Assembly: GCA_943788135.1 (NCBI GenBank)
Contig: CALSPC010000003.1
Location: 620,001 to 684,000 of the forward strand
Reading direction: 5' to 3'
Length of the DNA stretch: 64,000 bases
Origin: an uncultured Paracoccaceae bacterium
GTDB taxonomy: Bacteria; Bacteroidota; Bacteroidia; Flavobacteriales; Flavobacteriaceae
This document shows, piece by piece, positions 1 to 64,000 of the stretch. Position numbers and translations under genes: made by a program. Position 1 is the first letter of the stretch. Each line of letters begins with the position of its first letter. Below the pieces are notes generated by a model. The model was not told where the DNA came from and ran no database searches. It saw nothing but the letters and a program-made list of their open reading frames with translations.

Positions 1-301
1 ATTGTGAATCTTCAGTAAGTTTCTTATTAATTATTTGATTGAGAGTGTAAAGCTGCTCTTCATTAAATTCAACGAAATTCTTCATTGATTTAATTCCATT
101 TTTTATGTGCAGTCTTTGTCCGTGTTTTAAGTCAGGGTCATTGAGATATTCTTCTTCGGTTTCAAATCTCACATATCCATTCAAATCAGCTAACACTCAA
201 GGAAATCTTTTGAGATGGTGATACCAATTTCCTTGATGGAAGAAATAAGTATGCTCTGAATTAAATTCAAAAGATTCATTAAGTTTTCTTCCTATAATCA
301 T
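1..301 (-). pseudogene. Disrupted ORF running off the window edge
   Basis: I do not recognise this family. Read on the minus strand from ATG at 301, it codes MIIGRKLNESFEFN and so on for 34 residues, then meets TGA at 197-199. It continues in the same frame, with good codon structure, to the window edge (VLADLNGYVRFETEEEYL). The uninterrupted frame after the stop suggests one nonsense change in a once longer gene. The GYVRFETEEEYL stretch recalls accessory genes next to HNH nucleases, but that is a guess. It lies beside an integrase remnant, so this is probably mobile-element debris. Confidence 0.5.
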
Positions 302-342
302 TTTCGGGTTTGTTTTTCAAATGACACCTAACTGGTTATATG

Positions 343-400
343 GAGAACAAACCTCCTGTTTATCCGTCTCCATTTCCGGATAACAGGAACTTTTGTTCTC
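343..400. repeat. Long imperfect inverted repeat (attC-like)
   Basis: The arms at 343-366 and 377-400 pair almost fully (GAGAACAAA with TTTGTTCTC, TCCTGTT with AACAGGA, ATCCG with CGGAT). A few bases are unpaired on one side and the loop is 10 nt. There is no T-run, so it is unlikely to be a terminator. Extrahelical bases in a long imperfect hairpin are a feature of integron attC sites. An ACCTAAC motif at 325-331 also fits the attC core consensus, but the opposite core is not clear. Confidence 0.4.
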
Positions 401-443
401 GTTTATCATTTTCTAAAGTCTACATTCTTTTTTTAAGTTGCGC

Positions 444-647
444 TCATTCAGCGCAAACGTAAAGTGTATTAAAAACACGATGTAAATCAAAAGCTCTCTT
501 TTTCACATACCATGAACACAAGGATTGACTCCAATGACTGTTATCAATTGATTTTACACAACTAATAAGTTCCTTGTCAAAGGGAAATTGAATCATAACA
601 ATAGATTCATTTCTCAAAATTTGCGGTCTTAATTGTATTGTCTTCAT
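444..647 (-). pseudogene. Tyrosine recombinase, N-terminal remnant
   Basis: This 67-residue ORF begins MKTIQLRPQILRNESIVMIQ and contains SHWSQSLCSWYVKK. That pattern resembles the first ~65 residues of the ~370-residue site-specific integrases common in Flavobacteriia. No core-binding or catalytic domain follows, since the frame stops at a TTGCGCT/AGCGCAA hairpin. It is therefore read as an N-terminal remnant of an integrase, although a free-standing small gene cannot be excluded. It sits upstream of dnaE on the opposite strand. Confidence 0.55.
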
Positions 648-1068
648 TCCATTGTAACAAATTAAAAATCCCTTATTTTCCCAAACACTCCACAGCTTCG
701 CTGATCAAAGTCCCATAAATTCATTTTGAGAATTTGTTCCTGTCTGCTGCAAAAACAACCGTAGTTGTCTTGTGTTTTAGAAAAATTGGTGTGTTTTGAA
801 GATTTCGACCTGGGGGCTAAAATCATTTAAATGTAATAAAGAATTTTTCAACCTCCAAAAAAGTATTGAATTTTAACATAAATAATTGACTATGTTTAGT
901 TTATGACTTAAGGCGTTAAACAAAATTGTAATTTATTACAATATTAAATCAAACCTTCATAAACAATTTCTGTACTGAATTTGTTTATAATTAATAGCAC
1001 ACAGGGGTGTTCAAACCCCTAAATAGTTTTATATTTAGGCTTCTATTGATTGCTTATAACATACACCT
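648..1068. other. Gene-free stretch upstream of dnaE
   Basis: No convincing gene is seen. The stretch contains at 797-817 a 21-nt segment that recurs, inverted and with 18 of 21 identities, at 62023-62043 in the cassette-like insertion. The 150 bases before dnaE are very AT-rich. I see no clean TAnnTTTG box there. Confidence 0.4.
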
Positions 1069-4000
1069 ATGTACTTAATTTTTGATACCGAAACAACCGG
1101 TTTGCCAAAGCGTTGGAATGCACCCATTACCGATGTGGATAACTGGCCTCGCTGTATTCAGATTGCATGGCAGTTGCACGACGAACTCGGAAACTGTCTC
1201 GAGCATCAAGATTATTTAATCCGCCCCGACGGCTTTAATATCCCCTATGATGCCGAAAAAATTCATGGCATCTCCACAGAACTAGCATCCGAACAAGGCT
1301 TACCACTTTTAGAAGTCTTGGAATTATTCAATACCGCTCTTTCAAAAACTACCTTTGTAGTCGGTCAGAATTTAGGTTTTGATTTGAATATTATGGGCTG
1401 TGAATTTCACCGCCTGCAAGTTGCATCGCCTTTAGCTGAGCTCCCTGTTTTAGATACCTGTACCGAAAAAACGGCGACCTTATGCCAGATTCCTGGTGGT
1501 CGAGGTGGAAAATTTAAATTGCCTACACTAACAGAACTCCATCAATTTTTATTTCATAAACCCTTTGGTGAGGCGCATAATGCTACCGCCGATGTTGAAG
1601 CCACTACCCGTTGTTTTTTAGAATTAATTCGACGTAAAGAATTCACCATTGCTCAACTTCAAGCCACCAATGATTTTTATGAGCGTTTTCAATCTGAAAA
1701 CCCCAATGAAATTACGCCTATTGGTCTAAAGCATGTCAACCTCAAACAAGAATCGGCAAAAATTGCGGCACGTATTCAAAATGAAAAAGAAGCGGTAACG
1801 CCTCAGCATCATACAACGGAAGTACCGGACATTCTTAACGATGTCAATGTAGTCCATCTGCATAACCACTCCCAGTTTTCGGTTTTGCAATCTACTATAA
1901 GTGTCAAAAATTTAGTTGCCGCAGCGGCCGATAATAAAATGCCTGCCGTAGCAATTACCGATCATGGAAACATGATGGGTGCCTTTCATTTTGTTAAAGA
2001 AATAGGCAATTATAACAGAAGCATTCGTCAAAAAAATAAAGAGGCTGAAGCGGCCAACGAACCCGCAGATGCACAAGAAATTAAAGGGATTGTAGGCTGT
2101 GAATTTTTCGTTTGTGAAGACCATACCAATAAGTCTCAAAAAGACAACGGTTACCAAGTAGTCTTTTTAGCTAAATCCAAAAAAGGCTACCATAATTTAG
2201 TCAAAATGTCGTCCAAGGCCTATACCGATGGGTTCTATTATTTGCCAAGAATTGACCGCAGTATTGTTGAAACATTTAAAGACGATTTAATAGTCCTAAC
2301 GGGGAATTTATATGGCGAAGTGCCGTCCAAAATATTAAATGTTGGCGAGCGCCAAGCTGAAGATGCGCTGTTGTGGTGGAAAGCTAAATTTGGTGCCGAT
2401 TTGTATGTGGAGCTTATGCGTCACAACCAAGAAGATGAAGACCGCGTTAATCCAGTATTGATCAGTCTTGCCAACAAACATGCGGTCAAAGTTGTTGCCA
2501 CAAACAATACGTATTACATCAATAAGGAAGATGCCAATGCACATGACATTTTGTTGTGTGTCAAAGATGGTGAAAAACAAGCCACGCCAATCGGACGTGG
2601 ACGTGGATACCGTTATGGGTTGCCAAATCAAGAGTATTATTTCAAGTCCTCTGACGAAATGAAATCACTTTTTAAAGATCTTCCGGAAGCGCTTGTGAAC
2701 ATCCAAGAGGTAGTCGATAAAATCGAACCTTTCGAATTGGCACGTGATGTTTTACTGCCAAAGTTTGATATTCCAGAAGAATTTATACATCCAGCCGATG
2801 AAACAGACGGTACTAATTTTGGAGAAAATGCTTACTTAAGACATTTGACCTATCAAGGCGCCGAAAAACGGTATGGAGTACTCACAGACGCCATAAAAGA
2901 ACGTCTGGATTTTGAACTAAAAACTATTGAAAATACAGGATATCCAGGGTATTTTCTAATTGTAGAAGATTTTATTCGAGTTGCACGTTCCATGGAGGTT
3001 TCGGTAGGACCTGGTCGTGGATCAGCCGCCGGTTCTGTGGTTGCCTATTGCCTTTGGATTACCAATATTGACCCCATTAAATACGATTTACTTTTTGAGC
3101 GGTTTTTAAATCCCGATCGTGTGAGTATGCCTGATATCGATATTGATTTTGATGATGAAGGGCGTGGACGTGTAATGGACTATGTCATCCAAAAATACGG
3201 ATCCAGTCAAGTAGCTCAAATTATTACTTATGGAACCATGGCGGCCAAATCCTCTATTCGAGATACGGCCAGAGTTTTAGACTTGCCTCTTGGCGATGCC
3301 GATCGCATTGCAAAGCTGATCCCAAACATGGCCAAGCTGAACAAAATTTTTAATACGCCAGAAAAGGAGCTGAAAGCAAAGTTTAGATCGGAAGATATGG
3401 AGCTGATTAATCAGTTGCTTAATTTGTCGGAAGGCGAGGACTTAGAAGCCGAAACCATCAATCAAGCACAAGTACTCGAAGGGTCACTTAGAAATACAGG
3501 AATTCATGCTTGTGGGGTTATTATTACGCCTGGAGATATTACCAATTATGTGCCTATTGCTACCGCTAAAGATTCGGAGCTGTATGTGACCCAGTTTGAT
3601 AACTCTGTAGTGGAAGATGCAGGACTTCTAAAAATGGATTTTTTAGGACTCAAAACATTAACCCTTATAAAAGATACCGTTAAAATTGTAAAAGCTAAAC
3701 ATGATATCAGCTTGGATCCTGATAATTTCCCATTGGATGATGAGTTGACTTATGAGCTGTTCCAACGCGGGGAGACGGTCGGTGTGTTTCAGTATGAATC
3801 ACCTGGAATGCAGAAGCATATGCGCGATCTAAAACCAACGGTTTTTGCGGATTTAATTGCCATGAATGCCTTGTATCGTCCGGGACCAATTGAATATATT
3901 CCTAGTTTTATTCGTCGAAAACAAGGCGATGAAGAAATTAGTTATGACCTTCCAGAAATGGAAGAATACTTAAAGGAAACATACGGAATTACGGTCTATC

Positions 4001-5454
4001 AAGAGCAAGTAATGCTCTTGTCACAAAAACTAGCTGACTTTACCAAAGGTGAAGCCGATGTGTTGCGTAAGGCCATGGGTAAAAAGCAAATTGCGGTACT
4101 CGATAAAATGAAACCAAAGTTTATAAATCAAGCGGCTGCCAAAGGAATGGCAGCGGATAAGCTTGAAAAAATTTGGACGGATTGGGAAAAATTTGCGAGT
4201 TATGCTTTTAATAAATCCCACTCCACCTGTTATGCGTGGATTGCTTATCAAACCGCCTATTTAAAAGCCCATTACCCAGCCGAATATATGGCTGCGGTAT
4301 TGTCTAATAATATGAATGATATCAAGCAAGTAACGTTCTTTATGGAAGAATGTAAACGTATGAAATTAAACGTATTAGGACCAGATGTGAATGAGAGTTA
4401 TTATAAGTTTTCCGTCAATAAAGACAATGCGGTTCGTTTTGGGATGGGGGCGATTAAAGGCGTTGGTCATGGTGCCGTGAAAACCATCGTAGAACACCGT
4501 AAAAATGAAGGGCCATACACATCTATTTTTGATTTAGCCAAACGTATCGATTTGAGAGCGGCCAATAAAAAAGCGTTCGAAAACTTAGCCAATGCAGGCG
4601 GATTTGATTGTTTTCCAAATACCCATCGTGCACAGTATTTTCAAGATGATGGTGATGGGATCACGTTTTTAGAAAAAACCATAAAATATGCCAACCGTTA
4701 CCAAGAAAACAAAAACTCGGCACAAGTCAGTCTATTTGGAGAATCGAGTGACGTACAGATAGAAGAGCCCGAAATTCCTCCTTGTGAAACTTGGGGAACC
4801 ATGGAAAAACTAGCACGTGAAAAAGAAGTAGTTGGAATTTATATTTCAGGACATCCGTTGGATGATTTTAAACTTGAAATGCAAAATTTTTGTAATGGGG
4901 ATATTTCTGTATTTCATGATATGCCAAGCTTTATAAACAAAGAAATTTCTTTTGGTGGCGTGGTCACGGATGTTCAGCACCGAGTGAGTAAACAAGGCAA
5001 AGGCTGGGGAACGTTTACGATCGAAGATTATATGAACAGCCATGAATTTCGGATTTTTGGTGAAGAGTATTTGAAGTTTAAACACTTTTTGATGCCTAAT
5101 AATTTTGTGTTTGTACGCGCTTTGATTAGGGAAGGATGGACCAATCGAGATACAGGAGCTAAAGGCGATCCGCGCTTACAATTCAATAGTTTTCAGTTGT
5201 TGCATGACGTTATGGAGTCGTATGCTAAAAAACTAGCGATCCAGTTAAACATCAAAGAAATTTCAGAAGAAAAAGTGCAAAACATAAAAGCGCTTTTGCA
5301 AATGCATTCAGGGAAACACAACCTAAAATTTGTCATCTATGACGATGAGGAAGAGCTAAAACTAGAGATGGGGAGTCGCTCGCAAAAAATTAAAATTTCT
5401 CAAGAATTGTTAGAAGAATTGAAAGCCCAAGAGGTGTATTACAAGTTAAATTAA
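1069..5454 (+). CDS. dnaE: DNA polymerase III subunit alpha with fused exonuclease
   Basis: Replicative DNA polymerase catalytic subunit, 1461 residues, longer than the ~1160 of enterobacterial DnaE. The extra length is an N-terminal DnaQ-like DEDDh exonuclease domain (about residues 1-200; FDTETTGL with D6 and E8, later HNATADVEAT near residue 170). A PHP domain starts near residue 263 (HLHNHSQFSV). The polymerase core has GPGRGSAAGS near 645 and the palm motif PDIDIDF near 688, with both catalytic aspartates. Helix-hairpin-helix and OB-fold regions follow (GGVVTDVQHR near 1300). The fused proofreading layout is common in Flavobacteriia. The gene stands alone, and the ATG gives the intact exonuclease motif I. 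Confidence 0.95.
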   Translation: MYLIFDTETTGLPKRWNAPITDVDNWPRCIQIAWQLHDELGNCLEHQDYLIRPDGFNIPYDAEKIHGISTELASEQGLPLLEVLELFNTALSKTTFVVGQNLGFDLNIMGCEFHRLQVASPLAELPVLDTCTEKTATLCQIPGGRGGKFKLPTLTELHQFLFHKPFGEAHNATADVEATTRCFLELIRRKEFTIAQLQATNDFYERFQSENPNEITPIGLKHVNLKQESAKIAARIQNEKEAVTPQHHTTEVPDILNDVNVVHLHNHSQFSVLQSTISVKNLVAAAADNKMPAVAITDHGNMMGAFHFVKEIGNYNRSIRQKNKEAEAANEPADAQEIKGIVGCEFFVCEDHTNKSQKDNGYQVVFLAKSKKGYHNLVKMSSKAYTDGFYYLPRIDRSIVETFKDDLIVLTGNLYGEVPSKILNVGERQAEDALLWWKAKFGADLYVELMRHNQEDEDRVNPVLISLANKHAVKVVATNNTYYINKEDANAHDILLCVKDGEKQATPIGRGRGYRYGLPNQEYYFKSSDEMKSLFKDLPEALVNIQEVVDKIEPFELARDVLLPKFDIPEEFIHPADETDGTNFGENAYLRHLTYQGAEKRYGVLTDAIKERLDFELKTIENTGYPGYFLIVEDFIRVARSMEVSVGPGRGSAAGSVVAYCLWITNIDPIKYDLLFERFLNPDRVSMPDIDIDFDDEGRGRVMDYVIQKYGSSQVAQIITYGTMAAKSSIRDTARVLDLPLGDADRIAKLIPNMAKLNKIFNTPEKELKAKFRSEDMELINQLLNLSEGEDLEAETINQAQVLEGSLRNTGIHACGVIITPGDITNYVPIATAKDSELYVTQFDNSVVEDAGLLKMDFLGLKTLTLIKDTVKIVKAKHDISLDPDNFPLDDELTYELFQRGETVGVFQYESPGMQKHMRDLKPTVFADLIAMNALYRPGPIEYIPSFIRRKQGDEEISYDLPEMEEYLKETYGITVYQEQVMLLSQKLADFTKGEADVLRKAMGKKQIAVLDKMKPKFINQAAAKGMAADKLEKIWTDWEKFASYAFNKSHSTCYAWIAYQTAYLKAHYPAEYMAAVLSNNMNDIKQVTFFMEECKRMKLNVLGPDVNESYYKFSVNKDNAVRFGMGAIKGVGHGAVKTIVEHRKNEGPYTSIFDLAKRIDLRAANKKAFENLANAGGFDCFPNTHRAQYFQDDGDGITFLEKTIKYANRYQENKNSAQVSLFGESSDVQIEEPEIPPCETWGTMEKLAREKEVVGIYISGHPLDDFKLEMQNFCNGDISVFHDMPSFINKEISFGGVVTDVQHRVSKQGKGWGTFTIEDYMNSHEFRIFGEEYLKFKHFLMPNNFVFVRALIREGWTNRDTGAKGDPRLQFNSFQLLHDVMESYAKKLAIQLNIKEISEEKVQNIKALLQMHSGKHNLKFVIYDDEEELKLEMGSRSQKIKISQELLEELKAQEVYYKLN

Positions 5455-5567
5455 AAGCGTATAACAATCAACAATTTAGTTATAGGTAAAACTAATCGTT
5501 AAGAAATTAGATTCAAAGTTTTTTAATTAATTTTGTCATATGTTAGAAACAAACAATTAGAATTTTT

Positions 5568-5837
5568 ATGATAAAAGGTTTGTTGATACTTTTTACAGTC
5601 TTTGCAGTGATCGCGCTACTAAATTTTTCATCACTTAAATTGATGAAATTAGAAGCGGTTAAGAAAGCAAAAGTTAGAAAAGTATTCTTTTATTTTTATG
5701 GTTTGTTTTTAATTTTAAGTGGTGTAGTTAATAGTGTTGAAAAATTAGAACTTAATACTATTTTCGTAGTAGAAATCCTTATTGGTCTAGTTTTTATTAT
5801 TACAAATTATCTAGGCAAACTGGAAGCTCCTAATTAA
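5568..5837 (+). CDS. Small membrane protein of unknown function
   Basis: This 89-residue protein has three hydrophobic stretches (about residues 3-22, 40-58 and 66-83) separated by a short basic loop (KAKVRKV). It is therefore probably an inner-membrane protein with three passes. I recognise no family. It lies between dnaE and trxA in the same orientation, 72 nt before trxA, so co-transcription is possible. Codon use looks native. Confidence 0.65.
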   Translation: MIKGLLILFTVFAVIALLNFSSLKLMKLEAVKKAKVRKVFFYFYGLFLILSGVVNSVEKLELNTIFVVEILIGLVFIITNYLGKLEAPN

Positions 5838-5908
5838 TGATAAGCGCTTAAGTACATTACAAAGATTATGAATACATTAAATAAATATAAACAGTTAAAA
5901 TAAAAAAT

Positions 5909-6226
5909 ATGGCATTAGAAATCACAGACGCAAATTTTGAAGAAACAGTCCTAAAAAGTACAAAACCTGTATTGGTTGATTTTTGGGCAGCATGGTGCGG
6001 TCCTTGTAGAATGGTAGGGCCTATCATCGAAGAAGTTAGTGCAGAATACGCTGACAAAGCCGTAGTCGGAAAGGTTGATGTAGATGCAAATCAAGAATTT
6101 GCAGCGAAATATGGTGTTAGAAACATCCCAACAGTCTTGGTATTTCAAAACGGTGAAGTGGTAGGGCGTCAAGTAGGCGTATCTCCAAAAAATGTATACA
6201 CAGAAGCGATTGACGCCTTGTTGTAA
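5909..6226 (+). CDS. trxA: Thioredoxin
   Basis: Cytoplasmic disulfide reductase of 105 residues, the usual thioredoxin length. The active site WCGPCRM is at about residues 28-34 within VDFWAAWCGPC, and the cis-proline loop RNIPTVLVF follows near residue 71. It reduces target protein disulfides and is itself reduced by thioredoxin reductase, which is not in this window. There is no signal peptide. A strong intrinsic terminator follows directly. Confidence 0.96.
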   Translation: MALEITDANFEETVLKSTKPVLVDFWAAWCGPCRMVGPIIEEVSAEYADKAVVGKVDVDANQEFAAKYGVRNIPTVLVFQNGEVVGRQVGVSPKNVYTEAIDALL

Positions 6227-6250
6227 ATACACTACTTTAAAAAGAAGTTT

Positions 6251-6282
6251 AAAAAGGTTTGTCTTATTGACAAACCTTTTTT
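6251..6282 (+). terminator. Intrinsic terminator after trxA
   Basis: A stem AAAAAGGTTTGTC pairs with GACAAACCTTTTTT across a 5-nt loop and ends in a T-run, 24 nt after the trxA stop codon. It separates trxA from the DUF58 gene that starts at 6294. Confidence 0.9.
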
Positions 6283-6293
6283 AGTTTAGAGCT

Positions 6294-7223
6294 ATGGATA
6301 TTCAAAAGGAATTACAGCAAGCGTCGGGGTTTTTGAACTTTGATTTATTAGCTAAATCCATTGTAGAAGGTTTTATATCTGGGCTGCATAAAAGCCCCTT
6401 TCACGGGTTTTCGGCAGAGTTTGCTGAGCATAAAATTTATAATAATGGCGAAAGTACACGTCATATCGATTGGAAGTTGTTTGCCAAAACAGATAAGCTT
6501 TATACCAAACGTTATGACGAAGAAACCAATCTGCGATGTCATTTGATTGTAGATAATAGCAGTTCTATGCACTATCCAAAACTTAAAAACCACTCTATTA
6601 ATAGCCTAAACAAAGTTGGGTTTTCTACGTTGGCTGCAGCAGCGATGATGCAGCTTCTAAAAAAACAACGCGATGCGGTTGGGTTGAGTATCTACTCAGA
6701 AACGCTCGACTACTATGCCCCAGAAAAAGGAAGTGAGCGCCACCACCAAATGCTAATGGACAATTTAAACACGACCTTAAACAGTGCTCAAAAAGCGGTA
6801 GGTACCAAAACCTATGAGGTATTACATCAAATTGCTGAAAAGCTCCACCGCCGTTCATTGATTTTCTTGTTTACAGACATGCTACAGCCCGATCAAGAAG
6901 CAGAACAATTGTTTGAAGCACTACGCCATCTGAATCATAACAAACACGAATTGGTGCTTTTTCATGTCTATGACAAAGCCACGGAATATAATTTTAAATT
7001 TGACAACACCCCAAGACGCTTTGTGGATGTAGAAACAGGGGGAGCAGTGGATTTGTATCCAGAGTCACTGCAAGCCAATTACGAGACGGCTACAGCACGC
7101 TATTTCAAGGACTTGCGTATGAAGTGTGGGCAGTATAAAATTAATTATGTTGGGGTAGATATTCAAGACGGTTTTGATAAAATCCTGACGACCTATATGG
7201 TCGAGCGTCAGAAATTTAGATAA
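6294..7223 (+). CDS. DUF58 family protein
   Basis: Protein of 309 residues, typical for DUF58. It has the family opening (KSIVEGFISGLHKSPFHGFS), the RHIDWKLFAKTDKLYTKRY block and a von Willebrand A-like core (LIVDNSSSMHY, and later LIFLFTDML). No signal peptide or membrane segment is seen, so it is probably cytoplasmic. In many Bacteroidota, DUF58 genes sit with moxR-type ATPases and batA-batD genes. None of those are here, so the partner is unknown. It starts directly after the trxA terminator and is followed by tRNA-Asp. Confidence 0.88.
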   Translation: MDIQKELQQASGFLNFDLLAKSIVEGFISGLHKSPFHGFSAEFAEHKIYNNGESTRHIDWKLFAKTDKLYTKRYDEETNLRCHLIVDNSSSMHYPKLKNHSINSLNKVGFSTLAAAAMMQLLKKQRDAVGLSIYSETLDYYAPEKGSERHHQMLMDNLNTTLNSAQKAVGTKTYEVLHQIAEKLHRRSLIFLFTDMLQPDQEAEQLFEALRHLNHNKHELVLFHVYDKATEYNFKFDNTPRRFVDVETGGAVDLYPESLQANYETATARYFKDLRMKCGQYKINYVGVDIQDGFDKILTTYMVERQKFR

Positions 7224-7305
7224 TTTTGATTTTAGTAGAAAATAAAGTCAAAAATAGTTGTAAAATGAAAAATGCAGTGTATATTTGCAACCGCAATAAC
7301 GCAAC

Positions 7306-7379
7306 GGTTTGGTAGTTCAGTTGGTTAGAATACCTGCCTGTCACGCAGGGGGTCGCGGGTTCGAGTCCCGTCCAGACCG
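7306..7379 (+). tRNA. tRNA-Asp (GTC)
   Basis: A 74-nt cloverleaf. The acceptor stem GGTTTGG pairs with CCAGACC with one G-T wobble. The D-arm is GTTCAGTTGGTTAGAAT, the anticodon GTC is at 7340-7342 in a CTGTCAC loop, and the T-arm is GCGGGTTCGAGTCCCG. The discriminator base is G at 7379. The 3' CCA is not encoded. Confidence 0.97.
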
Positions 7380-7469
7380 CTAAGTATTTTTTTTAAATAC
7401 AAATAGTAATTAAGACGTTGTGTTGTGATAATCATATGATTATCCGTGGTTTGTGACAAAACCAGTGAG

Positions 7470-7499
7470 AAGCTTTCCTGAAAATGGAGGGCTTTTTTT
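7470..7499 (+). terminator. Intrinsic terminator downstream of tRNA-Asp
   Basis: The stem AAGCTTTCC pairs with GGAGGGCTT using two G-T pairs, across a 7-nt loop, and is followed by a T-run. It lies about 90 nt past the tRNA and 130 nt before the DUF1800 gene. Confidence 0.65.
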
Positions 7500-7627
7500 A
7501 TGTCTAATCCCCAAAGTTTAGCTCCTCTTAAGATGTGATTCTAGGTCACAACGTTAAGAATTATACCTCTTAATGGTTTTTATTGTATATTGTATAAATT
7601 TTAAAGAAAAAGTTTCAACAATAACAG

Positions 7628-9319
7628 ATGTCATCATTACAAGCTTCAACATCAATTTTAGGGGTTAGAAAAGCGAAACACTTGCTTAGACGTAGTTGTT
7701 TCCAATATTCCAAAGCTGTATTAGAACAGTTCGCGTTGCTAACTCCAGAACAAGCACTGGCGCAACTTACTGTAGAACCTACTGTTTTTTGGGAAGATCC
7801 TTATGATATGAAAGTCAATGTTCAGACTGGAGTATCTGATGATTTTTGGATTCATACACCAAATACAGTGCCCTCAGATTTTCCTTATGGCCAGTTTCGA
7901 AAACGAGGCATACTTTCTGGATGGTGGTGGTACAACGCTTATAAACAGAATAACCTTAAGCACAAACTTATCTTTTTTTTACACACAACTTTTACAGTAT
8001 CAAAGGATAATGGCGTCGGTAAGTCCTCCTATTTTTATGACTATTTAAAGTTATTAGACTTTTATGCTTTTGGAAACATTAAAACACTCGCCAAAAAAAT
8101 TTCCTACGATAATGGAATGCTAAATTATTTGGATAATACAACAAATAATAAAAACAATCCTAATGAGAACTATGCACGCGAATTTCTTGAGCTTTTTACA
8201 ATTCTTAAGGGCCCTCAAATTGGAGAAGGAAACTATACGAATTACACCGAGACCGATATTCAAACCACGGCTAAAGTTTTTTCCGGAATAAAAATGAAAC
8301 CCAATAGAGACGTGATTGATCCTGATACGTGAATCCCGATGGGTTATGCAAAAGTTACTCAACACAATACGGATTCCAAAACATTTAGTAGTGCATTTAA
8401 TACTCAAACAATTCCTGGGCAGTCTAGTGAAGCAGGCATCAAACAAGAATTAGACGATTATGTAGAAATGGTATTTGCGCAAGAAGAAACAGCAAAGGCT
8501 TATGTGAGGAAAATTTATAGATATTTCGTGAAAAGTGAATGGGATCAGGAAGTCGAAAATGATATCATTACGCCACTTTCAGCGCAGTTGATAGCATCAG
8601 ATTATAACGTATTAGACGTCCTTAAGACGCTTTTACAATCGAAACATTTCTATGATGAAGATGATTTAGACAGCTCAAATGAAATTATTGGAAGTATAGT
8701 CAAAAATCCAATTCAATTGTTAAGTGAAACCTTGAGTCTATTGCAAATTGAGTTACCAAACCCTGCTGCAAGCAGTGCAAATCCACCGACATCTTGGACA
8801 ACAGATCAAGATAATTTCTATAAATTTTATTTTAATTTTTGCTACTTCGGTTACTTTGCTGGGGCTGGAATGAATCCATTTTCGCCTGAAACAGTTGCTG
8901 GCTATCCTAGCGATTATCAAACGCCAGATTTTGATCGGAGTTGGTTTTCTTCCAATACCGTTATTTCACGCTATAAACTTATTGAATGTTTTATCTCTGG
9001 AAAAAATAAAATCAATAACCCAAACTTCAACATTCGGGTGTTGTTTAACAGTGTTGATTATGTTCATAACTCTGGCCATTTTTCCTTAGCGAGTGATGCC
9101 CAAACTTTAGTCACCGAAATTTCAGAATTGCTTTATTGCGAAGCAATAGATCAAAGTAGAATTGACTATTTTATGACGGTTCTTAATGAAATGGATCCCT
9201 TTTATTGGAACTCAGCTTGGAACAGCTATCTTCAGTCAGGGGTTGATGTACAGGTCAAAATTCGACTTGATGCTTTATTTACTAAAATGATTAATGCCCC
9301 AGAATTTCAATTGATGTAA
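7628..9319 (+). pseudogene. DUF1800 family protein, interrupted by in-frame TGA
   Basis: Two ORFs, 7628-8332 and 8339-9319, lie in the same reading frame and are separated only by TGA at 8330-8332. Together they give a DUF1800 protein of ~560 residues: N-terminal HLLRRSCFQYSK, then NENYAREFLELFTI, DPDT (stop) IPMGYAK, and a C-terminal helical region. A GGA to TGA change would explain the break. DUF1800 proteins are usually encoded next to DUF1501 proteins, as here (14 nt upstream of 9333), and are thought to be exported. Their function is unknown. Whether this is a true nonsense mutation or a sequence error cannot be told from the window. Confidence 0.8.
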
Positions 9320-9332
9320 GACACTAAGACCA

Positions 9333-10970
9333 ATGAAGAGAAGACAATTTATAAAACTATCATCCACAGCTTCTGCGTTCGGGCTCATGCCTTTTCAAGT
9401 GAATGCCTCTTTAAAATTAATGAATTCATTTTTTAATTGTGATGTCTCTAACAGGAAATTAGTTTTGGTAGAACTTTCAGGTGGAAATGATGGGCTTAAT
9501 ACGTTGATTCCTATTAGTGCATTTACGGATTATCAAACCTTACGTCCAAACATTCACATTCCATCAGCTTTATACCTTCCGCTTAATCAGATTGACTCTA
9601 GTTTAGCTGGCACAAATCAGGACATTGCATTGCATCCTGCTCTTACAGGATTTAAAGATTTATATGCAGCTGATCAGCTTAGAATTATTCAATCTGTAGG
9701 CTATCCTTCTCAAAACAAGAGTCATTTTGCGTCTAAAGATATTTATTCCACAGGAAATGATGGGAGTAATTGGAATAACGGAAGCGACAGTGGTTGGATA
9801 GGTCGCTATATGGAACACGCGTATGCGGATTTAATCCCAGCCAACTATCCATTGGGAATTCAGATCGGCTCACAAAACACAAATCTTGGGTTTCATGGCA
9901 TTGTCGAGCATGGACTGGCCCTGAACATTAATGGTCAAGATTCGGAAAATTTTTATTCTATTTTAAGTGGTTTGGGGGGAGATCCACCAGAAAATATTCC
10001 AAACTCACACTACGGCACAGAACTTCAGAACATAATAAACGTCGATGCGCTTTCCAATCAATATTCTCAAATTATTTCTAACGCATTTAATTCAGGTTCT
10101 AACAATTCGACTACGACTTATCCAGATACAAACCTTGCAGATCAGCTCAAAACAGTTGCCAGGTTGATGCGAGGTGGTATTGAGTCTAAAATATTTATGG
10201 TCAAACTAGGAGGCTTTGATACGCATAATAATCAAAACCAAGCTTCCGGAGATATTCAAGGAAAACATAATGAATTAATGTCAGAACTTTCTGGAGCTAT
10301 TGAAGCTTTTATGTCAGATTTGAATGCCGATAGTTTAGCAGATGATGTTTTGGGAATTACCTTCTCTGAATTTGGAAGAAAGGCGCAAGAAAATGGTAGT
10401 TTAGGAACGGATCATGGCGAAGTTGCGCCCGTTTTTGCTTTTGGAAAACCAGTTAAAAGTGGCGTTTCTGGTGTAAATGTTGATTTGAGTGAAGCAGTTT
10501 CATCAAATAATTTTCAAATCCAATCAGTTCAGCACGATTATAGGCAAACTTTTGCAACCATTATGCAAGATTTTCTAGGTTCTAATAATGCTGTAGTAGA
10601 TGCTGCTTTTGTAGGAAATATAAACAGTGAAAGTTTTACAGATTTGAAAATAGCAGAGCTGATTAAATCCGAATTTTTGGTTCCCCAAAGTTGCTATGAT
10701 GGAAGTTTAAATGTTCCTAACGAAACACTTGCGGAGTGGTCTGTATATCCTAATCCATTCAGAACAGATGTCTTTGTCCAGTCCGAAAATCAAGATTTAG
10801 AAACATCGTATGAGTTAAGAAATTACCTTGGTCAACGCGTCCTTAGTGGGAATCTAGAATTTATAAACGGAAAAGCTAAGGTGCAAACTCAAAACTTACA
10901 AAACGGGTTGTATATTTTGACGTTAAAAAATAACATAGAATCTTCCGTTCACAAACTAGTTAAATACTAA
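9333..10970 (+). CDS. DUF1501 family secreted protein with T9SS sorting domain
   Basis: Protein of 545 residues starting MKRRQFIKLSSTASAFGLMP, a twin-arginine-like export signal. The body carries DUF1501 landmarks (VELSGGNDGLNTL, GGFDTHNNQ, SEFGRKAQENGSLGTDHG), a family related to the alkaline phosphatase/sulfatase fold. About 80 C-terminal residues form a type A secretion-system IX sorting domain (WSVYPNPF ... GQRVLSG ... LQNGLYILTL). The protein is therefore predicted to cross the inner membrane and then be exported or anchored at the cell surface. It forms a pair with the DUF1800 gene 14 nt upstream. The substrate is unknown. Confidence 0.9.
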   Translation: MKRRQFIKLSSTASAFGLMPFQVNASLKLMNSFFNCDVSNRKLVLVELSGGNDGLNTLIPISAFTDYQTLRPNIHIPSALYLPLNQIDSSLAGTNQDIALHPALTGFKDLYAADQLRIIQSVGYPSQNKSHFASKDIYSTGNDGSNWNNGSDSGWIGRYMEHAYADLIPANYPLGIQIGSQNTNLGFHGIVEHGLALNINGQDSENFYSILSGLGGDPPENIPNSHYGTELQNIINVDALSNQYSQIISNAFNSGSNNSTTTYPDTNLADQLKTVARLMRGGIESKIFMVKLGGFDTHNNQNQASGDIQGKHNELMSELSGAIEAFMSDLNADSLADDVLGITFSEFGRKAQENGSLGTDHGEVAPVFAFGKPVKSGVSGVNVDLSEAVSSNNFQIQSVQHDYRQTFATIMQDFLGSNNAVVDAAFVGNINSESFTDLKIAELIKSEFLVPQSCYDGSLNVPNETLAEWSVYPNPFRTDVFVQSENQDLETSYELRNYLGQRVLSGNLEFINGKAKVQTQNLQNGLYILTLKNNIESSVHKLVKY

Positions 10971-10988
10971 TTTTAAGCGTTTAGAATA

Positions 10989-11022
10989 CAACAAAGGCGA
11001 ACCAATCGGTTCGCCTTTGTTG
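10989..11022. terminator. Bidirectional terminator between convergent genes
   Basis: A near-perfect 15-bp stem (CAACAAAGGCGAACC with its complement) and a 4-nt loop AATC lie between the converging DUF1501 and M1 peptidase genes. The flanking A- and T-rich tails let it act on both strands. Confidence 0.85.
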
Positions 11023-11042
11023 TTTGTAGTAATTTATAAAAC

Positions 11043-13277
11043 TTATTCTTTAGTCATATCAAATTTCTGACCACCAAGATCCAAGGTGAACCCTGTTTTT
11101 TCTGCATTAAATTGAATACTTAGTCCAGCTTCTTCCATAGAAAACTCACCACCGCCTTCGCTCTCTAACGGTAATGCGGGTTGTCCTTCTGCTTCTAGAA
11201 CAAGGGCTCCATTAGCTTCAGTAACAGTAATCTTCATTGGAAGTGCAGGAGAGGAGTAGACTCCGAAATAATCCGATAAAATCTCGACACTCCCAGCACC
11301 GTCAGATGCTTTCCACTTATTATTGCTTGAATCTACATCTGGTAATGCAAAGTCTGGGTCAATGACCACTTTGGTCAACTCTTCTGTAGTATCGACCTTA
11401 AATGTCCAAGTTGTATTGCGTTTCCAAATCTCAACTGGCAATGTTTTTCGAGTTACTTTCCCGCTCTTTGTTTTTAGTTCAATAACCACCGGCATTGGCA
11501 TTTTCTCTAAATTCTCGATGGTAATAATTGCACCTTGAGACGGATCGTTTTTAACATATTTAACTTCTGTGATGGCTTGGTCTAATTTCCAACTATTAAT
11601 AAACCATCCTCTCCAAAACCATCTCAAGTCTTCGCCAGCCACATTTTCCATGGTTCTAAAGAAATCATCTGGTGTTGGGTGTTTGTAAGCCCAGCGATCG
11701 ATATATGCTGTGAAGGCTTCGTCGAAACGTTCAGGACCTAAGATTTGCTCACGTAGCAGTATAAGTCCCATACTTGGCTTGTAATATGCCAAAATGCCTA
11801 AGTTTCGTTCTTTTAAGTTGTCTGGAGACGTATAGATTGGTTCGAGTCTATCATTAACAAACATACCTGACATACGGTGCATGTTTGATTTACGTTCTTT
11901 ATATTCACCGTCATTAAAAGCGTCGGTGCTAAGAGAATTAATAAACGTATTAAATCCTTCATCCATCCAAGCGTGTAAACGTTCGTTAGAGCCCACAATC
12001 ATTGGAAACCAAATGTGACCAAATTCATGATCTGTAACACCCCATAAACGTGCTGTTTTAGAATTGTAATTACAAAACACAATCCCTGGATATTCCATAC
12101 CACCTTCATTTCCGGCAACATTAATTGCTGCAGGATAAGGATATTCTAGCCACTTTTCAGAGTAATGCTCAATAGAGGCTTTGGTATATTCAGTAGAGCG
12201 CGACCATGCATCTTGTCCTACACTTTCAACAGGATATGCAGACATGGCAAGAGATTTTTTTCCACTCGGTAAATTGATACGTGCGGCATCTAAAATAAAT
12301 GCAGCTGAAGAAGCCCAAGCGACATCTCTTGCGTTTTCGATTCTAAATTTCCAAGTTAAGGTCGAGGTGTTTGTTGGTCGAGAACTCGCCTGCGTGACTT
12401 CTGCTTCCGAACGAATCATTACAGTCTCATCACTAGTTTCGGCTTGTTTCAATCTGTTTTGTTGTTCAGCGGTATAAACTTCTGAAGGGTTTAAAAGGGC
12501 TCCAGAACATACTACAAGGTGACTTGAAGGCGCTGTGATGTTAACATCAAAAGTGCCATATTCTAAATAGAATTCTCCAGCACCTAAGTAAGGAAGGGTG
12601 TTCCATCCACTCACATCGTCATAAACACTCATTCTAGGATACCATTGTGCAAGTGTGAAAATGCGTCCATTTTCGGTTTCTAAAACACCCATTCGATCCG
12701 ATCCATAGTCAGGAGAAGTGAACGAAAAATCAATTTTAATACCAACAGTTCCACCATTTGCTTCGAGTGCTTTGGGAAGGTTGATTTTCATTCGAGTATC
12801 CACTATCGAATAGGTGGTGTTTACTTCTCTAGATCGCCGTCCTTTTTTGTATATTAGTTTGATGTTATTAATACCATATCCACCGTCAAAATCTTGACCT
12901 TTATCTCCATTTCGGCTTCCAGTCAAAGGTACAATTGCCTTTCCTCGAGAATCCAGTTTGAATAAGTTTTGATCCAGTTGCATCCATAAAAATTCAAGAG
13001 CATCTGGACTATTGTTTGTGTAAGTGATGGTTTCAGATCCCGAAATTTCTTTCGTCGATTCATTCAAATTAACGTCGATTGTGTAATCGGCGCTATTTTG
13101 CCAATAGGCATGTCCTGGCTTTCCGCTAGCAGAACGGGTTGCAGTCCCGTTTTTACTATAAAAATCGTGCCCAAAGGCCTCATTATAGTCATAATTTGAG
13201 GTAGTTTTTTCTTGTGCTACAAGATCTGTTGTTAAGAAAAATAAACCACAACAAAGAATAGAGATATACTTGTTCAT
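11043..13277 (-). CDS. M1 family metallopeptidase
   Basis: Secreted zinc aminopeptidase-like protein, 744 residues. It has a Sec signal peptide ([22 protein letters not shown]), an N-terminal beta domain, and the zinc site HEFGH at about 417-421 with the third ligand glutamate in WMDEGFN at about residue 440, the M1 spacing. Upstream, [10 protein letters not shown] matches the family GxMEN substrate loop in altered form. The C-terminal ~150 residues are a separate beta-rich region. The protein probably acts in the periplasm or on the outer surface in peptide breakdown. It is convergent with the DUF1501 gene and shares its terminator. Confidence 0.92.
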
Positions 13278-13362
13278 AGATAATAGAGTTTAAAAATTAG
13301 AGTGTGAAAATAATGTAAATTATAAAATATTGGTTAAAAATTTTGTTAAAAGCGCATAAGGA

Positions 13363-13860
13363 TTAAAAGATTACAGAGCGCTGGTTCCATAAAATAGAAA
13401 TGAATACGCCTAAGTATATTACTGTGACCACAAATTTAATAAAAGCAGAAGTGAGAAATCCCAGCAAACTTCCAAAAGCAGCTTTAAGCGCTGTTTTAGA
13501 ATCTGCTTTGTTAATGACTTCACCCAAAAATGCCCCGACAAAAGGTCCAATAATTATGCCGCCTGGAATTGGAGCAATTAAGCCAATAATGAGCCCAACC
13601 GTTGTGCCAATCATCCCTGCTTTTGTACCTCCAAATTTTTTGGTCCCCATAGCAGGTATGAAATAATCCAAAATCCATATTAGGATGGCAATGATAAGTG
13701 TTATCAACAGCGTCACAGTACTGACGTCAATTTCGGGCATTAGGTACAGCACCAAAATACCAATCCAACTTGTAATTGGTCCAGGTAGAACTGGTAGAAA
13801 ACTTCCAATGATTCCAAGAACCATAAAAGACGCCGCAATACTAATTAATAAAATATCCAT
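13363..13860 (-). CDS. DUF456 family membrane protein
   Basis: Protein of 165 residues, almost entirely hydrophobic, with glycine-rich helices (GIIGSFLPVLPGP, GGTKAGMIGTTVGLIIG, GIIIGPFVGAFLGE) that match DUF456. About five to six membrane passes are likely. The function of the family is unknown. The gene lies upstream of the M1 peptidase on the same strand with an 85-nt gap. The GxxxG-rich segments suggest tight helix packing. Confidence 0.88.
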   Translation of the reverse strand: MDILLISIAASFMVLGIIGSFLPVLPGPITSWIGILVLYLMPEIDVSTVTLLITLIIAILIWILDYFIPAMGTKKFGGTKAGMIGTTVGLIIGLIAPIPGGIIIGPFVGAFLGEVINKADSKTALKAAFGSLLGFLTSAFIKFVVTVIYLGVFISILWNQRSVIF

Positions 13861-13953
13861 ATGTTAATACATTAGACTATAAAGCGGTTCGAATGTTACA
13901 TATTTTAACAGTTTGTTAAAATAATTTTGAAATCATTTTTGATTACAAAAGCC

Positions 13954-13961
13954 TATTTTTG
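13954..13961 (+). promoter_or_regulatory. Promoter -7 box for the thioesterase gene
   Basis: TATTTTTG fits the Bacteroidota -7 consensus TAnnTTTG and lies 16 nt before the ATG at 13978. It supports that start over the upstream ATG at 13927, which would place the promoter inside the gene. No convincing -33 box at the usual spacing is seen. Confidence 0.55.
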
Positions 13962-13977
13962 CATAAAATATAAAATT

Positions 13978-14862
13978 ATGCAATCCCTTTCTGAACTTAT
14001 CGAGTTAATAACCCTTGAAAAAATTAATGACCACACCTACATAGGTAAAAACTATAAAGCGCCTTGGGGGCGTGTATTTGGGGGGCAAGTCTTAGCGCAA
14101 TCTCTTCATGCAGCCTATCAAACGGTTCCTGATGATCGCGTTGCACACTCAATGCATGGCTATTTTATTTTAGGAGGCAATATAGATGTTCCAATTAAAT
14201 ATGAAGTCGATGTCATTAGAGATGGAGGCAGTTTTACAACCCGGCGTGTAGTGGCGTTTCAAAACGAAAAAGCAATTTTTAATATGTCAGCATCATTTCA
14301 GTTAAAACAAGACGGTGTTGATCATCAGATTTCGATGCCCAATGTTTTACCACCTGAAGAATTGATGAATAGTCATAAACAAATTGAACAATTCAAGGCC
14401 GTAATTCCAGATACGTACAAGCGATACAAAGCATTTTTACCTAAAATATTTGAATTTAAACCTGTTGATAATATGCTAACTAAGTTAGTAAAAAACAGTC
14501 CGCCTTTTGACAATATTTGGTTTAAAACTACTGAAAAGCTCGCCACCAATATCCCGCTTCAACACCAATTGTTAGCCTATGCTTCAGATTATAATATTCT
14601 GCGTCCAGCATCCATGCCCCACCGTGAATTTCTAAACTCAAAAGAGGTATTTTATACAAGTTTAGATCATGCCATATGGTTTCACCGTGACTTTGATATT
14701 AGTGATTGGCTTTTGTATGCTATAGATAGTCCGAGTGCTTCAAATTCGAGAGGGTTTTCTAGAGGAAGTATTTTCGATGCTAAAGGCAATTTGATTGCTT
14801 CAGTTGCTCAAGAAGGACTAATGCGAATTTTAAATCAAGGCTCTAAAGTGGGAACTATTTAA
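13978..14862 (+). CDS. tesB: Acyl-CoA thioesterase II
   Basis: Double hot-dog thioesterase of 294 residues, about the length of TesB. It hydrolyses acyl-CoA to free acid and CoA in the cytoplasm. The N-terminal half has GRVFGGQVLAQSL and HSMHGYFILGG. The C-terminal half has the family aspartate region (LLAYASDYNIL) and SLDHAIWFHRDFD followed by RGFSRGSIFDAKGNLIASV. An in-frame upstream ATG at 13927 would add 17 residues unlike the family and would overlap the promoter box, so the start at 13978 is preferred. Confidence 0.92.
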   Translation: MQSLSELIELITLEKINDHTYIGKNYKAPWGRVFGGQVLAQSLHAAYQTVPDDRVAHSMHGYFILGGNIDVPIKYEVDVIRDGGSFTTRRVVAFQNEKAIFNMSASFQLKQDGVDHQISMPNVLPPEELMNSHKQIEQFKAVIPDTYKRYKAFLPKIFEFKPVDNMLTKLVKNSPPFDNIWFKTTEKLATNIPLQHQLLAYASDYNILRPASMPHREFLNSKEVFYTSLDHAIWFHRDFDISDWLLYAIDSPSASNSRGFSRGSIFDAKGNLIASVAQEGLMRILNQGSKVGTI

Positions 14863-14865
14863 GGT

Positions 14866-15294
14866 TTATAGCAGCTTAGTTATTTCGTCTTTAAAACGAC
14901 TATAATTTGATTTTTCAGACACGAGTTTTAAGGCTCTATGAACAACTGTTGAAACTAGTTTAGTGTCAAACCCTAGGCCAATAGCTATTTTACTTAACAG
15001 TTGAATTTCGTGACTATCTTTTATGTGGTCGATATATACCATTCGTGTTAAGTCATACAACCGCTCTATGCGTTTTTCTAAAAAAGCTGGTGGGTTGATG
15101 GGGTGTGATTTGTAGTCTTTCAAGATGTTGGCATAGCGCTCTTTCGAAATGTCTAATTTTTGCGAAAGTCGATCTAAAAATGCTTTTTCTTCTTCGCTAA
15201 TAATATCGTCGCTATAAGCAACTCTTACAATGGAAGCAAAATGGTCTTGATTTCGAGTAGTGAAACCACTATTGAATAAATCTGCAAAGGACAT
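14866..15294 (-). CDS. TerB-like protein
   Basis: All-helical protein of 142 residues with the TerB-type pattern (FASIVRVAYSDDIISEEEKAFLDRLSQ, a repeat of an acidic helix-loop motif). TerB domains are found in tellurite-resistance and stress operons and as stand-alone cytoplasmic proteins. No ter genes are nearby, so this is the stand-alone kind. It is convergent with tesB, with the stop codons only 3 nt apart. Confidence 0.75.
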   Translation of the reverse strand: MSFADLFNSGFTTRNQDHFASIVRVAYSDDIISEEEKAFLDRLSQKLDISKERYANILKDYKSHPINPPAFLEKRIERLYDLTRMVYIDHIKDSHEIQLLSKIAIGLGFDTKLVSTVVHRALKLVSEKSNYSRFKDEITKLL

Positions 15295-15389
15295 ATTTTA
15301 TAAATTTAGGTACACAAACCTACATATTTTTTTTAAAATGTTGTTTTAATTTTAAAACTATTAACAATTAAATTCAAAGACTATTATTA

Positions 15390-15397
15390 TATCTTTG
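15390..15397 (+). promoter_or_regulatory. Promoter -7 box for mfd
   Basis: TATCTTTG is an exact TAnnTTTG match, 14 nt before the TTG start codon of mfd. The resulting leader would be very short. It argues that translation starts at or close to 15412. Confidence 0.6.
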
Positions 15398-15411
15398 CAA
15401 AAATTTTTTAG

Positions 15412-18400
15412 TTGAGTAAAACCATTATCTCTCAAGCATTTCAACAGTCTTTGATTCATCAAAAACTGATCATTGTCACATCCAATTTCAAAGAAAAAAT
15501 ACATTTAAAAGGAGCCTTAGGGTCTTCTTTATCCTTCACCATTGCCAATATATTTAAATCCTCAAAGCTTCCCTTTTTATTGATTTTTGACAACAAAGAA
15601 GAAGCAGCATATCACTTGAACGATTTGGAAGTTTTGTTGGATGATAATGAAGTATTGTTTTACCCCGGGAGTTATCGCAGACCATATCAGATTGAAGAGA
15701 CAGACAATGCGAATGTTTTGCTGCGAGCTGAGGTTTTGAACCGTATCAATTCTCAAAAAAAACCAGCACTTATTGTAACCTATCCTGAAGCACTTTTTGA
15801 GAAAGTACTATCCAGAAAAGCACTTGAAAAATCAACGTTTAAAGTTGCTGTTGGCGAAACGCTTAATTTAGATTTTTTTAATGAGGTTCTTTTTGATTAT
15901 CAGTTCAAGCGTGTTGATTTTGTCACAGAACCAGGTGAGTTTTCTGTGCGTGGAGGTATTGTAGATGTATTTTCGTTCTCGCATGACGAGCCCTATAGAG
16001 TTGAGTTTTTTGGAGATGAAATTGATAGTATTCGCACCTTTGATGTGGAATCACAGCTTTCTATTAAGCCCATAAAAAAGCTACATATAATTCCGAATAT
16101 TGAACATAAACTCCTAAACGAAACCCGTCAAAGTTTCTTAGAGTATATAACTTCAAATACGGTAGTATTTTGTAGAAATATCCCTGCGTTTTTAGCGGCA
16201 ACAGATACACTTCAAGACAAAGCATCAGAGGCTTACGGAGTTCTTTCGCCAGACCTAAATCATAGCCGCCCCGAAGATTTGTTCTGTACGTCTAGTAACT
16301 TTAAGTCTCAGTTATTAAATTTCTCAGTAGTTGAGTTTGGAAGTTCAGCAGTTTTGTCACCTTCAAAAGCCCATCAATTTGAAGTAAATGTAGCGCCTCA
16401 ACCTTCATTTAATAAGCAGTTTAATCTTATAATAGAAGATTTAAACACCCATCACAAGGACGGTTATCAGAACTATATATGTTGTTCAAATGCCCAACAA
16501 GCACAGCGGTTCTATGATATTTTTGAAACTGTCGAGGAAGATGTGCATTGCCAAATTATTGTACTGTCTTTATATCAAGGATTTATTGATCATGATAAAA
16601 AAATAGTGTGTTATACCGATCACCAGATTTTTGAACGCTATCATAAATTTCATCTTAAAAATGGGTACTCCAAAAAGCAATCCATTACCCTTAAAGAATT
16701 AACAAAACTTGAAATTGGCGATTACATTACTCATATTGATCATGGTATTGGAAAGTTTGGAGGGTTACAAAAAATTGATGTTGAAGGCAAAAAACAAGAG
16801 GCTATAAAACTATTTTATGGCGAACGCGATATTTTATATTTAAGTATCCATGCACTTCATAAAATTACAAAATTCAATGGTAAAGATGGCAAGCCACCTA
16901 AAGTGTATAAACTTGGTAGTAAGGCCTGGAAAGTACTGAAACAAAAAACTAAATCAAGAGTAAAAGAAATTGCATTCAACCTCATAAAACTCTACGCCAA
17001 ACGTAAGTTAGAAACCGGTTTTAGGTACAACCCAGACAGTACGATGCAACTGGAGTTAGAAGCGTCGTTTGTGTTTGAAGATACACCTGATCAAATTACC
17101 GCTACTGCGGCTATTAAATCAGATATGGAAAGCGATCGTCCCATGGACCGTTTGATCTGTGGCGATGTGGGGTTTGGAAAAACTGAAGTTGCCCTGAGAG
17201 CAGCTTTTAAAGCCGTTGATAATGGCAAACAAGTTGCGGTTTTAGTGCCCACAACCATACTTGCATTTCAACATGCAAAAACATTTAAATCGCGGTTGAA
17301 AGATTTTCCAGTTGCAGTCGATTATATCAATCGATTTAAAACCACCAAACAGCGAAAAGAAACTTTAGAGCACTTAGAATCGGGGAAATTAGACATCATT
17401 ATCGGAACACATCAATTGGTAAATAAATCGGTTAAGTTTAAAGATTTAGGGCTGTTAATTGTTGATGAAGAACAAAAATTTGGAGTTGCTGTCAAAGAAA
17501 AACTCAAAACACTCAAAGACAATGTAGATGTGCTCACACTTACGGCCACACCAATTCCAAGAACTCTTCAGTTTAGTTTGATGGCTGCTCGAGATTTATC
17601 GGTAATTACAACACCGCCACCTAATCGTTTTCCGATTGAGAGTGTGGTTATACGTTTAAACGAGGAAACGATACGTGATGCGATTCAATATGAAATTCAA
17701 CGTGCGGGGCAGGTCTATTTTATTCATAATCGAATTGAAAATATTAAGGAAGTTGCTGGGCTTTTACAACGTCTTGTGCCAGACGCCAAAATTAGGGTGG
17801 GTCATGGACAAATGGAAGGCCGAAAACTAGAACAGCTCATGCTTGATTTTATGAGTGGTGAGTTTGATGTTTTGGTTAGTACGACTATTGTTGAAAGTGG
17901 ATTAGATGTGCCTAATGCGAATACAATATTTATAAATAATGCCAATAATTTTGGATTAAGTGATTTACACCAAATGCGGGGGCGTGTAGGACGAAGTAAT
18001 AAGAAAGCCTTTTGTTATTTTATTACTCCTGATTACCACGCGATGACTGATGAGGCGCGCAAGCGTATCTCTGCATTGGAGCAATACACCGCTTTAGGTA
18101 GCGGATTTAATATTGCGATGAAGGATTTAGAAATTCGTGGAGCAGGAGATTTATTAGGAGGAGAACAAAGTGGTTTTATCAATGATATTGGATTTGAAAC
18201 CTACCAAAAAATCCTAAATGAAGCCATAGAAGAACTCAAAGAAACAGAATTCAAATCGCTTTACAATGAAGATATAAACACTAAAGAATTTGTAAAAGAT
18301 GTCACTATTGATACCGATTTCTCACTACTATTCCCCGATGATTATATAAATAATATAACCGAACGTTTAAGCCTCTATACACAATTAAACACCTTGAAAA

Positions 18401-18756
18401 ATGAAGCTGATTTACAGCGTTTTGAACGCGATTTAGTAGATCGATTTGGAGCACTTCCAACTCAAGTTGTTGACCTGTTAGATAGTGTACGAATCAAATG
18501 GTTAGCCACAACTTTAGGCTTTGAAAAAATAGTTATGAAAAATCAAAAACTCGTTGGTTTTTTTGTAAGCGATCAAGAGAGTCGCTTTTATCAAAGTATA
18601 CATTTTTCAAAAGTCCTGCAATACGTTCAAGCCCATCCGCAGACGTGTACTGTAAAAGAAAAACAAATGCGTGTGGGCCTACGTCTTTTGATGAGTTTTT
18701 CAAATATCAACTCAGTCCAACAGGGACTCCAAGCCTTAAAACCTATTTTATTATAA
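15412..18756 (+). CDS. mfd: Transcription-repair coupling factor
   Basis: ATP-dependent translocase that removes stalled RNA polymerase at DNA lesions and recruits UvrA. It has 1114 residues, normal for Mfd. Domains in order: UvrB-like N-terminal module (PGSYRRPYQIEE, EPGEFSVRGGIVDVFS), RNA polymerase-binding CarD-like/Tudor domain (LEIGDYITHIDHGIGKF), helicase with Walker A GDVGFGKTE near residue 584, DEEQ box VDEEQKFG near 684 and TLTATPIPRTLQ, translocation motif (HQMRGRVGRS), and the C-terminal TRCF domain. The start is TTG, since no ATG fits between the TATCTTTG promoter box and the conserved N terminus. Confidence 0.96.
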   Translation: MSKTIISQAFQQSLIHQKLIIVTSNFKEKIHLKGALGSSLSFTIANIFKSSKLPFLLIFDNKEEAAYHLNDLEVLLDDNEVLFYPGSYRRPYQIEETDNANVLLRAEVLNRINSQKKPALIVTYPEALFEKVLSRKALEKSTFKVAVGETLNLDFFNEVLFDYQFKRVDFVTEPGEFSVRGGIVDVFSFSHDEPYRVEFFGDEIDSIRTFDVESQLSIKPIKKLHIIPNIEHKLLNETRQSFLEYITSNTVVFCRNIPAFLAATDTLQDKASEAYGVLSPDLNHSRPEDLFCTSSNFKSQLLNFSVVEFGSSAVLSPSKAHQFEVNVAPQPSFNKQFNLIIEDLNTHHKDGYQNYICCSNAQQAQRFYDIFETVEEDVHCQIIVLSLYQGFIDHDKKIVCYTDHQIFERYHKFHLKNGYSKKQSITLKELTKLEIGDYITHIDHGIGKFGGLQKIDVEGKKQEAIKLFYGERDILYLSIHALHKITKFNGKDGKPPKVYKLGSKAWKVLKQKTKSRVKEIAFNLIKLYAKRKLETGFRYNPDSTMQLELEASFVFEDTPDQITATAAIKSDMESDRPMDRLICGDVGFGKTEVALRAAFKAVDNGKQVAVLVPTTILAFQHAKTFKSRLKDFPVAVDYINRFKTTKQRKETLEHLESGKLDIIIGTHQLVNKSVKFKDLGLLIVDEEQKFGVAVKEKLKTLKDNVDVLTLTATPIPRTLQFSLMAARDLSVITTPPPNRFPIESVVIRLNEETIRDAIQYEIQRAGQVYFIHNRIENIKEVAGLLQRLVPDAKIRVGHGQMEGRKLEQLMLDFMSGEFDVLVSTTIVESGLDVPNANTIFINNANNFGLSDLHQMRGRVGRSNKKAFCYFITPDYHAMTDEARKRISALEQYTALGSGFNIAMKDLEIRGAGDLLGGEQSGFINDIGFETYQKILNEAIEELKETEFKSLYNEDINTKEFVKDVTIDTDFSLLFPDDYINNITERLSLYTQLNTLKNEADLQRFERDLVDRFGALPTQVVDLLDSVRIKWLATTLGFEKIVMKNQKLVGFFVSDQESRFYQSIHFSKVLQYVQAHPQTCTVKEKQMRVGLRLLMSFSNINSVQQGLQALKPILL

Positions 18757-18895
18757 TTCTTGATTTTTTAGTTTAGATGATCCTATTTGGAAACTAGACA
18801 CACACCGCCTCATCTTTAAATAGCTACTTTGTGTTTGATGCCTCCAAAATACTAATGTTGACTATGTCTTAGAAGGTCTAAAAGTAGGTTTTAGA

Positions 18896-19255
18896 TCAAA
18901 AGTGATAAAATGCATTCTCTATATGCTCTATTTGAGGTTTTTTTGTGGAGAGCACAATAGCAATGATGTCAAAACGTACTTCAACGTTGAGGTCTTTGGA
19001 CGTGACAAAATAATCCACTGCTTTGATAATACGTTGAATTTGGGCTGGTTTCAAAAATTCTTCAGGAGTACCAAATGCTATTGAAGATCGTGTTTTTACT
19101 TCAACCGCCACCAAATAATTGTCCTTTTGGGCAATAATGTCCACCTCAGCTTTTAAATAACGAAAATTTTGTGCGAGGATACGATAGCCTTTTGAGATCA
19201 AATAGACAACCGCAAGACGTTCACCAGTAATACCACGATTATATTGTTCGGTCAT
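18896..19255 (-). CDS. yraN: YraN family endonuclease-like protein
   Basis: UPF0102 protein of 119 residues, the normal size. It carries GERLAVVYLISKGYRILAQN and the nuclease-like set EVDIIAQ ... VAVEVKTRS of the restriction-endonuclease fold. Its cellular role is not settled; family members are linked to Holliday-junction or DNA-end processing by fold only. It starts 6 nt after the stop of the monooxygenase-like gene upstream, so the two probably share a transcript with the S66 peptidase gene. Confidence 0.9.
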   Translation of the reverse strand: MTEQYNRGITGERLAVVYLISKGYRILAQNFRYLKAEVDIIAQKDNYLVAVEVKTRSSIAFGTPEEFLKPAQIQRIIKAVDYFVTSKDLNVEVRFDIIAIVLSTKKPQIEHIENAFYHF

Positions 19256-19261
19256 AGTTGC

Positions 19262-19579
19262 TTATTTTATAAATTCGTAATCGCGCTCTACTTTGGCAAT
19301 ACGAACTTTGTAGTGGCTATACCAAGTTTTTTGACCTTTTATTTGTGCGGCTTTGTGGTCCAAGTCGTCTTTCCAGGTTTTGATAGCTTCCAAATCACGC
19401 CAATAGGAAATCGTAATTCCAAGTTCTGACTGTGCACTTTCCATTCCTAAAAAGCCATCTTGCTTGGTGACAAGTTGATTCATGAACGTATTTGTTTCAG
19501 CATATCCCTGATTTTCACTGGTACGTACAGCGCTGAATATAACAGCGTAGTAGGGGGCTTGAGGGGTATTTGCAATCAT
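19262..19579 (-). CDS. Antibiotic biosynthesis monooxygenase domain protein
   Basis: Protein of 105 residues with the ABM dimeric alpha-beta barrel pattern (YAVIFSAVRTSENQGYAETN ... GFLGMESAQSELGITISYW ... WKDDLDHKAAQ). Such proteins are small cytoplasmic oxygenases or heme/quinone-binding relatives. The substrate cannot be inferred. It lies 15 nt downstream of the S66 peptidase gene and 6 nt upstream of yraN, probably in one operon. Confidence 0.82.
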   Translation of the reverse strand: MIANTPQAPYYAVIFSAVRTSENQGYAETNTFMNQLVTKQDGFLGMESAQSELGITISYWRDLEAIKTWKDDLDHKAAQIKGQKTWYSHYKVRIAKVERDYEFIK

Positions 19580-19594
19580 AATAAAAAGAGTAAT

Positions 19595-20527
19595 TTAAAA
19601 TAGGACCCTTGTTTTTGATTTGGTCACTTCAATTTGGATAGATCGTCCAAAGTATAACGCTCTATTTTCAAGCTCATGTCCTGCTGGAAATCCAAAAACA
19701 ACGGGAATATTCCTGTCGTTAAGAACCTCTAATATGAGAGCTTCAATCGATTGCCCCCAAGCTGGAGTATTGGTTTCCAGTTTACTCATGTTGCCAATAA
19801 TTACAGCACTACAGTGGTCAAAATAACCTGCGCGTTTCAAACTTTGAAATTGCCTATCAATATGGTATTTATATTCACCAATCTCTTCGATAAAAATAAT
19901 TTTACCTAAAGTATCAATACTAGTGTTGCTGCCTAGTGCAGCTGTTAATAGTGATAAATTTCCTCCAACGAGTTGTCCTGATGCCTTTCCTGTTTTATTT
20001 TCAGAATGGCTATCGATTTCATAGGATTTTAGCTGTCCAAAGAGCGCATTTTTTAAGGTTTCTATTGAGGGTTTTATAGCTTCTGAGTCTTCTGTAAGGT
20101 TGATGCACATCATGGCATGTAAGCTTTCATATCCTAAATTGTTCAAAGTATTATGAAGAACGGTCACATCGGAATATCCAACGACCCATTTAGGGTGAGT
20201 TTTAAACCCTTCAAAATCTAAATTATCAATAATTCTTAGAGTCCCATATCCGCCACGCGCACACCAAATTGCTTTTATGTTTGGGTGGTCTAAGGCCCAT
20301 TGTAAGTCGCTTGTTCGTTGTGCGTCAGTGCCTGCAAAATGATGGGATTTTGTTTCAAGATGATTGCCAAATACAACATTTAAGCCCCAACTTGTCAACA
20401 GTGTTTTTGTTTTTTGAATCACTTCGGCATCTTGTTTTAGAATGCTTGCAGTAGCAATTACGGCCACAGTATCTCCTAATTTTAAATTGGAAGGTCGAAT
20501 CATTTCAGATGGGTTTAGGGGGGTAGA
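19595..20527 (-). CDS. LD-carboxypeptidase, peptidase family S66
   Basis: Serine carboxypeptidase that trims the L,D bond of murein tetrapeptides (LdcA type) or related substrates. Landmarks: GDTVAVIATAS at the start, WCARGGYGTLRIID, the nucleophile serine in GYSDVTVLHN, a LVGGNLSLLTAALGS segment and the C-terminal GFPAGHE histidine region. I chose the start near 20536-20500 (MERSTPLNPSEMIRPS or MIRPSNLKLGD). The longer reading from 20602 adds a short hydrophobic leader that could be a weak signal. The gene is first of a three-gene minus-strand set with the ABM protein and yraN. Confidence 0.85.
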   Translation of the reverse strand, partial: STPLNPSEMIRPSNLKLGDTVAVIATASILKQDAEVIQKTKTLLTSWGLNVVFGNHLETKSHHFAGTDAQRTSDLQWALDHPNIKAIWCARGGYGTLRIIDNLDFEGFKTHPKWVVGYSDVTVLHNTLNNLGYESLHAMMCINLTEDSEAIKPSIETLKNALFGQLKSYEIDSHSENKTGKASGQLVGGNLSLLTAALGSNTSIDTLGKIIFIEEIGEYKYHIDRQFQSLKRAGYFDHCSAVIIGNMSKLETNTPAWGQSIEALILEVLNDRNIPVVFGFPAGHELENRALYFGRSIQIEVTKSKTRVLF

Positions 20528-20670
20528 ACGTTCCATAAGTGTCTTGTTTGGACTTGTATTTATCACCATTAAAAGGCACCACATTAAAGTATTAAGTATC
20601 ATTTCGAAGGGCTTTTTGTAAAGATAGCAATTTCTCTAAAATTCTGTTTCTAATTGGAGGTAATATTATG

Positions 20671-20678
20671 TATTTTTG
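20671..20678 (+). promoter_or_regulatory. Promoter -7 box for metG
   Basis: TATTTTTG matches TAnnTTTG and lies 20 nt before the ATG at 20699. It shows that the upstream TTG at 20654 is not the start. Confidence 0.55.
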
Positions 20679-20698
20679 TGCTAACAATTCACAATTCA

Positions 20699-22750
20699 AT
20701 GTCAAAACGTTTTACGATTACCGCTGCTCTTCCATACACCAATGGACCTATTCATATTGGTCATTTAGCGGGGGTATATGTTCCTGCGGATATTTATGCG
20801 CGCTACTTACGCTTACAAGGCCATGATGTGGCTTTTATTTGTGGTAGTGATGAACATGGAGTTCCCATTACAATTAAAGCTAAAAAAGAAGGGGTAACTC
20901 CCCAAGATATTGTAGATCATTTCCATGCAAATATCAAAATGTCTTTTGAAGAATTCGGTATTTCATTTGATAATTATTCCAGAACTTCAGCAAAAATTCA
21001 TCATGAAACGGCATCGGAATTTTTTGAAACACTACATAAAAAAGGTGATTTTATTGAAGAAATAACGGCGCAATTATATGATGCTGAAGCAGGACAATTT
21101 TTAGCCGATCGTTTTGTGGTAGGAACTTGTCCAAAGTGTGGAAATGAAGAGAGTTATGGCGATCAATGTGAGGCCTGTGGTACTTCTCATAATGCAACAG
21201 ATTTAATTAATCCAAAATCGGCCATTACAGGTGCCACGCCATCCCTAAAAGAAACCAAACATTGGTTTTTGCCATTAGATCAACATGAAGCATTTTTAAA
21301 GCAATGGATTTTAGAGGGCCATAAAGCCGACTGGAAACCTAATGTTTATGGACAATGTAAATCATGGATTGATGATGGGTTACGACCACGTGCCGTAACG
21401 CGTGATTTGGATTGGGGTATTCCCGTCCCAGTAGAGGGCGGTGATGGAAAAGTTCTTTACGTGTGGTTTGATGCCCCGATTGGCTATATTTCGTCTACCA
21501 AAGAATGGGCCCAAAGTCAAGGTAAGGATTGGGAACCGTATTGGAAAGATGAAGAGACAACTTTAGTTCATTTTATTGGAAAGGATAATATTGTGTTTCA
21601 CTGTATTATTTTTCCAGCGATGCTCAAAGCTGAAGGGAGTTATATTCTTCCTGAAAATGTGCCCGCTAACGAGTTTTTAAACTTAGAAGGACAAAAACTA
21701 TCAACTTCCAAAAATTGGGCGGTATGGTTGCCAGAGTATTTGAAAGATTTTCCTGATAAACAGGATGTATTACGCTATGTATTAACAGCCACTGCTCCTG
21801 AAACTAAAGATAACGATTTTACATGGAAAGACTTTCAAGCCCGAAACAATAATGAATTGGTTGCTATATTTGGAAACTTTATTAATCGTGTGTTAGTCTT
21901 AACCAATAAATATTATGAAGGTAGTGTGCCACATCCACACGAGCTATCAGCTATAGACACTGAGACTTTAAACAAGTTAAAAGCCTATCCAGGTATTTTG
22001 TCAAAATCGATTGAGCGCTATCGTTTTAGAGAAGCAAGTCAAGAACTAATGAACCTGGCTCGACTCGGAAATAAATATTTAGCAGATGAAGAGCCGTGGA
22101 AAGTTGTAAAAACAGATCCAGAGCGTGTGCAGACGATTATGTATGTTGCACTTCAGATTTCAGCAGCTTTAGCGGTTGTAAGTGAACCCTTTTTACCATG
22201 GTCATCACAAAAATTAAAAGCAATGCTTCAGTTGCAACCACAACCATGGGCAGCAGTTGCAAGTGGTAAATCCTTGCTAGAGCCAGGCCATCAAATTGGA
22301 AAAGCAGAATTGTTATTCGCTAAAATTGAAGATTCTGAAATTGAAAATCAACTTGAAAAATTAGCACAAAGTAAACTAGCAAACACCATTGAAAATGCCG
22401 TCGTAGAGCCTCAAAAAGAAACGATCTCTTTTGATGATTTTTCAAAATTAGATATTCGTGTGGGGACGATTATTGCAGCCGAAAAAATGCCGAAAGCCAA
22501 AAAATTATTGGTACTTCAAGTCGATACAGGAATTGATGTGCGCACCATTGTTTCTGGGATTGCAGAGAGTTTTACGGCAGAAGATGTTATAGGAAAACGC
22601 GTTACTGTATTAGTGAATCTTGCGCCTCGGGCCCTAAGAGGAGTCGAAAGCCAGGGGATGATCCTGATGACTGAAACCCCAGATGGAAAACTTGTGTTTG
22701 TAAATCCTGATGCAGCGCATGAGACTACTAATGGCTTGAAAATAAGCTAA
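20699..22750 (+). CDS. metG: Methionyl-tRNA synthetase
   Basis: Class I synthetase that charges tRNA-Met, 683 residues. HIGH motif PIHIGHLAG near residue 18, zinc knuckle [18 protein letters not shown] near 144, KMSKS-type loop in the KLSTS variant near residue 332. A C-terminal EMAP-II-like tRNA-binding OB fold begins near residue 578 ([20 protein letters not shown]). The ATG at 20699 is chosen because a TATTTTTG promoter box sits just upstream. The gene is divergent from the S66 peptidase operon. Confidence 0.96.
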
Positions 22751-22903
22751 ACTATAGGGTGAAAAAATAAGCACTTGAGTTCTAAAAGTATCCAAATAAG
22801 TATCCCAAACAACATACTATTGTGTTTTAGACAAATTTTGTCTTAAATTTTGTTGTGACTTTTGGTTATAGTACCTTTAGCCTTCATTATTCAAAATGCT
22901 TTT

Positions 22904-23902
22904 ATGCCGGGATCAAATATTACATTAAAACAATTGTCATCCATATTAGGGGTGTCCATTTCCACCATTTCAAAAGCATTAAATGATAGCCATGAAATCA
23001 GTGATGCAACCAAAAAGCGTATTGTTGAGATGGCAAAACTTCATAACTATCAACCCAACAAAATTGCAGTGGGACTCAAGTCAGGAAAAACCAATACTAT
23101 TGCGGTGGTAATTCCAAGTGTTCAAAATAGTTTTTTTGCACGAGCATTGTATGGGATTGAAAGTCTAATTTCGGAAACCAATTTTAATATCATTGTGTGT
23201 TTAACCAAAGAATCACATATCAAGGAAGTGGAAACATTTAATATGTTATCTAATGGTGTTGTTGATGGGTTTTTAGTTGCCGTTTCTGAAGAAACTCAAA
23301 ATTTACAAAATTACGATCATTTTACCAATGCAATTGCTAACGGTAAATCGGTAGTAATGTTTGATCGGGTTGTCGATGCAGTCAATTGTGGAAAAGTAAC
23401 CACTAATGATTTTTCTGCCCTATCAGAAGCGACTCAAAAACTAATTAGTTCAGCGCGTCAGCACATCGTGTTATTATCCACAATTCATAAGTTGAACGTT
23501 GGACAACAGCGCGCTCAAGGGTATATAAAAGCAATGAATGCGTCAGGGTTATCGCCTAAAATTTTAGAATCTGATGATCAACATGTTGGAGAAGTAATGA
23601 CCGAATATTTAAATAACAACCCTGTAGATGCTATTATAGCTTTGGATACAGATGCTTCTTTGGCAGCTTTAAAAGCGGTTAAAACAAATAGTAAACAAAT
23701 TCCAGAGGATGTTGCGGTAATAGGTTATGTTAGTGAGCGTATGGCACGAAATCTAACCCCTGAACTCACAACGATCAATCAACATAGTTATACGATAGGG
23801 AACGCAGCTGCAACTATGATTGTTGAGGCTATTAGGTCAAAGTCTAAGGATATGAATCAAGTTGTGATAAGTTCTACATTATCAGTACGAGGGTCATCTT
23901 AA
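22904..23902 (+). CDS. LacI family transcriptional regulator
   Basis: DNA-binding regulator of 332 residues from the ATG at 22904. The N-terminal helix-turn-helix and hinge are clear (ITLKQLSSILGVSISTISKALND ... NKIAVGLKSGKTNTIAVVIP), followed by a periplasmic-binding-like ligand domain (SFFARALYGIESLI, FDRVVDAVNCGKVTTNDF, VAVIGYVSERMARNLTPELTTI). The inducer is unknown. Neighbours (metG, ssb) do not suggest a sugar locus, so its targets are probably elsewhere. An upstream TTG start at 22862 would add a non-family leader. Confidence 0.9.
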   Translation: MPGSNITLKQLSSILGVSISTISKALNDSHEISDATKKRIVEMAKLHNYQPNKIAVGLKSGKTNTIAVVIPSVQNSFFARALYGIESLISETNFNIIVCLTKESHIKEVETFNMLSNGVVDGFLVAVSEETQNLQNYDHFTNAIANGKSVVMFDRVVDAVNCGKVTTNDFSALSEATQKLISSARQHIVLLSTIHKLNVGQQRAQGYIKAMNASGLSPKILESDDQHVGEVMTEYLNNNPVDAIIALDTDASLAALKAVKTNSKQIPEDVAVIGYVSERMARNLTPELTTINQHSYTIGNAAATMIVEAIRSKSKDMNQVVISSTLSVRGSS

Positions 23903-23950
23903 AAATACACAAGCCCATAAATATGAGCTTGTGTCAAAAGGATATGTATT

Positions 23951-24286
23951 CTATTTGCCAAACAATACCACTTCACTAACGACCACTTCGGTGGTGTAAC
24001 GTTTGTTTCCTTCTTTATCGTCCCAGGTACGAGTGGTAAGTTTACCTTCAATTGCGATCTCTTTCCCTTTGGTGACATAGTTTTCAATGAGTTCCGCAGT
24101 TTTGTTCCAGGCAACGAGATTATGCCATTCTGTTTTGGTTTGTTTCTGTCCATCAGCATCTTTGTAGTACTCGTTTGTTGCGAGTGAAAATTTTGCTAAT
24201 TTTTTACCACTATCTAAAGTGATGATTTCTGGGTCATTTCCCAAGTTTCCAATTAACTGTACTTTGTTTCTAAGTGTGTTCATCAT
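23951..24286 (-). CDS. ssb: Single-stranded DNA-binding protein
   Basis: Short SSB of 111 residues with the OB-fold landmarks NKVQLIGNLGNDPEI, FSLATNEYYKDADG, EWHNLVAWNKTAELIENYV and GKEIAIEGKLTTRTW. It binds single-stranded DNA in replication and repair. The acidic C-terminal tail (DDDIPF-like) of housekeeping SSB is absent; the protein ends SEVVLFGK. This may therefore be a second, specialised SSB, as often seen in Flavobacteriia. It starts at ATG 24286 or 24283 and is divergent from the zinc-ribbon gene. Confidence 0.93.
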   Translation of the reverse strand: MMNTLRNKVQLIGNLGNDPEIITLDSGKKLAKFSLATNEYYKDADGQKQTKTEWHNLVAWNKTAELIENYVTKGKEIAIEGKLTTRTWDDKEGNKRYTTEVVVSEVVLFGK

Positions 24287-24383
24287 AATTAATTTTAAGG
24301 TTATTACAGTTTTACTATCGAACTATTCGACAGTGCAAAGATGTGATGCTGTCCAAATCTTAGTCGGTATTTACCTATTTAAT

Positions 24384-24438
24384 TTCGTTTGTAAATATTT
24401 GTAGTCGTTTGTAATTGATTAAATAAATTGTATATTTA
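24384..24438 (+). promoter_or_regulatory. Promoter with 20-bp-period direct repeats (zinc-ribbon gene)
   Basis: Two CGTTTGTAA half-sites start at 24386 and 24406, exactly 20 bp apart. The second supplies the -33 box TTTG at 24408-24411. After 19 nt comes TATATTTA at 24431-24438, one base off TAnnTTTG. The half-site is close to the LytTR operator pattern [TA][AC][CA]GTTN[AG][TG], but the second site deviates at its first two bases. The same layout recurs before the two small RNAs at 24861 and 25072. Confidence 0.55.
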
Positions 24439-24465
24439 TCTGTTGTAATCTCAAATTAAGCTCAA

Positions 24466-24813
24466 ATGAAAAAGTTATGCCCCGAATGTAATGATCCAAT
24501 TGTAGGACGAACCGATAAGAAGTTTTGTAGTGATGGCTGTAGAAATAGCTATAATAATCGAGTTAATAAAGATCAAAAAAACTTGATTCGAAACATTAAT
24601 AATCGATTGCGAAAAAACTGGCGTATTCTTGAGTCTATTAATCCACAACAAAAAACAAAAACCACTCGAGATAAACTTATTGCTGCGGGTTTTGATTTTA
24701 ATTACTTTACAAGTATTTATACCACAAAATCTGGAACTGTCTACTATTTTGTGTATGACCAAGGGTATTTACCTTTAGAAAATCAGTATTACGCCGTAGT
24801 TAAACGCGAATAG
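24466..24813 (+). CDS. Small zinc-ribbon protein
   Basis: Protein of 115 residues. The N terminus MKKLCPECNDPIVGRTDKKF then CSDGC forms a four-cysteine treble-clef or ribbon like DUF2116, followed by a basic helical stretch (NNRVNKDQKNLIRNINNRLRKNWR). The C-terminal half is a small alpha-beta region ending YYAVVKRE. I know of no defined function. A nucleic-acid role is suggested only by the ribbon and basic helix. Its promoter carries the same paired repeats as the two downstream small RNAs, so the three may form one regulon. Confidence 0.75.
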   Translation: MKKLCPECNDPIVGRTDKKFCSDGCRNSYNNRVNKDQKNLIRNINNRLRKNWRILESINPQQKTKTTRDKLIAAGFDFNYFTSIYTTKSGTVYYFVYDQGYLPLENQYYAVVKRE

Positions 24814-24860
24814 ATCCGTTTTTTAATCACAATTATTTCCGCTTATACACTCAAATCGAC

Positions 24861-24928
24861 CGTTTGTTACGTGATAAGATCGTTAGTTACATGAGGGTTG
24901 GGAAGGTTTTATAAGCTACATATATTTG
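24861..24928 (+). promoter_or_regulatory. Promoter and operator repeats of small RNA 1
   Basis: Two half-sites, CGTTTGTTAC at 24861 and CGTTAGTTAC at 24881, lie exactly 20 bp apart and share the following TGA at +12. The -33 TTG is at 24898-24900. A 20-nt spacer leads to TATATTTG at 24921-24928, an exact -7 box. The first site with its upstream bases (ACCGTTTGT) matches the LytTR consensus fully, and the second (ATCGTTAGT) misses one base. Confidence 0.65.
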
Positions 24929-24934
24929 ACTTAT

Positions 24935-25007
24935 GTAATTTAATATCTTACTTAAAAGTTAAATTGGTTAATTTTTGAAAACACCACATTCTAGTGGTGT
25001 TTTTTTT
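24935..25007 (+). ncRNA. Predicted small RNA 1
   Basis: A transcript of about 73 nt is expected from the TATATTTG promoter to the T-run at 25001-25007. No ORF of useful length or start codon with good context is present. The core at 24951-24987 is 36/37 identical to 25164-25200 in small RNA 2. It contains a small hairpin AAATT-GGTT-AATTT and ends in the terminator hairpin AAACACCAC/GTGGTGTTT (24979-25002). The exact 5' end is inferred from the promoter. Confidence 0.65.
24979..25007 (+). terminator. Terminator of small RNA 1
   Basis: A 9-bp stem AAACACCAC with GTGGTGTTT across the loop ATTCTA, then T residues to 25007. Confidence 0.9.
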
Positions 25008-25071
25008 GTTTTAAAACGTAAAAGATCATATCCTTTAGAAAATGAATTTCCGTTTAAGTATTTAATATTTA

Positions 25072-25139
25072 CGCTTATTACATGATTTGTCCGTTCATTA
25101 CTTTGGTATTGTGTGTACTGTAAAGATCGTATATATTTG
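25072..25139 (+). promoter_or_regulatory. Promoter and operator repeats of small RNA 2
   Basis: Half-sites CGCTTATTAC at 25072 and CGTTCATTAC at 25092 are again exactly 20 bp apart. The -33 TTG (25109-25111) and -7 TATATTTG (25132-25139) are separated by 20 nt, the same geometry as small RNA 1. The second half-site with flanks (TCCGTTCAT) fits the LytTR consensus fully; the first has GCT in place of GTT. The spacer sequence is unlike that of copy 1, so the promoter layout is kept while other bases have drifted. Confidence 0.65.
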
Positions 25140-25145
25140 TAGTGA

Positions 25146-25222
25146 CAATATTCTTATATATTGCTTAAAAGTTAAATTGGTTAATTTTGGAAAACACCAC
25201 GCTAGTGGTGTTTTTTTTTTTT
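25146..25222 (+). ncRNA. Predicted small RNA 2
   Basis: The second of two tandem small-RNA genes, about 77 nt, starting 211 bp after the first. The 37-nt core is nearly identical to copy 1. The 5' ~20 nt differ completely (compare 24935-24950 with 25146-25163), which could give the two RNAs different targets. It ends in AAACACCAC/GTGGTGTTT and 12 T residues. Confidence 0.65.
25192..25222 (+). terminator. Terminator of small RNA 2
   Basis: A 9-bp stem as in copy 1 with loop GCTA, followed by a T-run to 25222. Confidence 0.9.
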
Positions 25223-25267
25223 GCTCAAAAGCGAATATGTAATTCACAAGGTTCCAAAAAAATCTAT

Positions 25268-25275
25268 TACATTTG
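25268..25275 (+). promoter_or_regulatory. Promoter -7 box for the secreted TPR-like gene
   Basis: TACATTTG is an exact TAnnTTTG match, 17 nt before the ATG at 25293. Confidence 0.5.
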
Positions 25276-25292
25276 GATAAAAATTTTATAAA

Positions 25293-25994
25293 ATGAAAAC
25301 TATTAAATATACACTACTTTTAGTCATCTGTTTTGGGATCAAAGTTCAAGCACAAAACCAATCCGCTTTAGTGCCTCATTATAAGGCCTATTATAAACAG
25401 ATGCAACAGCAAGGCGATATTCAAGGGATTATAAATGCAATGACACATTTGGTAGTGTTAGAGCCAAATGTAAAAAGACAAGATACGTTAGCGGCTCTTT
25501 ATATGAATGAAGGAAAGTATATGCAAGCCTTAAATATTGTTGGAATAGAATTGCTAGATACAGACACCACATTAGCAACAGAAGTGAAAGCGGTTAGTTT
25601 AAAATCTCTGAACGAGCCTAAACGAGCTATTGAGCACTATGAAGTACTTTTCAAACAAAAACCTTCGGTATCTATTGCGTATGAACTTGCGGATTTAAAA
25701 ATTCAAACAGATGATTTAACAGGGGCTTCTTTAAATATAACTTATGGAATTGCAAATACGACAACGGACATGATGAAACCTTATTATGAAACTCAAACAC
25801 CATATCAAGTTCCTTTACTTGCAGGTTTTGTGTATTTAAAAGCGATTTCAAAATTTAGAGAGAATCCAGAAACAAATCACGATGCTGCGATTGCAATTTT
25901 AGAAGAAGCACTTCAATTAGCGCCTAATTTTAACATGGCCAATTTGGCCGTTAATGCCATACGAAATCAAAAAGAAACGCCAAAAACGGAATAG
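25293..25994 (+). CDS. Exported TPR-like protein
   Basis: Protein of 233 residues with a Sec signal peptide (MKTIKYTLLLVICFGIKVQAQ) and helical repeats that follow the tetratricopeptide pattern (AALYMNEGKYMQALNI; PKRAIEHYEVLFKQKPS; AIAILEEALQLAPNFNMA). It is probably periplasmic. TPR proteins serve as protein-interaction scaffolds and the partner is unknown. It is monocistronic, with its own -7 box and a strong terminator, and is convergent with the M13 peptidase. Confidence 0.75.
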   Translation: MKTIKYTLLLVICFGIKVQAQNQSALVPHYKAYYKQMQQQGDIQGIINAMTHLVVLEPNVKRQDTLAALYMNEGKYMQALNIVGIELLDTDTTLATEVKAVSLKSLNEPKRAIEHYEVLFKQKPSVSIAYELADLKIQTDDLTGASLNITYGIANTTTDMMKPYYETQTPYQVPLLAGFVYLKAISKFRENPETNHDAAIAILEEALQLAPNFNMANLAVNAIRNQKETPKTE

Positions 25995-26011
25995 ATTTTC
26001 AAAATAAATGC

Positions 26012-26045
26012 AAAAAAAAGCAGCGCGATAGCGCTGCTTTTTTTG
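26012..26045. terminator. Bidirectional terminator between convergent genes
   Basis: The stem AAAAGCAGCGC pairs with GCGCTGCTTTT across GATA, with A- and T-runs on both sides. It sits between the TPR-like gene and the M13 peptidase. Confidence 0.92.
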
Positions 26046-26055
26046 TTTTATAAAA

Positions 26056-28112
26056 TTACCAAATCCGAACACGTTGTTCTTCGGGAAGGTACATTTTATC
26101 GCCTTCCTGAATATCGAACGCTTCATAAAAGGCATCAATATTTTTAAGTGGTTGCGTCGCACGCTGAATTCCTGGAGAGTGAGGATCGGTTTTTATTTGT
26201 CTTCTTAAGGCATCTTCACGAGTCAACGTTCTCCATACTGTTGCCCATGACATAAAGAAACGTTGCTCAGCTGTAAATCCATCAATATCCTCTGGTCGAC
26301 CATTGGCTTCAAAAAAGAGTTGAAGACCATCATACGCACCGAGAACACCTCCTAAATCTCCAATGTTTTCTCCTAAAGTAAACTTCCCATTAATATACAC
26401 ACTGTCCAGTACTTCAATTGCACTGTACTGTTCTGCTAAAGCATTGCCACGTTTTTCAAATTCTTTTAAATCTTTTTCTGTCCACCAGTTATTAACGTTT
26501 CCATCGCCATCAAATCGCGCACCAGAATCATCAAAAGCATGCGAAATTTCATGTCCAATTACGGCACCAATTCCTCCATAATTAACAGCTTCATCTGCGG
26601 TATAGTTATAGAAAGGCGGCTGTAAAATAGCGGCTGGAAATACAATTTCATTATTTAAAGGATTGAAATACGCATTAACGGTTTGTGGAGGCATACCCCA
26701 TTCCGATTTGTCAACAGGAAGACCAATTTCGGAAATATTTTTATTCAAACTCCATTCGGCAACGGCCATCATATTCTCTGCATAGCTATTACCTTCTTTG
26801 ACTTGGAGTTCAGAATAATCTTCCCACTCGTCTGGATAGGCAATTTTTACGGTAAATTTATCTAGTTTTTCAATGGCTTTGGTTTTGGTTTCATCACTCA
26901 TCCAATCCAATACTTGGATTCTATTTTGAAAGGCTTTGATTACATTTGCAATCATTTTTTCTGCTTTTTCTTTGGCTTCTGGTGGAAATTTTGCTTCTAC
27001 ATATAATTTTCCAATGGCTTCTCCGACAGATCCATTCACAGTTCCCAGAGCGCGTTCTTCCGGAGCACGTTGTGCTTTAGATCCACTAAGAGTTTTGCTA
27101 TAAAACTCCCAATTAGCAGTTTCTATCTCCGGACTTAAATATCCAGCGGCATTATCGAGTGTACTCCAAGTCATTAAGGTTTTGATGTCTTCAATTGGAG
27201 TTGTGCTTAGAAAAGTATTTAAAGCCTTCATATAGGTCGGTTGCATCACTAAGACGGTGTCTAAAGATTTTTTGACCCCCATATCTTTAATGAATTTATT
27301 CCAATCGATTTCTGGAGTCATTGCACTCAACTCTTCAATTGAGCGTGGATTATTAAAGTTACGAATATCACGTCTTTGCACCTTGTCTAGACGAGGTTTG
27401 GCCAGCTGAGTTTCTAAGGCGAGAACGCGTTGTGCTGCAGATTTTGCTTTCGCATCGTCATAATTAATAAATCTAAACATGCGTGCCACATGATCCACAT
27501 ACTGTCCTCTAATTTCTTTCGTTTTTGAATCTTGATCTAAATAGTAATCCCGTTGCAGTCCTAAACCTCCAGGATATATCCAAGCGGTATTCATACTGCT
27601 GTCATTCAAATCGGCCTGAGCTCCAATGCCAGCAAAAGGGGCTGAAACACCTATTGTTTTTGCATAAACGGTTTGCATGTCTGCAATATTTTGAATGCTA
27701 TTGATAGCTTCTAAAAGTGGAAGAATAGGGCTGATTCCAGCTTCTGTTCTGGCCACTGAATCTAGTTCAGATTCAAACACAGTAATGCTTTTTTCTGATC
27801 AGAACCTTCCTCATAAGTGCCCAGTTCTTTTGATGTTTTTATGATGTCGAGCACATCCTTTCGCGTAGATTTTCTAAGGACGCCAAAGCCACCCCATCGG
27901 GACTCGTCATCAGGAATCGTGTTGGTTTTCATCCAATTGCCATTCACATAATCATAAAAATTATCTTTTGGATTTACTGTAGTATCCATGTTTTCCAAGA
28001 TAATTCCTGGAATTTTTTCAGCATCAGAAAACTGATTTTTCGATTTGGTTTTGCAGGCCTGGAAACTTAGAAGTCCAATTGCACACAATACGGTAAGCTG
28101 TTTTAAGTTCAT
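26056..28112 (-). pseudogene. M13 family metallopeptidase lipoprotein, frameshifted
   Basis: Neprilysin-like zinc endopeptidase split into two overlapping ORFs (28112-27762 and 27780-26056). The N-terminal part has a lipobox (LLSFQAC) and the M13 opening DNFYDYVNGNWMKTN. The second part carries the zinc site HEISHAFDD, the third-ligand motif ENIGDLGG and the C-terminal CDPHSPG-like KTDPHSPGIQR. Restoring one A in the A6 run near 27790 joins them into ~685 residues, the normal length. The frameshift may be a sequence error. If real, the gene is inactive. Location when intact: outer or inner membrane, facing the periplasm or outside. Confidence 0.88.
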
Positions 28113-28232
28113 GAGTTTAGTGTTTAGTAAGTGTTATACATAGTAATAGACGTTCAATTAACTAAAAATGTTACAGTTATAAACGAGAATTAACATTATT
28201 TTATTTCAAAATTTGTAAAAACCAAAAGAAAT

Positions 28233-28769
28233 TTAATTGGGTTTTGTGATTTGTTGTTTCTTTTTTTCGAAAGTTTTATTGATTTGAAATATCAAATTAG
28301 TTTGCGCCTGTAAGAGTTCAGTTTTGGTGAGTGTAAATTCTTTTGAGTCTGTAAGGCCAAGAGAATAGCTTTCTCTCAATTTATAAGTCAAGGTTTCTAT
28401 AACCTTCAATCGCGATAGAATACTGGTTTCGTTTAAGAGGTTTGGAATGGTTTTTTTGAGCTCTAAGAATAATTGATCTAAGTCTTCTATTGGCTTATCT
28501 AAAAGATTAAACGCATTATTTTCTAGATTTTTTATATCGATATATAAGTCATGGTATTTAAGCCAATCCGAAAATTCTGGTGGAATTGAATAATTTGAAA
28601 AAGTGGCATTGTTTTCCAAAACTTCTTCTAAAGACATAGATGATTTTATAGGTGCTTCAGGGTTGTCGACCTTCTGAGGCATTTGGTTACAGCTTAGAAA
28701 TCCAAGCAGTACACTAAGACTCACAATTGAATACAAAGAGCTGTTTTTTTTGATTTGAAAAGGACTCAC
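28233..28769 (-). CDS. Lipoprotein of unknown function
   Basis: Protein of 178 residues with a lipoprotein signal (SIVSLSVLLGFLSCNQ, cysteine about residue 27) and a mostly helical, polar body. No known domain is recognised. It is the last chromosomal gene before the tRNA-Phe integration site. An intrinsic terminator at 28845 lies upstream on the other side and belongs to the displaced tRNA end. Confidence 0.65.
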   Translation of the reverse strand: MSPFQIKKNSSLYSIVSLSVLLGFLSCNQMPQKVDNPEAPIKSSMSLEEVLENNATFSNYSIPPEFSDWLKYHDLYIDIKNLENNAFNLLDKPIEDLDQLFLELKKTIPNLLNETSILSRLKVIETLTYKLRESYSLGLTDSKEFTLTKTELLQAQTNLIFQINKTFEKKKQQITKPN

Positions 28770-28844
28770 GCTTTTGTTATAGTTTTTTGTTCTTCACAAA
28801 TATCTAACTAATTAATTGTAATTCATAATGCAGATATGAAATAT

Positions 28845-28877
28845 AAAAAAAACCCACTTAAAATAAGTGGGTTTTTA
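28845..28877. terminator. Terminator beside the displaced tRNA-Phe end
   Basis: The stem AAAACCCACTT pairs with AAGTGGGTTTT across a 5-nt loop. Read on the minus strand it directly follows the tRNA-Phe 3' fragment at 28881-28895. It is most simply the original terminator of the chromosomal tRNA-Phe, cut off from the gene by the integrations. Confidence 0.75.
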
Positions 28878-28880
28878 AAG

Positions 28881-28895
28881 TGGTACCTCCAGGAA
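28881..28895 (-). repeat. Attachment site: tRNA-Phe 3' end copy 1
   Basis: TGGTACCTCCAGGAA differs by one base from the last 15 nt of tRNA-Phe (plus strand TGGTGCCTCCAGGAA at 53786-53800). It marks the left end of element A and is probably the displaced native end of the tRNA. Confidence 0.75.
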
Positions 28896-29019
28896 GTTTT
28901 AGGTTTTACCTCATTTTATGTGTTTTTATATAAGTCAATGAAAATCAACAGTATAATGACTAAGTCATGATAAAATAGTAAAGAGAAATCAAACCAAATA
29001 ACAAGGATTTAAACCTGCG

Positions 29020-29039
29020 GAGCAACCTCTCGAGCAACC
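29020..29039 (+). repeat. Element A left terminal repeats
   Basis: GAGCAACC at 29020-29027 and again at 29032-29039, a 12-bp period. The same pair occurs at the right end (39181, 39193). By analogy with tyrosine recombinases these are candidate arm-type binding sites. Confidence 0.6.
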
Positions 29040-29084
29040 GGTATTCTCGCCATATCTTAGCCTTAGTCATTAAATTTAAAAAAT

Positions 29085-29862
29085 ATGTTTAAGGTTTTAA
29101 AGTCCTCTAAGGCAGCAATTCGATTTAGTCTAAAACATTCAAAAAAGTATTATTAGAAAATAGATGCCAAGAAAGTTTAATTGTATTGTGGTTCTCCTTT
29201 GGAGGTGCAGATAAAAGGGTTAGTTATTCTACAGGATATTCTGTTTCTTATGCAGATTGGGATTATCAAAAACAACGCGTTAAAACCAATAAATCAAGAG
29301 TTATCAATTCCCATACGGTCAATAATTACTTAAATAAGTTGGAAACTGAATTGATGAATCACTTATGGTCGATATATAGATGAAGAAAGAGTAATAACAA
29401 AAGGACTAATTAGAGAAACGTTAGATATTATAACAGGTAAAATAGAACCGGTTGAAAAAGAAGAAATAGTTCCTGTTGATTTTTTTAAGTTTTCTGAAAA
29501 TTATCTTTACCAAAAGAAAGATAGAATAGAGAAACCAACATTTACTTTATACAAAGGGACATTAACAAAATTGAAGAAATATACACGAATAAGAAAAGTT
29601 ACAGTTGACTTTAGTTCGTTTAACAAAATCTTTTTAGATGATTTTAGACAGTTTCTAGAGATTAGAGAGAACTTGGCTCTAAATACGATATCAAAACACT
29701 TTAAAAACCTTAAAATGTATGTAATTGAAGCCAAGAATCAAGGTTTGATATCGAATCCTCCCTTAAAATATTTTAAAGTTACCACGGAAGAAACAACCGC
29801 AATTTATTTGAATGAAGATGAAATAAATCAAATGTTGAAATTAGACTTATCGTTGTTTAGTT
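29085..29862 (+). pseudogene. Tyrosine recombinase of element A, truncated
   Basis: Three frames joined by shifts near 29145 and 29365 give a protein aligned to the intact integrase at 39442 (FSLKHSKK; VLWFSFGGADKRVSYSTGYS; LALNTISKHFKNLK; AIYLNEDEINQMLKLDL). Alignment stops just before the first catalytic arginine, at about 29850. There the sequence runs into the 3' end of the HerA-like gene, so the whole catalytic domain is deleted. The protein cannot be an active recombinase. Its position, ~190 bp inside the left att copy, mirrors the intact integrase of element B. Confidence 0.8.
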
Positions 29863-31409
29863 TTCCACCATTGTTTTAATTCAATTAGTTTTGGCTCTCC
29901 TATATTAATTAAAGCTTTTCCTCCTTCCAGTTTCGCTAATTGAGCAGTTAATTTAACTTCACTATTCACACTCCCAAGAAATGGAATAATTCTCTTTGAA
30001 GATTTATCTTTAACATTAGCACAAATAGGGAATTGAATTTGTGACATAAAATTAAAATCTTTGTAAATAAAATCTTGAGTTTCTTGAGCAATTAAGATTA
30101 TAATTATACCCATTGAGCGTAATTCTCTCAACATTGACTCAATTACAGGTCTTGCATTTTTATGTTGTAAAAAATTCTGTGCTTCATCAATAATAATTAC
30201 GTGTTTTAAAGCTTTTATATTATTTGTAACGGCTGTATCTCCAGATTTTTTAATATTGTCATACATATACTTTAAGAGATTAAAAGTTACAAATTGTTTA
30301 ATCTCTTTCGTAACCTCAGAAGGCATTGAAATATATGTACTTTGATTAAATATAGAATATGATTTGGATTCATCATAAATACCAGAGTTTATTAGTTGTT
30401 GAAGAACGCTTGTAGTTGTGTCAAACTTACCTTTATTTTTTTCTAAAATATTCTCTAATAAATCATCTAATGTTGGTGATGACTTATTGTCAAAATAATA
30501 ATCCTTTATTTCTCTTACCAAACTAGCAGATTGAACTTGACCTATACTTTTAAAAAACGTTCTTAAATCGCTTGCAAAAGATTCTATATAGTTTTGATTG
30601 CTTAAATCATAATTTTTTAATGGACTAAATGGAAACCCATTTTGATGTTTAATGTCTACAAAGTTTGCTTTAGTAGATGATAAAAAAGAATCAAGTTTTT
30701 CTCTTGTGTCAGTTCCTTTAAAATCAAAAAACGTAAAGTTGAGTTCATAGTCAGTTTGTTTTGAAATTTGATAAATTAAATCAAAAACAAGTTGTGTTTT
30801 TCCTGACCCTGTTGTTCCTGCAATTCCAAAGTGACGACTTGTGTATTCTGTTTCATCATTTATTTTAATTTTAATAGGTTCGCCATTTAGTTCATTTCCA
30901 AGATTTAGTTCAATAGGCTTATTTGTGCTATTAATTAAATTAGTTGATTCTGTTTTGTCTGAATTTGGAATGTAAACATTAGACTTTCTTTTATTTAAAC
31001 CTTTCTTTATTGGTTCCAATAAAAGAGAAATATGATCTCCTTTGGTAATATCACTATTATTTAGTTTATTATTCCAGATTTCAAGACCATCCTTTAAATG
31101 AAGTCTATATAACTTTAAAAAAATCATTTTGAGTTAATTCTTTTGAATAGTATTGATCTAAAACTGACTTGTAAATTGTAGAATTATCTATATCATTTAC
31201 ATAAGATCCAAATAGATTACTTGTATTTGTATATTTTCTTCCATCTTGAAGGACTGACATCATCTTCATGAAATTTCTTTCCAGTTTCGATACTCAAAGA
31301 AAAAGCTATTCTTGCAGTAATTGTGTCTCTTTTGAAATTATAGACACCTGTAATTCTATCTAATATTTCAGTACTATTTTCATCAATTTTTATTGTAAAA
31401 TCTATCCAT
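29847..31409 (-). CDS. DndE-HerA fusion ATPase, frameshifted
   Basis: Reading from ATG at 31409, the first ~110 residues (FTIKIDENSTEILD ... TARIAFSLSIETGKKF ... TNTSNLFGSYVND ... LYRLHLKDGLEIWN) follow the DndE family pattern. They pass into a HerA/FtsK-type DNA-translocating ATPase (426 residues in the open part, from 31127) with Walker A GIAGTTGSGKTQL, Walker B HVIIIDEAQNF and the arginine-finger region MLRELRSMGIIIILIAQ. Three single-base shifts break the N-terminal part (T4 run near 31393, near 31255, T7 run near 31130). The start overlaps the dndD stop by 8 nt. Inferred role: DNA-end or modified-DNA sensing motor in a defence operon. Confidence 0.75.
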
Positions 31410-33508
31410 TGTCTTTAGTATTAAAATAACCGTTTTTTAAATTTGTATTTGCACCATCATTGAATAATAGATAGGATTTTGAAATGTTTTCAGAAATATC
31501 TTTGTAACGTTTTGGTGTAATCTCACTATTTGTTGAAAATAATACGACTTGTTCGGAAAGAGCAGGATAATATTTTTTAGTAATGTTATCTCTATGTTCT
31601 TCATCAAGTCTACCAAGAGGTGTATCTATAAAAATAGGTAAACTTTGAATAGATTCATTTAATATTGCTTTTATTAAACATGAAATGTAAATTTGTTTTT
31701 CACCTGATGATAAACTTTCTTTTCTTATTTCGTTATCATCTTGATCTAACAATGTGATTTTCATTCCTTGACCTGACGCTAAAATAGTAACTTTTACATC
31801 TTCAATAAATTTACTGCTGTTTTCTTCACTACCTAGTTTGTGCATTAGAATTTTTAGCTCACTTAAAATAGTTTTTTCTAAACTGTCTTTATGTTTGCTT
31901 TTCTGTTCATCAAGAAAGGAATTTAAAACATCAATATATTTTTGACTTTCCTTGATTTTAAGTTTATTTTGAGCATTAACATCTACTTTTTTAACAAAAG
32001 TCAAAAGTTGTTGATTTAATCTTACAATATCATTTTTTAATTTTGTGATTTGTTGGTTGTTTCCTCCGATTTTTATATTATTCTCTGTCTTATTATATTC
32101 TGCTGTGTCTTTTTTTGAAGAATACTCTAAAATCAATTCATCTTCTAAATCAGCATCAACTTTACTCAAAGTCTTATTTAATTCTGAAAATTTAATTTGT
32201 ACTTCATTAAATTCTTCAATCGTTTTTTCGAATATATCTTTTGATTGAGAATTAATAAGGTTTATTGCGTCTGAAATTAAACTCTTTATCAGCATTGTTG
32301 AGATCGTGTTCAAATTCTAATTCTTGAAAATCTCCAATATTACTAAACAATTCCGAACCTAAATTTTGAGCTTTCTCATAATAAAAAAGTTTATCTTTAA
32401 AAGACATACTAGAATTATCTGGTTCAGGTGGTTTATTAAAGAGAAGTTCAATGAAATTCTCTATTTTTTCAAAATTTTCTTTTGATGATTTTTGTGATAA
32501 TTCATTTTTTTCTTGAATTTCAAGGTGCTCATTAATTTCTTCAAGTTTTCCAGTTAGTATTGCTAACGGAATAACCTCACTTAATTCATTAAATTTTTCA
32601 GTAAGTTCAAGCTCTTTTGTTCTTAGTTTCTCCATTTCTAATAGGATAGATTCCCTATTAAAAGTTGAATTTCCTTGTTTACTATTTTGAGATATAAGAT
32701 TATTGTATTGTCTAATAGTCTTCGTTAAATCATCTATTTCTTTGAGTTTTTCTGCATTTTCTTCTTCAAGTTTTTCAATGTCAATTCTTGAAAGCTCAAT
32801 AGCTTTTTCTTTATCTACAATTTGTTCTTGCAGATTTTTAGCTGCACCTTCTTTTTTTAAATTATTGATATAAAACTCTACATCTTCAATTAGTGTATCG
32901 TAAGTATCTAATCCTAAAATTTTACCTAAAGCATCATTGATAAAACTTCCCTCTTCTTTAATTGATAAATTGGCGATTTCAGATATCTTTTCTGCATCAA
33001 AAAACACAAATTTTGCAGCATCTATTGGGATTATATAATCATTGATAAAGTTTATTTTTTCTGCTTCGTCATCAAATATTTCGTCATTTGTAATAGGATC
33101 TGAAATTGAAAGTTTTTCATTCATATTAGTAACATTAAATGTTCTAGTAATGATTACACTTTCAGAGTTTGAATTCAATTTCGTTAATTCTGGTAATTCT
33201 ATTTCTGATATAAGTATGCTAACCGAAAATGTATCTTTATTTTCTTTCTTTGCAGTCCAATTTATGGATTGTTGCATAAATGATGAATAGTTCTTTTCTT
33301 TTTGAATTTCCTTTTTAAAATTATCATCGATTTGAGATATTTTCTCTCCATAAAGACACCAAACTATTGATAATAAAAGATTTGTTTTACCATACCCATT
33401 TCTACCACCAATTATAATGATATTTTCATCTGAATTTGTAGTAAGGTCAATATTAACAGCATTGTAATATTGTCTAAAATTGTTAATTTCTATATTAGAT
33501 AACTTCAT
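31402..33508 (-). CDS. dndD: DndD-like SMC/RecN-type ATPase, frameshifted
   Basis: SMC-like ATPase, ~700 residues once a T is removed at the TTT near 32290 (ORFs 33508-32252 and 32313-31402). N-terminal Walker A GGRNGYGKTNLL near residue 35, then IPIDAAKFVFFDAEKI as in DndD, coiled coils from about 225, ABC signature SLSSGEKQ and Walker B LPIFIDTPLGRLD near the end. There is no zinc-hook CxxC in the coil. DndD acts with DndC and DndE in DNA phosphorothioation, but no dndC or cysteine desulfurase is present here. The start ATGA overlaps the stop of the small gene upstream. Confidence 0.82.
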
Positions 33509-33687
33509 TTTGTAGTCTTTTCAATAATATCATTAATTTTTTGCTGATGGTAATTATTTCTTTTCAGCAATTTTTTAGTTTTTACAGATTCAAGTAGAAT
33601 CTCAATAGATTCAAAATTGACATTTTTTTCATTGCAGATTTCTTTCAGCCTTTGGGCTTGCAATATTTTAGTTTCTTTTATTTTCAT
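33505..33687 (-). CDS. Small coiled-coil protein of Dnd-like operon
   Basis: A 60-residue, lysine- and glutamate-rich, helical protein (MKIKETKILQAQRLKEICNE ... LLKRNNYHQQKINDIIEKT). It overlaps the regulator gene upstream by 20 nt and dndD downstream by 4 nt, so it is translationally coupled. An alternative start at 33720 adds 11 residues. Small proteins of this type accompany dndD-like ATPases in several modification or defence operons, which suggests a structural partner of DndD. This link is from memory of gene contexts and is not shown by the sequence. Confidence 0.6.
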   Translation of the reverse strand: MKIKETKILQAQRLKEICNEKNVNFESIEILLESVKTKKLLKRNNYHQQKINDIIEKTTK

Positions 33688-35884
33688 ATTTAAAATTTTG
33701 AAGAAGTTTTGCAACTTCAATAAACTGTGTTTCTTCTAACGTTTCTAGTTTGTCTTTATCAAAAAGTTTCCTTTGTTTGTAAAAGAAGTGGTATAGGTTT
33801 TCTTCTCCATTTTTACTTGCAGATGGTAAACGGAAGTTTGATTTAACAAAAGTAATTAATTCTCCATATTTTTCATTTGAATTAGATCTTCTTTTTCCAT
33901 TGATACTTGGGAATTTATTAATGAGATTGTTAATTTTATTTGTTTTATTATCATTAAATTTTCCCTTGTTAATTTTACTTTTCTGAACATTAAGCCAACG
34001 GTAAAGTTTAATTTCTTTTTCTGAAACTCCATTTGAATAGGGTAGCCTTTTTTCTATTTGAGCGAAGTTTAGTAGATCATCAAATCTTTCTTCCCAAGAC
34101 TTTCTGACAGATTTATCTATTGAAGCTGATTTTATGTGTGCTTCAGTATATTTTTTTGTTGATAAACCAATATGTGAGCCTTTATAAAATATATATAAAC
34201 CAGATTCATCAAGTTTTAAATTTTGTAAGATACTATACTGGTTTGATTTTGGACGATACTTTAAAACGTAATTAGTAATTTCAAATATATGTTTTGGTTC
34301 AGCAAATTGAGATAAATATTCTTTCACAATATGTCTAATTGTACCACCTTTAAAATTGTCTAATTCTTTTTCCCACTTTTTTAAGCCAAAGACACTTTTT
34401 CTCCCTATTGGAACAAAACCATTTTTTCGTTTCATCGAAACTCTAACCTTAAATTCATCTGTATCATAGTTAGGATATAACTCTAAAACTTTTTCAAAGA
34501 TTTCTTTAACCTTTGATGGTTTCCCTAAATGTTCAAGTGCTTCATAGGCGTATTCGTGAGCTTGCTTTTTTGTATTTCTTTTGAATATTAAATTTTCGTC
34601 TAAATCAAGATACAATTCAAATTCGTCATTTATCATCTTTTCTCCAATTGGAAAAGCTATATCTAAAATTTCGATATTATTATTAGTTAAAAATTTCGAT
34701 AAATAGCTTTTAAAATTAAATGAATAGGATTCTACAATTCTATCATTTATTCTGTTTTCAATATCATTAGCTAAAGCATTAAAATCAATTTCTTTGACTA
34801 TTTCTTTTTCTATTAAATAGAAACTCTTCCAATTATGTCTATTCCGATCGTTAAAGTATCTTGGTTGCAAAACATCTTCAATTTCTCCAATTAGAGAAAA
34901 TTTATCCCATAAATACGCAAATAATATGTAGGTAATAAACTCTCTAGATAAATTTGTGTTATTTGTATTGTTAATTATATCCACAATTTCGTTGTCAATT
35001 TCTAGTTGATTAGAATTAATGTCGATATTATATTTTTGATACAAATCATCGGTAAAATTTTGAGTAAATAATAGTTTGTTAAACAGATTTTCAAGACATA
35101 CTAATTTAATTTGTCTTACTCTTTCTCTAGTCAAGTTTATATCCTCTGCGATTTGATCTAAGGTTAAATCTTTTTGGTTTTGATAAATTTTAAAAGCTTT
35201 CTTTACAATGATTGTATGAGTTTCGTTGTATAGCGCGTTTTGATTTAATAAAAAATCTGTAAGTAAGAATATTGATTCTGATTCAAGTATTTCACTTGGG
35301 ATTTTTGAAATAGAAAATGTGCGTTGAATTAAAAAATTATTCTTAAGTGAAACTAACCGTTTTTCGTCAATCGATTGACTTACTTCAGTCAAAAAATCTT
35401 TTATTTTAGAAATATAAATTTCTATTTCTGGTATACATTTTGCTCCAACATTCTTTATTTTTTTAACTGTAAAATCATCAGAAAACAAAATTTGTTCTGC
35501 AAAATTTTTAATTTTCAAGTTACCTTTTAAATGAAGTGAAATTGCATTTTTACTTCTTACGGAAAGACTATTTGTATTTACAAGAATGAAGCTGTTTATT
35601 ACTTCTCTTTGAACTCTTGTTAAATCAGGAATAATTTTTTTTAATGAATTTACTTTGCTTATTTCAGGTTCTCTATCATAAACATATTCTTCTTGATATT
35701 TGTTGCAAATTTCTTTTAATTCAATATTTGACTTTTTCCCGCAATTTTTAAATTTTAAGAAATGTTTGTGTTTAAAGTAATATTGCTTTAAGTCTCTTAT
35801 GGAATTTATATTGTTCTCTTTGCAAACATTATAAGATCTTATACTAATTTCTCGTTTTCTGAAAATTTCAAGAAGTGAAATCAT
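33668..35884 (-). CDS. Sigma-region-4/RpoA-CTD-like regulator with helicase-associated domain
   Basis: First gene of the Dnd-like operon, 738 residues from ATG 35884 (a GTG at 35905 is possible). Two RpoA C-terminal-domain-like helix-hairpin-helix units lie near the N terminus (INSIRDLKQYYFKHK ... NCGKKSNIELKEIC; and IKNVGAKCIPEIEIYI). A sigma-70 region 4 helix-turn-helix follows near 240-265 (TLDQIAEDINLTRERVRQI). A helicase-associated domain is near 593-650 (SWEERFDDLLNFAQIEKRL). The middle is unassigned. This resembles transcription machinery built into one DNA-binding protein. Inferred roles: operon regulator or DNA-recognition subunit. The fusion is unusual. Confidence 0.7.
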   Translation of the reverse strand: MISLLEIFRKREISIRSYNVCKENNINSIRDLKQYYFKHKHFLKFKNCGKKSNIELKEICNKYQEEYVYDREPEISKVNSLKKIIPDLTRVQREVINSFILVNTNSLSVRSKNAISLHLKGNLKIKNFAEQILFSDDFTVKKIKNVGAKCIPEIEIYISKIKDFLTEVSQSIDEKRLVSLKNNFLIQRTFSISKIPSEILESESIFLLTDFLLNQNALYNETHTIIVKKAFKIYQNQKDLTLDQIAEDINLTRERVRQIKLVCLENLFNKLLFTQNFTDDLYQKYNIDINSNQLEIDNEIVDIINNTNNTNLSREFITYILFAYLWDKFSLIGEIEDVLQPRYFNDRNRHNWKSFYLIEKEIVKEIDFNALANDIENRINDRIVESYSFNFKSYLSKFLTNNNIEILDIAFPIGEKMINDEFELYLDLDENLIFKRNTKKQAHEYAYEALEHLGKPSKVKEIFEKVLELYPNYDTDEFKVRVSMKRKNGFVPIGRKSVFGLKKWEKELDNFKGGTIRHIVKEYLSQFAEPKHIFEITNYVLKYRPKSNQYSILQNLKLDESGLYIFYKGSHIGLSTKKYTEAHIKSASIDKSVRKSWEERFDDLLNFAQIEKRLPYSNGVSEKEIKLYRWLNVQKSKINKGKFNDNKTNKINNLINKFPSINGKRRSNSNEKYGELITFVKSNFRLPSASKNGEENLYHFFYKQRKLFDKDKLETLEETQFIEVAKLLQNFKYENKRN

Positions 35885-35905
35885 GGCTGCACCAAATTTT
35901 TTCAC

Positions 35906-36300
35906 TAAAATACAATTTTTGTTTAAGTTTTTTATTCAATGATGTTGGTTTTTTCACAAAATAAGTAGATTTTTTTCACTTATTTACTTGATCTAATTGT
36001 AACCAAGTATTTTATAATTTCTTTGAATTACTTAGTTTAATCATTCTTATTGTTTCTTTATAATCGGTATTGCACATCAAATAGTGGAGAATATATTTCA
36101 AAACTTAAGCCAAGTAGATTTAGAATCTCTGGTTGTATAGAAAAGAAGATGTGTATAATAACTCACGGCTGGTTGCTTGAGTTATTTACCTTTAAATTTA
36201 TTTAAAATAATTTAAAGGCCTAATCTAAGTTAATTTACCATACCTTACAGAATTATTTATTATGATTTAATTTAATCAATTTTTCAAAATACTCCTATTT
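35906..36300. other. Intergenic stretch with two hairpins
   Basis: About 395 bp between divergent genes. TATTTTAG on the minus strand just before 35905 may be the regulator promoter. Two inverted repeats are present: AATAACTCA (36157) with TGAGTTATT (36178), and CCTTTAAAT (36189) with ATTTAAAGG (36210). Neither has a T-run. No gene is seen. Confidence 0.45.
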
Positions 36301-37860
36301 ATGAAAAAGATACATTTAGTTATTTTCTTATTAATGTCTTACATTTCAGTAGGTCAAAATTTAACGGTAATAAGTGGTGGAAGTATCACAATACCCAAAG
36401 ACAGTTATGTTTTTGTTGGCGGTGATTTTACCAACACAGCAGGTACTGTAACTTTACATTCCGATTCGGATGAATTTTCATCGTTATTGGTAAGTGGTGC
36501 TGCCTCAGGAGATATCACCTATAACCGCTATGTAAATATAGTAGGCGCATGGAGAATGGGATTTAGTAGGTGCGCCAGTATCTGGTATGGCATTTAGTTC
36601 TTTAATCACGGATGCCAATATTGCCACAAACGGAAGTGGTGTTTATGCAGTAGGTGCTTATGACAATACTAGATACTTGGACAAATGCTACCAATGCAAC
36701 CACAGGTAATTTAGCATTAGGGCAAGGATACCAAATGGCTACCACAAGTGGAGGCACCCTTTCTTTTACAGGAGCTATTGCCAATGGAGACCAAAGTGTT
36801 ACCATTAACAACAACAATGCAGCAAATTCAGGAGCAGGAAGGCGTTGGAATTTAATTGCCAATCCATTTGCGTCGTATCTTCATGGAAACTCTAATGCAG
36901 ATGGTACTAACAATTTTTTAACTGCAAATACAGCAGCAATTGATGATAATTTTGAGGCAATCTATGGATGGAAAGCTGATGGAACAGGATATGAAATTTA
37001 CAACAATACAAGTGCAGCCACTTACATTGCCCCTGGTCAAGGTTTTTTTGTAGCCGCAGCAGGAAGTGGAGCGGATCAAACAATCATTTTACCCAAGCGA
37101 TGCAAACAGTTACAGGAGCAGATGATTTTGTTGCCGCAAGATCCTCTGCGAGTTACGAATTGGTTTTAGACATGCATGGTGATGCTGTTAAAGTACAGAT
37201 ACTAAATTTTATTTTAAAGAAGGATTGACCTTAGGATTAGACCCAGGGTATGATGCCGGAGCCTTCAATCAATCTTCAGGTTTAAGTTCGAGACTTGTAG
37301 AACAAGACAATGGTATTGGCATGGGTATCAATGCGATGCCTACAGATGCTATGAGCAATGTAATCGTTCCTCTAGCAATAAATCAAGAAGCTGGTGATTG
37401 CTCTTGAAATTCAAATAGCAAATAGTACGATTCCAGAGGATATAAATGTGTATTTAGAAGACACAGTAGAAAACACGTTTACACTTCTTACCAATGAGAG
37501 TTTTGAGCTCACAGCACAAACTACTTTGAGTGGTGCGGGCAGGTTTTTCATTCACTTTACTACAGGCGTACTCTTTCCATAGATACCGTAAGCAGTAGTT
37601 CCTCATTGGTTAGCCGCCTATAAAGGAAAAGGAAATGACCTATATCTCTTTAGAAGGATTACAGCAGTTCTCAGAGCCAGCAGATCTTACCCTTTACAAT
37701 GTATTAGGGATGAAAATACTTTCAAGAAACGATCCAAAACCCTTCACAGAAAGAGCTGCTTTCTACTATAGGCGTTGAAGACAGGAGTTTACATCTTAAA
37801 AGTACAGGCAGAAAACATTGTTTTCACAAAAAAATTAGTCAATAGAATAAGAACATTCCA
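36301..37860 (+). pseudogene. Secreted surface protein with T9SS sorting domain, decayed
   Basis: One protein of about 510 residues broken by about seven frameshifts. Pieces in order: signal peptide MKKIHLVIFLLMSYISVGQ; EWDLVGAPVSGMAFSSL; GNLALGQGYQMATTSGG; AGRRWNLIANPFASYLHG; YIAPGQGFFVAAAG; QTVTGADDFVAARSSASYEL; FYFKEGLTLGLDPGYDAGAF; FELTAQTTLSGAGRFFIHF; then a type A sorting domain (LTLYNVLGMKIL ... GVYILKVQAENIVFTKKLV). The layout is typical of large flavobacterial surface proteins. The density of lesions is much higher than elsewhere in the window, so true decay is likely. It lies just upstream of the retroelement target gene. Confidence 0.75.
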
Positions 37861-37861
37861 C

Positions 37862-38072
37862 ATGAAAAATACAGAAAACACACCTAACGGTACCGATGAT
37901 ATCAGTAGAAAAGAGGCCGTAAAGAAAATGGGGAAAGTATGCTGCACTAACAGCGCTGGGAACATTTATGATTCTCAACCCTAAAAAGGCACAAGCGCAA
38001 TCTACACCGCCAGATCCTGGTGGTAATTGGGGTAATAAAACAACGATAAAAGAACAAACTATTAAAAAATAC
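37862..38072 (+). pseudogene. Small exported protein, frameshifted
   Basis: Starts MKNTENTPNGTDDISRKEAV followed by KKMGK, then a shift near 37935 restores a hydrophobic segment (YAALTALGTFMILNPKKAQAQ) with a cleavage-like AQA site and a proline/glycine tail (STPPDPGGNWGNK). This small ISRKEA-type protein with an export signal is familiar upstream of secreted proteins in Flavobacteriia. Its function is unknown to me. It ends close to the ATG of the target gene at 38077. Confidence 0.5.
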
Positions 38073-38076
38073 ACCA

Positions 38077-38875
38077 ATGAAACAATTTTTCACACTTTTA
38101 GCAGCAGTATTATTCACTGCAACAACATATGCCCAAGTGGGTGTAGGTACAACAACTCCAGACGCTTCGTCTGCATTAGATATTACCTCTACCACAAAGG
38201 GGTTATTAATGCCAAGAATGACAGCAGCCCAGCGTGATGCGATTAGCTCTCCAGCCACAGGATCTAATGATTTTATGACCAATGCAGATGGTACAGGCAG
38301 AACTTTACGATTACAATGGTACGTCAGTTGGAGTAAAACTCACAATAGGCTGATGTAAATGCCAATCAGTGGTAGGTGATTTTCTCCAAGGCGGCGTTGT
38401 TTTTCACCTATTTGAAGAAGGAGAAACAGGTTATGTTGCAGGACAAATCCACGGTTTGATTGCAGCAGTAGCAGACCAGAGTTCTGGTATACGATGGTAT
38501 AATGGCAGTTATGTTACTACAGGGGCAACAGGGACAGTTATAGGCACAGGAGCTACCAATACAACGCAATTATAAGTGAACAAGGCACAACCGAAACATC
38601 TTATGCAGCAGGCCTGGCAAGGGCATATACTGGAGGAGGACTATACCGATTGGTTTTTACCCTCAAAAGATGAGTTAAACAAAATGTATTTAAATAAGGC
38701 AACTATAAACACTACAGCTGCAGCAAATAGTGGTAGTGATTTTTCTGCTAATAACTACTGGAGTTCTACGGAGTACGATAGCAATACCGCGTGGGTACAG
38801 TATTTCGGCAATGGTGGTCAGGGCTACTACGATAAGCAACACCACGTTAGCGTGCGTGCAGTTCGAGCTTTTTAG
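38077..38875 (+). pseudogene. DGR-type target protein with variable region, decayed
   Basis: A secreted protein of about 265 residues (signal MKQFFTLLAAVLFTATTYAQ, then VGVGTTTPDASSALDITSTT) with a C-terminal DUF1566/formylglycine-generating-type C-type lectin fold. It is broken by shifts near 38270, 38350 and 38575. The last ~40 codons (NYWSSTEYDSNTAW ... VRAVRAF) match the form of diversity-generating retroelement variable proteins in Bacteroidota. At the diverse positions nearly all codons end in C or T (tat, ggc, ggt, tac, gat, cac, gtt, agc), as expected when AAY codons of a template repeat are changed only at adenines. The template repeat and reverse transcriptase are not in the window. 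Confidence 0.72.
38750..38875 (+). repeat. Putative DGR variable region (VR)
   Basis: The segment from the AACTACTGG codons to the stop codon. An invariant GC-richer end (GTGCGTGCAGTTCGAGCTTT) would serve as the initiation-of-mutagenic-homology part. Downstream, CCGC-GTAA-GCGG at 38906-38917 forms a short GC hairpin with a GNRA-type loop. Hairpins after VR are known to help retrohoming in phage BPP-1. The template copy is absent here. Confidence 0.6.
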
Positions 38876-38937
38876 TTATTTAATTATTTATCAATTTAAT
38901 TAGTGCCGCGTAAGCGGACGATTTTTATTTTTTAAAA

Positions 38938-39126
38938 ATGGCATTACACACAGCGCTTCCTGTATATAGGGATACATATAAATTGGTATTAGAAATTTTT
39001 GTAAGTACCAAAAATTTCCCTAAAGAATACAAGTATAGTTTGGGTAGAGATATGGAGCGTGATGTGCTGGTTTTAATGCGCTGTATATATCGTGCGCTGT
39101 TAAAACGTAACTTTAGTTTCCAGTAA
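38938..39126 (+). pseudogene. avd: Avd-like four-helix-bundle protein, truncated
   Basis: MALHTALPVYRDTYKLVLEI followed by FVSTKNFPKEYKYSLGRDMERD and LVLMRCIYRA match the first half of accessory variability determinant (Avd) proteins, which are four-helix bundles of ~120 residues that work with DGR reverse transcriptases. Here the frame ends at 62 residues (KRNFSFQ), shortly before the element A terminal repeats, so helices 3 and 4 are lost. Its place right after the variable region is the usual DGR gene order. 23S intervening-sequence proteins share the fold, but the neighbouring VR favours Avd. Confidence 0.75.
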
Positions 39127-39180
39127 CCTAACTTTTAGAACACAATATAACCCATTTCCAGTTATCTTTTTATACCTCCC

Positions 39181-39200
39181 GAGCAACCTTTGGAGCAACC
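39181..39200 (+). repeat. Element A right terminal repeats
   Basis: GAGCAACC at 39181-39188 and 39193-39200, 12 bp apart, matching the left-end pair at 29020 and 29032 in sequence, order and spacing. Confidence 0.6.
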
Positions 39201-39211
39201 CTAAAAACCAA

Positions 39212-39272
39212 AAAACCCGTAAATCATTGTTTATAAATGAGTTACGGGATAATTTTGTGGTGCCTCCAGGAA
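39212..39272 (-). repeat. Attachment site: tRNA-Phe end and terminator, copy 2
   Basis: These 61 bp are identical to 53740-53800. They hold a hairpin terminator (CCCGTAA with TTACGGG, read leftward) and the 15-nt tRNA-Phe end at 39258-39272. This is the A/B junction, and the identity shows that elements A and B bring the same tRNA end and terminator. Confidence 0.85.
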
Positions 39273-39391
39273 GAAATTACTTTATTTCATTTAATCTCAA
39301 AAACACCTAAATCATTAAAAATTAATGATATAACATCATTTTTATTATAAAGACATAAAATGAAATAAAGACAAATAAACTACAAATAACT

Positions 39392-39418
39392 AAACTGCGC
39401 ACACCTTTGAGCACACCC
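39392..39418 (+). repeat. Element B left terminal repeat
   Basis: A 27-bp sequence identical to 53703-53729, with GCACACC at 39399 and 39411 (12-bp period). It is a likely integrase arm-binding site by position. Confidence 0.75.
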
Positions 39419-39441
39419 TTTATGCGCTGTATATTAGCCGT

Positions 39442-40731
39442 ATGAAGAAAATAATTAAACCACAATTAGGAACTGTAAGGTACAATTTGAAGGAGTCCAA
39501 AGAGACATTAAAACAAAGTAGAAAAGAAAGTCCAATTTCATTGTGGTTTTCCTATGGGAAACGACAAAGATTAAGATATTCAATTGGAATATCAGTAGGT
39601 TATGCAGATTGGGATTTTGAAAGACAAAGGGTTAGAAGAAATCGAAGTCTTATAATTAATTCAGCAACAGTTAATAGGTACCTTGACAAGTTACAGAATG
39701 AACTCATTCGTGATCATTCGGAATTAGTATTGGAGGGAAAAGAAGTCAATAATGAAGTTTTAAGATCTATTCTCGATAGGTTGACAAATCGAAATATTGA
39801 ATCAGAAGTAAAAGTAATTCAAGATGATTTTTTTGTTTTTGCAGATGAGTTCATCGAGGAGAAGAGGGGTAGTATTGAAAATGTTACTTTACTACTATAT
39901 AAACAGTCCTTAAAGAAACTTAAATTGTTTTCAGATTCCACAACATCAATTGATTTCACATCTTTCACAAGACCTATTTTAAACGACTTTAAGAGGTTTT
40001 TGGAGGTTGAACAAGGGTTTAAATTAAACACCATTTCAAAACATTTCAAATCAATAAAAACAATTGTGTTGGAGGGGAAGAGGAGAGGTTTAATTGGAGA
40101 TGTAGATTTCAGGTTGTTTTCAATTCCAACGGAGGAGCCAACAAAGATTTATTTAAGTGAGAATGAAATATGTAAGATGAAGGATTTAGATCTTTCAAAT
40201 GACAAGACTATGGAGTTGGCAAGAGATATTTTCTTAGTGGGTTGTTATACTGGACAACGAATTAGTGACTACAATAGATTATCTGGTATTGATATTGTAG
40301 AAAAGGATGGGGTCCATTTTTTTGAAATTCTTCAAAAGAAAAGTGGTGTTAAGGTTAACTGTCCAATCACACAGGAACTAAAAGAAATTATGCACAGATA
40401 TAATAACCAACCCCCTCCAAAACTATCAGACCAAAAGATAAACAAGTATCTCAAGTTGATTGGTAGAAGATTAGATATGAATGAAGATGTTTTATGTCAT
40501 GATACAAAGGGAGGAGTAAAAAGAACCTATATTCGTCCAAAGTGGGAAATGTTGGAGTCACATACTGCACGTAGAAGTTTCTGTACCAATATGTACTTAA
40601 AAGGAATGTCAATTCAAGATATCATGCATTTTTCGGGTCATAAAACTGAAAAGGAATTTCTTAAGTATATTAGAATCACATCAGATGAGCGCACCCGACA
40701 TATACTGAGACAGGGATTTTTTAATGTGTAA
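39442..40731 (+). CDS. Tyrosine recombinase (integrase) of element B
   Basis: Site-specific recombinase of 429 residues. The N-terminal arm-binding domain has SLWFSYGKRQRLRYSIG, the SAM-like core-binding domain covers about 130-240 (LNTISKHFKSIKTIVLEG), and the catalytic domain has R273 (TGQRISDY), H374-R377 (SHTARRSF), H400 and nucleophile Y409 (FSGHKTEKEFLKYIR). All catalytic residues are present. It is expected to integrate and excise element B at the tRNA-Phe 3' end. It lies 170 bp from the att copy and 24 bp after the terminal repeat, so it may bind near its own promoter. Confidence 0.93.
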   Translation: MKKIIKPQLGTVRYNLKESKETLKQSRKESPISLWFSYGKRQRLRYSIGISVGYADWDFERQRVRRNRSLIINSATVNRYLDKLQNELIRDHSELVLEGKEVNNEVLRSILDRLTNRNIESEVKVIQDDFFVFADEFIEEKRGSIENVTLLLYKQSLKKLKLFSDSTTSIDFTSFTRPILNDFKRFLEVEQGFKLNTISKHFKSIKTIVLEGKRRGLIGDVDFRLFSIPTEEPTKIYLSENEICKMKDLDLSNDKTMELARDIFLVGCYTGQRISDYNRLSGIDIVEKDGVHFFEILQKKSGVKVNCPITQELKEIMHRYNNQPPPKLSDQKINKYLKLIGRRLDMNEDVLCHDTKGGVKRTYIRPKWEMLESHTARRSFCTNMYLKGMSIQDIMHFSGHKTEKEFLKYIRITSDERTRHILRQGFFNV

Positions 40732-40768
40732 ATTATAAAGTTATAAGGTGCTTTAGTTACCAGTAACG

Positions 40769-41302
40769 TTAGTCAACTTCTCTAAAACCTTTAAAAAATC
40801 CAATTGTAAAATCTACAATCCATTTAATGGATAAAAAACTAAACCACAAAATAGAGATGAAAATGTGCCAAAATACTTTAATGAAATTAACAAAGAGAAT
40901 GATCAACATGTAGATCATTTGAAAAGTAGCAGCGTTTTTCCCTCTTACTTGAACACCTCCTAATTTGAAACTGGAGTAATTCGGTTTTAGGATGTTATAA
41001 GAACCTCTTTTATTTTTGAGGGAGGTACTAATCCCATTTTTTGAAACATTAAAGTTAAAAGGACCACTATTGTATCTTCCAATGAACTGAAAGTTTCCGT
41101 TTTGGAAACCCATTCTTGCTCCCTTAAATAATCGTTTGTGAAGACGAAGTCCGTGTTTAGTGTTTATAGTAGCGCCAACTCCATCTCCTTTAAATGTTTT
41201 CGTTGCAGAAACACCACCAGTTCTTGAAACTCGGACATTTTTTCCTCTGTATTCTATTCTTTTTGAAGGGTTGTCTTTATCTTTTGAATTAGTGCTTGAC
41301 AT
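40769..41302 (-). CDS. DUF4236-like membrane protein
   Basis: Protein of 177 residues. The N-terminal ~115 residues are a repetitive beta-rich basic region (SRTGGVSATKTFKGDGVGAT ... NVSKNGISTSLKNKRGSYN) that resembles DUF4236. The C-terminal part has one or two membrane helices (FQMIYMLIILFVNFIKVFW ... IFISILWFSFLSI). Family function is unknown. It is convergent with the integrase gene, 37 bp away. Similarity to DUF4236 is by eye only. Confidence 0.6.
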   Translation of the reverse strand: MSSTNSKDKDNPSKRIEYRGKNVRVSRTGGVSATKTFKGDGVGATINTKHGLRLHKRLFKGARMGFQNGNFQFIGRYNSGPFNFNVSKNGISTSLKNKRGSYNILKPNYSSFKLGGVQVRGKNAATFQMIYMLIILFVNFIKVFWHIFISILWFSFLSIKWIVDFTIGFFKGFREVD

Positions 41303-41468
41303 GAGTCAAAATTAAGAAATTAAAATAAGGAGATTGAGATGTTTGAATTTTGATTTCCCCTCCCCCTATTATTCAAAGTTGCAGCATAATTTCTTCTTTT
41401 AACGATCCACTTAACTTGGACGATATACAATTCTCCTTCCTTTAAAATACTTAAGTAACGAGTGTAAG

Positions 41469-41609
41469 TTAGACTGCTTTTTCGAAAGCATTTTCTATAT
41501 CGCTTAATGTTACAGCAACTTGTTTTTCGGCAAGAAACTTATAAATCAATAATCGCATTGCTGTAACTCTAATATTTTTTGAGTCTAAAAATTGTTCTAT
41601 TTTTTGCAT
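41469..41609 (-). pseudogene. Fur family repressor, N-terminal fragment
   Basis: A 46-residue ORF (ATG 41609, stop 41469) reads MQKIEQFLDSKNIRVTAMRL then LIYKFLAEKQ and LSDIENAFEKAV. This is the start of a Fur/Zur/PerR winged-helix repressor (RxTxxRLLIY, LSDIE). The rest, including the dimerisation and metal-binding domain, is missing. It starts 6 nt after the TonB receptor stop and so belonged to the same metal operon. A complete copy elsewhere may control that operon through the palindrome at 44194. Confidence 0.7.
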
Positions 41610-41614
41610 AATTT

Positions 41615-43798
41615 TTAATGTTCTTCGTTACCAAATGGTTTAATAATAATTCCTACGCTAAAAATAAAGCCGTCTGTTGGTGCATAAATTTCTGGAAATT
41701 CTGGATTTTCGTGTGGTGGTAAAACCAAAGGCGAAAACCTACTTTGTCGTCTGTCTGTGAAATTTTCAAAATTCACAAAAGCACTACCAAATTTAAAGTT
41801 TCGCATTAACAATAATCCCATTGTGACAAAATCTGTCGTTTCAGTTCCGTTTGATAAAAACTGCTTTCCTGTATAAAATGTCTCGTAACCAATTCGCCAT
41901 TTATCAGATTCGTACATTAATACACTTCCTGCGTTATGTTTTGCTGTCAATGGTTTTTGTGGATTTCCTGCCAAATAGTTCAGTTTCGTGTCTATAAGTG
42001 CATAATTTAAAAACCATCTAAAATCTTTATAAGTAAACTTAATATTTGTTTCTGCTCCTTTGCTTAAAATTTCGTCAGTTGCATTTTCAAATGCAAACAA
42101 ACCGTTATTTGTACTATTTAATAACAATCCGTTATTAATCGCTGTAACATAAAAAAGTTGATTAATGGAAAAACCAATGGTTTCAAATAAACGTGTTTGA
42201 TAATTGAAATCAAGATTTACACCATAAGAACGTTCTGCTTTTAATGAAGATTTATCAATGCCAATTATATTTTCAAAATTGATAAATTCAGCCTCTTCTG
42301 TAAAAATATCTGGAATTTTGTAGCCTAAACCACCACCAATTCTGCTTGAAAATCCATTATCATTTTTATAAAGCAAAGAAATTCTTGGAAGCGGAAAAAA
42401 GCCAAAATCAGTATTGTAATCTGCTCTTAATCCAGTTTCTAAAATCCAACTATCGGAAAGGTCATAAATATTGTTAGCAAACAAACCGTAAGTGATGTCG
42501 GTTTGGTCACGTTGCAAAGTTGCATTATCATTTTCATCAAAGTTGGAAGTGTATAAATTTGCTCCAAAAATCCAATCCGCTTTTGAAGTCTCTCTTTGAT
42601 AAGTGATTTCCGTAAATGTGTTGGTTTGTTTACCATCAAAATTGAAATCGGGAATCGTTAAATTTCTATCGAAAAAGGATACACTATTTTTAATGCTCAA
42701 AGAACTAATAGAATCTATTTGAGTTTTGTAAACTGCTTGACTACTCAATCTTTTTGAAATGTTTTCCTCTGTATATTGATGAATTCCATTTTCGCCACTT
42801 TCTATTTTAGTAATGTCTCCACCAATTCTATCGTCATAAGTTCCGTTTAGACCTAACCAAAACGTAGTTTTGTCAGAAGGATAATAAAAGAATTTTGGAT
42901 TAAATGAAATAGATTTAGTTTTTGGTAAATTACTAAAACCATCATCTTCTGGGTCATAAGCTTTTTGATAGTGACCAGAACCGTAAAGCGAAATACCAAA
43001 CTTTTCATTCCGTTTACTGTAAAATACATTTGCAGTACTTCCCAACGCTTGTGTTTGCGTAAGCATAATATCTAAAGCAGGTTCTTCGTCTGGTGTTTTT
43101 GATACCATATTTATTAAACCTGCAATTGCTCCACCACCATAAAGTGTAGATGAACTTCCTTTAATAATTTCAAATTGTTGCAAATCTAAAGGTGGAATTT
43201 GTAAAATACTCAAACCACTTGAAAAGCCTCCATAAAGTGGAAATCCATCTCTCAAAAGTTGTGTGTAACGACCATCGAGTCCTTGAATTCTAATATTTGT
43301 ACTTCCGCTACTTAAAGAGGTTTGTTGCATTTGAATTCCTGTGCTTTCACGTAGAACCATAGAAATATTGGTTGGATTCATAATTGCTTTTTCTCCCATT
43401 TCCTCAACTCCAATAAATTCAATTCTTGTTGGAATTTTTTTTACGGTTCTTGTACTTCTTGAAGATTGTAATACAACTTCATCCAATTCGTTTCCACCGC
43501 TTTTTAATTTGAAAATCAAGTCTGAATTACTTGGGATTTGAATAGTTGTCTTTAGAGTTTCAAAGCCTAAAAAAGAAACTATGATTATATGTTCGCCATT
43601 CGGAATTTCGTTAAAAGTTGCAATTCCGTCAAAATCGGTTACTGCTCCTTTTTCTAATTCCTCAAAATATACTGTTGCTCCAAATATTGGCTCGTTTTCG
43701 GATTCTGAAATTACTTTTATTTGTATATCAGATGTTTGTGCTTTAGCAGAAAAGCACGTTATAATTGTGAGCATTGCGCTCAATATGTATTTATTCAT
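41615..43798 (-). CDS. TonB-dependent outer membrane receptor
   Basis: Outer-membrane active transporter of 727 residues. Signal peptide MNKYILSAMLTIITCFSAKAQ, then a carboxypeptidase-like beta domain (SENEPIFGATVYFEELEKGA), a plug (IQGLDGRYTQLLRDGFPLYGG, IIKGSSSTLYGGGAIAGLI) and a 22-strand barrel ending VGIIIKPFGNEEH. The partners DUF6660 (upstream) and a Fur fragment (downstream) point to metal-linked transport, but the ligand cannot be read from the sequence. All three genes are on the minus strand. The module is cargo of element B. Confidence 0.92.
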   Translation of the reverse strand: MNKYILSAMLTIITCFSAKAQTSDIQIKVISESENEPIFGATVYFEELEKGAVTDFDGIATFNEIPNGEHIIIVSFLGFETLKTTIQIPSNSDLIFKLKSGGNELDEVVLQSSRSTRTVKKIPTRIEFIGVEEMGEKAIMNPTNISMVLRESTGIQMQQTSLSSGSTNIRIQGLDGRYTQLLRDGFPLYGGFSSGLSILQIPPLDLQQFEIIKGSSSTLYGGGAIAGLINMVSKTPDEEPALDIMLTQTQALGSTANVFYSKRNEKFGISLYGSGHYQKAYDPEDDGFSNLPKTKSISFNPKFFYYPSDKTTFWLGLNGTYDDRIGGDITKIESGENGIHQYTEENISKRLSSQAVYKTQIDSISSLSIKNSVSFFDRNLTIPDFNFDGKQTNTFTEITYQRETSKADWIFGANLYTSNFDENDNATLQRDQTDITYGLFANNIYDLSDSWILETGLRADYNTDFGFFPLPRISLLYKNDNGFSSRIGGGLGYKIPDIFTEEAEFINFENIIGIDKSSLKAERSYGVNLDFNYQTRLFETIGFSINQLFYVTAINNGLLLNSTNNGLFAFENATDEILSKGAETNIKFTYKDFRWFLNYALIDTKLNYLAGNPQKPLTAKHNAGSVLMYESDKWRIGYETFYTGKQFLSNGTETTDFVTMGLLLMRNFKFGSAFVNFENFTDRRQSRFSPLVLPPHENPEFPEIYAPTDGFIFSVGIIIKPFGNEEH

Positions 43799-43850
43799 TG
43801 AAAATGTAAATATTAATTAACTTTAAAATTTTGACTTTTAGTCGATATTT

Positions 43851-44174
43851 TTAGCTAATTAATTGTGGCGGTTGCCAGATATTGGAATGAAAGTTAAATC
43901 TGTAGATTGATTGATAGACAGATAATATTTCTGTAGAGATTTGATTATTAACACCTAATTCAAAAGTTTGAATTGGTTCATATGTAATTGCGATTCCGCA
44001 ACAATTACAAATACAAGTTATTGGACAAGTATCATCACTATCGTTTTGATGATTGTGTTCAGCAGATATTTCTTCTTGGTGTTGGTCTTCAGTATTATTT
44101 CCGTCAGAACAAGGTTTGATTGACAAACCAAGAATTAATAATGATAGTATGATAGTTATAAATTTCATTGGCAC
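43851..44174 (-). CDS. DUF6660 family small exported protein
   Basis: Protein of 107 residues with a signal peptide (MKFITIILSLLILGLSIKPC), a His/Asp-rich segment (DQHQEEISAEHNHQNDSDD) and a cysteine cluster (CPITCICNCCG), a make-up suited to metal binding. DUF6660 genes commonly precede TonB receptors in metal-related operons of Flavobacteriia. The promoter has an exact TATCTTTG box on the minus strand at 44174-44181, which overlaps the first codon at 44174. The ATG two codons further in (44168) may therefore be the true start. Confidence 0.8.
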   Translation of the reverse strand: MPMKFITIILSLLILGLSIKPCSDGNNTEDQHQEEISAEHNHQNDSDDTCPITCICNCCGIAITYEPIQTFELGVNNQISTEILSVYQSIYRFNFHSNIWQPPQLIS

Positions 44175-44181
44175 AAAGATA
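44174..44181 (-). promoter_or_regulatory. Promoter -7 box of the metal operon
   Basis: TATCTTTG on the minus strand, an exact TAnnTTTG match just before the DUF6660 gene. Confidence 0.6.
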
Positions 44182-44193
44182 AATAAATTTCAA

Positions 44194-44208
44194 TGCAATG
44201 GTGTTGCA
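44194..44208. promoter_or_regulatory. Candidate Fur-family operator
   Basis: TGCAATGGTGTTGCA is a 5-5-5 inverted repeat (TGCAA, 5 nt, TTGCA) placed 12 bp upstream of the -7 box of the DUF6660/TonB operon. Position and form suit a Fur-family repressor site. The regulator link is inferred from the Fur fragment in the same operon. Confidence 0.45.
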
Positions 44209-44376
44209 AAGTCATTTCTTAATTCTGTTTTGGATTTTGTGGATAATATAAAAAACAATGGTAGAGAAACTACTTCAGGTGTAAAACTGATTTTTAGAGA
44301 AAATTCTGGAAAATTTATTTTTTAAAAAACTTGAGTTTTTACAAAAAATCCAGAAAAATATTCGCTCAGGTCATTG

Positions 44377-44450
44377 CCCCCCTCTACAGATACCAAAAAA
44401 AGAGGTATTTAAGGGGGGATACGGCAGGGAGTGCTGCAGGGAGGTCCCCC
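44377..44450. other. GC-rich structured intergenic segment
   Basis: In AT-rich surroundings, CCCCCCT (44377) pairs with AGGGGGG (44411) around an inner ATACC/GGTAT stem. This is followed by two AGGGAG units 12 bp apart (44426, 44438) and a GGTCCCCC end. It has no ORF. It lies between the metal operon and the resolvase gene, and could be a resolvase site, a transcript end or a structured RNA. Confidence 0.35.
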
Positions 44451-44615
44451 ACGGTATGATCCTTCACCAATTTTAGTCGGCAAAATCCATTAATCACAAT
44501 AATAGCGTACACTTTAATTTGTGAGTGTTTTGATAGCGATAAAATATAGGTTTTATGCTGCATGAGGGGTGTGGCTGCTATAATTTTAGGGTATAGATAG
44601 GTAAACCTTAAAATT

Positions 44616-45221
44616 ATGAGTATTTCAATATTATATACAAGAGTTTCGAGTGTAGATCAGAAAACGGATCGACAAAGAGTAAAAGAGGATGAATTTGATA
44701 AAGTTATCGAAGATAAATGTTCGGGAGCCATTCCAATTTTTGAAAGACCCGAGGGTTCAACCCTAAAAACCCTTATAGATCGACAATTGATCAAGTCAAT
44801 TTCTGTTTGGCAAATTGATCGTTGCGGTCGTGACCTTAGAGATATTATAAATTTTATTCATTACACCACTGAGAGAGGAATCCCTGTAAATTTTTTATCG
44901 CAAGGTCTATGCACACTCAATGAAGACAAAGAGGAAAATCCGATCTCTAAAATGATAATCTCAATTCTTGGAGTGGTTGCTGAAATGGAACGAAAACTTT
45001 CAAAAGAACGTCAACGTGAGGGTATTGAGTTGGCTAAATTAGATCCAACAAAATATCTTGGAAGAAAACCAGGTTCTAACGAAGATCCAATTAAGTTTTT
45101 ATCAAAACCACAAAATAAAAAGGCGTTAGACTTACTAAGAAAGGGATATAAAAATATTGAGGTTGCTAAGATCACGGAGCTTCATGTGAATACCATCACT
45201 AAAGTTAAACGACATTTATAA
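44616..45221 (+). CDS. Serine recombinase (resolvase/invertase family)
   Basis: Site-specific recombinase of 201 residues, the normal small-resolvase size. The catalytic serine is in YTRVSSVDQ at about residue 11. The other active-site residues are in IDRCGRDLRD and EMERKLSKERQREG. A helix-turn-helix is at the C terminus (LRKGYKNIEVAKITELHVNT). The N-terminal half has a slightly shortened loop (DKCSGAIPIFERPEGS). It may resolve multimers of element B's circular form or invert DNA. No clear res site is seen beyond the GC-rich segment upstream. Confidence 0.9.
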   Translation: MSISILYTRVSSVDQKTDRQRVKEDEFDKVIEDKCSGAIPIFERPEGSTLKTLIDRQLIKSISVWQIDRCGRDLRDIINFIHYTTERGIPVNFLSQGLCTLNEDKEENPISKMIISILGVVAEMERKLSKERQREGIELAKLDPTKYLGRKPGSNEDPIKFLSKPQNKKALDLLRKGYKNIEVAKITELHVNTITKVKRHL

Positions 45222-45411
45222 TGGATACCTTTTTCACTATTTACTTTTTTGTTGTTGGAGGGATTGTTCACTCTAAACTTGATATCTGTGCTAATTAAAT
45301 TCTTCACTAGCTGAAGGTGAAGACTGGCAATTTCATTTGGCAGAGGATGTGTTGAACTGGTGCCTCTAATGTTGTATCCAATTCGAAAACAAAAACCACT
45401 ACTTACTTTAG

Positions 45412-45675
45412 TTGACGGGTAAATCTCATCTTGCGGGGGAATATTGTTTCTACAACAACACAATTACTATTTATAAGGATAACAATGTAATACGCAGAGA
45501 ACTAATCAATACCGTCATCCATGAGTATTTCCATTACTATTTAATTACATCAGAATCTAAGTCTAAACTCTACCATGATCAATTGGAACAATTCTCATTG
45601 GCGCAACACCCGCAGGAAATTCTTTGCAACACTATGGGAGAAACTCTCACAAAGGTCTATTTGAAAAACAATTAA
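45412..45675 (+). CDS. Small HExxH zinc-peptidase-like protein
   Basis: An 87-residue ORF with a TTG start immediately after an in-frame stop. The segment INTVIHEYFHYYLIT holds an HExxH zincin motif, preceded by an extended NNTITIYKDN strand. The C-terminal half is helical. It resembles SprT/ImmA-like small metallopeptidases in miniature. It may be an N-terminally truncated remnant. Function and export are not known. Confidence 0.45.
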   Translation: MTGKSHLAGEYCFYNNTITIYKDNNVIRRELINTVIHEYFHYYLITSESKSKLYHDQLEQFSLAQHPQEILCNTMGETLTKVYLKNN

Positions 45676-45815
45676 AAATGGTTCTTATTTGACAAATAGT
45701 TCAATACCCCAACCAATCGTGCCAATTAGATTTAATTTACTACGTTATTCAAAATCACGTATTCAGCATTTACAATCGAGAATTAGTAATTATTCCTGTG
45801 GGTGCTTTGTGTTAT

Positions 45816-46022
45816 TTAACTGTCAAATTTATTACGACAAAAAACTATCAATTTATCTAGTAAAACTACACGGGATGGTTCTATTTCTTGTTCAGGTAGA
45901 ATATTTAATTTTTCATTAAAAAAATCATTTAGTAACTCCATATTAGGTGGATTATTAGACCCACAATTGATTAGGTATTGGTTATAATACTCATAGTTTA
46001 AATTATTTTTTCCTTTTATCAT
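45816..46022 (-). CDS. Hypothetical small protein, second of RHH pair
   Basis: A 68-residue ORF (MIKGKNNLNYEYYNQYLINC) overlapping the ribbon-helix-helix gene upstream by 20 nt in another frame, which suggests coupling. No motif is recognised. It could be an antitoxin/toxin-like or mobilisation accessory partner. Evidence is limited to the overlap and plausible codon use. Confidence 0.35.
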   Translation of the reverse strand: MIKGKNNLNYEYYNQYLINCGSNNPPNMELLNDFFNEKLNILPEQEIEPSRVVLLDKLIVFCRNKFDS

Positions 46023-46170
46023 CTTTCTTTAGTTTTTGAAGTTTATCTATTATAGATTCTCTTAGAATATCTGAAATTTTTATTTGTTCATCTATAACGC
46101 ACTCCATCAAATTATTGAATTGACTCTCGGTTATTCGAACTATTACTCTTTTTGACTTTTTCTCTTTCAT
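46003..46170 (-). CDS. Ribbon-helix-helix-like DNA-binding protein
   Basis: A 55-residue ORF, MKEKKSKRVIVRITESQFNN then LMECVIDEQIKISDILRESI and a lysine-rich tail. A short basic strand (RVIVRI) followed by two helices is the ribbon-helix-helix pattern of MobC, ParD and CopG-type proteins. It is divergent from the GTG-start gene at 46277, with a ~105-bp shared promoter region it may regulate. Confidence 0.55.
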   Translation of the reverse strand: MKEKKSKRVIVRITESQFNNLMECVIDEQIKISDILRESIIDKLQKLKKDDKRKK

Positions 46171-46276
46171 AAGTGTGTTTATTTATAAATATCATAGAAA
46201 ATAAAATATGTCAGACAAAAAAAAGTAATCTTGCACACCGCTTTTGAGTTTGCTATTTTTACATAAATCTAAGTAA

Positions 46277-47365
46277 GTGAAAGTTAAAATCTCATATCTA
46301 AATTCACAGGGACGTGACAACATAGCTGAAGTTGTTGATATGTTTTCAAAGGATAGAGGTCCATTGACTTTTGAATTACTTGAGAATAATTATTCTTCGG
46401 ATCACTTTCAATATCATCGAGATTTAACAAAAATATCCATTGATGATTTGAAGGAATTGTCCAGGTTAATTAGGTTAGATCACTCGATAGGAAGTGATGA
46501 CTTCGTTGTTGTAATCTCTCAAAAAACTATTGATGCCTCAGTAATTAATATTACATCATTAAAAGATTGGTATAGTTTCTATTACGAACAGAATATACTA
46601 GTTAAGTCAGGTGGTTGGAGTAATATAACAGAGGGTAAACCATATCTTGCTATTGCTCATCAAATCATTGAAAATATATTTCAATACCTCGGTAAACTGG
46701 ATTTAAATTCTATTCGTTTACAAGATTCTATTCATATGGAAACAGAAGTTTGTATTAATGATTTTTGTGAAAAACCAAATGAAACTAAGGGGAAAATTAG
46801 ATCGGGTTACATTTGTAGGAGCTGTATACAATCAGCATTAAATTATACCTCCAATGATTATGTTATTCAAATTAAAAACATCTTAAGTAGAATTAGTAAT
46901 CGGTTAAGAGAGAACTATGACTTTAACTTTTCCGATAATGAATTGAAAATTCAGGTAACTGAAAATTATAAAATTGAAATTGGTGGGCAACCTTTGGATT
47001 TTGGTCATAAAGGTAAATTATCTCATATTGTTTATCTCTTTTACTTAATCAATCACAAGTCTAAGTTTGGACGTAAGGATCTTTCAATAGGTGGTGTGGC
47101 TCACGAAAAATTCATGTTATTATATAATCATATATATAGTAAAATATATGAAGATGAGGTTAATCGGTACGTGAAGAGTATAACATCAGTTCATTCAAGG
47201 ATTTCCACCCGTATAAAAAATCAATTGAATATTGAGGCGTTGGCTCATAAGTATGGTTTTAACTCTTCAAATACAAAACAAGATGTTACAGTGTATTACA
47301 TTGATATCTCCCCAGAACACCTAAGTATTCCCTCAGATCTTTTGAGTTTTAAAGTGAATTACTGA
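46277..47365 (+). CDS. Unknown protein with four-cysteine motif
   Basis: Protein of 362 residues starting at GTG. I recognise no family. A zinc-binding-like cluster is in the middle (CINDFC near 159-164 and YICRSC near 182-185). The C-terminal third is basic and helical (SKIYEDEVNRYVKSITSVHSR). Expression from a GTG just after the divergent RHH promoter region, and a position upstream of the ParB-methyltransferase and polymerase-like genes, suggest a role in element B maintenance. That is inference from position only. Confidence 0.6.
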   Translation: MKVKISYLNSQGRDNIAEVVDMFSKDRGPLTFELLENNYSSDHFQYHRDLTKISIDDLKELSRLIRLDHSIGSDDFVVVISQKTIDASVINITSLKDWYSFYYEQNILVKSGGWSNITEGKPYLAIAHQIIENIFQYLGKLDLNSIRLQDSIHMETEVCINDFCEKPNETKGKIRSGYICRSCIQSALNYTSNDYVIQIKNILSRISNRLRENYDFNFSDNELKIQVTENYKIEIGGQPLDFGHKGKLSHIVYLFYLINHKSKFGRKDLSIGGVAHEKFMLLYNHIYSKIYEDEVNRYVKSITSVHSRISTRIKNQLNIEALAHKYGFNSSNTKQDVTVYYIDISPEHLSIPSDLLSFKVNY

Positions 47366-47376
47366 TATCCTAAATT

Positions 47377-47398
47377 TCAATCGCAGCGCTGCGATTGA
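47377..47398. promoter_or_regulatory. Perfect 22-bp palindrome before the methyltransferase gene
   Basis: Arms TCAATCGCAGC and GCTGCGATTGA are perfect complements with no loop base. There is no T-run after it, so an operator or protein-binding site fits better than a terminator. A TTTCTTTG sequence, one base off the -7 consensus, follows ~20 bp later before the ATG at 47453. ParB-type or methylation-sensitive control is possible but not shown. Confidence 0.5.
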
Positions 47399-47452
47399 GG
47401 TATACCTTTTCCTTTCGTGATTTCTTTGTGGTATAATTTAAAACTTTATATC

Positions 47453-49081
47453 ATGAAAAATTCAATGGAACAATTCGAAGTTGTAAAAATCGATCAAATC
47501 GTAAAAGTTGAAGAATTTAAAAACTTCTATGAATCACAAACCGATGATTCTGAAAACCAATTAAAATCTTCTTTAGAACAGGAAGGACAGTTATTGCCTT
47601 TAACTCTTTCAAGAGATTTTCAATTAATTGATGGTTATCGCCGACTTAAGTTACTATGTGCTTTATGTAAAACAGAAGTAAAAGTTCAATTTGTAGATAT
47701 AGAACCATCTATCGACCTACGTTTATCCTTTAATATATATCGAGTAAAGACCGCCAACGACCTTACTAAAGAAGTGTTACAGGTTTTTAAATCGGTTGAA
47801 AAACGACAAGGTCAAGGGAACAACGGAAAATCTTACGATCGTTACGAGATTGTCAAAGAGAAACTAAACTACCGCTGGAAATCTCCCAAGGCAATCCGCC
47901 AGTTTGATAAAATTATCGAAAATGACTTTGAGAATAATTTGTTATTAAACGGAGTTGTGAACAAAGGGTGGAGTTTATCTGACTGTGAAAAATATCTAAG
48001 TGAATTAAAAGAGATTGATTTAACCAAAAATCATGGATTCACAGCAGAGTTAACAAAAGGAGACCTTACCATTAAACAAGTCAATAAATTTATTGAAGAA
48101 AAAGAGAACCTTCAAAACAATTATAAGGACACCTTTGTAATTCCGAATAAGGCAACTTCTTTTAAAATGAATTGTGTTGATATAGTTGATGTGCCCTCGT
48201 ATACAAGAAGTGTAGCAACCTTGTTTACTTCCATTCCGTATTATATGTTGCGTGGTTATGATAAGAAAAACTTGTCATCTGAATTGGGACATGAAAAGAC
48301 ACCTGAAGAGTTTGCGGATAACATTGGGGAGGTTTTTGGGAAGGTTGAAGGAGTTCTTAATGAAACTTCAAATGTGTTTGTAAATGTTGGAGACACCTAT
48401 GATAATGGTTGTGCCATGGATATATCGGGTTTGGTGAAAGCAGCGATCTTAAAACACACAAAACTTAAATACAAAGAGTGTATCATCTGGTCCAAACCGA
48501 ATCCTCATCCACAGGGAGAACAAGTAAAAAGACCCATAAATCAGATTGAATATATTTTATGGTTCGTGGTTGATCCTTCAAAATCGAAGTACAACTTATT
48601 AAAATATACGGATCAGGAAAAAGAGGTAAGGATTACGACTGGTGCTAAAGACGTGGATAAAAACGGGAATGTATCTAAGAAAACAAAATCACTCTCAAAA
48701 CCCTATAAGAAGATCTACAACCACATTGCAGCTCAAGATGTGGATCATATGATTAAGTGTGCCACAGGTAAAAATAAACCAGCATACGATGCCTTCCCAA
48801 CAGGTCACCCTGCATTGATGTCTGAACTTCTTCCAGTAATACCGATTTTAATGACAACAGACGAAACTGATTTGGTGTACGATCCTTTTGGGGGTGCTAA
48901 TACCACTGGTAGAATTTCTTTACTACTCAACAGACAATACTTAGGTACCGAACTTTCAACTCACTATCACAGGGTGGGTTGTAAGGTTCTTGAAAATACA
49001 ATTGAAGAGATCAATCAGAATGATTTAGAGATTATCAATAGTGAGTATAAGGAAGTAGAAGAATTAACTGTAGCAGCATAA
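47453..49081 (+). CDS. ParB-domain DNA methyltransferase
   Basis: Protein of 542 residues. The N-terminal ~120 residues are a ParB/Srx-like nuclease-binding domain (SLEQEGQLLPLTLSRDFQLI then DGYRRLKLL near 60). The C-terminal half is an N6-adenine/N4-cytosine DNA methyltransferase with the catalytic motif first (TSIPYY near 259, a variant of TSPPY) and the AdoMet motif last (DPFGGANTTG near 477), a beta-class order. There is no restriction partner next door. The start at ATG 47453 is preferred over GTG 47417. Such fusions occur in phages and plasmids as orphan methyltransferases. Confidence 0.85.
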   Translation: MKNSMEQFEVVKIDQIVKVEEFKNFYESQTDDSENQLKSSLEQEGQLLPLTLSRDFQLIDGYRRLKLLCALCKTEVKVQFVDIEPSIDLRLSFNIYRVKTANDLTKEVLQVFKSVEKRQGQGNNGKSYDRYEIVKEKLNYRWKSPKAIRQFDKIIENDFENNLLLNGVVNKGWSLSDCEKYLSELKEIDLTKNHGFTAELTKGDLTIKQVNKFIEEKENLQNNYKDTFVIPNKATSFKMNCVDIVDVPSYTRSVATLFTSIPYYMLRGYDKKNLSSELGHEKTPEEFADNIGEVFGKVEGVLNETSNVFVNVGDTYDNGCAMDISGLVKAAILKHTKLKYKECIIWSKPNPHPQGEQVKRPINQIEYILWFVVDPSKSKYNLLKYTDQEKEVRITTGAKDVDKNGNVSKKTKSLSKPYKKIYNHIAAQDVDHMIKCATGKNKPAYDAFPTGHPALMSELLPVIPILMTTDETDLVYDPFGGANTTGRISLLLNRQYLGTELSTHYHRVGCKVLENTIEEINQNDLEIINSEYKEVEELTVAA

Positions 49082-49085
49082 AATA

Positions 49086-50575
49086 ATGAAAGTTTTAGTG
49101 CCAAATAATTTAAACGTACCTGAATTGATTGAAGAATTGAATCTCTCTAATCGAAGACAGAAATATGTTAAAGAGAAAATATATCATTTGATATCAAGAG
49201 TTGTGGCAACACATAAAAATATTAAAAAGTTTGATAAAAATGGATACACCGGATTGTGTTCTAAAGAACTCAATATGATCTTAAATAGAGATTATAAATT
49301 GATTTTAGATCTATTAAAAGATAAAAATGTGATTGAGTTAGATGTCAATTATTTAAAAGGTGTGAGGTGTAATAAAATCAAGTTAAACGATCAATATCAA
49401 AAAAAAGATAAGGTATTAAAAACCATAAGGAGAGAACATAAAACAGCACCCTCTAAAACCCAGTTATTAGATAGTTACTTCAACTACAACTTAGAAATAC
49501 AAAAAGGGTACAAGAATCATGTAAAACACATATACGATACCCTGCGTCAAGAATTAACAAATGACAATCAGTTACTGGTTCTTAAAAATAAAATTGGAAT
49601 CTGGTTATTGACAATAAATGATATTGAAACCAATCAGTATTGGTATAATAAATCTACAACCAATTGGAGGTATAATTCAACCATAACAAATAATCCTAAA
49701 ATATTTAAAAAATATTTAAAATATAATAATGAATCATTGGTTCAAGTAGATCTTAAATGCAGTCAGGTATATCTATTATCAAGTATCTTAAACTATGATT
49801 TCTTTAAATCTAATGATCAATTATCATTTCATCAAATAATGAACTCTTTATTATCTGATAAATTCATAAAAGATATTAAATCACACCTCTTTTCTCCCTT
49901 AATGTTTGCGCACTTTGAGCAAAGAAAGTATTTGGGGAAAGATGAGATAACAATTAGAGATCATCACGAATTTCAAAAATTTAGAGACGCACCATTTCAA
50001 GAAGATTTCTATTCACATTTATTTGAATTGGAACATGGAGTTTCTCCCACGGGTGCTCAACGTAAATCAATCAAAAAGGATATCATGTATGTATTGTTTC
50101 AAAACAATAGAAAACATCGAGAATTGTTGGAAGGAGTTCGGTTATTAGAGAAGTTTTATCCTTTCGTAAATCAATTTATTCTCAAGATTATGGACAAAGT
50201 AGGGAAGAGGAATTTCTCCTTACTTACTGCAGCGGGTGGAGAGTTACCTAATATTGGATTGTGTGGTTCCAGAATTCCATAGACGATGTCTTGCAGCTCC
50301 AATTTTCACAATCCATGATTGTATCATTACAACGGAACAACATAAGTTAGAACTAACGAATGTGATGTTTGAAGTACTTCACGAAAAAACAGGTATTAAA
50401 CCCGGTTTATCGGTTGAAAAGTTAGATTCCTCAGATCCACTTGATGATAATTTTATCAAAGGAAATAAGAGATGATATCTATAAGAAATCAACTAAGAGT
50501 AGATTTAAAAAAATGAGTTGGTCCATACTGGACAAACACATCGAAACCACAAATGAATTTCTAAAAAACAACTAA
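49086..50575 (+). CDS. Single-subunit polymerase-like protein, frameshifted
   Basis: About 495 residues when two shifts (near 50262 and 50458) are repaired (pieces 49086-50282, 50236-50475 and a tail to 50575). The C-terminal half shows A-family/T7-like polymerase landmarks: motif A-like VDLKCSQVYLLSSIL (aspartate near 222), motif B-like QRKSIKKDIMYVLF near 325, motif C-like FTIHDCIITTE. The N-terminal half lacks an exonuclease or known domain. Starting 5 nt after the methyltransferase stop suggests co-transcription. Possible role: replication of element B. The homology is weak and read by eye. Confidence 0.55.
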
Positions 50576-50587
50576 AAAATCAAAATT

Positions 50588-50878
50588 ATGAAAGAAGAAA
50601 TCATACAAATATTGAATGTAACAAAAGACGAACTAATCCAAATCGTTAAAGAAGGTGTCAAATTAGAATTGAACCGACAGAAGGCAATAGGTCAGACTAC
50701 TTTTAATAACTCACATGAAAAGTATTTGAGTAGAAGTGAAACTGCAAAATTACTTCATGTAACAGAAGTAACTCTTAATAACTGGGAGAAGAAAAATATA
50801 CTTGTTCCGAGTAGAATGGGTAGACGTGTCTTATATAAAGAGGCTGAAGTTTTGGAGAGATTGGACCATGCTGCATAA
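50588..50878 (+). CDS. Excisionase-like helix-turn-helix protein
   Basis: A 96-residue protein. An N-terminal helix is followed by a MerR/HTH_17-type winged helix (YLSRSETAKLLHVTEVTLNN then WEKKNILVPSRMGRRVLY, then LERL). Small proteins of this type serve as recombination directionality factors for tyrosine integrases. It is the last gene before the repeat at 50885 that once may have abutted the right end of element B, the usual place for such a factor or regulator. Confidence 0.7.
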   Translation: MKEEIIQILNVTKDELIQIVKEGVKLELNRQKAIGQTTFNNSHEKYLSRSETAKLLHVTEVTLNNWEKKNILVPSRMGRRVLYKEAEVLERLDHAA

Positions 50879-50884
50879 TTAAAG

Positions 50885-50920
50885 TATAACAGTATAAATG
50901 TTATGTAATGTTACAAACTG
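50885..50920 (+). repeat. Direct repeat flanking the protease cargo, left copy
   Basis: 36 bp matching 53673-53708 at 34 positions. It lies just upstream of the MORN-protease gene's 3' end, and the other copy lies past its 5' end at the element B right terminus. Confidence 0.75.
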
Positions 50921-50985
50921 AGGATACCTTTTATAAGCTAACGTTTAATTATGTGAGTTGTTAATTTATTTATATAACTTAAACC

Positions 50986-53556
50986 TTATCGAACCTTAAT
51001 TAAGGTTACGTACTTTGATAATTGTTTTATTTTTGATGTTAGTGGTAATGATTGTAGAGAAGTATCTGAAGGCAAATTTATATTTTCATTCATAGAATCA
51101 ATTAAAGTTAAAAGGTATAATGACTTAATAGTGTAAGCAACATTATCCACATCATCAGAAACTATTTTTGAAGAATTAATACCTATTAAATTTCCCTTGT
51201 AGTCAAACAAAGGTCCGCCACTATTACCAGGTTGAATTGGAGTTGTTGTTTGATAAGTAGTTACATCTCCTTGAAAACCGGTCTTTGAACTTATCTTACC
51301 GTCAGTAAACTTTATGTCTTTCCCCATAGAAGATAAAGCTTTTGGGTAACCGAGTGCAAACACAGATTCACCAACTTGGCTTGATCTTGTTTTAAAATTA
51401 TACTTTATTCCAGATAAACCTTCAAAAGAGTTGTCATCAATTTTTATTATGGCCAAATCATTTACCTCATCTGTTCTTATAACTTTAGTTCTGAAGCTTT
51501 CAACCTTTCCATTATATAAAAATTCAACTTCGATTGCTTCTGCACCTTCAATAACATGAAAATTAGTTGCAATTAGGCCACTATCTGAAATGATTACTCC
51601 AGAACCATTTCCGGTCCAATCGTCATTTGAATAATCTCTATTTTTCGGGGAGGATGAGGTATTAGCTGCTGTTTTTAAAACCTTGAAATTATCATAAGTT
51701 ACCGCTTTTACTCCATCGTTATAGATGCCTGAAAAATCTCCAATTAGTGAAGAGTTTTCTGAAGTATAAACTAACTTTCCATCAATTGAGAAAAAAAGTT
51801 TATTATTAACCTTTACAATATTTAATTTAGTTGGTTCAAAGAAATTATTATTTTCAATTTTTTTATAATCTTGCATTCCAACCTGAATGCCCTTTATTAA
51901 AATACCTGCCTTATAATAACCATTTGCTGTTATTATAAGTCTTGCATAGTTATCCCAATCTTTCCAGCCAGTTACAATACCAAACCAGCTGTTTTTTTCG
52001 CCATTCCAATAATTCACTGTAGTACTAATCTGGAAATCTTCTGTACTATCAATCGGTAATTTAATTTTTTGTAATCTACCTTTATCATCTTTATTTTCCC
52101 AATAATAAGTCCCTTTTGCTTCTTCTGGAGTGGTTGCAACAAAACTCCTTTCTTCTGTGTCATCATAAAAAAGCCAACCTTCAGCCTCTGCAGTAGCTTG
52201 GTCTGTAAAATAACTCTTAAAAGAATATTCACATGGTGTAGTCGAGCAATCTAAAGACCAATTATCTCTTGTTCCGTTATTCCAAACTATTTTATTAGTA
52301 ATATTTCCATATCGGTCATAAAAAATTTCCTCTCCATTTTTTTTATCATTTGAATAGTTAATTTCTTTTTTAACTTGCCCATTATCATAATACGTTCTGG
52401 CCATTCCTTCAAAAATAACATCTCCGTTTGTATTCTTAGTTTTTCTGTTTTTCCAGTTCATATATTGAGCAATCCCATCTTCAATTGCAACATTTATTGC
52501 AATGTTTGGACTATTAAATGGCTCGCCCTCAAACAATAATATTAATGCATTGTCAGCATCATTAATATCCTCTATTATTAATTCTCCCTTTTGAGGTTGG
52601 TAGATAGAAGCATCAACATTAACACTATTTGACTCATAAATTGTATTTCCAAACTTATCTTTAACATGCATATAAGTTAATTCGCCATTTTTATAATCAT
52701 CTATCTCTGCTTCATTGCCATTTCTAAAAAAAGTAAAACTTTTTCCGTTTAATTCACCATTTATATAATTTCCTACAGATCTCAGTTCTCCTGATTCATA
52801 AAATCCCTTTGAAGTTCCGTTTAATTTTCCTTCTTTATATGACCATATATTCTTGGTTTTCCCAGATTCATAAAAAGATTCTTCAGAAACTTTAATACCA
52901 TTTTCATATTTCATAACAAAATTAAGTTCCCCTGAAATTTTGTAATCTTTTAATAAGCCTTCTTTTTTATCTTTAACATATTTTACTGTTTGTTCTACTT
53001 CTCCAGTTTCGTGATAAGAAACCCAATCACCTTCAATATTCCCATTTATGTAATTAAACTTGATACGGTTAGCGCCTGACTCATAAAAAGAATTATACTC
53101 GCCCTGCAAAACACCCTTTTCGTAATTTTTTACAATCTTGAGTTTTCCAGACTTATAAAAAGTCTTATGTAGGCCTTCTATTTTAGTATTTATATAATTA
53201 TACTCTTTTTCTAATTCACCAGTGTTGTAATAAATTAAACTCTCTCCATCAAAAACCCAATTATCGTTATCGTTTAAATCAATGAAAGTTGCACGTTCTA
53301 AAGTATTTTGAATTTGACCAGATTTGAAGTAATCTGTAACTACTCCTAAAGATGTATTGTTTGGTCCTTGTTTGTAAATACGGTAAAATTCTGCATTGTT
53401 TTTATTTGATATAATATTCCAATCTGTATTAAAATAGATAATTGATTCACCATTTTTAAGTTGGTATTCAGCTGTATTAACTTGGCTGAAAAGTATATTT
53501 ACAGAAAACAACAGCAACAACAAAAACAAGTTGTATTTAATAGAATTATTTAACAT
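50986..53556 (-). CDS. Secreted MORN-repeat trypsin-like protease
   Basis: Protein of 856 residues. A signal peptide (SIKYNLFLLLLLFSVNILFS region) is followed by ~12 YwqK-type MORN-like repeats (GELEKEYNYINTKIEGLHKT, and FYESGANRIKFNYINGNIEG). Next come a concanavalin-like jelly-roll domain near 450-620 (NYWNGEKNSWFGIVTGWKDW) and a chymotrypsin-fold serine protease at the C terminus. The catalytic triad is H near 665 (ATNFHVIEG), D near 701 (NDLAIIKI) and S near 778 (PGNSGGPLF). The protein is probably periplasmic or exported. The gene is flanked by 36-bp direct repeats and so entered element B as a unit. Role unknown; effector or defence are both possible. Confidence 0.85.
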   Translation of the reverse strand: MLNNSIKYNLFLLLLLFSVNILFSQVNTAEYQLKNGESIIYFNTDWNIISNKNNAEFYRIYKQGPNNTSLGVVTDYFKSGQIQNTLERATFIDLNDNDNWVFDGESLIYYNTGELEKEYNYINTKIEGLHKTFYKSGKLKIVKNYEKGVLQGEYNSFYESGANRIKFNYINGNIEGDWVSYHETGEVEQTVKYVKDKKEGLLKDYKISGELNFVMKYENGIKVSEESFYESGKTKNIWSYKEGKLNGTSKGFYESGELRSVGNYINGELNGKSFTFFRNGNEAEIDDYKNGELTYMHVKDKFGNTIYESNSVNVDASIYQPQKGELIIEDINDADNALILLFEGEPFNSPNIAINVAIEDGIAQYMNWKNRKTKNTNGDVIFEGMARTYYDNGQVKKEINYSNDKKNGEEIFYDRYGNITNKIVWNNGTRDNWSLDCSTTPCEYSFKSYFTDQATAEAEGWLFYDDTEERSFVATTPEEAKGTYYWENKDDKGRLQKIKLPIDSTEDFQISTTVNYWNGEKNSWFGIVTGWKDWDNYARLIITANGYYKAGILIKGIQVGMQDYKKIENNNFFEPTKLNIVKVNNKLFFSIDGKLVYTSENSSLIGDFSGIYNDGVKAVTYDNFKVLKTAANTSSSPKNRDYSNDDWTGNGSGVIISDSGLIATNFHVIEGAEAIEVEFLYNGKVESFRTKVIRTDEVNDLAIIKIDDNSFEGLSGIKYNFKTRSSQVGESVFALGYPKALSSMGKDIKFTDGKISSKTGFQGDVTTYQTTTPIQPGNSGGPLFDYKGNLIGINSSKIVSDDVDNVAYTIKSLYLLTLIDSMNENINLPSDTSLQSLPLTSKIKQLSKYVTLIKVR

Positions 53557-53672
53557 CTTTTAATTTATAAATTTTTGCTAAAATACAAATTTATTTTTTT
53601 GTTTGGTACTCTGTATATTGTAGAAGAATCACTTTACTTAATTAACCAAGTAACTTAACTTTAGGTATTTAA

Positions 53673-53708
53673 TATAACAGTATAATCGTTATGTAATGTT
53701 ACAAACTG
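53673..53708 (+). repeat. Direct repeat flanking the protease cargo, right copy
   Basis: 34/36 match to 50885-50920. It overlaps the element B right terminal repeat (53703-53729) by six bases, so the protease gene appears inserted next to the element end. Confidence 0.75.
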
Positions 53709-53729
53709 CGCACACCTTTGAGCACACCC
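53703..53729 (+). repeat. Element B right terminal repeat
   Basis: Identical over 27 bp to 39392-39418, with GCACACC at 53710 and 53722, 12 bp apart. It lies 57 bp from the tRNA-Phe end. Confidence 0.75.
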
Positions 53730-53739
53730 CAAATACCAG

Positions 53740-53800
53740 AAAACCCGTAAATCATTGTTTATAAATGAGTTACGGGATAATTTTGTGGTGCCTCCAGGAA
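53740..53800 (-). repeat. Attachment site: tRNA-Phe end and terminator, copy 3
   Basis: 61 bp identical to 39212-39272. It comprises the active tRNA-Phe 3' end (53786-53800) and its terminator, the CCCGTAA/TTACGGG hairpin at 53743-53777 read leftward. Confidence 0.85.
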
Positions 53801-53858
53801 TCGAACCAGGGACACATGGATTTTCAGTCCATTGCTCTACCAACTGAGCTAAGGCACC
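53786..53858 (-). tRNA. tRNA-Phe (GAA)
   Basis: A 73-nt cloverleaf on the minus strand. The acceptor GGTGCCT pairs with AGGCACC, the D-arm is GCTCAGTTGGTAGAGC, the anticodon GAA is at 53823-53825 in loop CTGAAAA, and the T-arm is CCCTGGTTCGATTCCTGG. CCA is not encoded. The 3' end is the integration target of elements A and B. It remains intact because the elements restore it. Confidence 0.97.
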
Positions 53859-53955
53859 TCCTCGCATATTGCGGTTGCAAATATAACGCAATTTTAATAT
53901 TCGCAAAGTAAATTTTTATAAAAAATGGTTTTGTAGATTTACAGTCTAAATACTA

Positions 53956-54688
53956 ATGATGAATTTGATAATTGATATCGGAAATACAGCTGCCAAACTA
54001 GCTGTTTTTCAACGAGATAAAATAATAGAGGTTCAATCCGTAACAACTAAGAAGTTGATTTCTGAAGTTGAAAAAATAATCGATACCTATCCTGGAATCG
54101 AAAAAGGCATACTGTCATCAGTCGTTTTGTTAGCGCCATCAGAAATTAATTCACTTCAAAACTTACTACCACTTAAGGTTTTAGAGTCATCATTTAGGAT
54201 GCCTTTTAAAAATTAGTTATAAAACGCCTCATAGCTTAGGGGTAGATCGTTTGGCGCTAATAGCTGCCGCGGTTAAGCATCATCCCAATACTAATGTTTT
54301 GGTTATTGATGCCGGGAGTTGTATTACTTATGATTTTGTAGATGCAGAACACAACTATTTAGGCGGCGCCATTTCACCTGGTGTACAGATGCGGTACAAA
54401 TCTTTAAAAAACTTTACTTCAAGCTTACCGTCTCTAGAGAAAACAACCCCCAATCAACGCCTTGGTAATTCAACTGAAACATCGATACACTCGGGAGTTG
54501 TTTATGGGGTGGTTCACGAAATCGAGGGCACTATCGAAGATTATCAAAATAAATATTCAGATTTAACAGTTATTTTAACAGGCGGAGACGCAGATTTCTT
54601 GTGTAAGCAATTTAAAATTAGCATATTTGCGCATTCAAATTTTCTTTTAGAAGGCCTTAATTTTTTATTAGAATTTAATTCAAACTAA
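53956..54688 (+). pseudogene. coaX: Type III pantothenate kinase, frameshifted
   Basis: Cytoplasmic kinase that phosphorylates pantothenate in CoA synthesis. The N-terminal part (NLIIDIGNTAAKLAVFQ) ends at MPFKN. The rest continues in another frame (SYKTPHSLGVDRLALIAAAV, VLVIDAGSCITYDFVDAEHN, YLGGAISPGVQMR, LTGGDADFL). Removing one base near the A5 run at 54211-54215 restores a ~243-residue normal CoaX. Because this step is usually essential, a sequence error is the likely cause unless another kinase exists. It overlaps the next gene's ATG by 1 nt. Confidence 0.88.
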
Positions 54689-55995
54689 TGATTAAAAAGT
54701 TTTTAATACTTATAACAGTTGTGTTTTCAAGTTTATCTTTTGCACAACAAGGGTCAAGTTCACCATATTCATTCTATGGAATAGGGAGTTTAAAATTTAA
54801 GGGTACAGTAGAAAATCAGTCTATGGGTGGTTTAAGTGTATATTCTGATAGTATTCATATCAACCTTCGTAATCCGGCCTCATATGCTGGGAAAAATTTA
54901 AAGTCTTTTAATAACGAAGCCCGACCAATTAAATACACAGTAGGAGGGAGCCACACAAACCTCAAACTTAACAGCAGTTCTCAATCTGATGAAACCAATA
55001 CATCATCAATTGATTATTTGGCCTTATCCATACCGCTTGGGAAATTTGGAGCAGGCTTTGGTCTTTTGCCGTTTTCATCTGTTGGCTATAAGCTGCAATC
55101 TAGTGGCAATGATGACATTATCGACTATAGATACCGTGGTGAAGGCGGTCTAAACAAAGTTTTTTTAGGCGTCGGCTATCAATTGTCAGATGATTTCAGA
55201 ATAGGTGTTGATGCGAGTTTTAACTTTGGAAGTATAACCAACACTAATATTGCTTTTGGATATAATGATAAAGGTGAGATCTTACAATACCAGTCCAGAG
55301 AAGTCAATAGGTCAGATCTTAGTGGACTCACTTACAATTTTGGAGGTATTTATACGAAGCTTATCAAGCCCAATTTAGAACTTACAGCTTCCGCAACCTA
55401 TACTTTGAAATCAGAACTTAATTCCAAGAATCAACGCGAATTTTCAACGATTCTAATTGACCCTACAACACAGCAAGAATTTGTAGTCAATTCAGCAGAA
55501 GTTAATTTGTCGGACTCTAACTTGGATACAACAGAGCTGACCCTACCATCAAAAATGGCTTTCGGATTAGGTGTAGGTGCGCCCAGAAAATGGTTTGCAG
55601 GCATAGAATATACATTTCTTAAATCAAGCCAATTTTCCAATCGACTTTTAACCATACAAAATGCGTCTTATGAAGATGCTTCAACACTAGCCTTAGGAGG
55701 ATTTTACGTTCCAAAATATGATTCGTTTAATAAGTACTGGCAACGCATTGTTTACAGAGCAGGTGTTCGCCTTGAAGATACTGGATTAAGGATTAATAAT
55801 GAAGATATTAAAGAGTTTGGCATATCTTTTGGAGTAGGACTACCTGTAGGTCGTATATTTTCAAATGCAAACCTTGGTTTTGAAATTGGTAAAAGAGGAA
55901 CTAAGTCAGCTAATTTAGTTGAAGAAAATTTTATAAAATTCCAGCTTAGTTTATCTTTAAATGATCGCTGGTTTGAAAAACGAAAATTTAATTAA
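54688..55995 (+). CDS. Outer membrane beta-barrel protein
   Basis: Protein of 435 residues with a signal peptide (MIKKFLILITVVFSSLSFAQ) and repeated amphipathic strands typical of FadL-like or OMPP1-type barrels (SSPYSFYGIGSLKFKG, AGFGLLPFSSVGYKLQSSGN, FRIGVDASFNFGSI, FLGVGYQLSDD). The last residue of the strand pattern (FIKFQLSLSLNDRWFEKRKFN) is near the C terminus. The ATG overlaps the coaX stop. Gene order coaX - barrel - TPR - lptC suggests a shared operon for envelope genes. Confidence 0.82.
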   Translation: MIKKFLILITVVFSSLSFAQQGSSSPYSFYGIGSLKFKGTVENQSMGGLSVYSDSIHINLRNPASYAGKNLKSFNNEARPIKYTVGGSHTNLKLNSSSQSDETNTSSIDYLALSIPLGKFGAGFGLLPFSSVGYKLQSSGNDDIIDYRYRGEGGLNKVFLGVGYQLSDDFRIGVDASFNFGSITNTNIAFGYNDKGEILQYQSREVNRSDLSGLTYNFGGIYTKLIKPNLELTASATYTLKSELNSKNQREFSTILIDPTTQQEFVVNSAEVNLSDSNLDTTELTLPSKMAFGLGVGAPRKWFAGIEYTFLKSSQFSNRLLTIQNASYEDASTLALGGFYVPKYDSFNKYWQRIVYRAGVRLEDTGLRINNEDIKEFGISFGVGLPVGRIFSNANLGFEIGKRGTKSANLVEENFIKFQLSLSLNDRWFEKRKFN

Positions 55996-56066
55996 GAAAA
56001 ACGAAACTTCAAAATCATAGCTTTTTGAAGCCAAGAATAGTTTAATAAATAAAATAATCGACATAG

Positions 56067-57446
56067 ATGAAGACTAAAATCACTTATTTAATTACACTTC
56101 TTTTTTTAAGCCTCACATTGGCTTCTGCTCAAAATGAGAAAGATTTAGAAACCCTTTCTATATTTAGTGAGCTTGTTAAAGCAAAAAACTATACCGCAGC
56201 GTACTCGCCTTGGATGGAACTCAGAGCCCGTAATCCAAAATTTAACAAAGCAATTTTTATTTACGGAGAAAGAATTCTTGATTATAAGATTGATAACTCT
56301 GAAGGCGAAGAAAAAATTAGCTTTATAAAAGACCTCTTGAAGCTATGGAAAGAGCGTAAAGCGGTTTTTCCTAATGTTACCCCAACAGGTGCATACTTGG
56401 CTAAAGCCTGTCAATTGGAATATGAATACAGATCTTTATTGAGCAAAACCAAATCAGCACTTTATGCGGCTTTTGATAATGCTTATACTACTGATAGTAA
56501 GACCTTCACAAACCCAAAAAGTTTATATACCTATTTTTCTTTGATGGTTGATCTTTATGATGAGTCCCAAAAAACAGCCCAAGAATTATTTTCGAAGTAT
56601 GATGATATCAATGAGAAAATAGAATATGAAGTTAAAAACTACACCAACAAGCGTAACGCATTTTTAGATGAAGAAGGTGCCGTAAAGGAATTGAGTTCAA
56701 AAGATGCGCGAAAACTTAAATCCTATGATAGTTATTTAAGAGCATATGATAAAATTGCGGGGAGTATTGATACAAAACTAGGTGCAAGAGCAAATTGCGA
56801 AAACCTAATTCCTTTATATACTAGAGATTTTGAGACTTTTAAAACCGATGGAATTTGGTTACAACGTGCGATGAACAGAATGTATGCAAAAGGGTGTAAC
56901 GATGATCCTTTATTTGTTCAAATTGTTGAACAAAAAAATGCGTTAGAACCTAATGCCGACACCGCATTTTATTTAGGAATCCTAAAAGATAAAGCAGGTA
57001 AAAGTTCTGAAGCTTTAAGTTTCTATAATCAAGCAGTTGAGTTAGAGTCTGATCCGTTTGAGAAATCAAAAATACTATATAAAATCGCTACAAATTTCAA
57101 AAAGAAAGGACGTTTTGGTCAAGCAAAATCCTATTTTATGAAAGCACTAAGAGCCAATCCTAGTATGGGAAGAGCACACTTAGCTATTGCAGCAATGTAT
57201 GCTAAAAGTGCGAATAATTGTGGAACGGATAATTTTTCAAAAAGAGCAGTATATTGGTTAGCTGCAAAAGAAGCTGCAAAAGCAGGAAGAATTGATCCAA
57301 CGATGAAAAAAAGTGCAGCGAAATCTATTGCAAATTACAAAGCTAAAGCACCCACAAAAAGTGAGATATTCTCTTCGGGACGTGCAGGGCAAGTGATCAA
57401 AATTGAATGTTGGATCCAACGTTCGGTAACGGTACCATCGCTTTAA
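56067..57446 (+). CDS. Exported tetratricopeptide-repeat protein
   Basis: Protein of 459 residues with a signal peptide (KITYLITLLFLSLTLASAQ). It has a helical N-terminal region and TPR-like repeats in the C-terminal part (TAFYLGILKDKAGKSSEALS, then FYNQAV, and RFGQAKSYFMKALRANPSMG). It is probably a periplasmic scaffold. The stop codon overlaps the lptC ATG (TAATG). The position in the coaX-barrel-lptC run suggests an envelope role, by inference. Confidence 0.8.
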   Translation: MKTKITYLITLLFLSLTLASAQNEKDLETLSIFSELVKAKNYTAAYSPWMELRARNPKFNKAIFIYGERILDYKIDNSEGEEKISFIKDLLKLWKERKAVFPNVTPTGAYLAKACQLEYEYRSLLSKTKSALYAAFDNAYTTDSKTFTNPKSLYTYFSLMVDLYDESQKTAQELFSKYDDINEKIEYEVKNYTNKRNAFLDEEGAVKELSSKDARKLKSYDSYLRAYDKIAGSIDTKLGARANCENLIPLYTRDFETFKTDGIWLQRAMNRMYAKGCNDDPLFVQIVEQKNALEPNADTAFYLGILKDKAGKSSEALSFYNQAVELESDPFEKSKILYKIATNFKKKGRFGQAKSYFMKALRANPSMGRAHLAIAAMYAKSANNCGTDNFSKRAVYWLAAKEAAKAGRIDPTMKKSAAKSIANYKAKAPTKSEIFSSGRAGQVIKIECWIQRSVTVPSL

Positions 57447-58000
57447 TGACTTTTGGAATTCATATACTATCAAAAAACATCGTTCTGCTGTGTGCAGTAA
57501 CGGTGTTTTTTTCTTGTAAAAACACCCTAAAAGAAGTACAAGGCCTTGATGCGACTTCTTTTGCCCCCGTATCCATAGCAGAAAATATCAATACAAAACA
57601 TACCGACTCAGGCCGGCTAACAGTGATTTTAATTAGCCCCAAAATGGTAAATTTTACCAATCGAGAATTTCCGTATTATGATTTTCCTGAAGGAATTGAT
57701 CTTACTCTTTTTGATGACAATGCCAACAAAAACAGAGTGATTTCAGATCAAGCCCTTTTGTATGAGCAAACAGACTTAATCGACTTGAGGGGCAACGTCG
57801 TTTTGACCACTTCAACAAATGACACGCTGTTTACAGAACAACTTTTTTTCGATCAAAAAAAAGAGTGGCTTTTCACTAATCACCCCGTAAAATTCAGAAC
57901 CAAAGACTATATCACTAATGGGAATGGCTTTGATTCCAATAGAAATTTCACGAATGCCCAAGTCCTTGAAGTTAATGGACGGATCTTTATTGATGAATAA
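57446..58000 (+). CDS. lptC: LPS export periplasmic protein LptC
   Basis: Protein of 184 residues that takes part in carrying lipopolysaccharide from inner to outer membrane, with LptA and LptFGB. The N terminus is a membrane signal with a lipobox-like cysteine (VLLCAVTVFFSC). The body follows LptC/OstA strands (LTVILISPKMVNFTNREFPY, then RVISDQALLYEQTDLIDLRG, LFTEQLFFDQKKEWLFTN). The start ATG overlaps the upstream stop. An earlier TTG at 57407 would lie inside the TPR gene. Confidence 0.85.
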   Translation: MTFGIHILSKNIVLLCAVTVFFSCKNTLKEVQGLDATSFAPVSIAENINTKHTDSGRLTVILISPKMVNFTNREFPYYDFPEGIDLTLFDDNANKNRVISDQALLYEQTDLIDLRGNVVLTTSTNDTLFTEQLFFDQKKEWLFTNHPVKFRTKDYITNGNGFDSNRNFTNAQVLEVNGRIFIDE

Positions 58001-58050
58001 TGCTTATATTTACGGCACTAACTTAAGTCGTTAATTTAACTCTATAACAA

Positions 58051-58242
58051 ATGAAAATTGTTTCAATTCTACAGTATTTATATTTAGGATTTGCTGCCTT
58101 GTTTTTTTTCGATATGATCAATAAATGGAATAGCGATCGTAATGCAGCTTACCTTTCTCTGTTTTTTTCAGTACTGGCTGTGGCGATGTTTTTCTTTCGT
58201 AAAAAATACAAGAAACGATTTCATGATCGGGGTAAATTGTAA
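58051..58242 (+). CDS. Small two-helix membrane protein
   Basis: A 63-residue protein with two hydrophobic helices (about 5-22 and 34-48) and a basic C-terminal tail (RKKYKKRFHDRGKL). The stop is 3 nt before the next ATG, so it is likely coupled to the CNNM/CBS gene. No family is recognised. Confidence 0.65.
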   Translation: MKIVSILQYLYLGFAALFFFDMINKWNSDRNAAYLSLFFSVLAVAMFFFRKKYKKRFHDRGKL

Positions 58243-58244
58243 CC

Positions 58245-59522
58245 ATGACCATAGACCTCTTGATTATTATTTTAAGTTTGATTTTATCCGCATTTTTTTC
58301 AGGAATGGAAATTGCTTATGTGTCCTCAAACAAAATCCATATTGAAATTGAGAAAAAACAAGCGGGTCTATTATCTAAACTACTAACGACAATTACAGCT
58401 AAACCGTCTAAGTTTATTGCGACCATGCTCATCGGGAACAATATTGCTCTTGTGATTTATGGGTTCTATATGGGTGATATGCTTGTCGATTGGTTTGCAG
58501 TTCATTTATCGCCCTCTAGTATTTTTGTCAATGAGCTAAGCTTACTAACTCAAACTGTAATTTCAACACTTGTCATTTTAGTAACTGCTGAATTTCTCCC
58601 CAAGGTGTTCTTTCAGATATATGCAAACACACTTCTCAAATTATTTGCAGCGCCTGCCTATGTGTTTTATATTTTATTTTCGGTCATCTCTGCCTTTGTA
58701 ATTTGGATTACAGATTTCATTTTAAAATATATTTTTAAAACCGCAGGCGATGAAGTACAGTTGGCATTTTCTAAAGTTGAGTTAGGGAATTATATTAGTG
58801 AACAGATGGAATCTGTTCAAGCAAATGATACGATAGACAGTGAAATTCAAATTTTTCAAAATGCTCTTGAATTTACAGAAGTAAAATCCAGAGAAGTCAT
58901 GGTGCCACGAACCGAACTGACTGCGATCGAAATCCACGACACAATTTCAAATTTGAGCGAGTCCTTTACACAAACGGGGCATTCAAAAATAATAGTTTAC
59001 AAAACAACTATTGATGATATTTTGGGCTATGTACATTCATTTGATTTATTCAAAAACCCAAAAAATATAAAATCAATGTTACGGCCCGTTGAGTATGTAC
59101 CGGAAACCATGCTTGCTAAAGATGTTTTGAACGTTTTAATTAAAAAACGTAAAAGTTTAGCTGTAGTTTTAGATGAATATGGTGGTACTTCTGGAATTAT
59201 GACTGTAGAAGATATTATAGAAGAATTGGTAGGAGAAATTGAAGACGAACATGACACGGTCGAACGTATTGAATTAAAAAAGGATCATAATACGTATGTG
59301 TTTTCAGCAAGACTAGAAGTCGATTACATTAATGAAACCTATAAACTTAACCTCCCTGAAAGTGAAAACTACGAAACACTTGGTGGGTTTATTGTCAATC
59401 ATACCGAAGAGATACCAGAACAAAATCAAGAAATTAAAATTGGACCATTTCATTTTTTAATTCAAAACGTTTCCACGACTAAAATAGAATTAGTAGAGCT
59501 TAAAATCTTAGATGAAAATTAA
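58245..59522 (+). CDS. CNNM/CBS domain hemolysin-family protein
   Basis: Membrane protein of 425 residues. An N-terminal DUF21/CNNM domain has four hydrophobic segments (LILSAFFSGMEIAYVSSNKI; TMLIGNNIALVIYGFYMGDM). A pair of CBS domains follows near 215-335 (MVPRTELTAIEIHDTISNLS; AVVLDEYGGTSGIMTVEDII), then a CorC/HlyC C-terminal domain. Related proteins are linked to Mg/Co transport, and GldE of gliding bacteria has this architecture. Whether this is GldE cannot be told without comparison. It is coupled to the small membrane gene upstream. Confidence 0.88.
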   Translation: MTIDLLIIILSLILSAFFSGMEIAYVSSNKIHIEIEKKQAGLLSKLLTTITAKPSKFIATMLIGNNIALVIYGFYMGDMLVDWFAVHLSPSSIFVNELSLLTQTVISTLVILVTAEFLPKVFFQIYANTLLKLFAAPAYVFYILFSVISAFVIWITDFILKYIFKTAGDEVQLAFSKVELGNYISEQMESVQANDTIDSEIQIFQNALEFTEVKSREVMVPRTELTAIEIHDTISNLSESFTQTGHSKIIVYKTTIDDILGYVHSFDLFKNPKNIKSMLRPVEYVPETMLAKDVLNVLIKKRKSLAVVLDEYGGTSGIMTVEDIIEELVGEIEDEHDTVERIELKKDHNTYVFSARLEVDYINETYKLNLPESENYETLGGFIVNHTEEIPEQNQEIKIGPFHFLIQNVSTTKIELVELKILDEN

Positions 59523-59620
59523 TTTTACGACACTGTATTAATTATATTCTTTTCTCCTTTTATTATTTCAAAGAAATTGGTATTTTCGTCGACTATATAT
59601 AAAAATAACACATACTACAA

Positions 59621-61768
59621 ATGGCAGTTTTAAATAAAATTAGACAGCGTTCTATATTCTTAATCATTATTATAGCGCTTGCATTATTTTCATTCATTAT
59701 TGGAGATATATTTCAAAACCTTGGATCCTCAGACAAAACACAAACTGTTATAGCTACAGTTAATGGTGAAGATATCAAACGTGATGCGTTTATGAACAAG
59801 GTCGAAAACATTCAGCGACAGTCTGGAGGTTCGGTTTCAAACACTCAAGCCATGAACCGTGTTTGGGATCAAGAAGTAAGAAATAAAGTGATGCAAACAC
59901 AATATGATGCCCTTGGAATTTCTATTGAAAGAGATTACATGCGTCAACTATTAAAACAAAACTTAGGCACATTTGAAGAATTCAAAAATGAAGCTGGGCT
60001 GTTTGATGAAGATAAGCTTAATGAGTTCATTGCAAACTTAAAAGCAATCGCGCCAGAAACCACTACACTTAACGGCACACCTGTCAACTATAAAGCATGG
60101 ACTGATTTTGAGCAAAATATTTCTCAAACAGGTGTACAGCAAACCTATTTCAATCTTGTAAAAGCTGGGATCATTGGTACGCTTACAGAAGGTCAGTTTG
60201 ACTATGAGTTGGAAAATGATAAAGCCGACATCAAATATGTTCAAATTCCTTATTCTTCTATTGCAGATAGCTTAGTTTCTGTTAAGAAATCAGAAGTTTC
60301 AAAGTATGTGAAAGCACATCCTAACAACTATAAAGTTGAGGCGTCAAGAGATTTAGTATATGTTCAATTTAAAGAAGACGCATCTCTAGAAGATGAGCAG
60401 CAAATTCAACGTGATTTAACAGCACTTATTGCAGATAAAGTTGAGTTTAATGAAGCGGCAAAAGCAAATGAAACAATCGTTGGATTTCAAAATACAACAG
60501 ATGAAGCTGCTTTTGTGAACGCCAACTCATCGGTTAAATATAACGATGCCTATGTGTTTACGTCGAGTTTTCCAGCGGCAGTTTCAACTCAGCTTGCAAG
60601 TTTAAAACCAAATGAAATTTTTGGTCCTTACAAGGATGGTCAAACCTATAAGTTATCTAAGCGTGTAGCTAGAAAAATGATTCCTGATTCAGCGAAAGTT
60701 CGTCATATACTGATTCCATTTGTAGGTTCTGTACGTGCCGATGCTACAGTGACCAAAACAGATGCTCAAGCCAAAACAACTGCGGATAGCATTTACAAGG
60801 TTTTGCGATCAAGACGTTCAAAATTCAAAAGCTTATTAGCATTGTCTTCGGATAAAGTGAGTAACGAAAAAGATGGTGTTATTGAATTTTCATATACGGA
60901 TGGTTTTGCGGAAGAATTTAAAGCCTACTCGTTTGAAAATCCAAAAGGAAGCTTAGGCGTTGTGAAAACAAACTTCGGCTATCACGTAATTGAAATATTA
61001 GATCAAGGGAAAAAACAAGAAGCGTTTAAAATTGCAACAATTGTTCAGGATATCGAACCTTCTGTCAAAACAATTGATAAGGTTTTTACAGATAAATCTA
61101 AATTTGAAATCGCTGTGGCTGATGCAGACTTTGATCAAGTTGCAAAAGACAATAAGTATACAACGACTCCAGTAAGCAGTATCAAAGAATTGGATGAAAC
61201 AATCCCTGGACTTGGCGCACAAAGAGCCATCGTAAGATGGGCATTTGAAGACGGTGTTGAAGTTGGCGATTTTAAAAGTTTCAGTATTTCAGGAGGCGGT
61301 TTTGTAGTTGCTAAAATTACAGCGGTGAACGAAGCGGGTTTAATGTCTGTTGAAAAAGCTTCAGTTACAGCACTTCCAGAAATTAGAAAAGAAAAGAAAG
61401 CGGCATTAATTAAAGCTCGTATTTCTGCAACGACTCTAGAGGCTATAGCCTCAGATGAAGGACAAACCGTTAAAACGGCTTTGGCAATAAACATGAAAAA
61501 TCCAACACTTTCTGGATCTGGAAGAGAGCCTAAAGTTATAGGCACAGCTTTTGGTTTAGAAGAGGGTGCAACTTCGGAATTAATTGTTGGTACTAATGGT
61601 GTATATGCCGTTCAACTGACAAAGTTAACTCCTGCAGAGCCGTTACCAAATTATCAAGCGGCTGCCAATCGTATTGGTCAAGCAAAATCTAATGCGGTGA
61701 ATACACAACTGTACAATGCACTAAAGGAAGCTTCTGATATCGAAGATAATAGAGCTGCGTTTTACTAA
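59621..61768 (+). CDS. ppiD: PpiD-like peptidyl-prolyl isomerase
   Basis: Membrane-anchored periplasmic foldase of 715 residues. A single N-terminal membrane helix (FLIIIIALALFSFIIGDIF) is followed by a SurA/PpiD-type chaperone domain (TVIATVNGEDIKRDAFMNKV) and a parvulin PPIC domain near 350-465 (DSAKVRHILIPFVGS ... GSLGVVKTNFGYHVIEILDQ), with a second partial module C-terminal. It assists folding of outer-membrane and secreted proteins. Its natural terminator is at 61794 and is also the site of the insertion downstream. Confidence 0.9.
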   Translation: MAVLNKIRQRSIFLIIIIALALFSFIIGDIFQNLGSSDKTQTVIATVNGEDIKRDAFMNKVENIQRQSGGSVSNTQAMNRVWDQEVRNKVMQTQYDALGISIERDYMRQLLKQNLGTFEEFKNEAGLFDEDKLNEFIANLKAIAPETTTLNGTPVNYKAWTDFEQNISQTGVQQTYFNLVKAGIIGTLTEGQFDYELENDKADIKYVQIPYSSIADSLVSVKKSEVSKYVKAHPNNYKVEASRDLVYVQFKEDASLEDEQQIQRDLTALIADKVEFNEAAKANETIVGFQNTTDEAAFVNANSSVKYNDAYVFTSSFPAAVSTQLASLKPNEIFGPYKDGQTYKLSKRVARKMIPDSAKVRHILIPFVGSVRADATVTKTDAQAKTTADSIYKVLRSRRSKFKSLLALSSDKVSNEKDGVIEFSYTDGFAEEFKAYSFENPKGSLGVVKTNFGYHVIEILDQGKKQEAFKIATIVQDIEPSVKTIDKVFTDKSKFEIAVADADFDQVAKDNKYTTTPVSSIKELDETIPGLGAQRAIVRWAFEDGVEVGDFKSFSISGGGFVVAKITAVNEAGLMSVEKASVTALPEIRKEKKAALIKARISATTLEAIASDEGQTVKTALAINMKNPTLSGSGREPKVIGTAFGLEEGATSELIVGTNGVYAVQLTKLTPAEPLPNYQAAANRIGQAKSNAVNTQLYNALKEASDIEDNRAAFY

Positions 61769-61793
61769 GTAACTCCTTAAAACTATAGAAAAA

Positions 61794-61820
61794 AAGGACT
61801 CAGAAATGGGTCCTTTTTTT
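61794..61820 (+). terminator. Terminator after ppiD, left direct-repeat copy
   Basis: AAGGAC pairs with GTCCTT around a short loop and is followed by T residues. The 27 bases 61794-61820 are identical to 63843-63869 and mark the left end of the cassette insertion. Confidence 0.85.
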
Positions 61821-61824
61821 TGTT

Positions 61825-62282
61825 TTAATACTCTAGAAGGCAAGACATCTGTGATTCTGATTTTTTTTAATCTCAATTTTTTTTGAAATCTCTCTCTTGG
61901 TTAATAGGAATTGAGTTTATAGAATAAGCCTTATTTCTGTATAATCTGTCCAGATTAATCGATTAAAATTCGGCAGGATTTTTTTTGTTTTTTCAAAAAA
62001 TCGTGTAGTTTTGAGAACAAAGGCCCCCAAATCTAAATCTTCACGACGCAATTTAACCGAAGTTTTAGATCTAATTTTTTGAAATATGTTTATAAACTAT
62101 AACAGTTTATACACATATGTGCAAAACATATTTTGCACATATCAGAAGTCCAATAGAGGGTCTTATTGTACTTCAAGGCTTTAAATATAAGTTTCTTGTA
62201 AATAAAATAAGATGCTACTATATAAAAGAAATAAACGCAATACTGCGGATATAAAGTAGTTGTGTACAATGTAAACCGACAA
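61825..62282. other. Gene-free leader of the insertion
   Basis: About 458 bp with no ORF. It holds the repeated segment at 62023-62043 (also found inverted at 797-817), a perfect 12-bp inverted repeat at 62115-62142 (ATATGTGCAAAA, CATA, TTTTGCACATAT) and the GTTGTGTACA core at 62259. Confidence 0.45.
62115..62142. repeat. Perfect 12-bp inverted repeat
   Basis: ATATGTGCAAAA, 4-nt spacer CATA, TTTTGCACATAT. It lies 140 bp before the cargo gene at 62283. There is no T-run. It is a possible operator or cruciform. Confidence 0.5.
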
Positions 62283-62900
62283 ATGAAAAAAACGACTTTA
62301 ATATTAATTTTGATTTTATCCTCTCTATTTTGTTTTGGACAAAAAGCTCATTTGAAGCCTGCAAGAGAATTTGAAAATTACGAAGGAGTTCTTAAAGAAT
62401 ATTATGATAATGTTTTTCCATTACTGTATCAAAATTATTCCGAAAAACCAATTGCAAGATATACTTCAATGCCTTCATTCTCTAATGAATATTCTTTTTC
62501 AATAGAAACTATTGAAGACAGGAATTATGTTGTTAGTAATAAACTTTCTACGAATTACTGGTATTCCAAAAATAAAAAGAATGTTAAACTGATTTCTAAC
62601 AAAACAAAATTGACCAAAAATCTTTATCAGAAAATTATTGAACTTTTTAAATTATTGGATGAACAAACAAAAAAACCAGAAGATGAATTAATCGGTTTTG
62701 ACGGAACGACTTATTATTTTGCTACGACCGACAAAAATGAAAAGGTTAAAATTGGAGAAACTTGGTCGCCAAATAAAGAATCCCAACTTGGAAAATTAGT
62801 CTCTATTTGTGACGAAATTTTTTCATTAGGAAACGGGGAGAATATTTCGCAAAATAAAATTGTGAAAAATATTGAAAAAATAATAACGGAATTGAAATAA
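62283..62900 (+). CDS. Exported hypothetical protein (cassette gene 1)
   Basis: Protein of 205 residues with a Sec signal peptide (MKKTTLILILILSSLFCFGQ) and an alpha-beta body rich in lysine and tyrosine (NYWYSKNKKNVKLISNK; EDELIGFDGTTYYFATTDKN). No domain is recognised. The ATG at 62283 is chosen as the signal-peptide start; a GTG at 62262 lies in the GTTGTGTACA core. Its place between inverted core sites marks it as a mobile cargo gene. Confidence 0.65.
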   Translation: MKKTTLILILILSSLFCFGQKAHLKPAREFENYEGVLKEYYDNVFPLLYQNYSEKPIARYTSMPSFSNEYSFSIETIEDRNYVVSNKLSTNYWYSKNKKNVKLISNKTKLTKNLYQKIIELFKLLDEQTKKPEDELIGFDGTTYYFATTDKNEKVKIGETWSPNKESQLGKLVSICDEIFSLGNGENISQNKIVKNIEKIITELK

Positions 62901-62906
62901 AAACAC

Positions 62907-63027
62907 TGTACACAACAATTGCTATAAGTAATTGCTTGTTCTCGCCTACTTTGGAATTCCAACTTGGTGTGTACTTGCAAAGTTAAGTGCTAACCCACGC
63001 AACTAACCATAGCCGAGACGTTGGTGA
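62907..63027 (+). repeat. attC-like site after cassette gene 1
   Basis: Starts TGTACACAAC and ends ACGTTGG. Inner arms GCTATAAGTAATTGC (62921) and GCAACTAACCATAGC (62999) pair imperfectly (11 of 15 plus wobbles). The length, ~120 bp, fits attC. The core triplets (AAC and GTT) are present but the outer bases do not follow the full consensus. Confidence 0.4.
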
Positions 63028-63113
63028 CAATTTTTAATCTAGTTTTCATTTTTTTGTTTGGAGTTCATAATGCCCCATCCTTTGTACTAGATGTAAATTT
63101 GAAAGAAATGATA

Positions 63114-63662
63114 ATGAAAAGAATGTTAATCCTGTTTAGTTCAGTGGCTTTTACCTTTCTTCTTTCATGTGAGAAAGATTCAGAGCCCAATTGTCCTCCT
63201 CCCACTGGAGAAATGATTGCTCAAATAAATGATACTATAGTTTGGGATTTTAAATATGTTAGGTTTTATTCAGAAGTAGACTCTTTAATTGGCATAGGAG
63301 CCGGTTTTGTAAATGCAGGATGTGAATTAGAACTCTCTTTGGACTTCCACAATATTGAACAGACACTAGAGAAGCGAATACTTGTCAAACCCATTTATGG
63401 AGAAGATCATCCTTCTCTTCTTCAACCTCATACCATTTTCTACACATGGAATATTGACGTACTAACAGAGCGATTTGAATTGTATGAAAGTGAACCTGCA
63501 TGGATTCAATTATCAGAAATCATGGAGGACAAGGTCAAAGGTACATTTCAAGGAACGTATGTTTATAGGCAGAGTGCCTTTCGTTTTTGGAATTTGCCCG
63601 ATACTTTGCGATTTAATAAGGTATATTTTGAAGCCACTCTATTTGTTCCACCAGAAGAATAG
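63114..63662 (+). CDS. Lipoprotein of unknown function (cassette gene 2)
   Basis: Protein of 182 residues from ATG 63114, with a lipoprotein signal MKRMLILFSSVAFTFLLSC and a beta-rich body (GEMIAQINDTIVWDFKYVRF; IMEDKVKGTFQGTYVYRQ; NKVYFEATLF). It resembles the broad set of flavobacterial beta-sandwich lipoproteins (DUF6252-like), though I cannot assign a family. An upstream in-frame TTG at 63021 falls in the attC-like site and is not favoured. Confidence 0.65.
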   Translation: MKRMLILFSSVAFTFLLSCEKDSEPNCPPPTGEMIAQINDTIVWDFKYVRFYSEVDSLIGIGAGFVNAGCELELSLDFHNIEQTLEKRILVKPIYGEDHPSLLQPHTIFYTWNIDVLTERFELYESEPAWIQLSEIMEDKVKGTFQGTYVYRQSAFRFWNLPDTLRFNKVYFEATLFVPPEE

Positions 63663-63724
63663 GGACTAGAAGTTGAAGTCTAAACAAGAAATTACAAAAA
63701 ATGATGAGAAAAAGCCAATAATAC

Positions 63725-63842
63725 GGTATAAAAATAATAGCGGTTTAACCGATAAAACGAAATGAAGTAATATTAAAAAAGGTCAGTGCTAAACTGAAAA
63801 GTTAGTGCGTTGAAATCCGCTACTTTTCATATACCAAACGTT
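63725..63842 (+). repeat. attC-like site after cassette gene 2
   Basis: Arms GGTATAAAAATAATAGCGG (63725-63743) and CCGCTACTTTTCATATACC (63817-63835) pair at 15 of 19 positions. AACGTT follows at 63837-63842, exactly before the right 27-bp repeat. Confidence 0.45.
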
Positions 63843-63869
63843 AAGGACTCAGAAATGGGTCCTTTTTTT
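63843..63869. terminator. Terminator copy, right direct repeat
   Basis: Identical over 27 bases to 61794-61820. It overlaps the last 2 nt of the GHMP kinase stop codon and serves as its convergent terminator region. Confidence 0.8.
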
Positions 63870-64000
63870 ATAAAATCATTTCTGAAAATGGAACAATAGT
63901 CGAATAGCCTTTTGACTTAAAATAGGCCATTGTTTTTGTGTTTCCTGTAGCTAAGAAAAAGTCGCCACCCCAAGCGCCTAAGCTCTTGATAGCGCCTTCA
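63868..64000 (-). CDS. GYDIA-type GHMP kinase, 3' end only
   Basis: The C-terminal 43 residues on the minus strand: EGAIKSLGAWGGDFFLATG, then MAYFKSKGYSTIVPFSEMIL and stop. This matches the end of the GHMP-superfamily kinases called GYDIA, near-universal in Flavobacteriia, which phosphorylate a small molecule not yet defined. The rest lies beyond the window. It is convergent with ppiD, or was before the 2-kb insertion. Confidence 0.75.
   Translation of the reverse strand, partial: EGAIKSLGAWGGDFFLATGNTKTMAYFKSKGYSTIVPFSEMIL

Follow-up and report, generated by a model that had tools for sequence, protein, structure and literature searches.

Within the window (the whole stretch of 64,000 nucleotides of DNA analysed here), two short and nearly identical predicted transcription units lie in tandem downstream of a zinc-ribbon gene, each behind a pair of similar half-sites, which raises the question of what these units are, what would switch them on and which genes they would act upon. 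According to the original prediction, a LytTR-type regulator controls them as sibling RNAs with interchangeable 5' targeting ends. Using a combination of pattern counts, BLAST, covariance models, Pfam and Rfam scans and duplex calculations, we arrived at a revised proposal, which we regard as rather probable: a LytTR switch would act on cell-surface genes and on tandem small RNAs (sRNAs) that would pair antisense with their targets, the best candidates for which are the leaders of a dispersed element.

Two RNA promoters share an operator

The features of the locus are collected in Table 1. Reading of the sequence confirmed that paired half-sites 20 bp apart stand at both RNA promoters, and that RNA1 and RNA2 have in common the 37-nt stretch CTTAAAAGTTAAATTGGTTAATTTTKGAAAACACCAC (36/37 identical), followed by an identical terminator stem. 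The RNA operators end 7 bp before the -33 box, an arrangement also present in relatives, and the -7 box fits the TAnnTTTG element given for flavobacterial sigma-A in the available part of PMC9723704.

Table 1. Features of the RNA locus and of the leader element in the window (window coordinates).
Feature	Position	Strand	Remark
Repeat CGTTTGTAA-N11-CGTTTGTAA between ssb and the zinc-ribbon gene	24386..24415	.	Element distinct from the operator
Zinc-ribbon-like ORF, 115 aa (neighbour)	24466..24813	+	No Pfam match at 0.001
RNA1 operator, half-sites CGTTTGTTAC (24861-24870) and CGTTAGTTAC (24881-24890)	24861..24890	+	0 mismatches, 20-bp period
RNA1 promoter, -33 TTG (24898-24900), 20-nt spacer, -7 TATATTTG (24921-24928)	24898..24928	+	Read from the sequence
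RNA1, predicted, ~73 nt: 5' part GTAATTTAATATCTTACTTAAAAG, core, terminator	24935..25007	+	Start inferred from the -7 box
RNA1 core AAAAGTTAAATTGGTTAATTTT	24954..24975	+	Invariant in 30/30 aligned copies
RNA2 operator, half-sites CGCTTATTAC (25072-25081) and CGTTCATTAC (25092-25101)	25072..25101	+	1 mismatch, 20-bp period
RNA2 promoter, -33 TTG (25109-25111), 20-nt spacer, -7 TATATTTG (25132-25139)	25109..25139	+	Read from the sequence
RNA2, predicted, ~73 nt: 5' hairpin CAATAT..ATATTG, core, terminator	25146..25218	+	Start inferred
RNA2 core AAAAGTTAAATTGGTTAATTTT	25167..25188	+	Same core as RNA1
TPR-repeat protein gene (neighbour downstream of the RNAs)	25293..25994	+	Follows the RNAs in the mapped gene order
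Leader element member, CCCAAATCTAAATCTTCA subtype, upstream of an ORF	62025..62100	+	Leader model E=0.0013

The prediction had placed three promoters under this operator, and the third, that of the zinc-ribbon gene, does not belong with the other two. Its half-sites CGTTTGTAAA (24386-24395) and CGTTTGTAAT (24406-24415) each depart from the pattern at two positions, giving four mismatches in total, and the repeat is not among the operator matches of its own genome at up to three mismatches. Of the 18 genomes with the zinc-ribbon gene in the stretch read, 11 were reported to have the CGTTTGTAA repeat found there; it can also be seen in the sequence of G017, though the automated comparison reported another alignment, and it was not found in G010, NP987 and G086. 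Because the repeat differs from the operator and persists in G015, a genome devoid of operators, RNAs and linked LytTR gene, the zinc-ribbon promoter was rejected as a third member of the regulon.

The RNAs form a family with an invariant core

BLAST searches showed that the RNA array recurs in genomes of the same genus, the gene order being, where mapped, ssb, zinc-ribbon gene, RNAs and TPR gene. When a covariance model was applied to 18 genomes of the genus, it located 26 RNA copies, spread over 13 genomes (two or three copies in nine, one in four), and none in G011, G013, G015, G016 and G017. For alignment, 30 copies were gathered with at most two mismatches in a 20-nt core, four source loci coming from an exact core search, and two incomplete copies at contig ends were set aside (a cut copy in G012 and one with a degenerate core, G002:C43). 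The 22-nt core is invariant across all 30 aligned copies, and the terminator stem covaries, 4 of its 16 predicted pairs being changed on both sides. The core could fold as a weak hairpin with an AUUGG loop, the pairs of which never vary and so speak neither for nor against that hairpin. Paired half-sites (at most two mismatches each) stand 20 bp apart upstream of 29 of the 30 copies; core and 20-bp-period repeat are thus conserved together in relatives, as the prediction implied.

The 5' ends were predicted to be unrelated, which applies to several siblings with differing hairpin stems, but not to RNA1, the 5' end of which is nearly identical in the 12 genus genomes read. Hairpins make up the 5' ends of RNA2 in the source genome (G000), of the third copies in G002, G003, G007 and G010 and of the second copies in G004 and G008; the single RNA copies of NP987 and ERR598978 have a 5' end unlike that of RNA1.

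Two genomes of a second genus, G086 and G307, carry two RNA copies each, with operators. These four copies, which stand outside the 30-copy alignment, differ at one end of the core (two have AATTTG, two TAAAG). In this second genus the RNA unit lies ahead of a large sensor-like gene (L262 3123-6421 and L264 2313-3791), behind which G086 has a TonB-receptor-plug gene. When the covariance model was run on a sample of 299 genomes of the family, 36 of them gave a match at E<=0.01. The true carriers among the loci inspected were G000, G010, G086 and G307. The matches in the 32 other genomes (E 3e-5 to 0.01) were discarded: none of 26 loci inspected had an operator pair or the core (at most two mismatches), and many resemble terminators of unrelated origin. 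Among named genome contigs, a scan returned 14 stretches; one is titled Saprospiraceae, and the titles of the others are Flavobacteriaceae or Formosa sp., in some cases Hel1_33_131.

The RNAs matched no Rfam family above the gathering threshold, the only matches in the window being two tRNAs. Phage records gave no match to the RNA array or to the leader described below, and viral contigs none to the core pattern. What the alignments and scans establish computationally is an RNA family and its conservation; as read from the sequence, it is a multicopy sRNA family, the predicted transcripts of which are paralogues, each with its own promoter, a conserved core and an intrinsic terminator.

The operator also stands ahead of cell-surface genes

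In the source genome, the pattern CGTTNRTTAC-N10-CGTTNRTTAC occurs in four places at no more than one mismatch, namely the two RNA promoters, G000:C4:24600-24649 and G000:C7:255466-255515. At up to three mismatches it gave 7 matches versus 11 for the reversed control, meaning that the operator signal resides in the near-perfect sites. In the 18 genus genomes at up to two mismatches, we counted 100 matches, spread over 15 genomes, against 16 for the reversed pattern, the sums including the RNA promoters and counting overlapping sites separately. G013 and G011 have operators, and no RNA was found in them by the covariance model. The operator family, too, is established computationally, and we consider it very likely that the RNA family and its operator regulon are genuine.

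Among the products of the genes inspected behind operators are T9SS-sorted proteins, a Peptidase_S74 protein and an OmpA/TSP3 protein, the gene of which is followed by a Glycos_transf_4 gene; further proteins have VGIGTTxP-like N termini and no Pfam match, and look fibre-like by eye. As a separate observation, the operator pair at G000:C7:255466-255515 (L086, L106) has no ORF of at least 60 aa within 350 nt, and ORF-less counterparts occur in G009, G011 and G012 (L181, L183, L187); they possibly head another operator-controlled RNA.

A LytTR regulator is linked to the operators in several genomes

In G013, Pfam identified a LytTR response regulator and a His_kinase protein near an operator-bearing OmpA gene. 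Orthologues of this regulator lie in the same surroundings in G010 and G004, where the kinases were assigned solely from their N termini or from context. The kinase gene lies between the LytTR regulator and the operator-bearing genes. At a cut-off of 1e-30, the linked regulator had matches in 8 of the 18 genus genomes, five of full length (G013, G006, G010, G000, G004) and three partial (G012, G003, G001); the matches of G012, G003, G006 and G001 sit in rearranged surroundings. Linkage to operator-bearing genes was seen in G004, G006, G010 and G013. In G012, G003 and G006 the regulator gene, whole or partial, also has the 5' part of an OmpA-like gene as its neighbour (L258, L259, L254, L260). 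In G307, the LytTR regulator stands directly upstream of the operator-RNA unit: a divergent kinase gene is followed, on the other strand, by the LytTR regulator, the operator and the RNA, behind which comes a gene whose start marks it as a relative of that of the Y_Y_Y protein of G010. A comparison of 14 of the 22 LytTR proteins covered proteins from outside the linked group.

Ten of the 18 genomes gave no match to the linked regulator at 1e-30. Six of them (G002, G005, G007, G008, G009, G014) have operators and RNAs, and G011 has operators; incomplete assemblies may explain part of the missing matches. In G015, G016 and G017 the RNAs, the operators and the linked regulator are absent together, in a comparison uncorrected for the kinship of these three genomes. 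G015 and G017 retain intact neighbouring genes; in G016 the zinc-ribbon gene was not found.

The statement that the half-sites fit the LytTR operator pattern holds up: the half-sites fit the LytTR consensus, and the spacing agrees with the literature. The operator consists of CGTTnRTTAC pairs with a 20-bp period just upstream of the promoter, in the manner of LytTR-type direct repeats. Such repeats are described, in the available part of PMC6193735, as lying just upstream of the promoter and mostly 12 bp apart, sometimes 11 or 13.

The six genomes with operators and RNAs and no linked LytTR match would also suit another regulator, such as the 934-aa Y_Y_Y protein, which has a LuxR-type GerE match just under the Pfam cut-off. 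Its gene adjoins the LytTR gene, and in G086 and G307 the second RNA copy is followed by a relative of that gene. That such a protein rather than LytTR reads the operator is in our opinion unlikely, considering that the half-sites and their period fit the direct repeats of LytTR systems (PMC6193735, same part) and that two LytTR proteins were found in the source genome, one of which is the linked regulator (G000:C5:270-1028). We return to the LytTR protein as the likely regulator of the operator, to which it would bind for activation. The prediction that a LytTR regulator controls the sibling RNAs gains from the matching operators kept with the RNAs and from the LytTR gene linked to them in G004, G006, G010, G013 and G307, whereas its extension to the zinc-ribbon gene falls away. 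The twin RNAs probably belong to a multicopy sRNA family under LytTR control.

Antisense complementarity to a dispersed leader element

Core matches elsewhere in the genus led us to a repeated promoter-leader element. It begins its leader part, TTAGACCTCAAATCTGATTCTTCATTTTAACCAATTCAAC..AGTAAGATATTA, after a TAcATTTA box that resembles a -7 element, and its pattern TTAGACCTCAAATCTGATTCTTCA..AACCAATTCAAC..AGTAAGATATT is dispersed and genus-specific. BLAST gave leader matches in 14 of the 18 genus genomes (none in G012, G015, G016 and G017), some of these rows being the antisense of the RNA itself and the other match of G005 being weak. When four leader loci were compared with Rfam, the sole match was unrelated and below threshold. 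Over the 700 nt examined, 45 of 50 rows have an ORF behind the element, which starts between +106 and +654. A scan of 41 proteins encoded downstream of leaders identified, among others, SMODS nucleotidyltransferase, N6 methylase, HTH proteins, sulfatase, tRNA synthetase and four T9SS-sorted proteins; the genes behind the element are varied and mostly accessory-looking, and not defence genes alone.

Several individual loci may be mentioned. Cargo-like genes follow the element, which is why an integron attC site was considered, an identity that we do not claim for it. Both in its TTAGACCTCAAATCTGATTCTTCA form and as a CCCAAGTCTAAATCTTCA subtype, it heads many accessory-looking genes (window 62025-62100, L059, L074, L032-L039, L089-L091, L104). 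At L061 389-1267, a SMODS (CD-NTase) gene lies directly behind a leader, and the next ORF looks by eye like a SLATT-like membrane protein. In G009 and G013 the element precedes a gene that resembles those for tryptophanyl-tRNA synthetase, in one case with a Pfam tRNA-synt_1b match, and in G000 a leader subtype lies upstream of a gene that looks by eye like gltX (L311).

It is the second half of the leader to which the RNAs are antisense, with a similarity that spans RNA1 from its start to the core. RNAduplex was applied to 40 of 43 leaders (the other three being in genomes without RNA), each against the RNAs of its own genome, using dinucleotide shuffles of the best sibling alone: z was below -3 in 29 leaders and weaker in 11, values that are not independent since the leaders are homologous, and the lowest energy was -40.5 kcal/mol. 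This computed complementarity also appeared with a leader model for which 37 leaders, but no sRNA, had been used, and the best two window matches of which were the antisense strands of RNA1 and RNA2 (E values 1.1e-4 and 3.1e-4), ahead of the true leader at 62025. The leader model matched 4 of the 299 family genomes, three that carry the RNA (G000, G010, G307) and one, G334, with no RNA match; G086 carries the RNA, yet gave no leader-model match.

Two results count against the leaders as targets. First, the best-conserved part of the leader lies outside the stretch matched by the RNAs. Second, out of 38 leaders no more than 5 had their best match in an RNA of the same genome, which indicates no genome-specific co-evolution. 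The antisense similarity would equally follow from an old inverted copy, and may reflect shared ancestry of antisense and leader. It may then be asked whether the RNAs act in trans at all, or are tandem-duplicated short terminated transcripts or sponges, the similarity being the trace of an old inverted leader copy. The tandem arrays, a similarity running from the start of RNA1 to the core and the lack of co-evolution are in keeping with such by-products. We nevertheless judge this quite improbable, for the core is invariant in 30 copies, the terminator shows compensatory changes and a second locus has the same operator in G086 and G307, a degree of constraint that would not be expected of by-products.

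We prefer to see the RNAs as likely acting by antisense pairing, presumably as repressors, and the leader element as, on sequence grounds, the best candidate for their main target. As the pairing site is far from most start codons, the effect would be exerted at the level of the leader, by attenuation or decay. The notion that the 5' ends are the targeting ends is only partly borne out: the near-fixed 5' end of RNA1 is, together with the core, antisense to the dispersed leader family. On the other side, the core is the most conserved part, several siblings have hairpins as 5' ends, and own RNAs match own leaders no better than foreign ones.

Start-codon sites as a second candidate target

Sites resembling TTAACCAATTTAAC were seen by eye just before the ATG of several genes, and one operator-controlled gene (G000:C4) has a candidate initiation site at -13.9 kcal/mol. 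This suggests another mode of action, in which the core would be a seed that blocks translation at initiation regions and the leader match a by-product, as the FopS sRNAs of Bacteroides are described as blocking translation at such regions in the available part of PMC11697453. Out of 416 initiation regions, 14 reached -12 kcal/mol, whereas 40 shuffles gave 3.3 on average and 9 at most, and the reversed core gave 8, an excess that is biased in that many of these regions were fetched for the motif. Genome-wide, TTAACCAATTTAAC is not enriched (61 matches versus 70 for the reversed control), most operator-controlled genes have no strong core-pairing site, and the long match between RNA and leader would go unexplained; we find this mode of action rather unlikely. 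The starts of the SusC-like gene at the LytTR locus (G010, G086, G000) pair weakly with the core, at -6.1 to -8.6 kcal/mol. Feedback pairing on the LytTR mRNA was dropped, as it was seen only in G004 and, far upstream, in G010.

Proposed mechanism

From these lines of evidence, we propose that a two-component system made up of a LytS-type kinase and a LytTR response regulator would act through the tandem 20-bp-period operators upstream of the -33 box, and would thereby turn on, simultaneously, cell-surface genes and one to three tandem copies of a ~73-nt RNA. Each predicted RNA would comprise a 5' arm or hairpin and the A+U-rich, conserved core AAAAGUUAAAUUGGUUAAUUUU, would end in an intrinsic terminator and would most likely act in trans, through antisense pairing by the core and the 5' arm. 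The best candidate targets would be the 5' leaders of the TTAGACCTCAAATCTGATTCTTCA..AACCAATTCAAC..AGTAAGATATT element ahead of accessory genes, and translation-initiation regions with TTAACCAATTTAAC may be a second class. The accessory genes headed by leaders include SMODS nucleotidyltransferase and type I methylase genes and, by eye, a DNA methyltransferase gene and toxin-antitoxin-like pairs. A further-reaching version, in which the LytTR-switched sibling RNAs silence the leader element in trans, so that surface genes go up and much of the accessory genome goes down together, is put forward tentatively and remains rather doubtful to us.

Relation to known systems

The response regulator RgaR is a LytTR protein. 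In the available parts of the respective papers, RgaR activates the sRNA gene spoZ (SpoZ) of Clostridioides difficile via VirR-type direct repeats, with a critical G at -51 and at -72 (PMC10602386), and AgrA, also a LytTR protein, activates RNAIII in Staphylococcus aureus (PMC4227749). As proposed here, a response regulator activates a regulatory RNA in both cases via direct repeats just upstream of the promoter; as far as described in those parts, the two cases concern other phyla and a single RNA gene each, whereas the present RNAs form an sRNA array in Bacteroidota with a 20-bp operator period.

The FopS sRNAs, 14 paralogues that repress susC translation in Bacteroides thetaiotaomicron (PMC11697453, available part), are likewise sRNAs of Bacteroidota that share a conserved pairing region, antisense repression being demonstrated for them and proposed here. 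Going by their description in that part, the FopS RNAs are set apart by being bound by RbpB and by pairing through their 5' ends with susC start regions, whereas the twin RNAs lie in tandem behind a paired operator, have their core after a 5' arm and are complementary to leaders. Rfp18 of Flavobacterium psychrophilum is also a flavobacterial sRNA tied to secreted proteins and differs, by its description, in having several stem-loops, LytTR being absent from the available main text (PMC9723704).

A search of the literature, as far as its sources were available, for LytTR with sRNA in Flavobacteria found nothing relevant. The prediction's claim that no description is known has therefore to be narrowed: within the sources available, LytTR-type activation of a regulatory RNA via direct repeats is in print, and none was found for Flavobacteria. 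Since AgrA-RNAIII, RgaR-SpoZ and FopS are published, the kind of system is known, while the family and the combination appear to be new within the literature searched.

Significance

Marine Flavobacteriia are important degraders of algal blooms, and to our knowledge their trans-acting sRNAs have hardly been studied. The locus offers a probable regulator that can be named, operators that are compact and countable, and concrete candidate targets, so that each of these elements is testable within one clade. If the leaders are indeed the targets, a single RNA could govern many exchanged genes with nothing but the leader in common.
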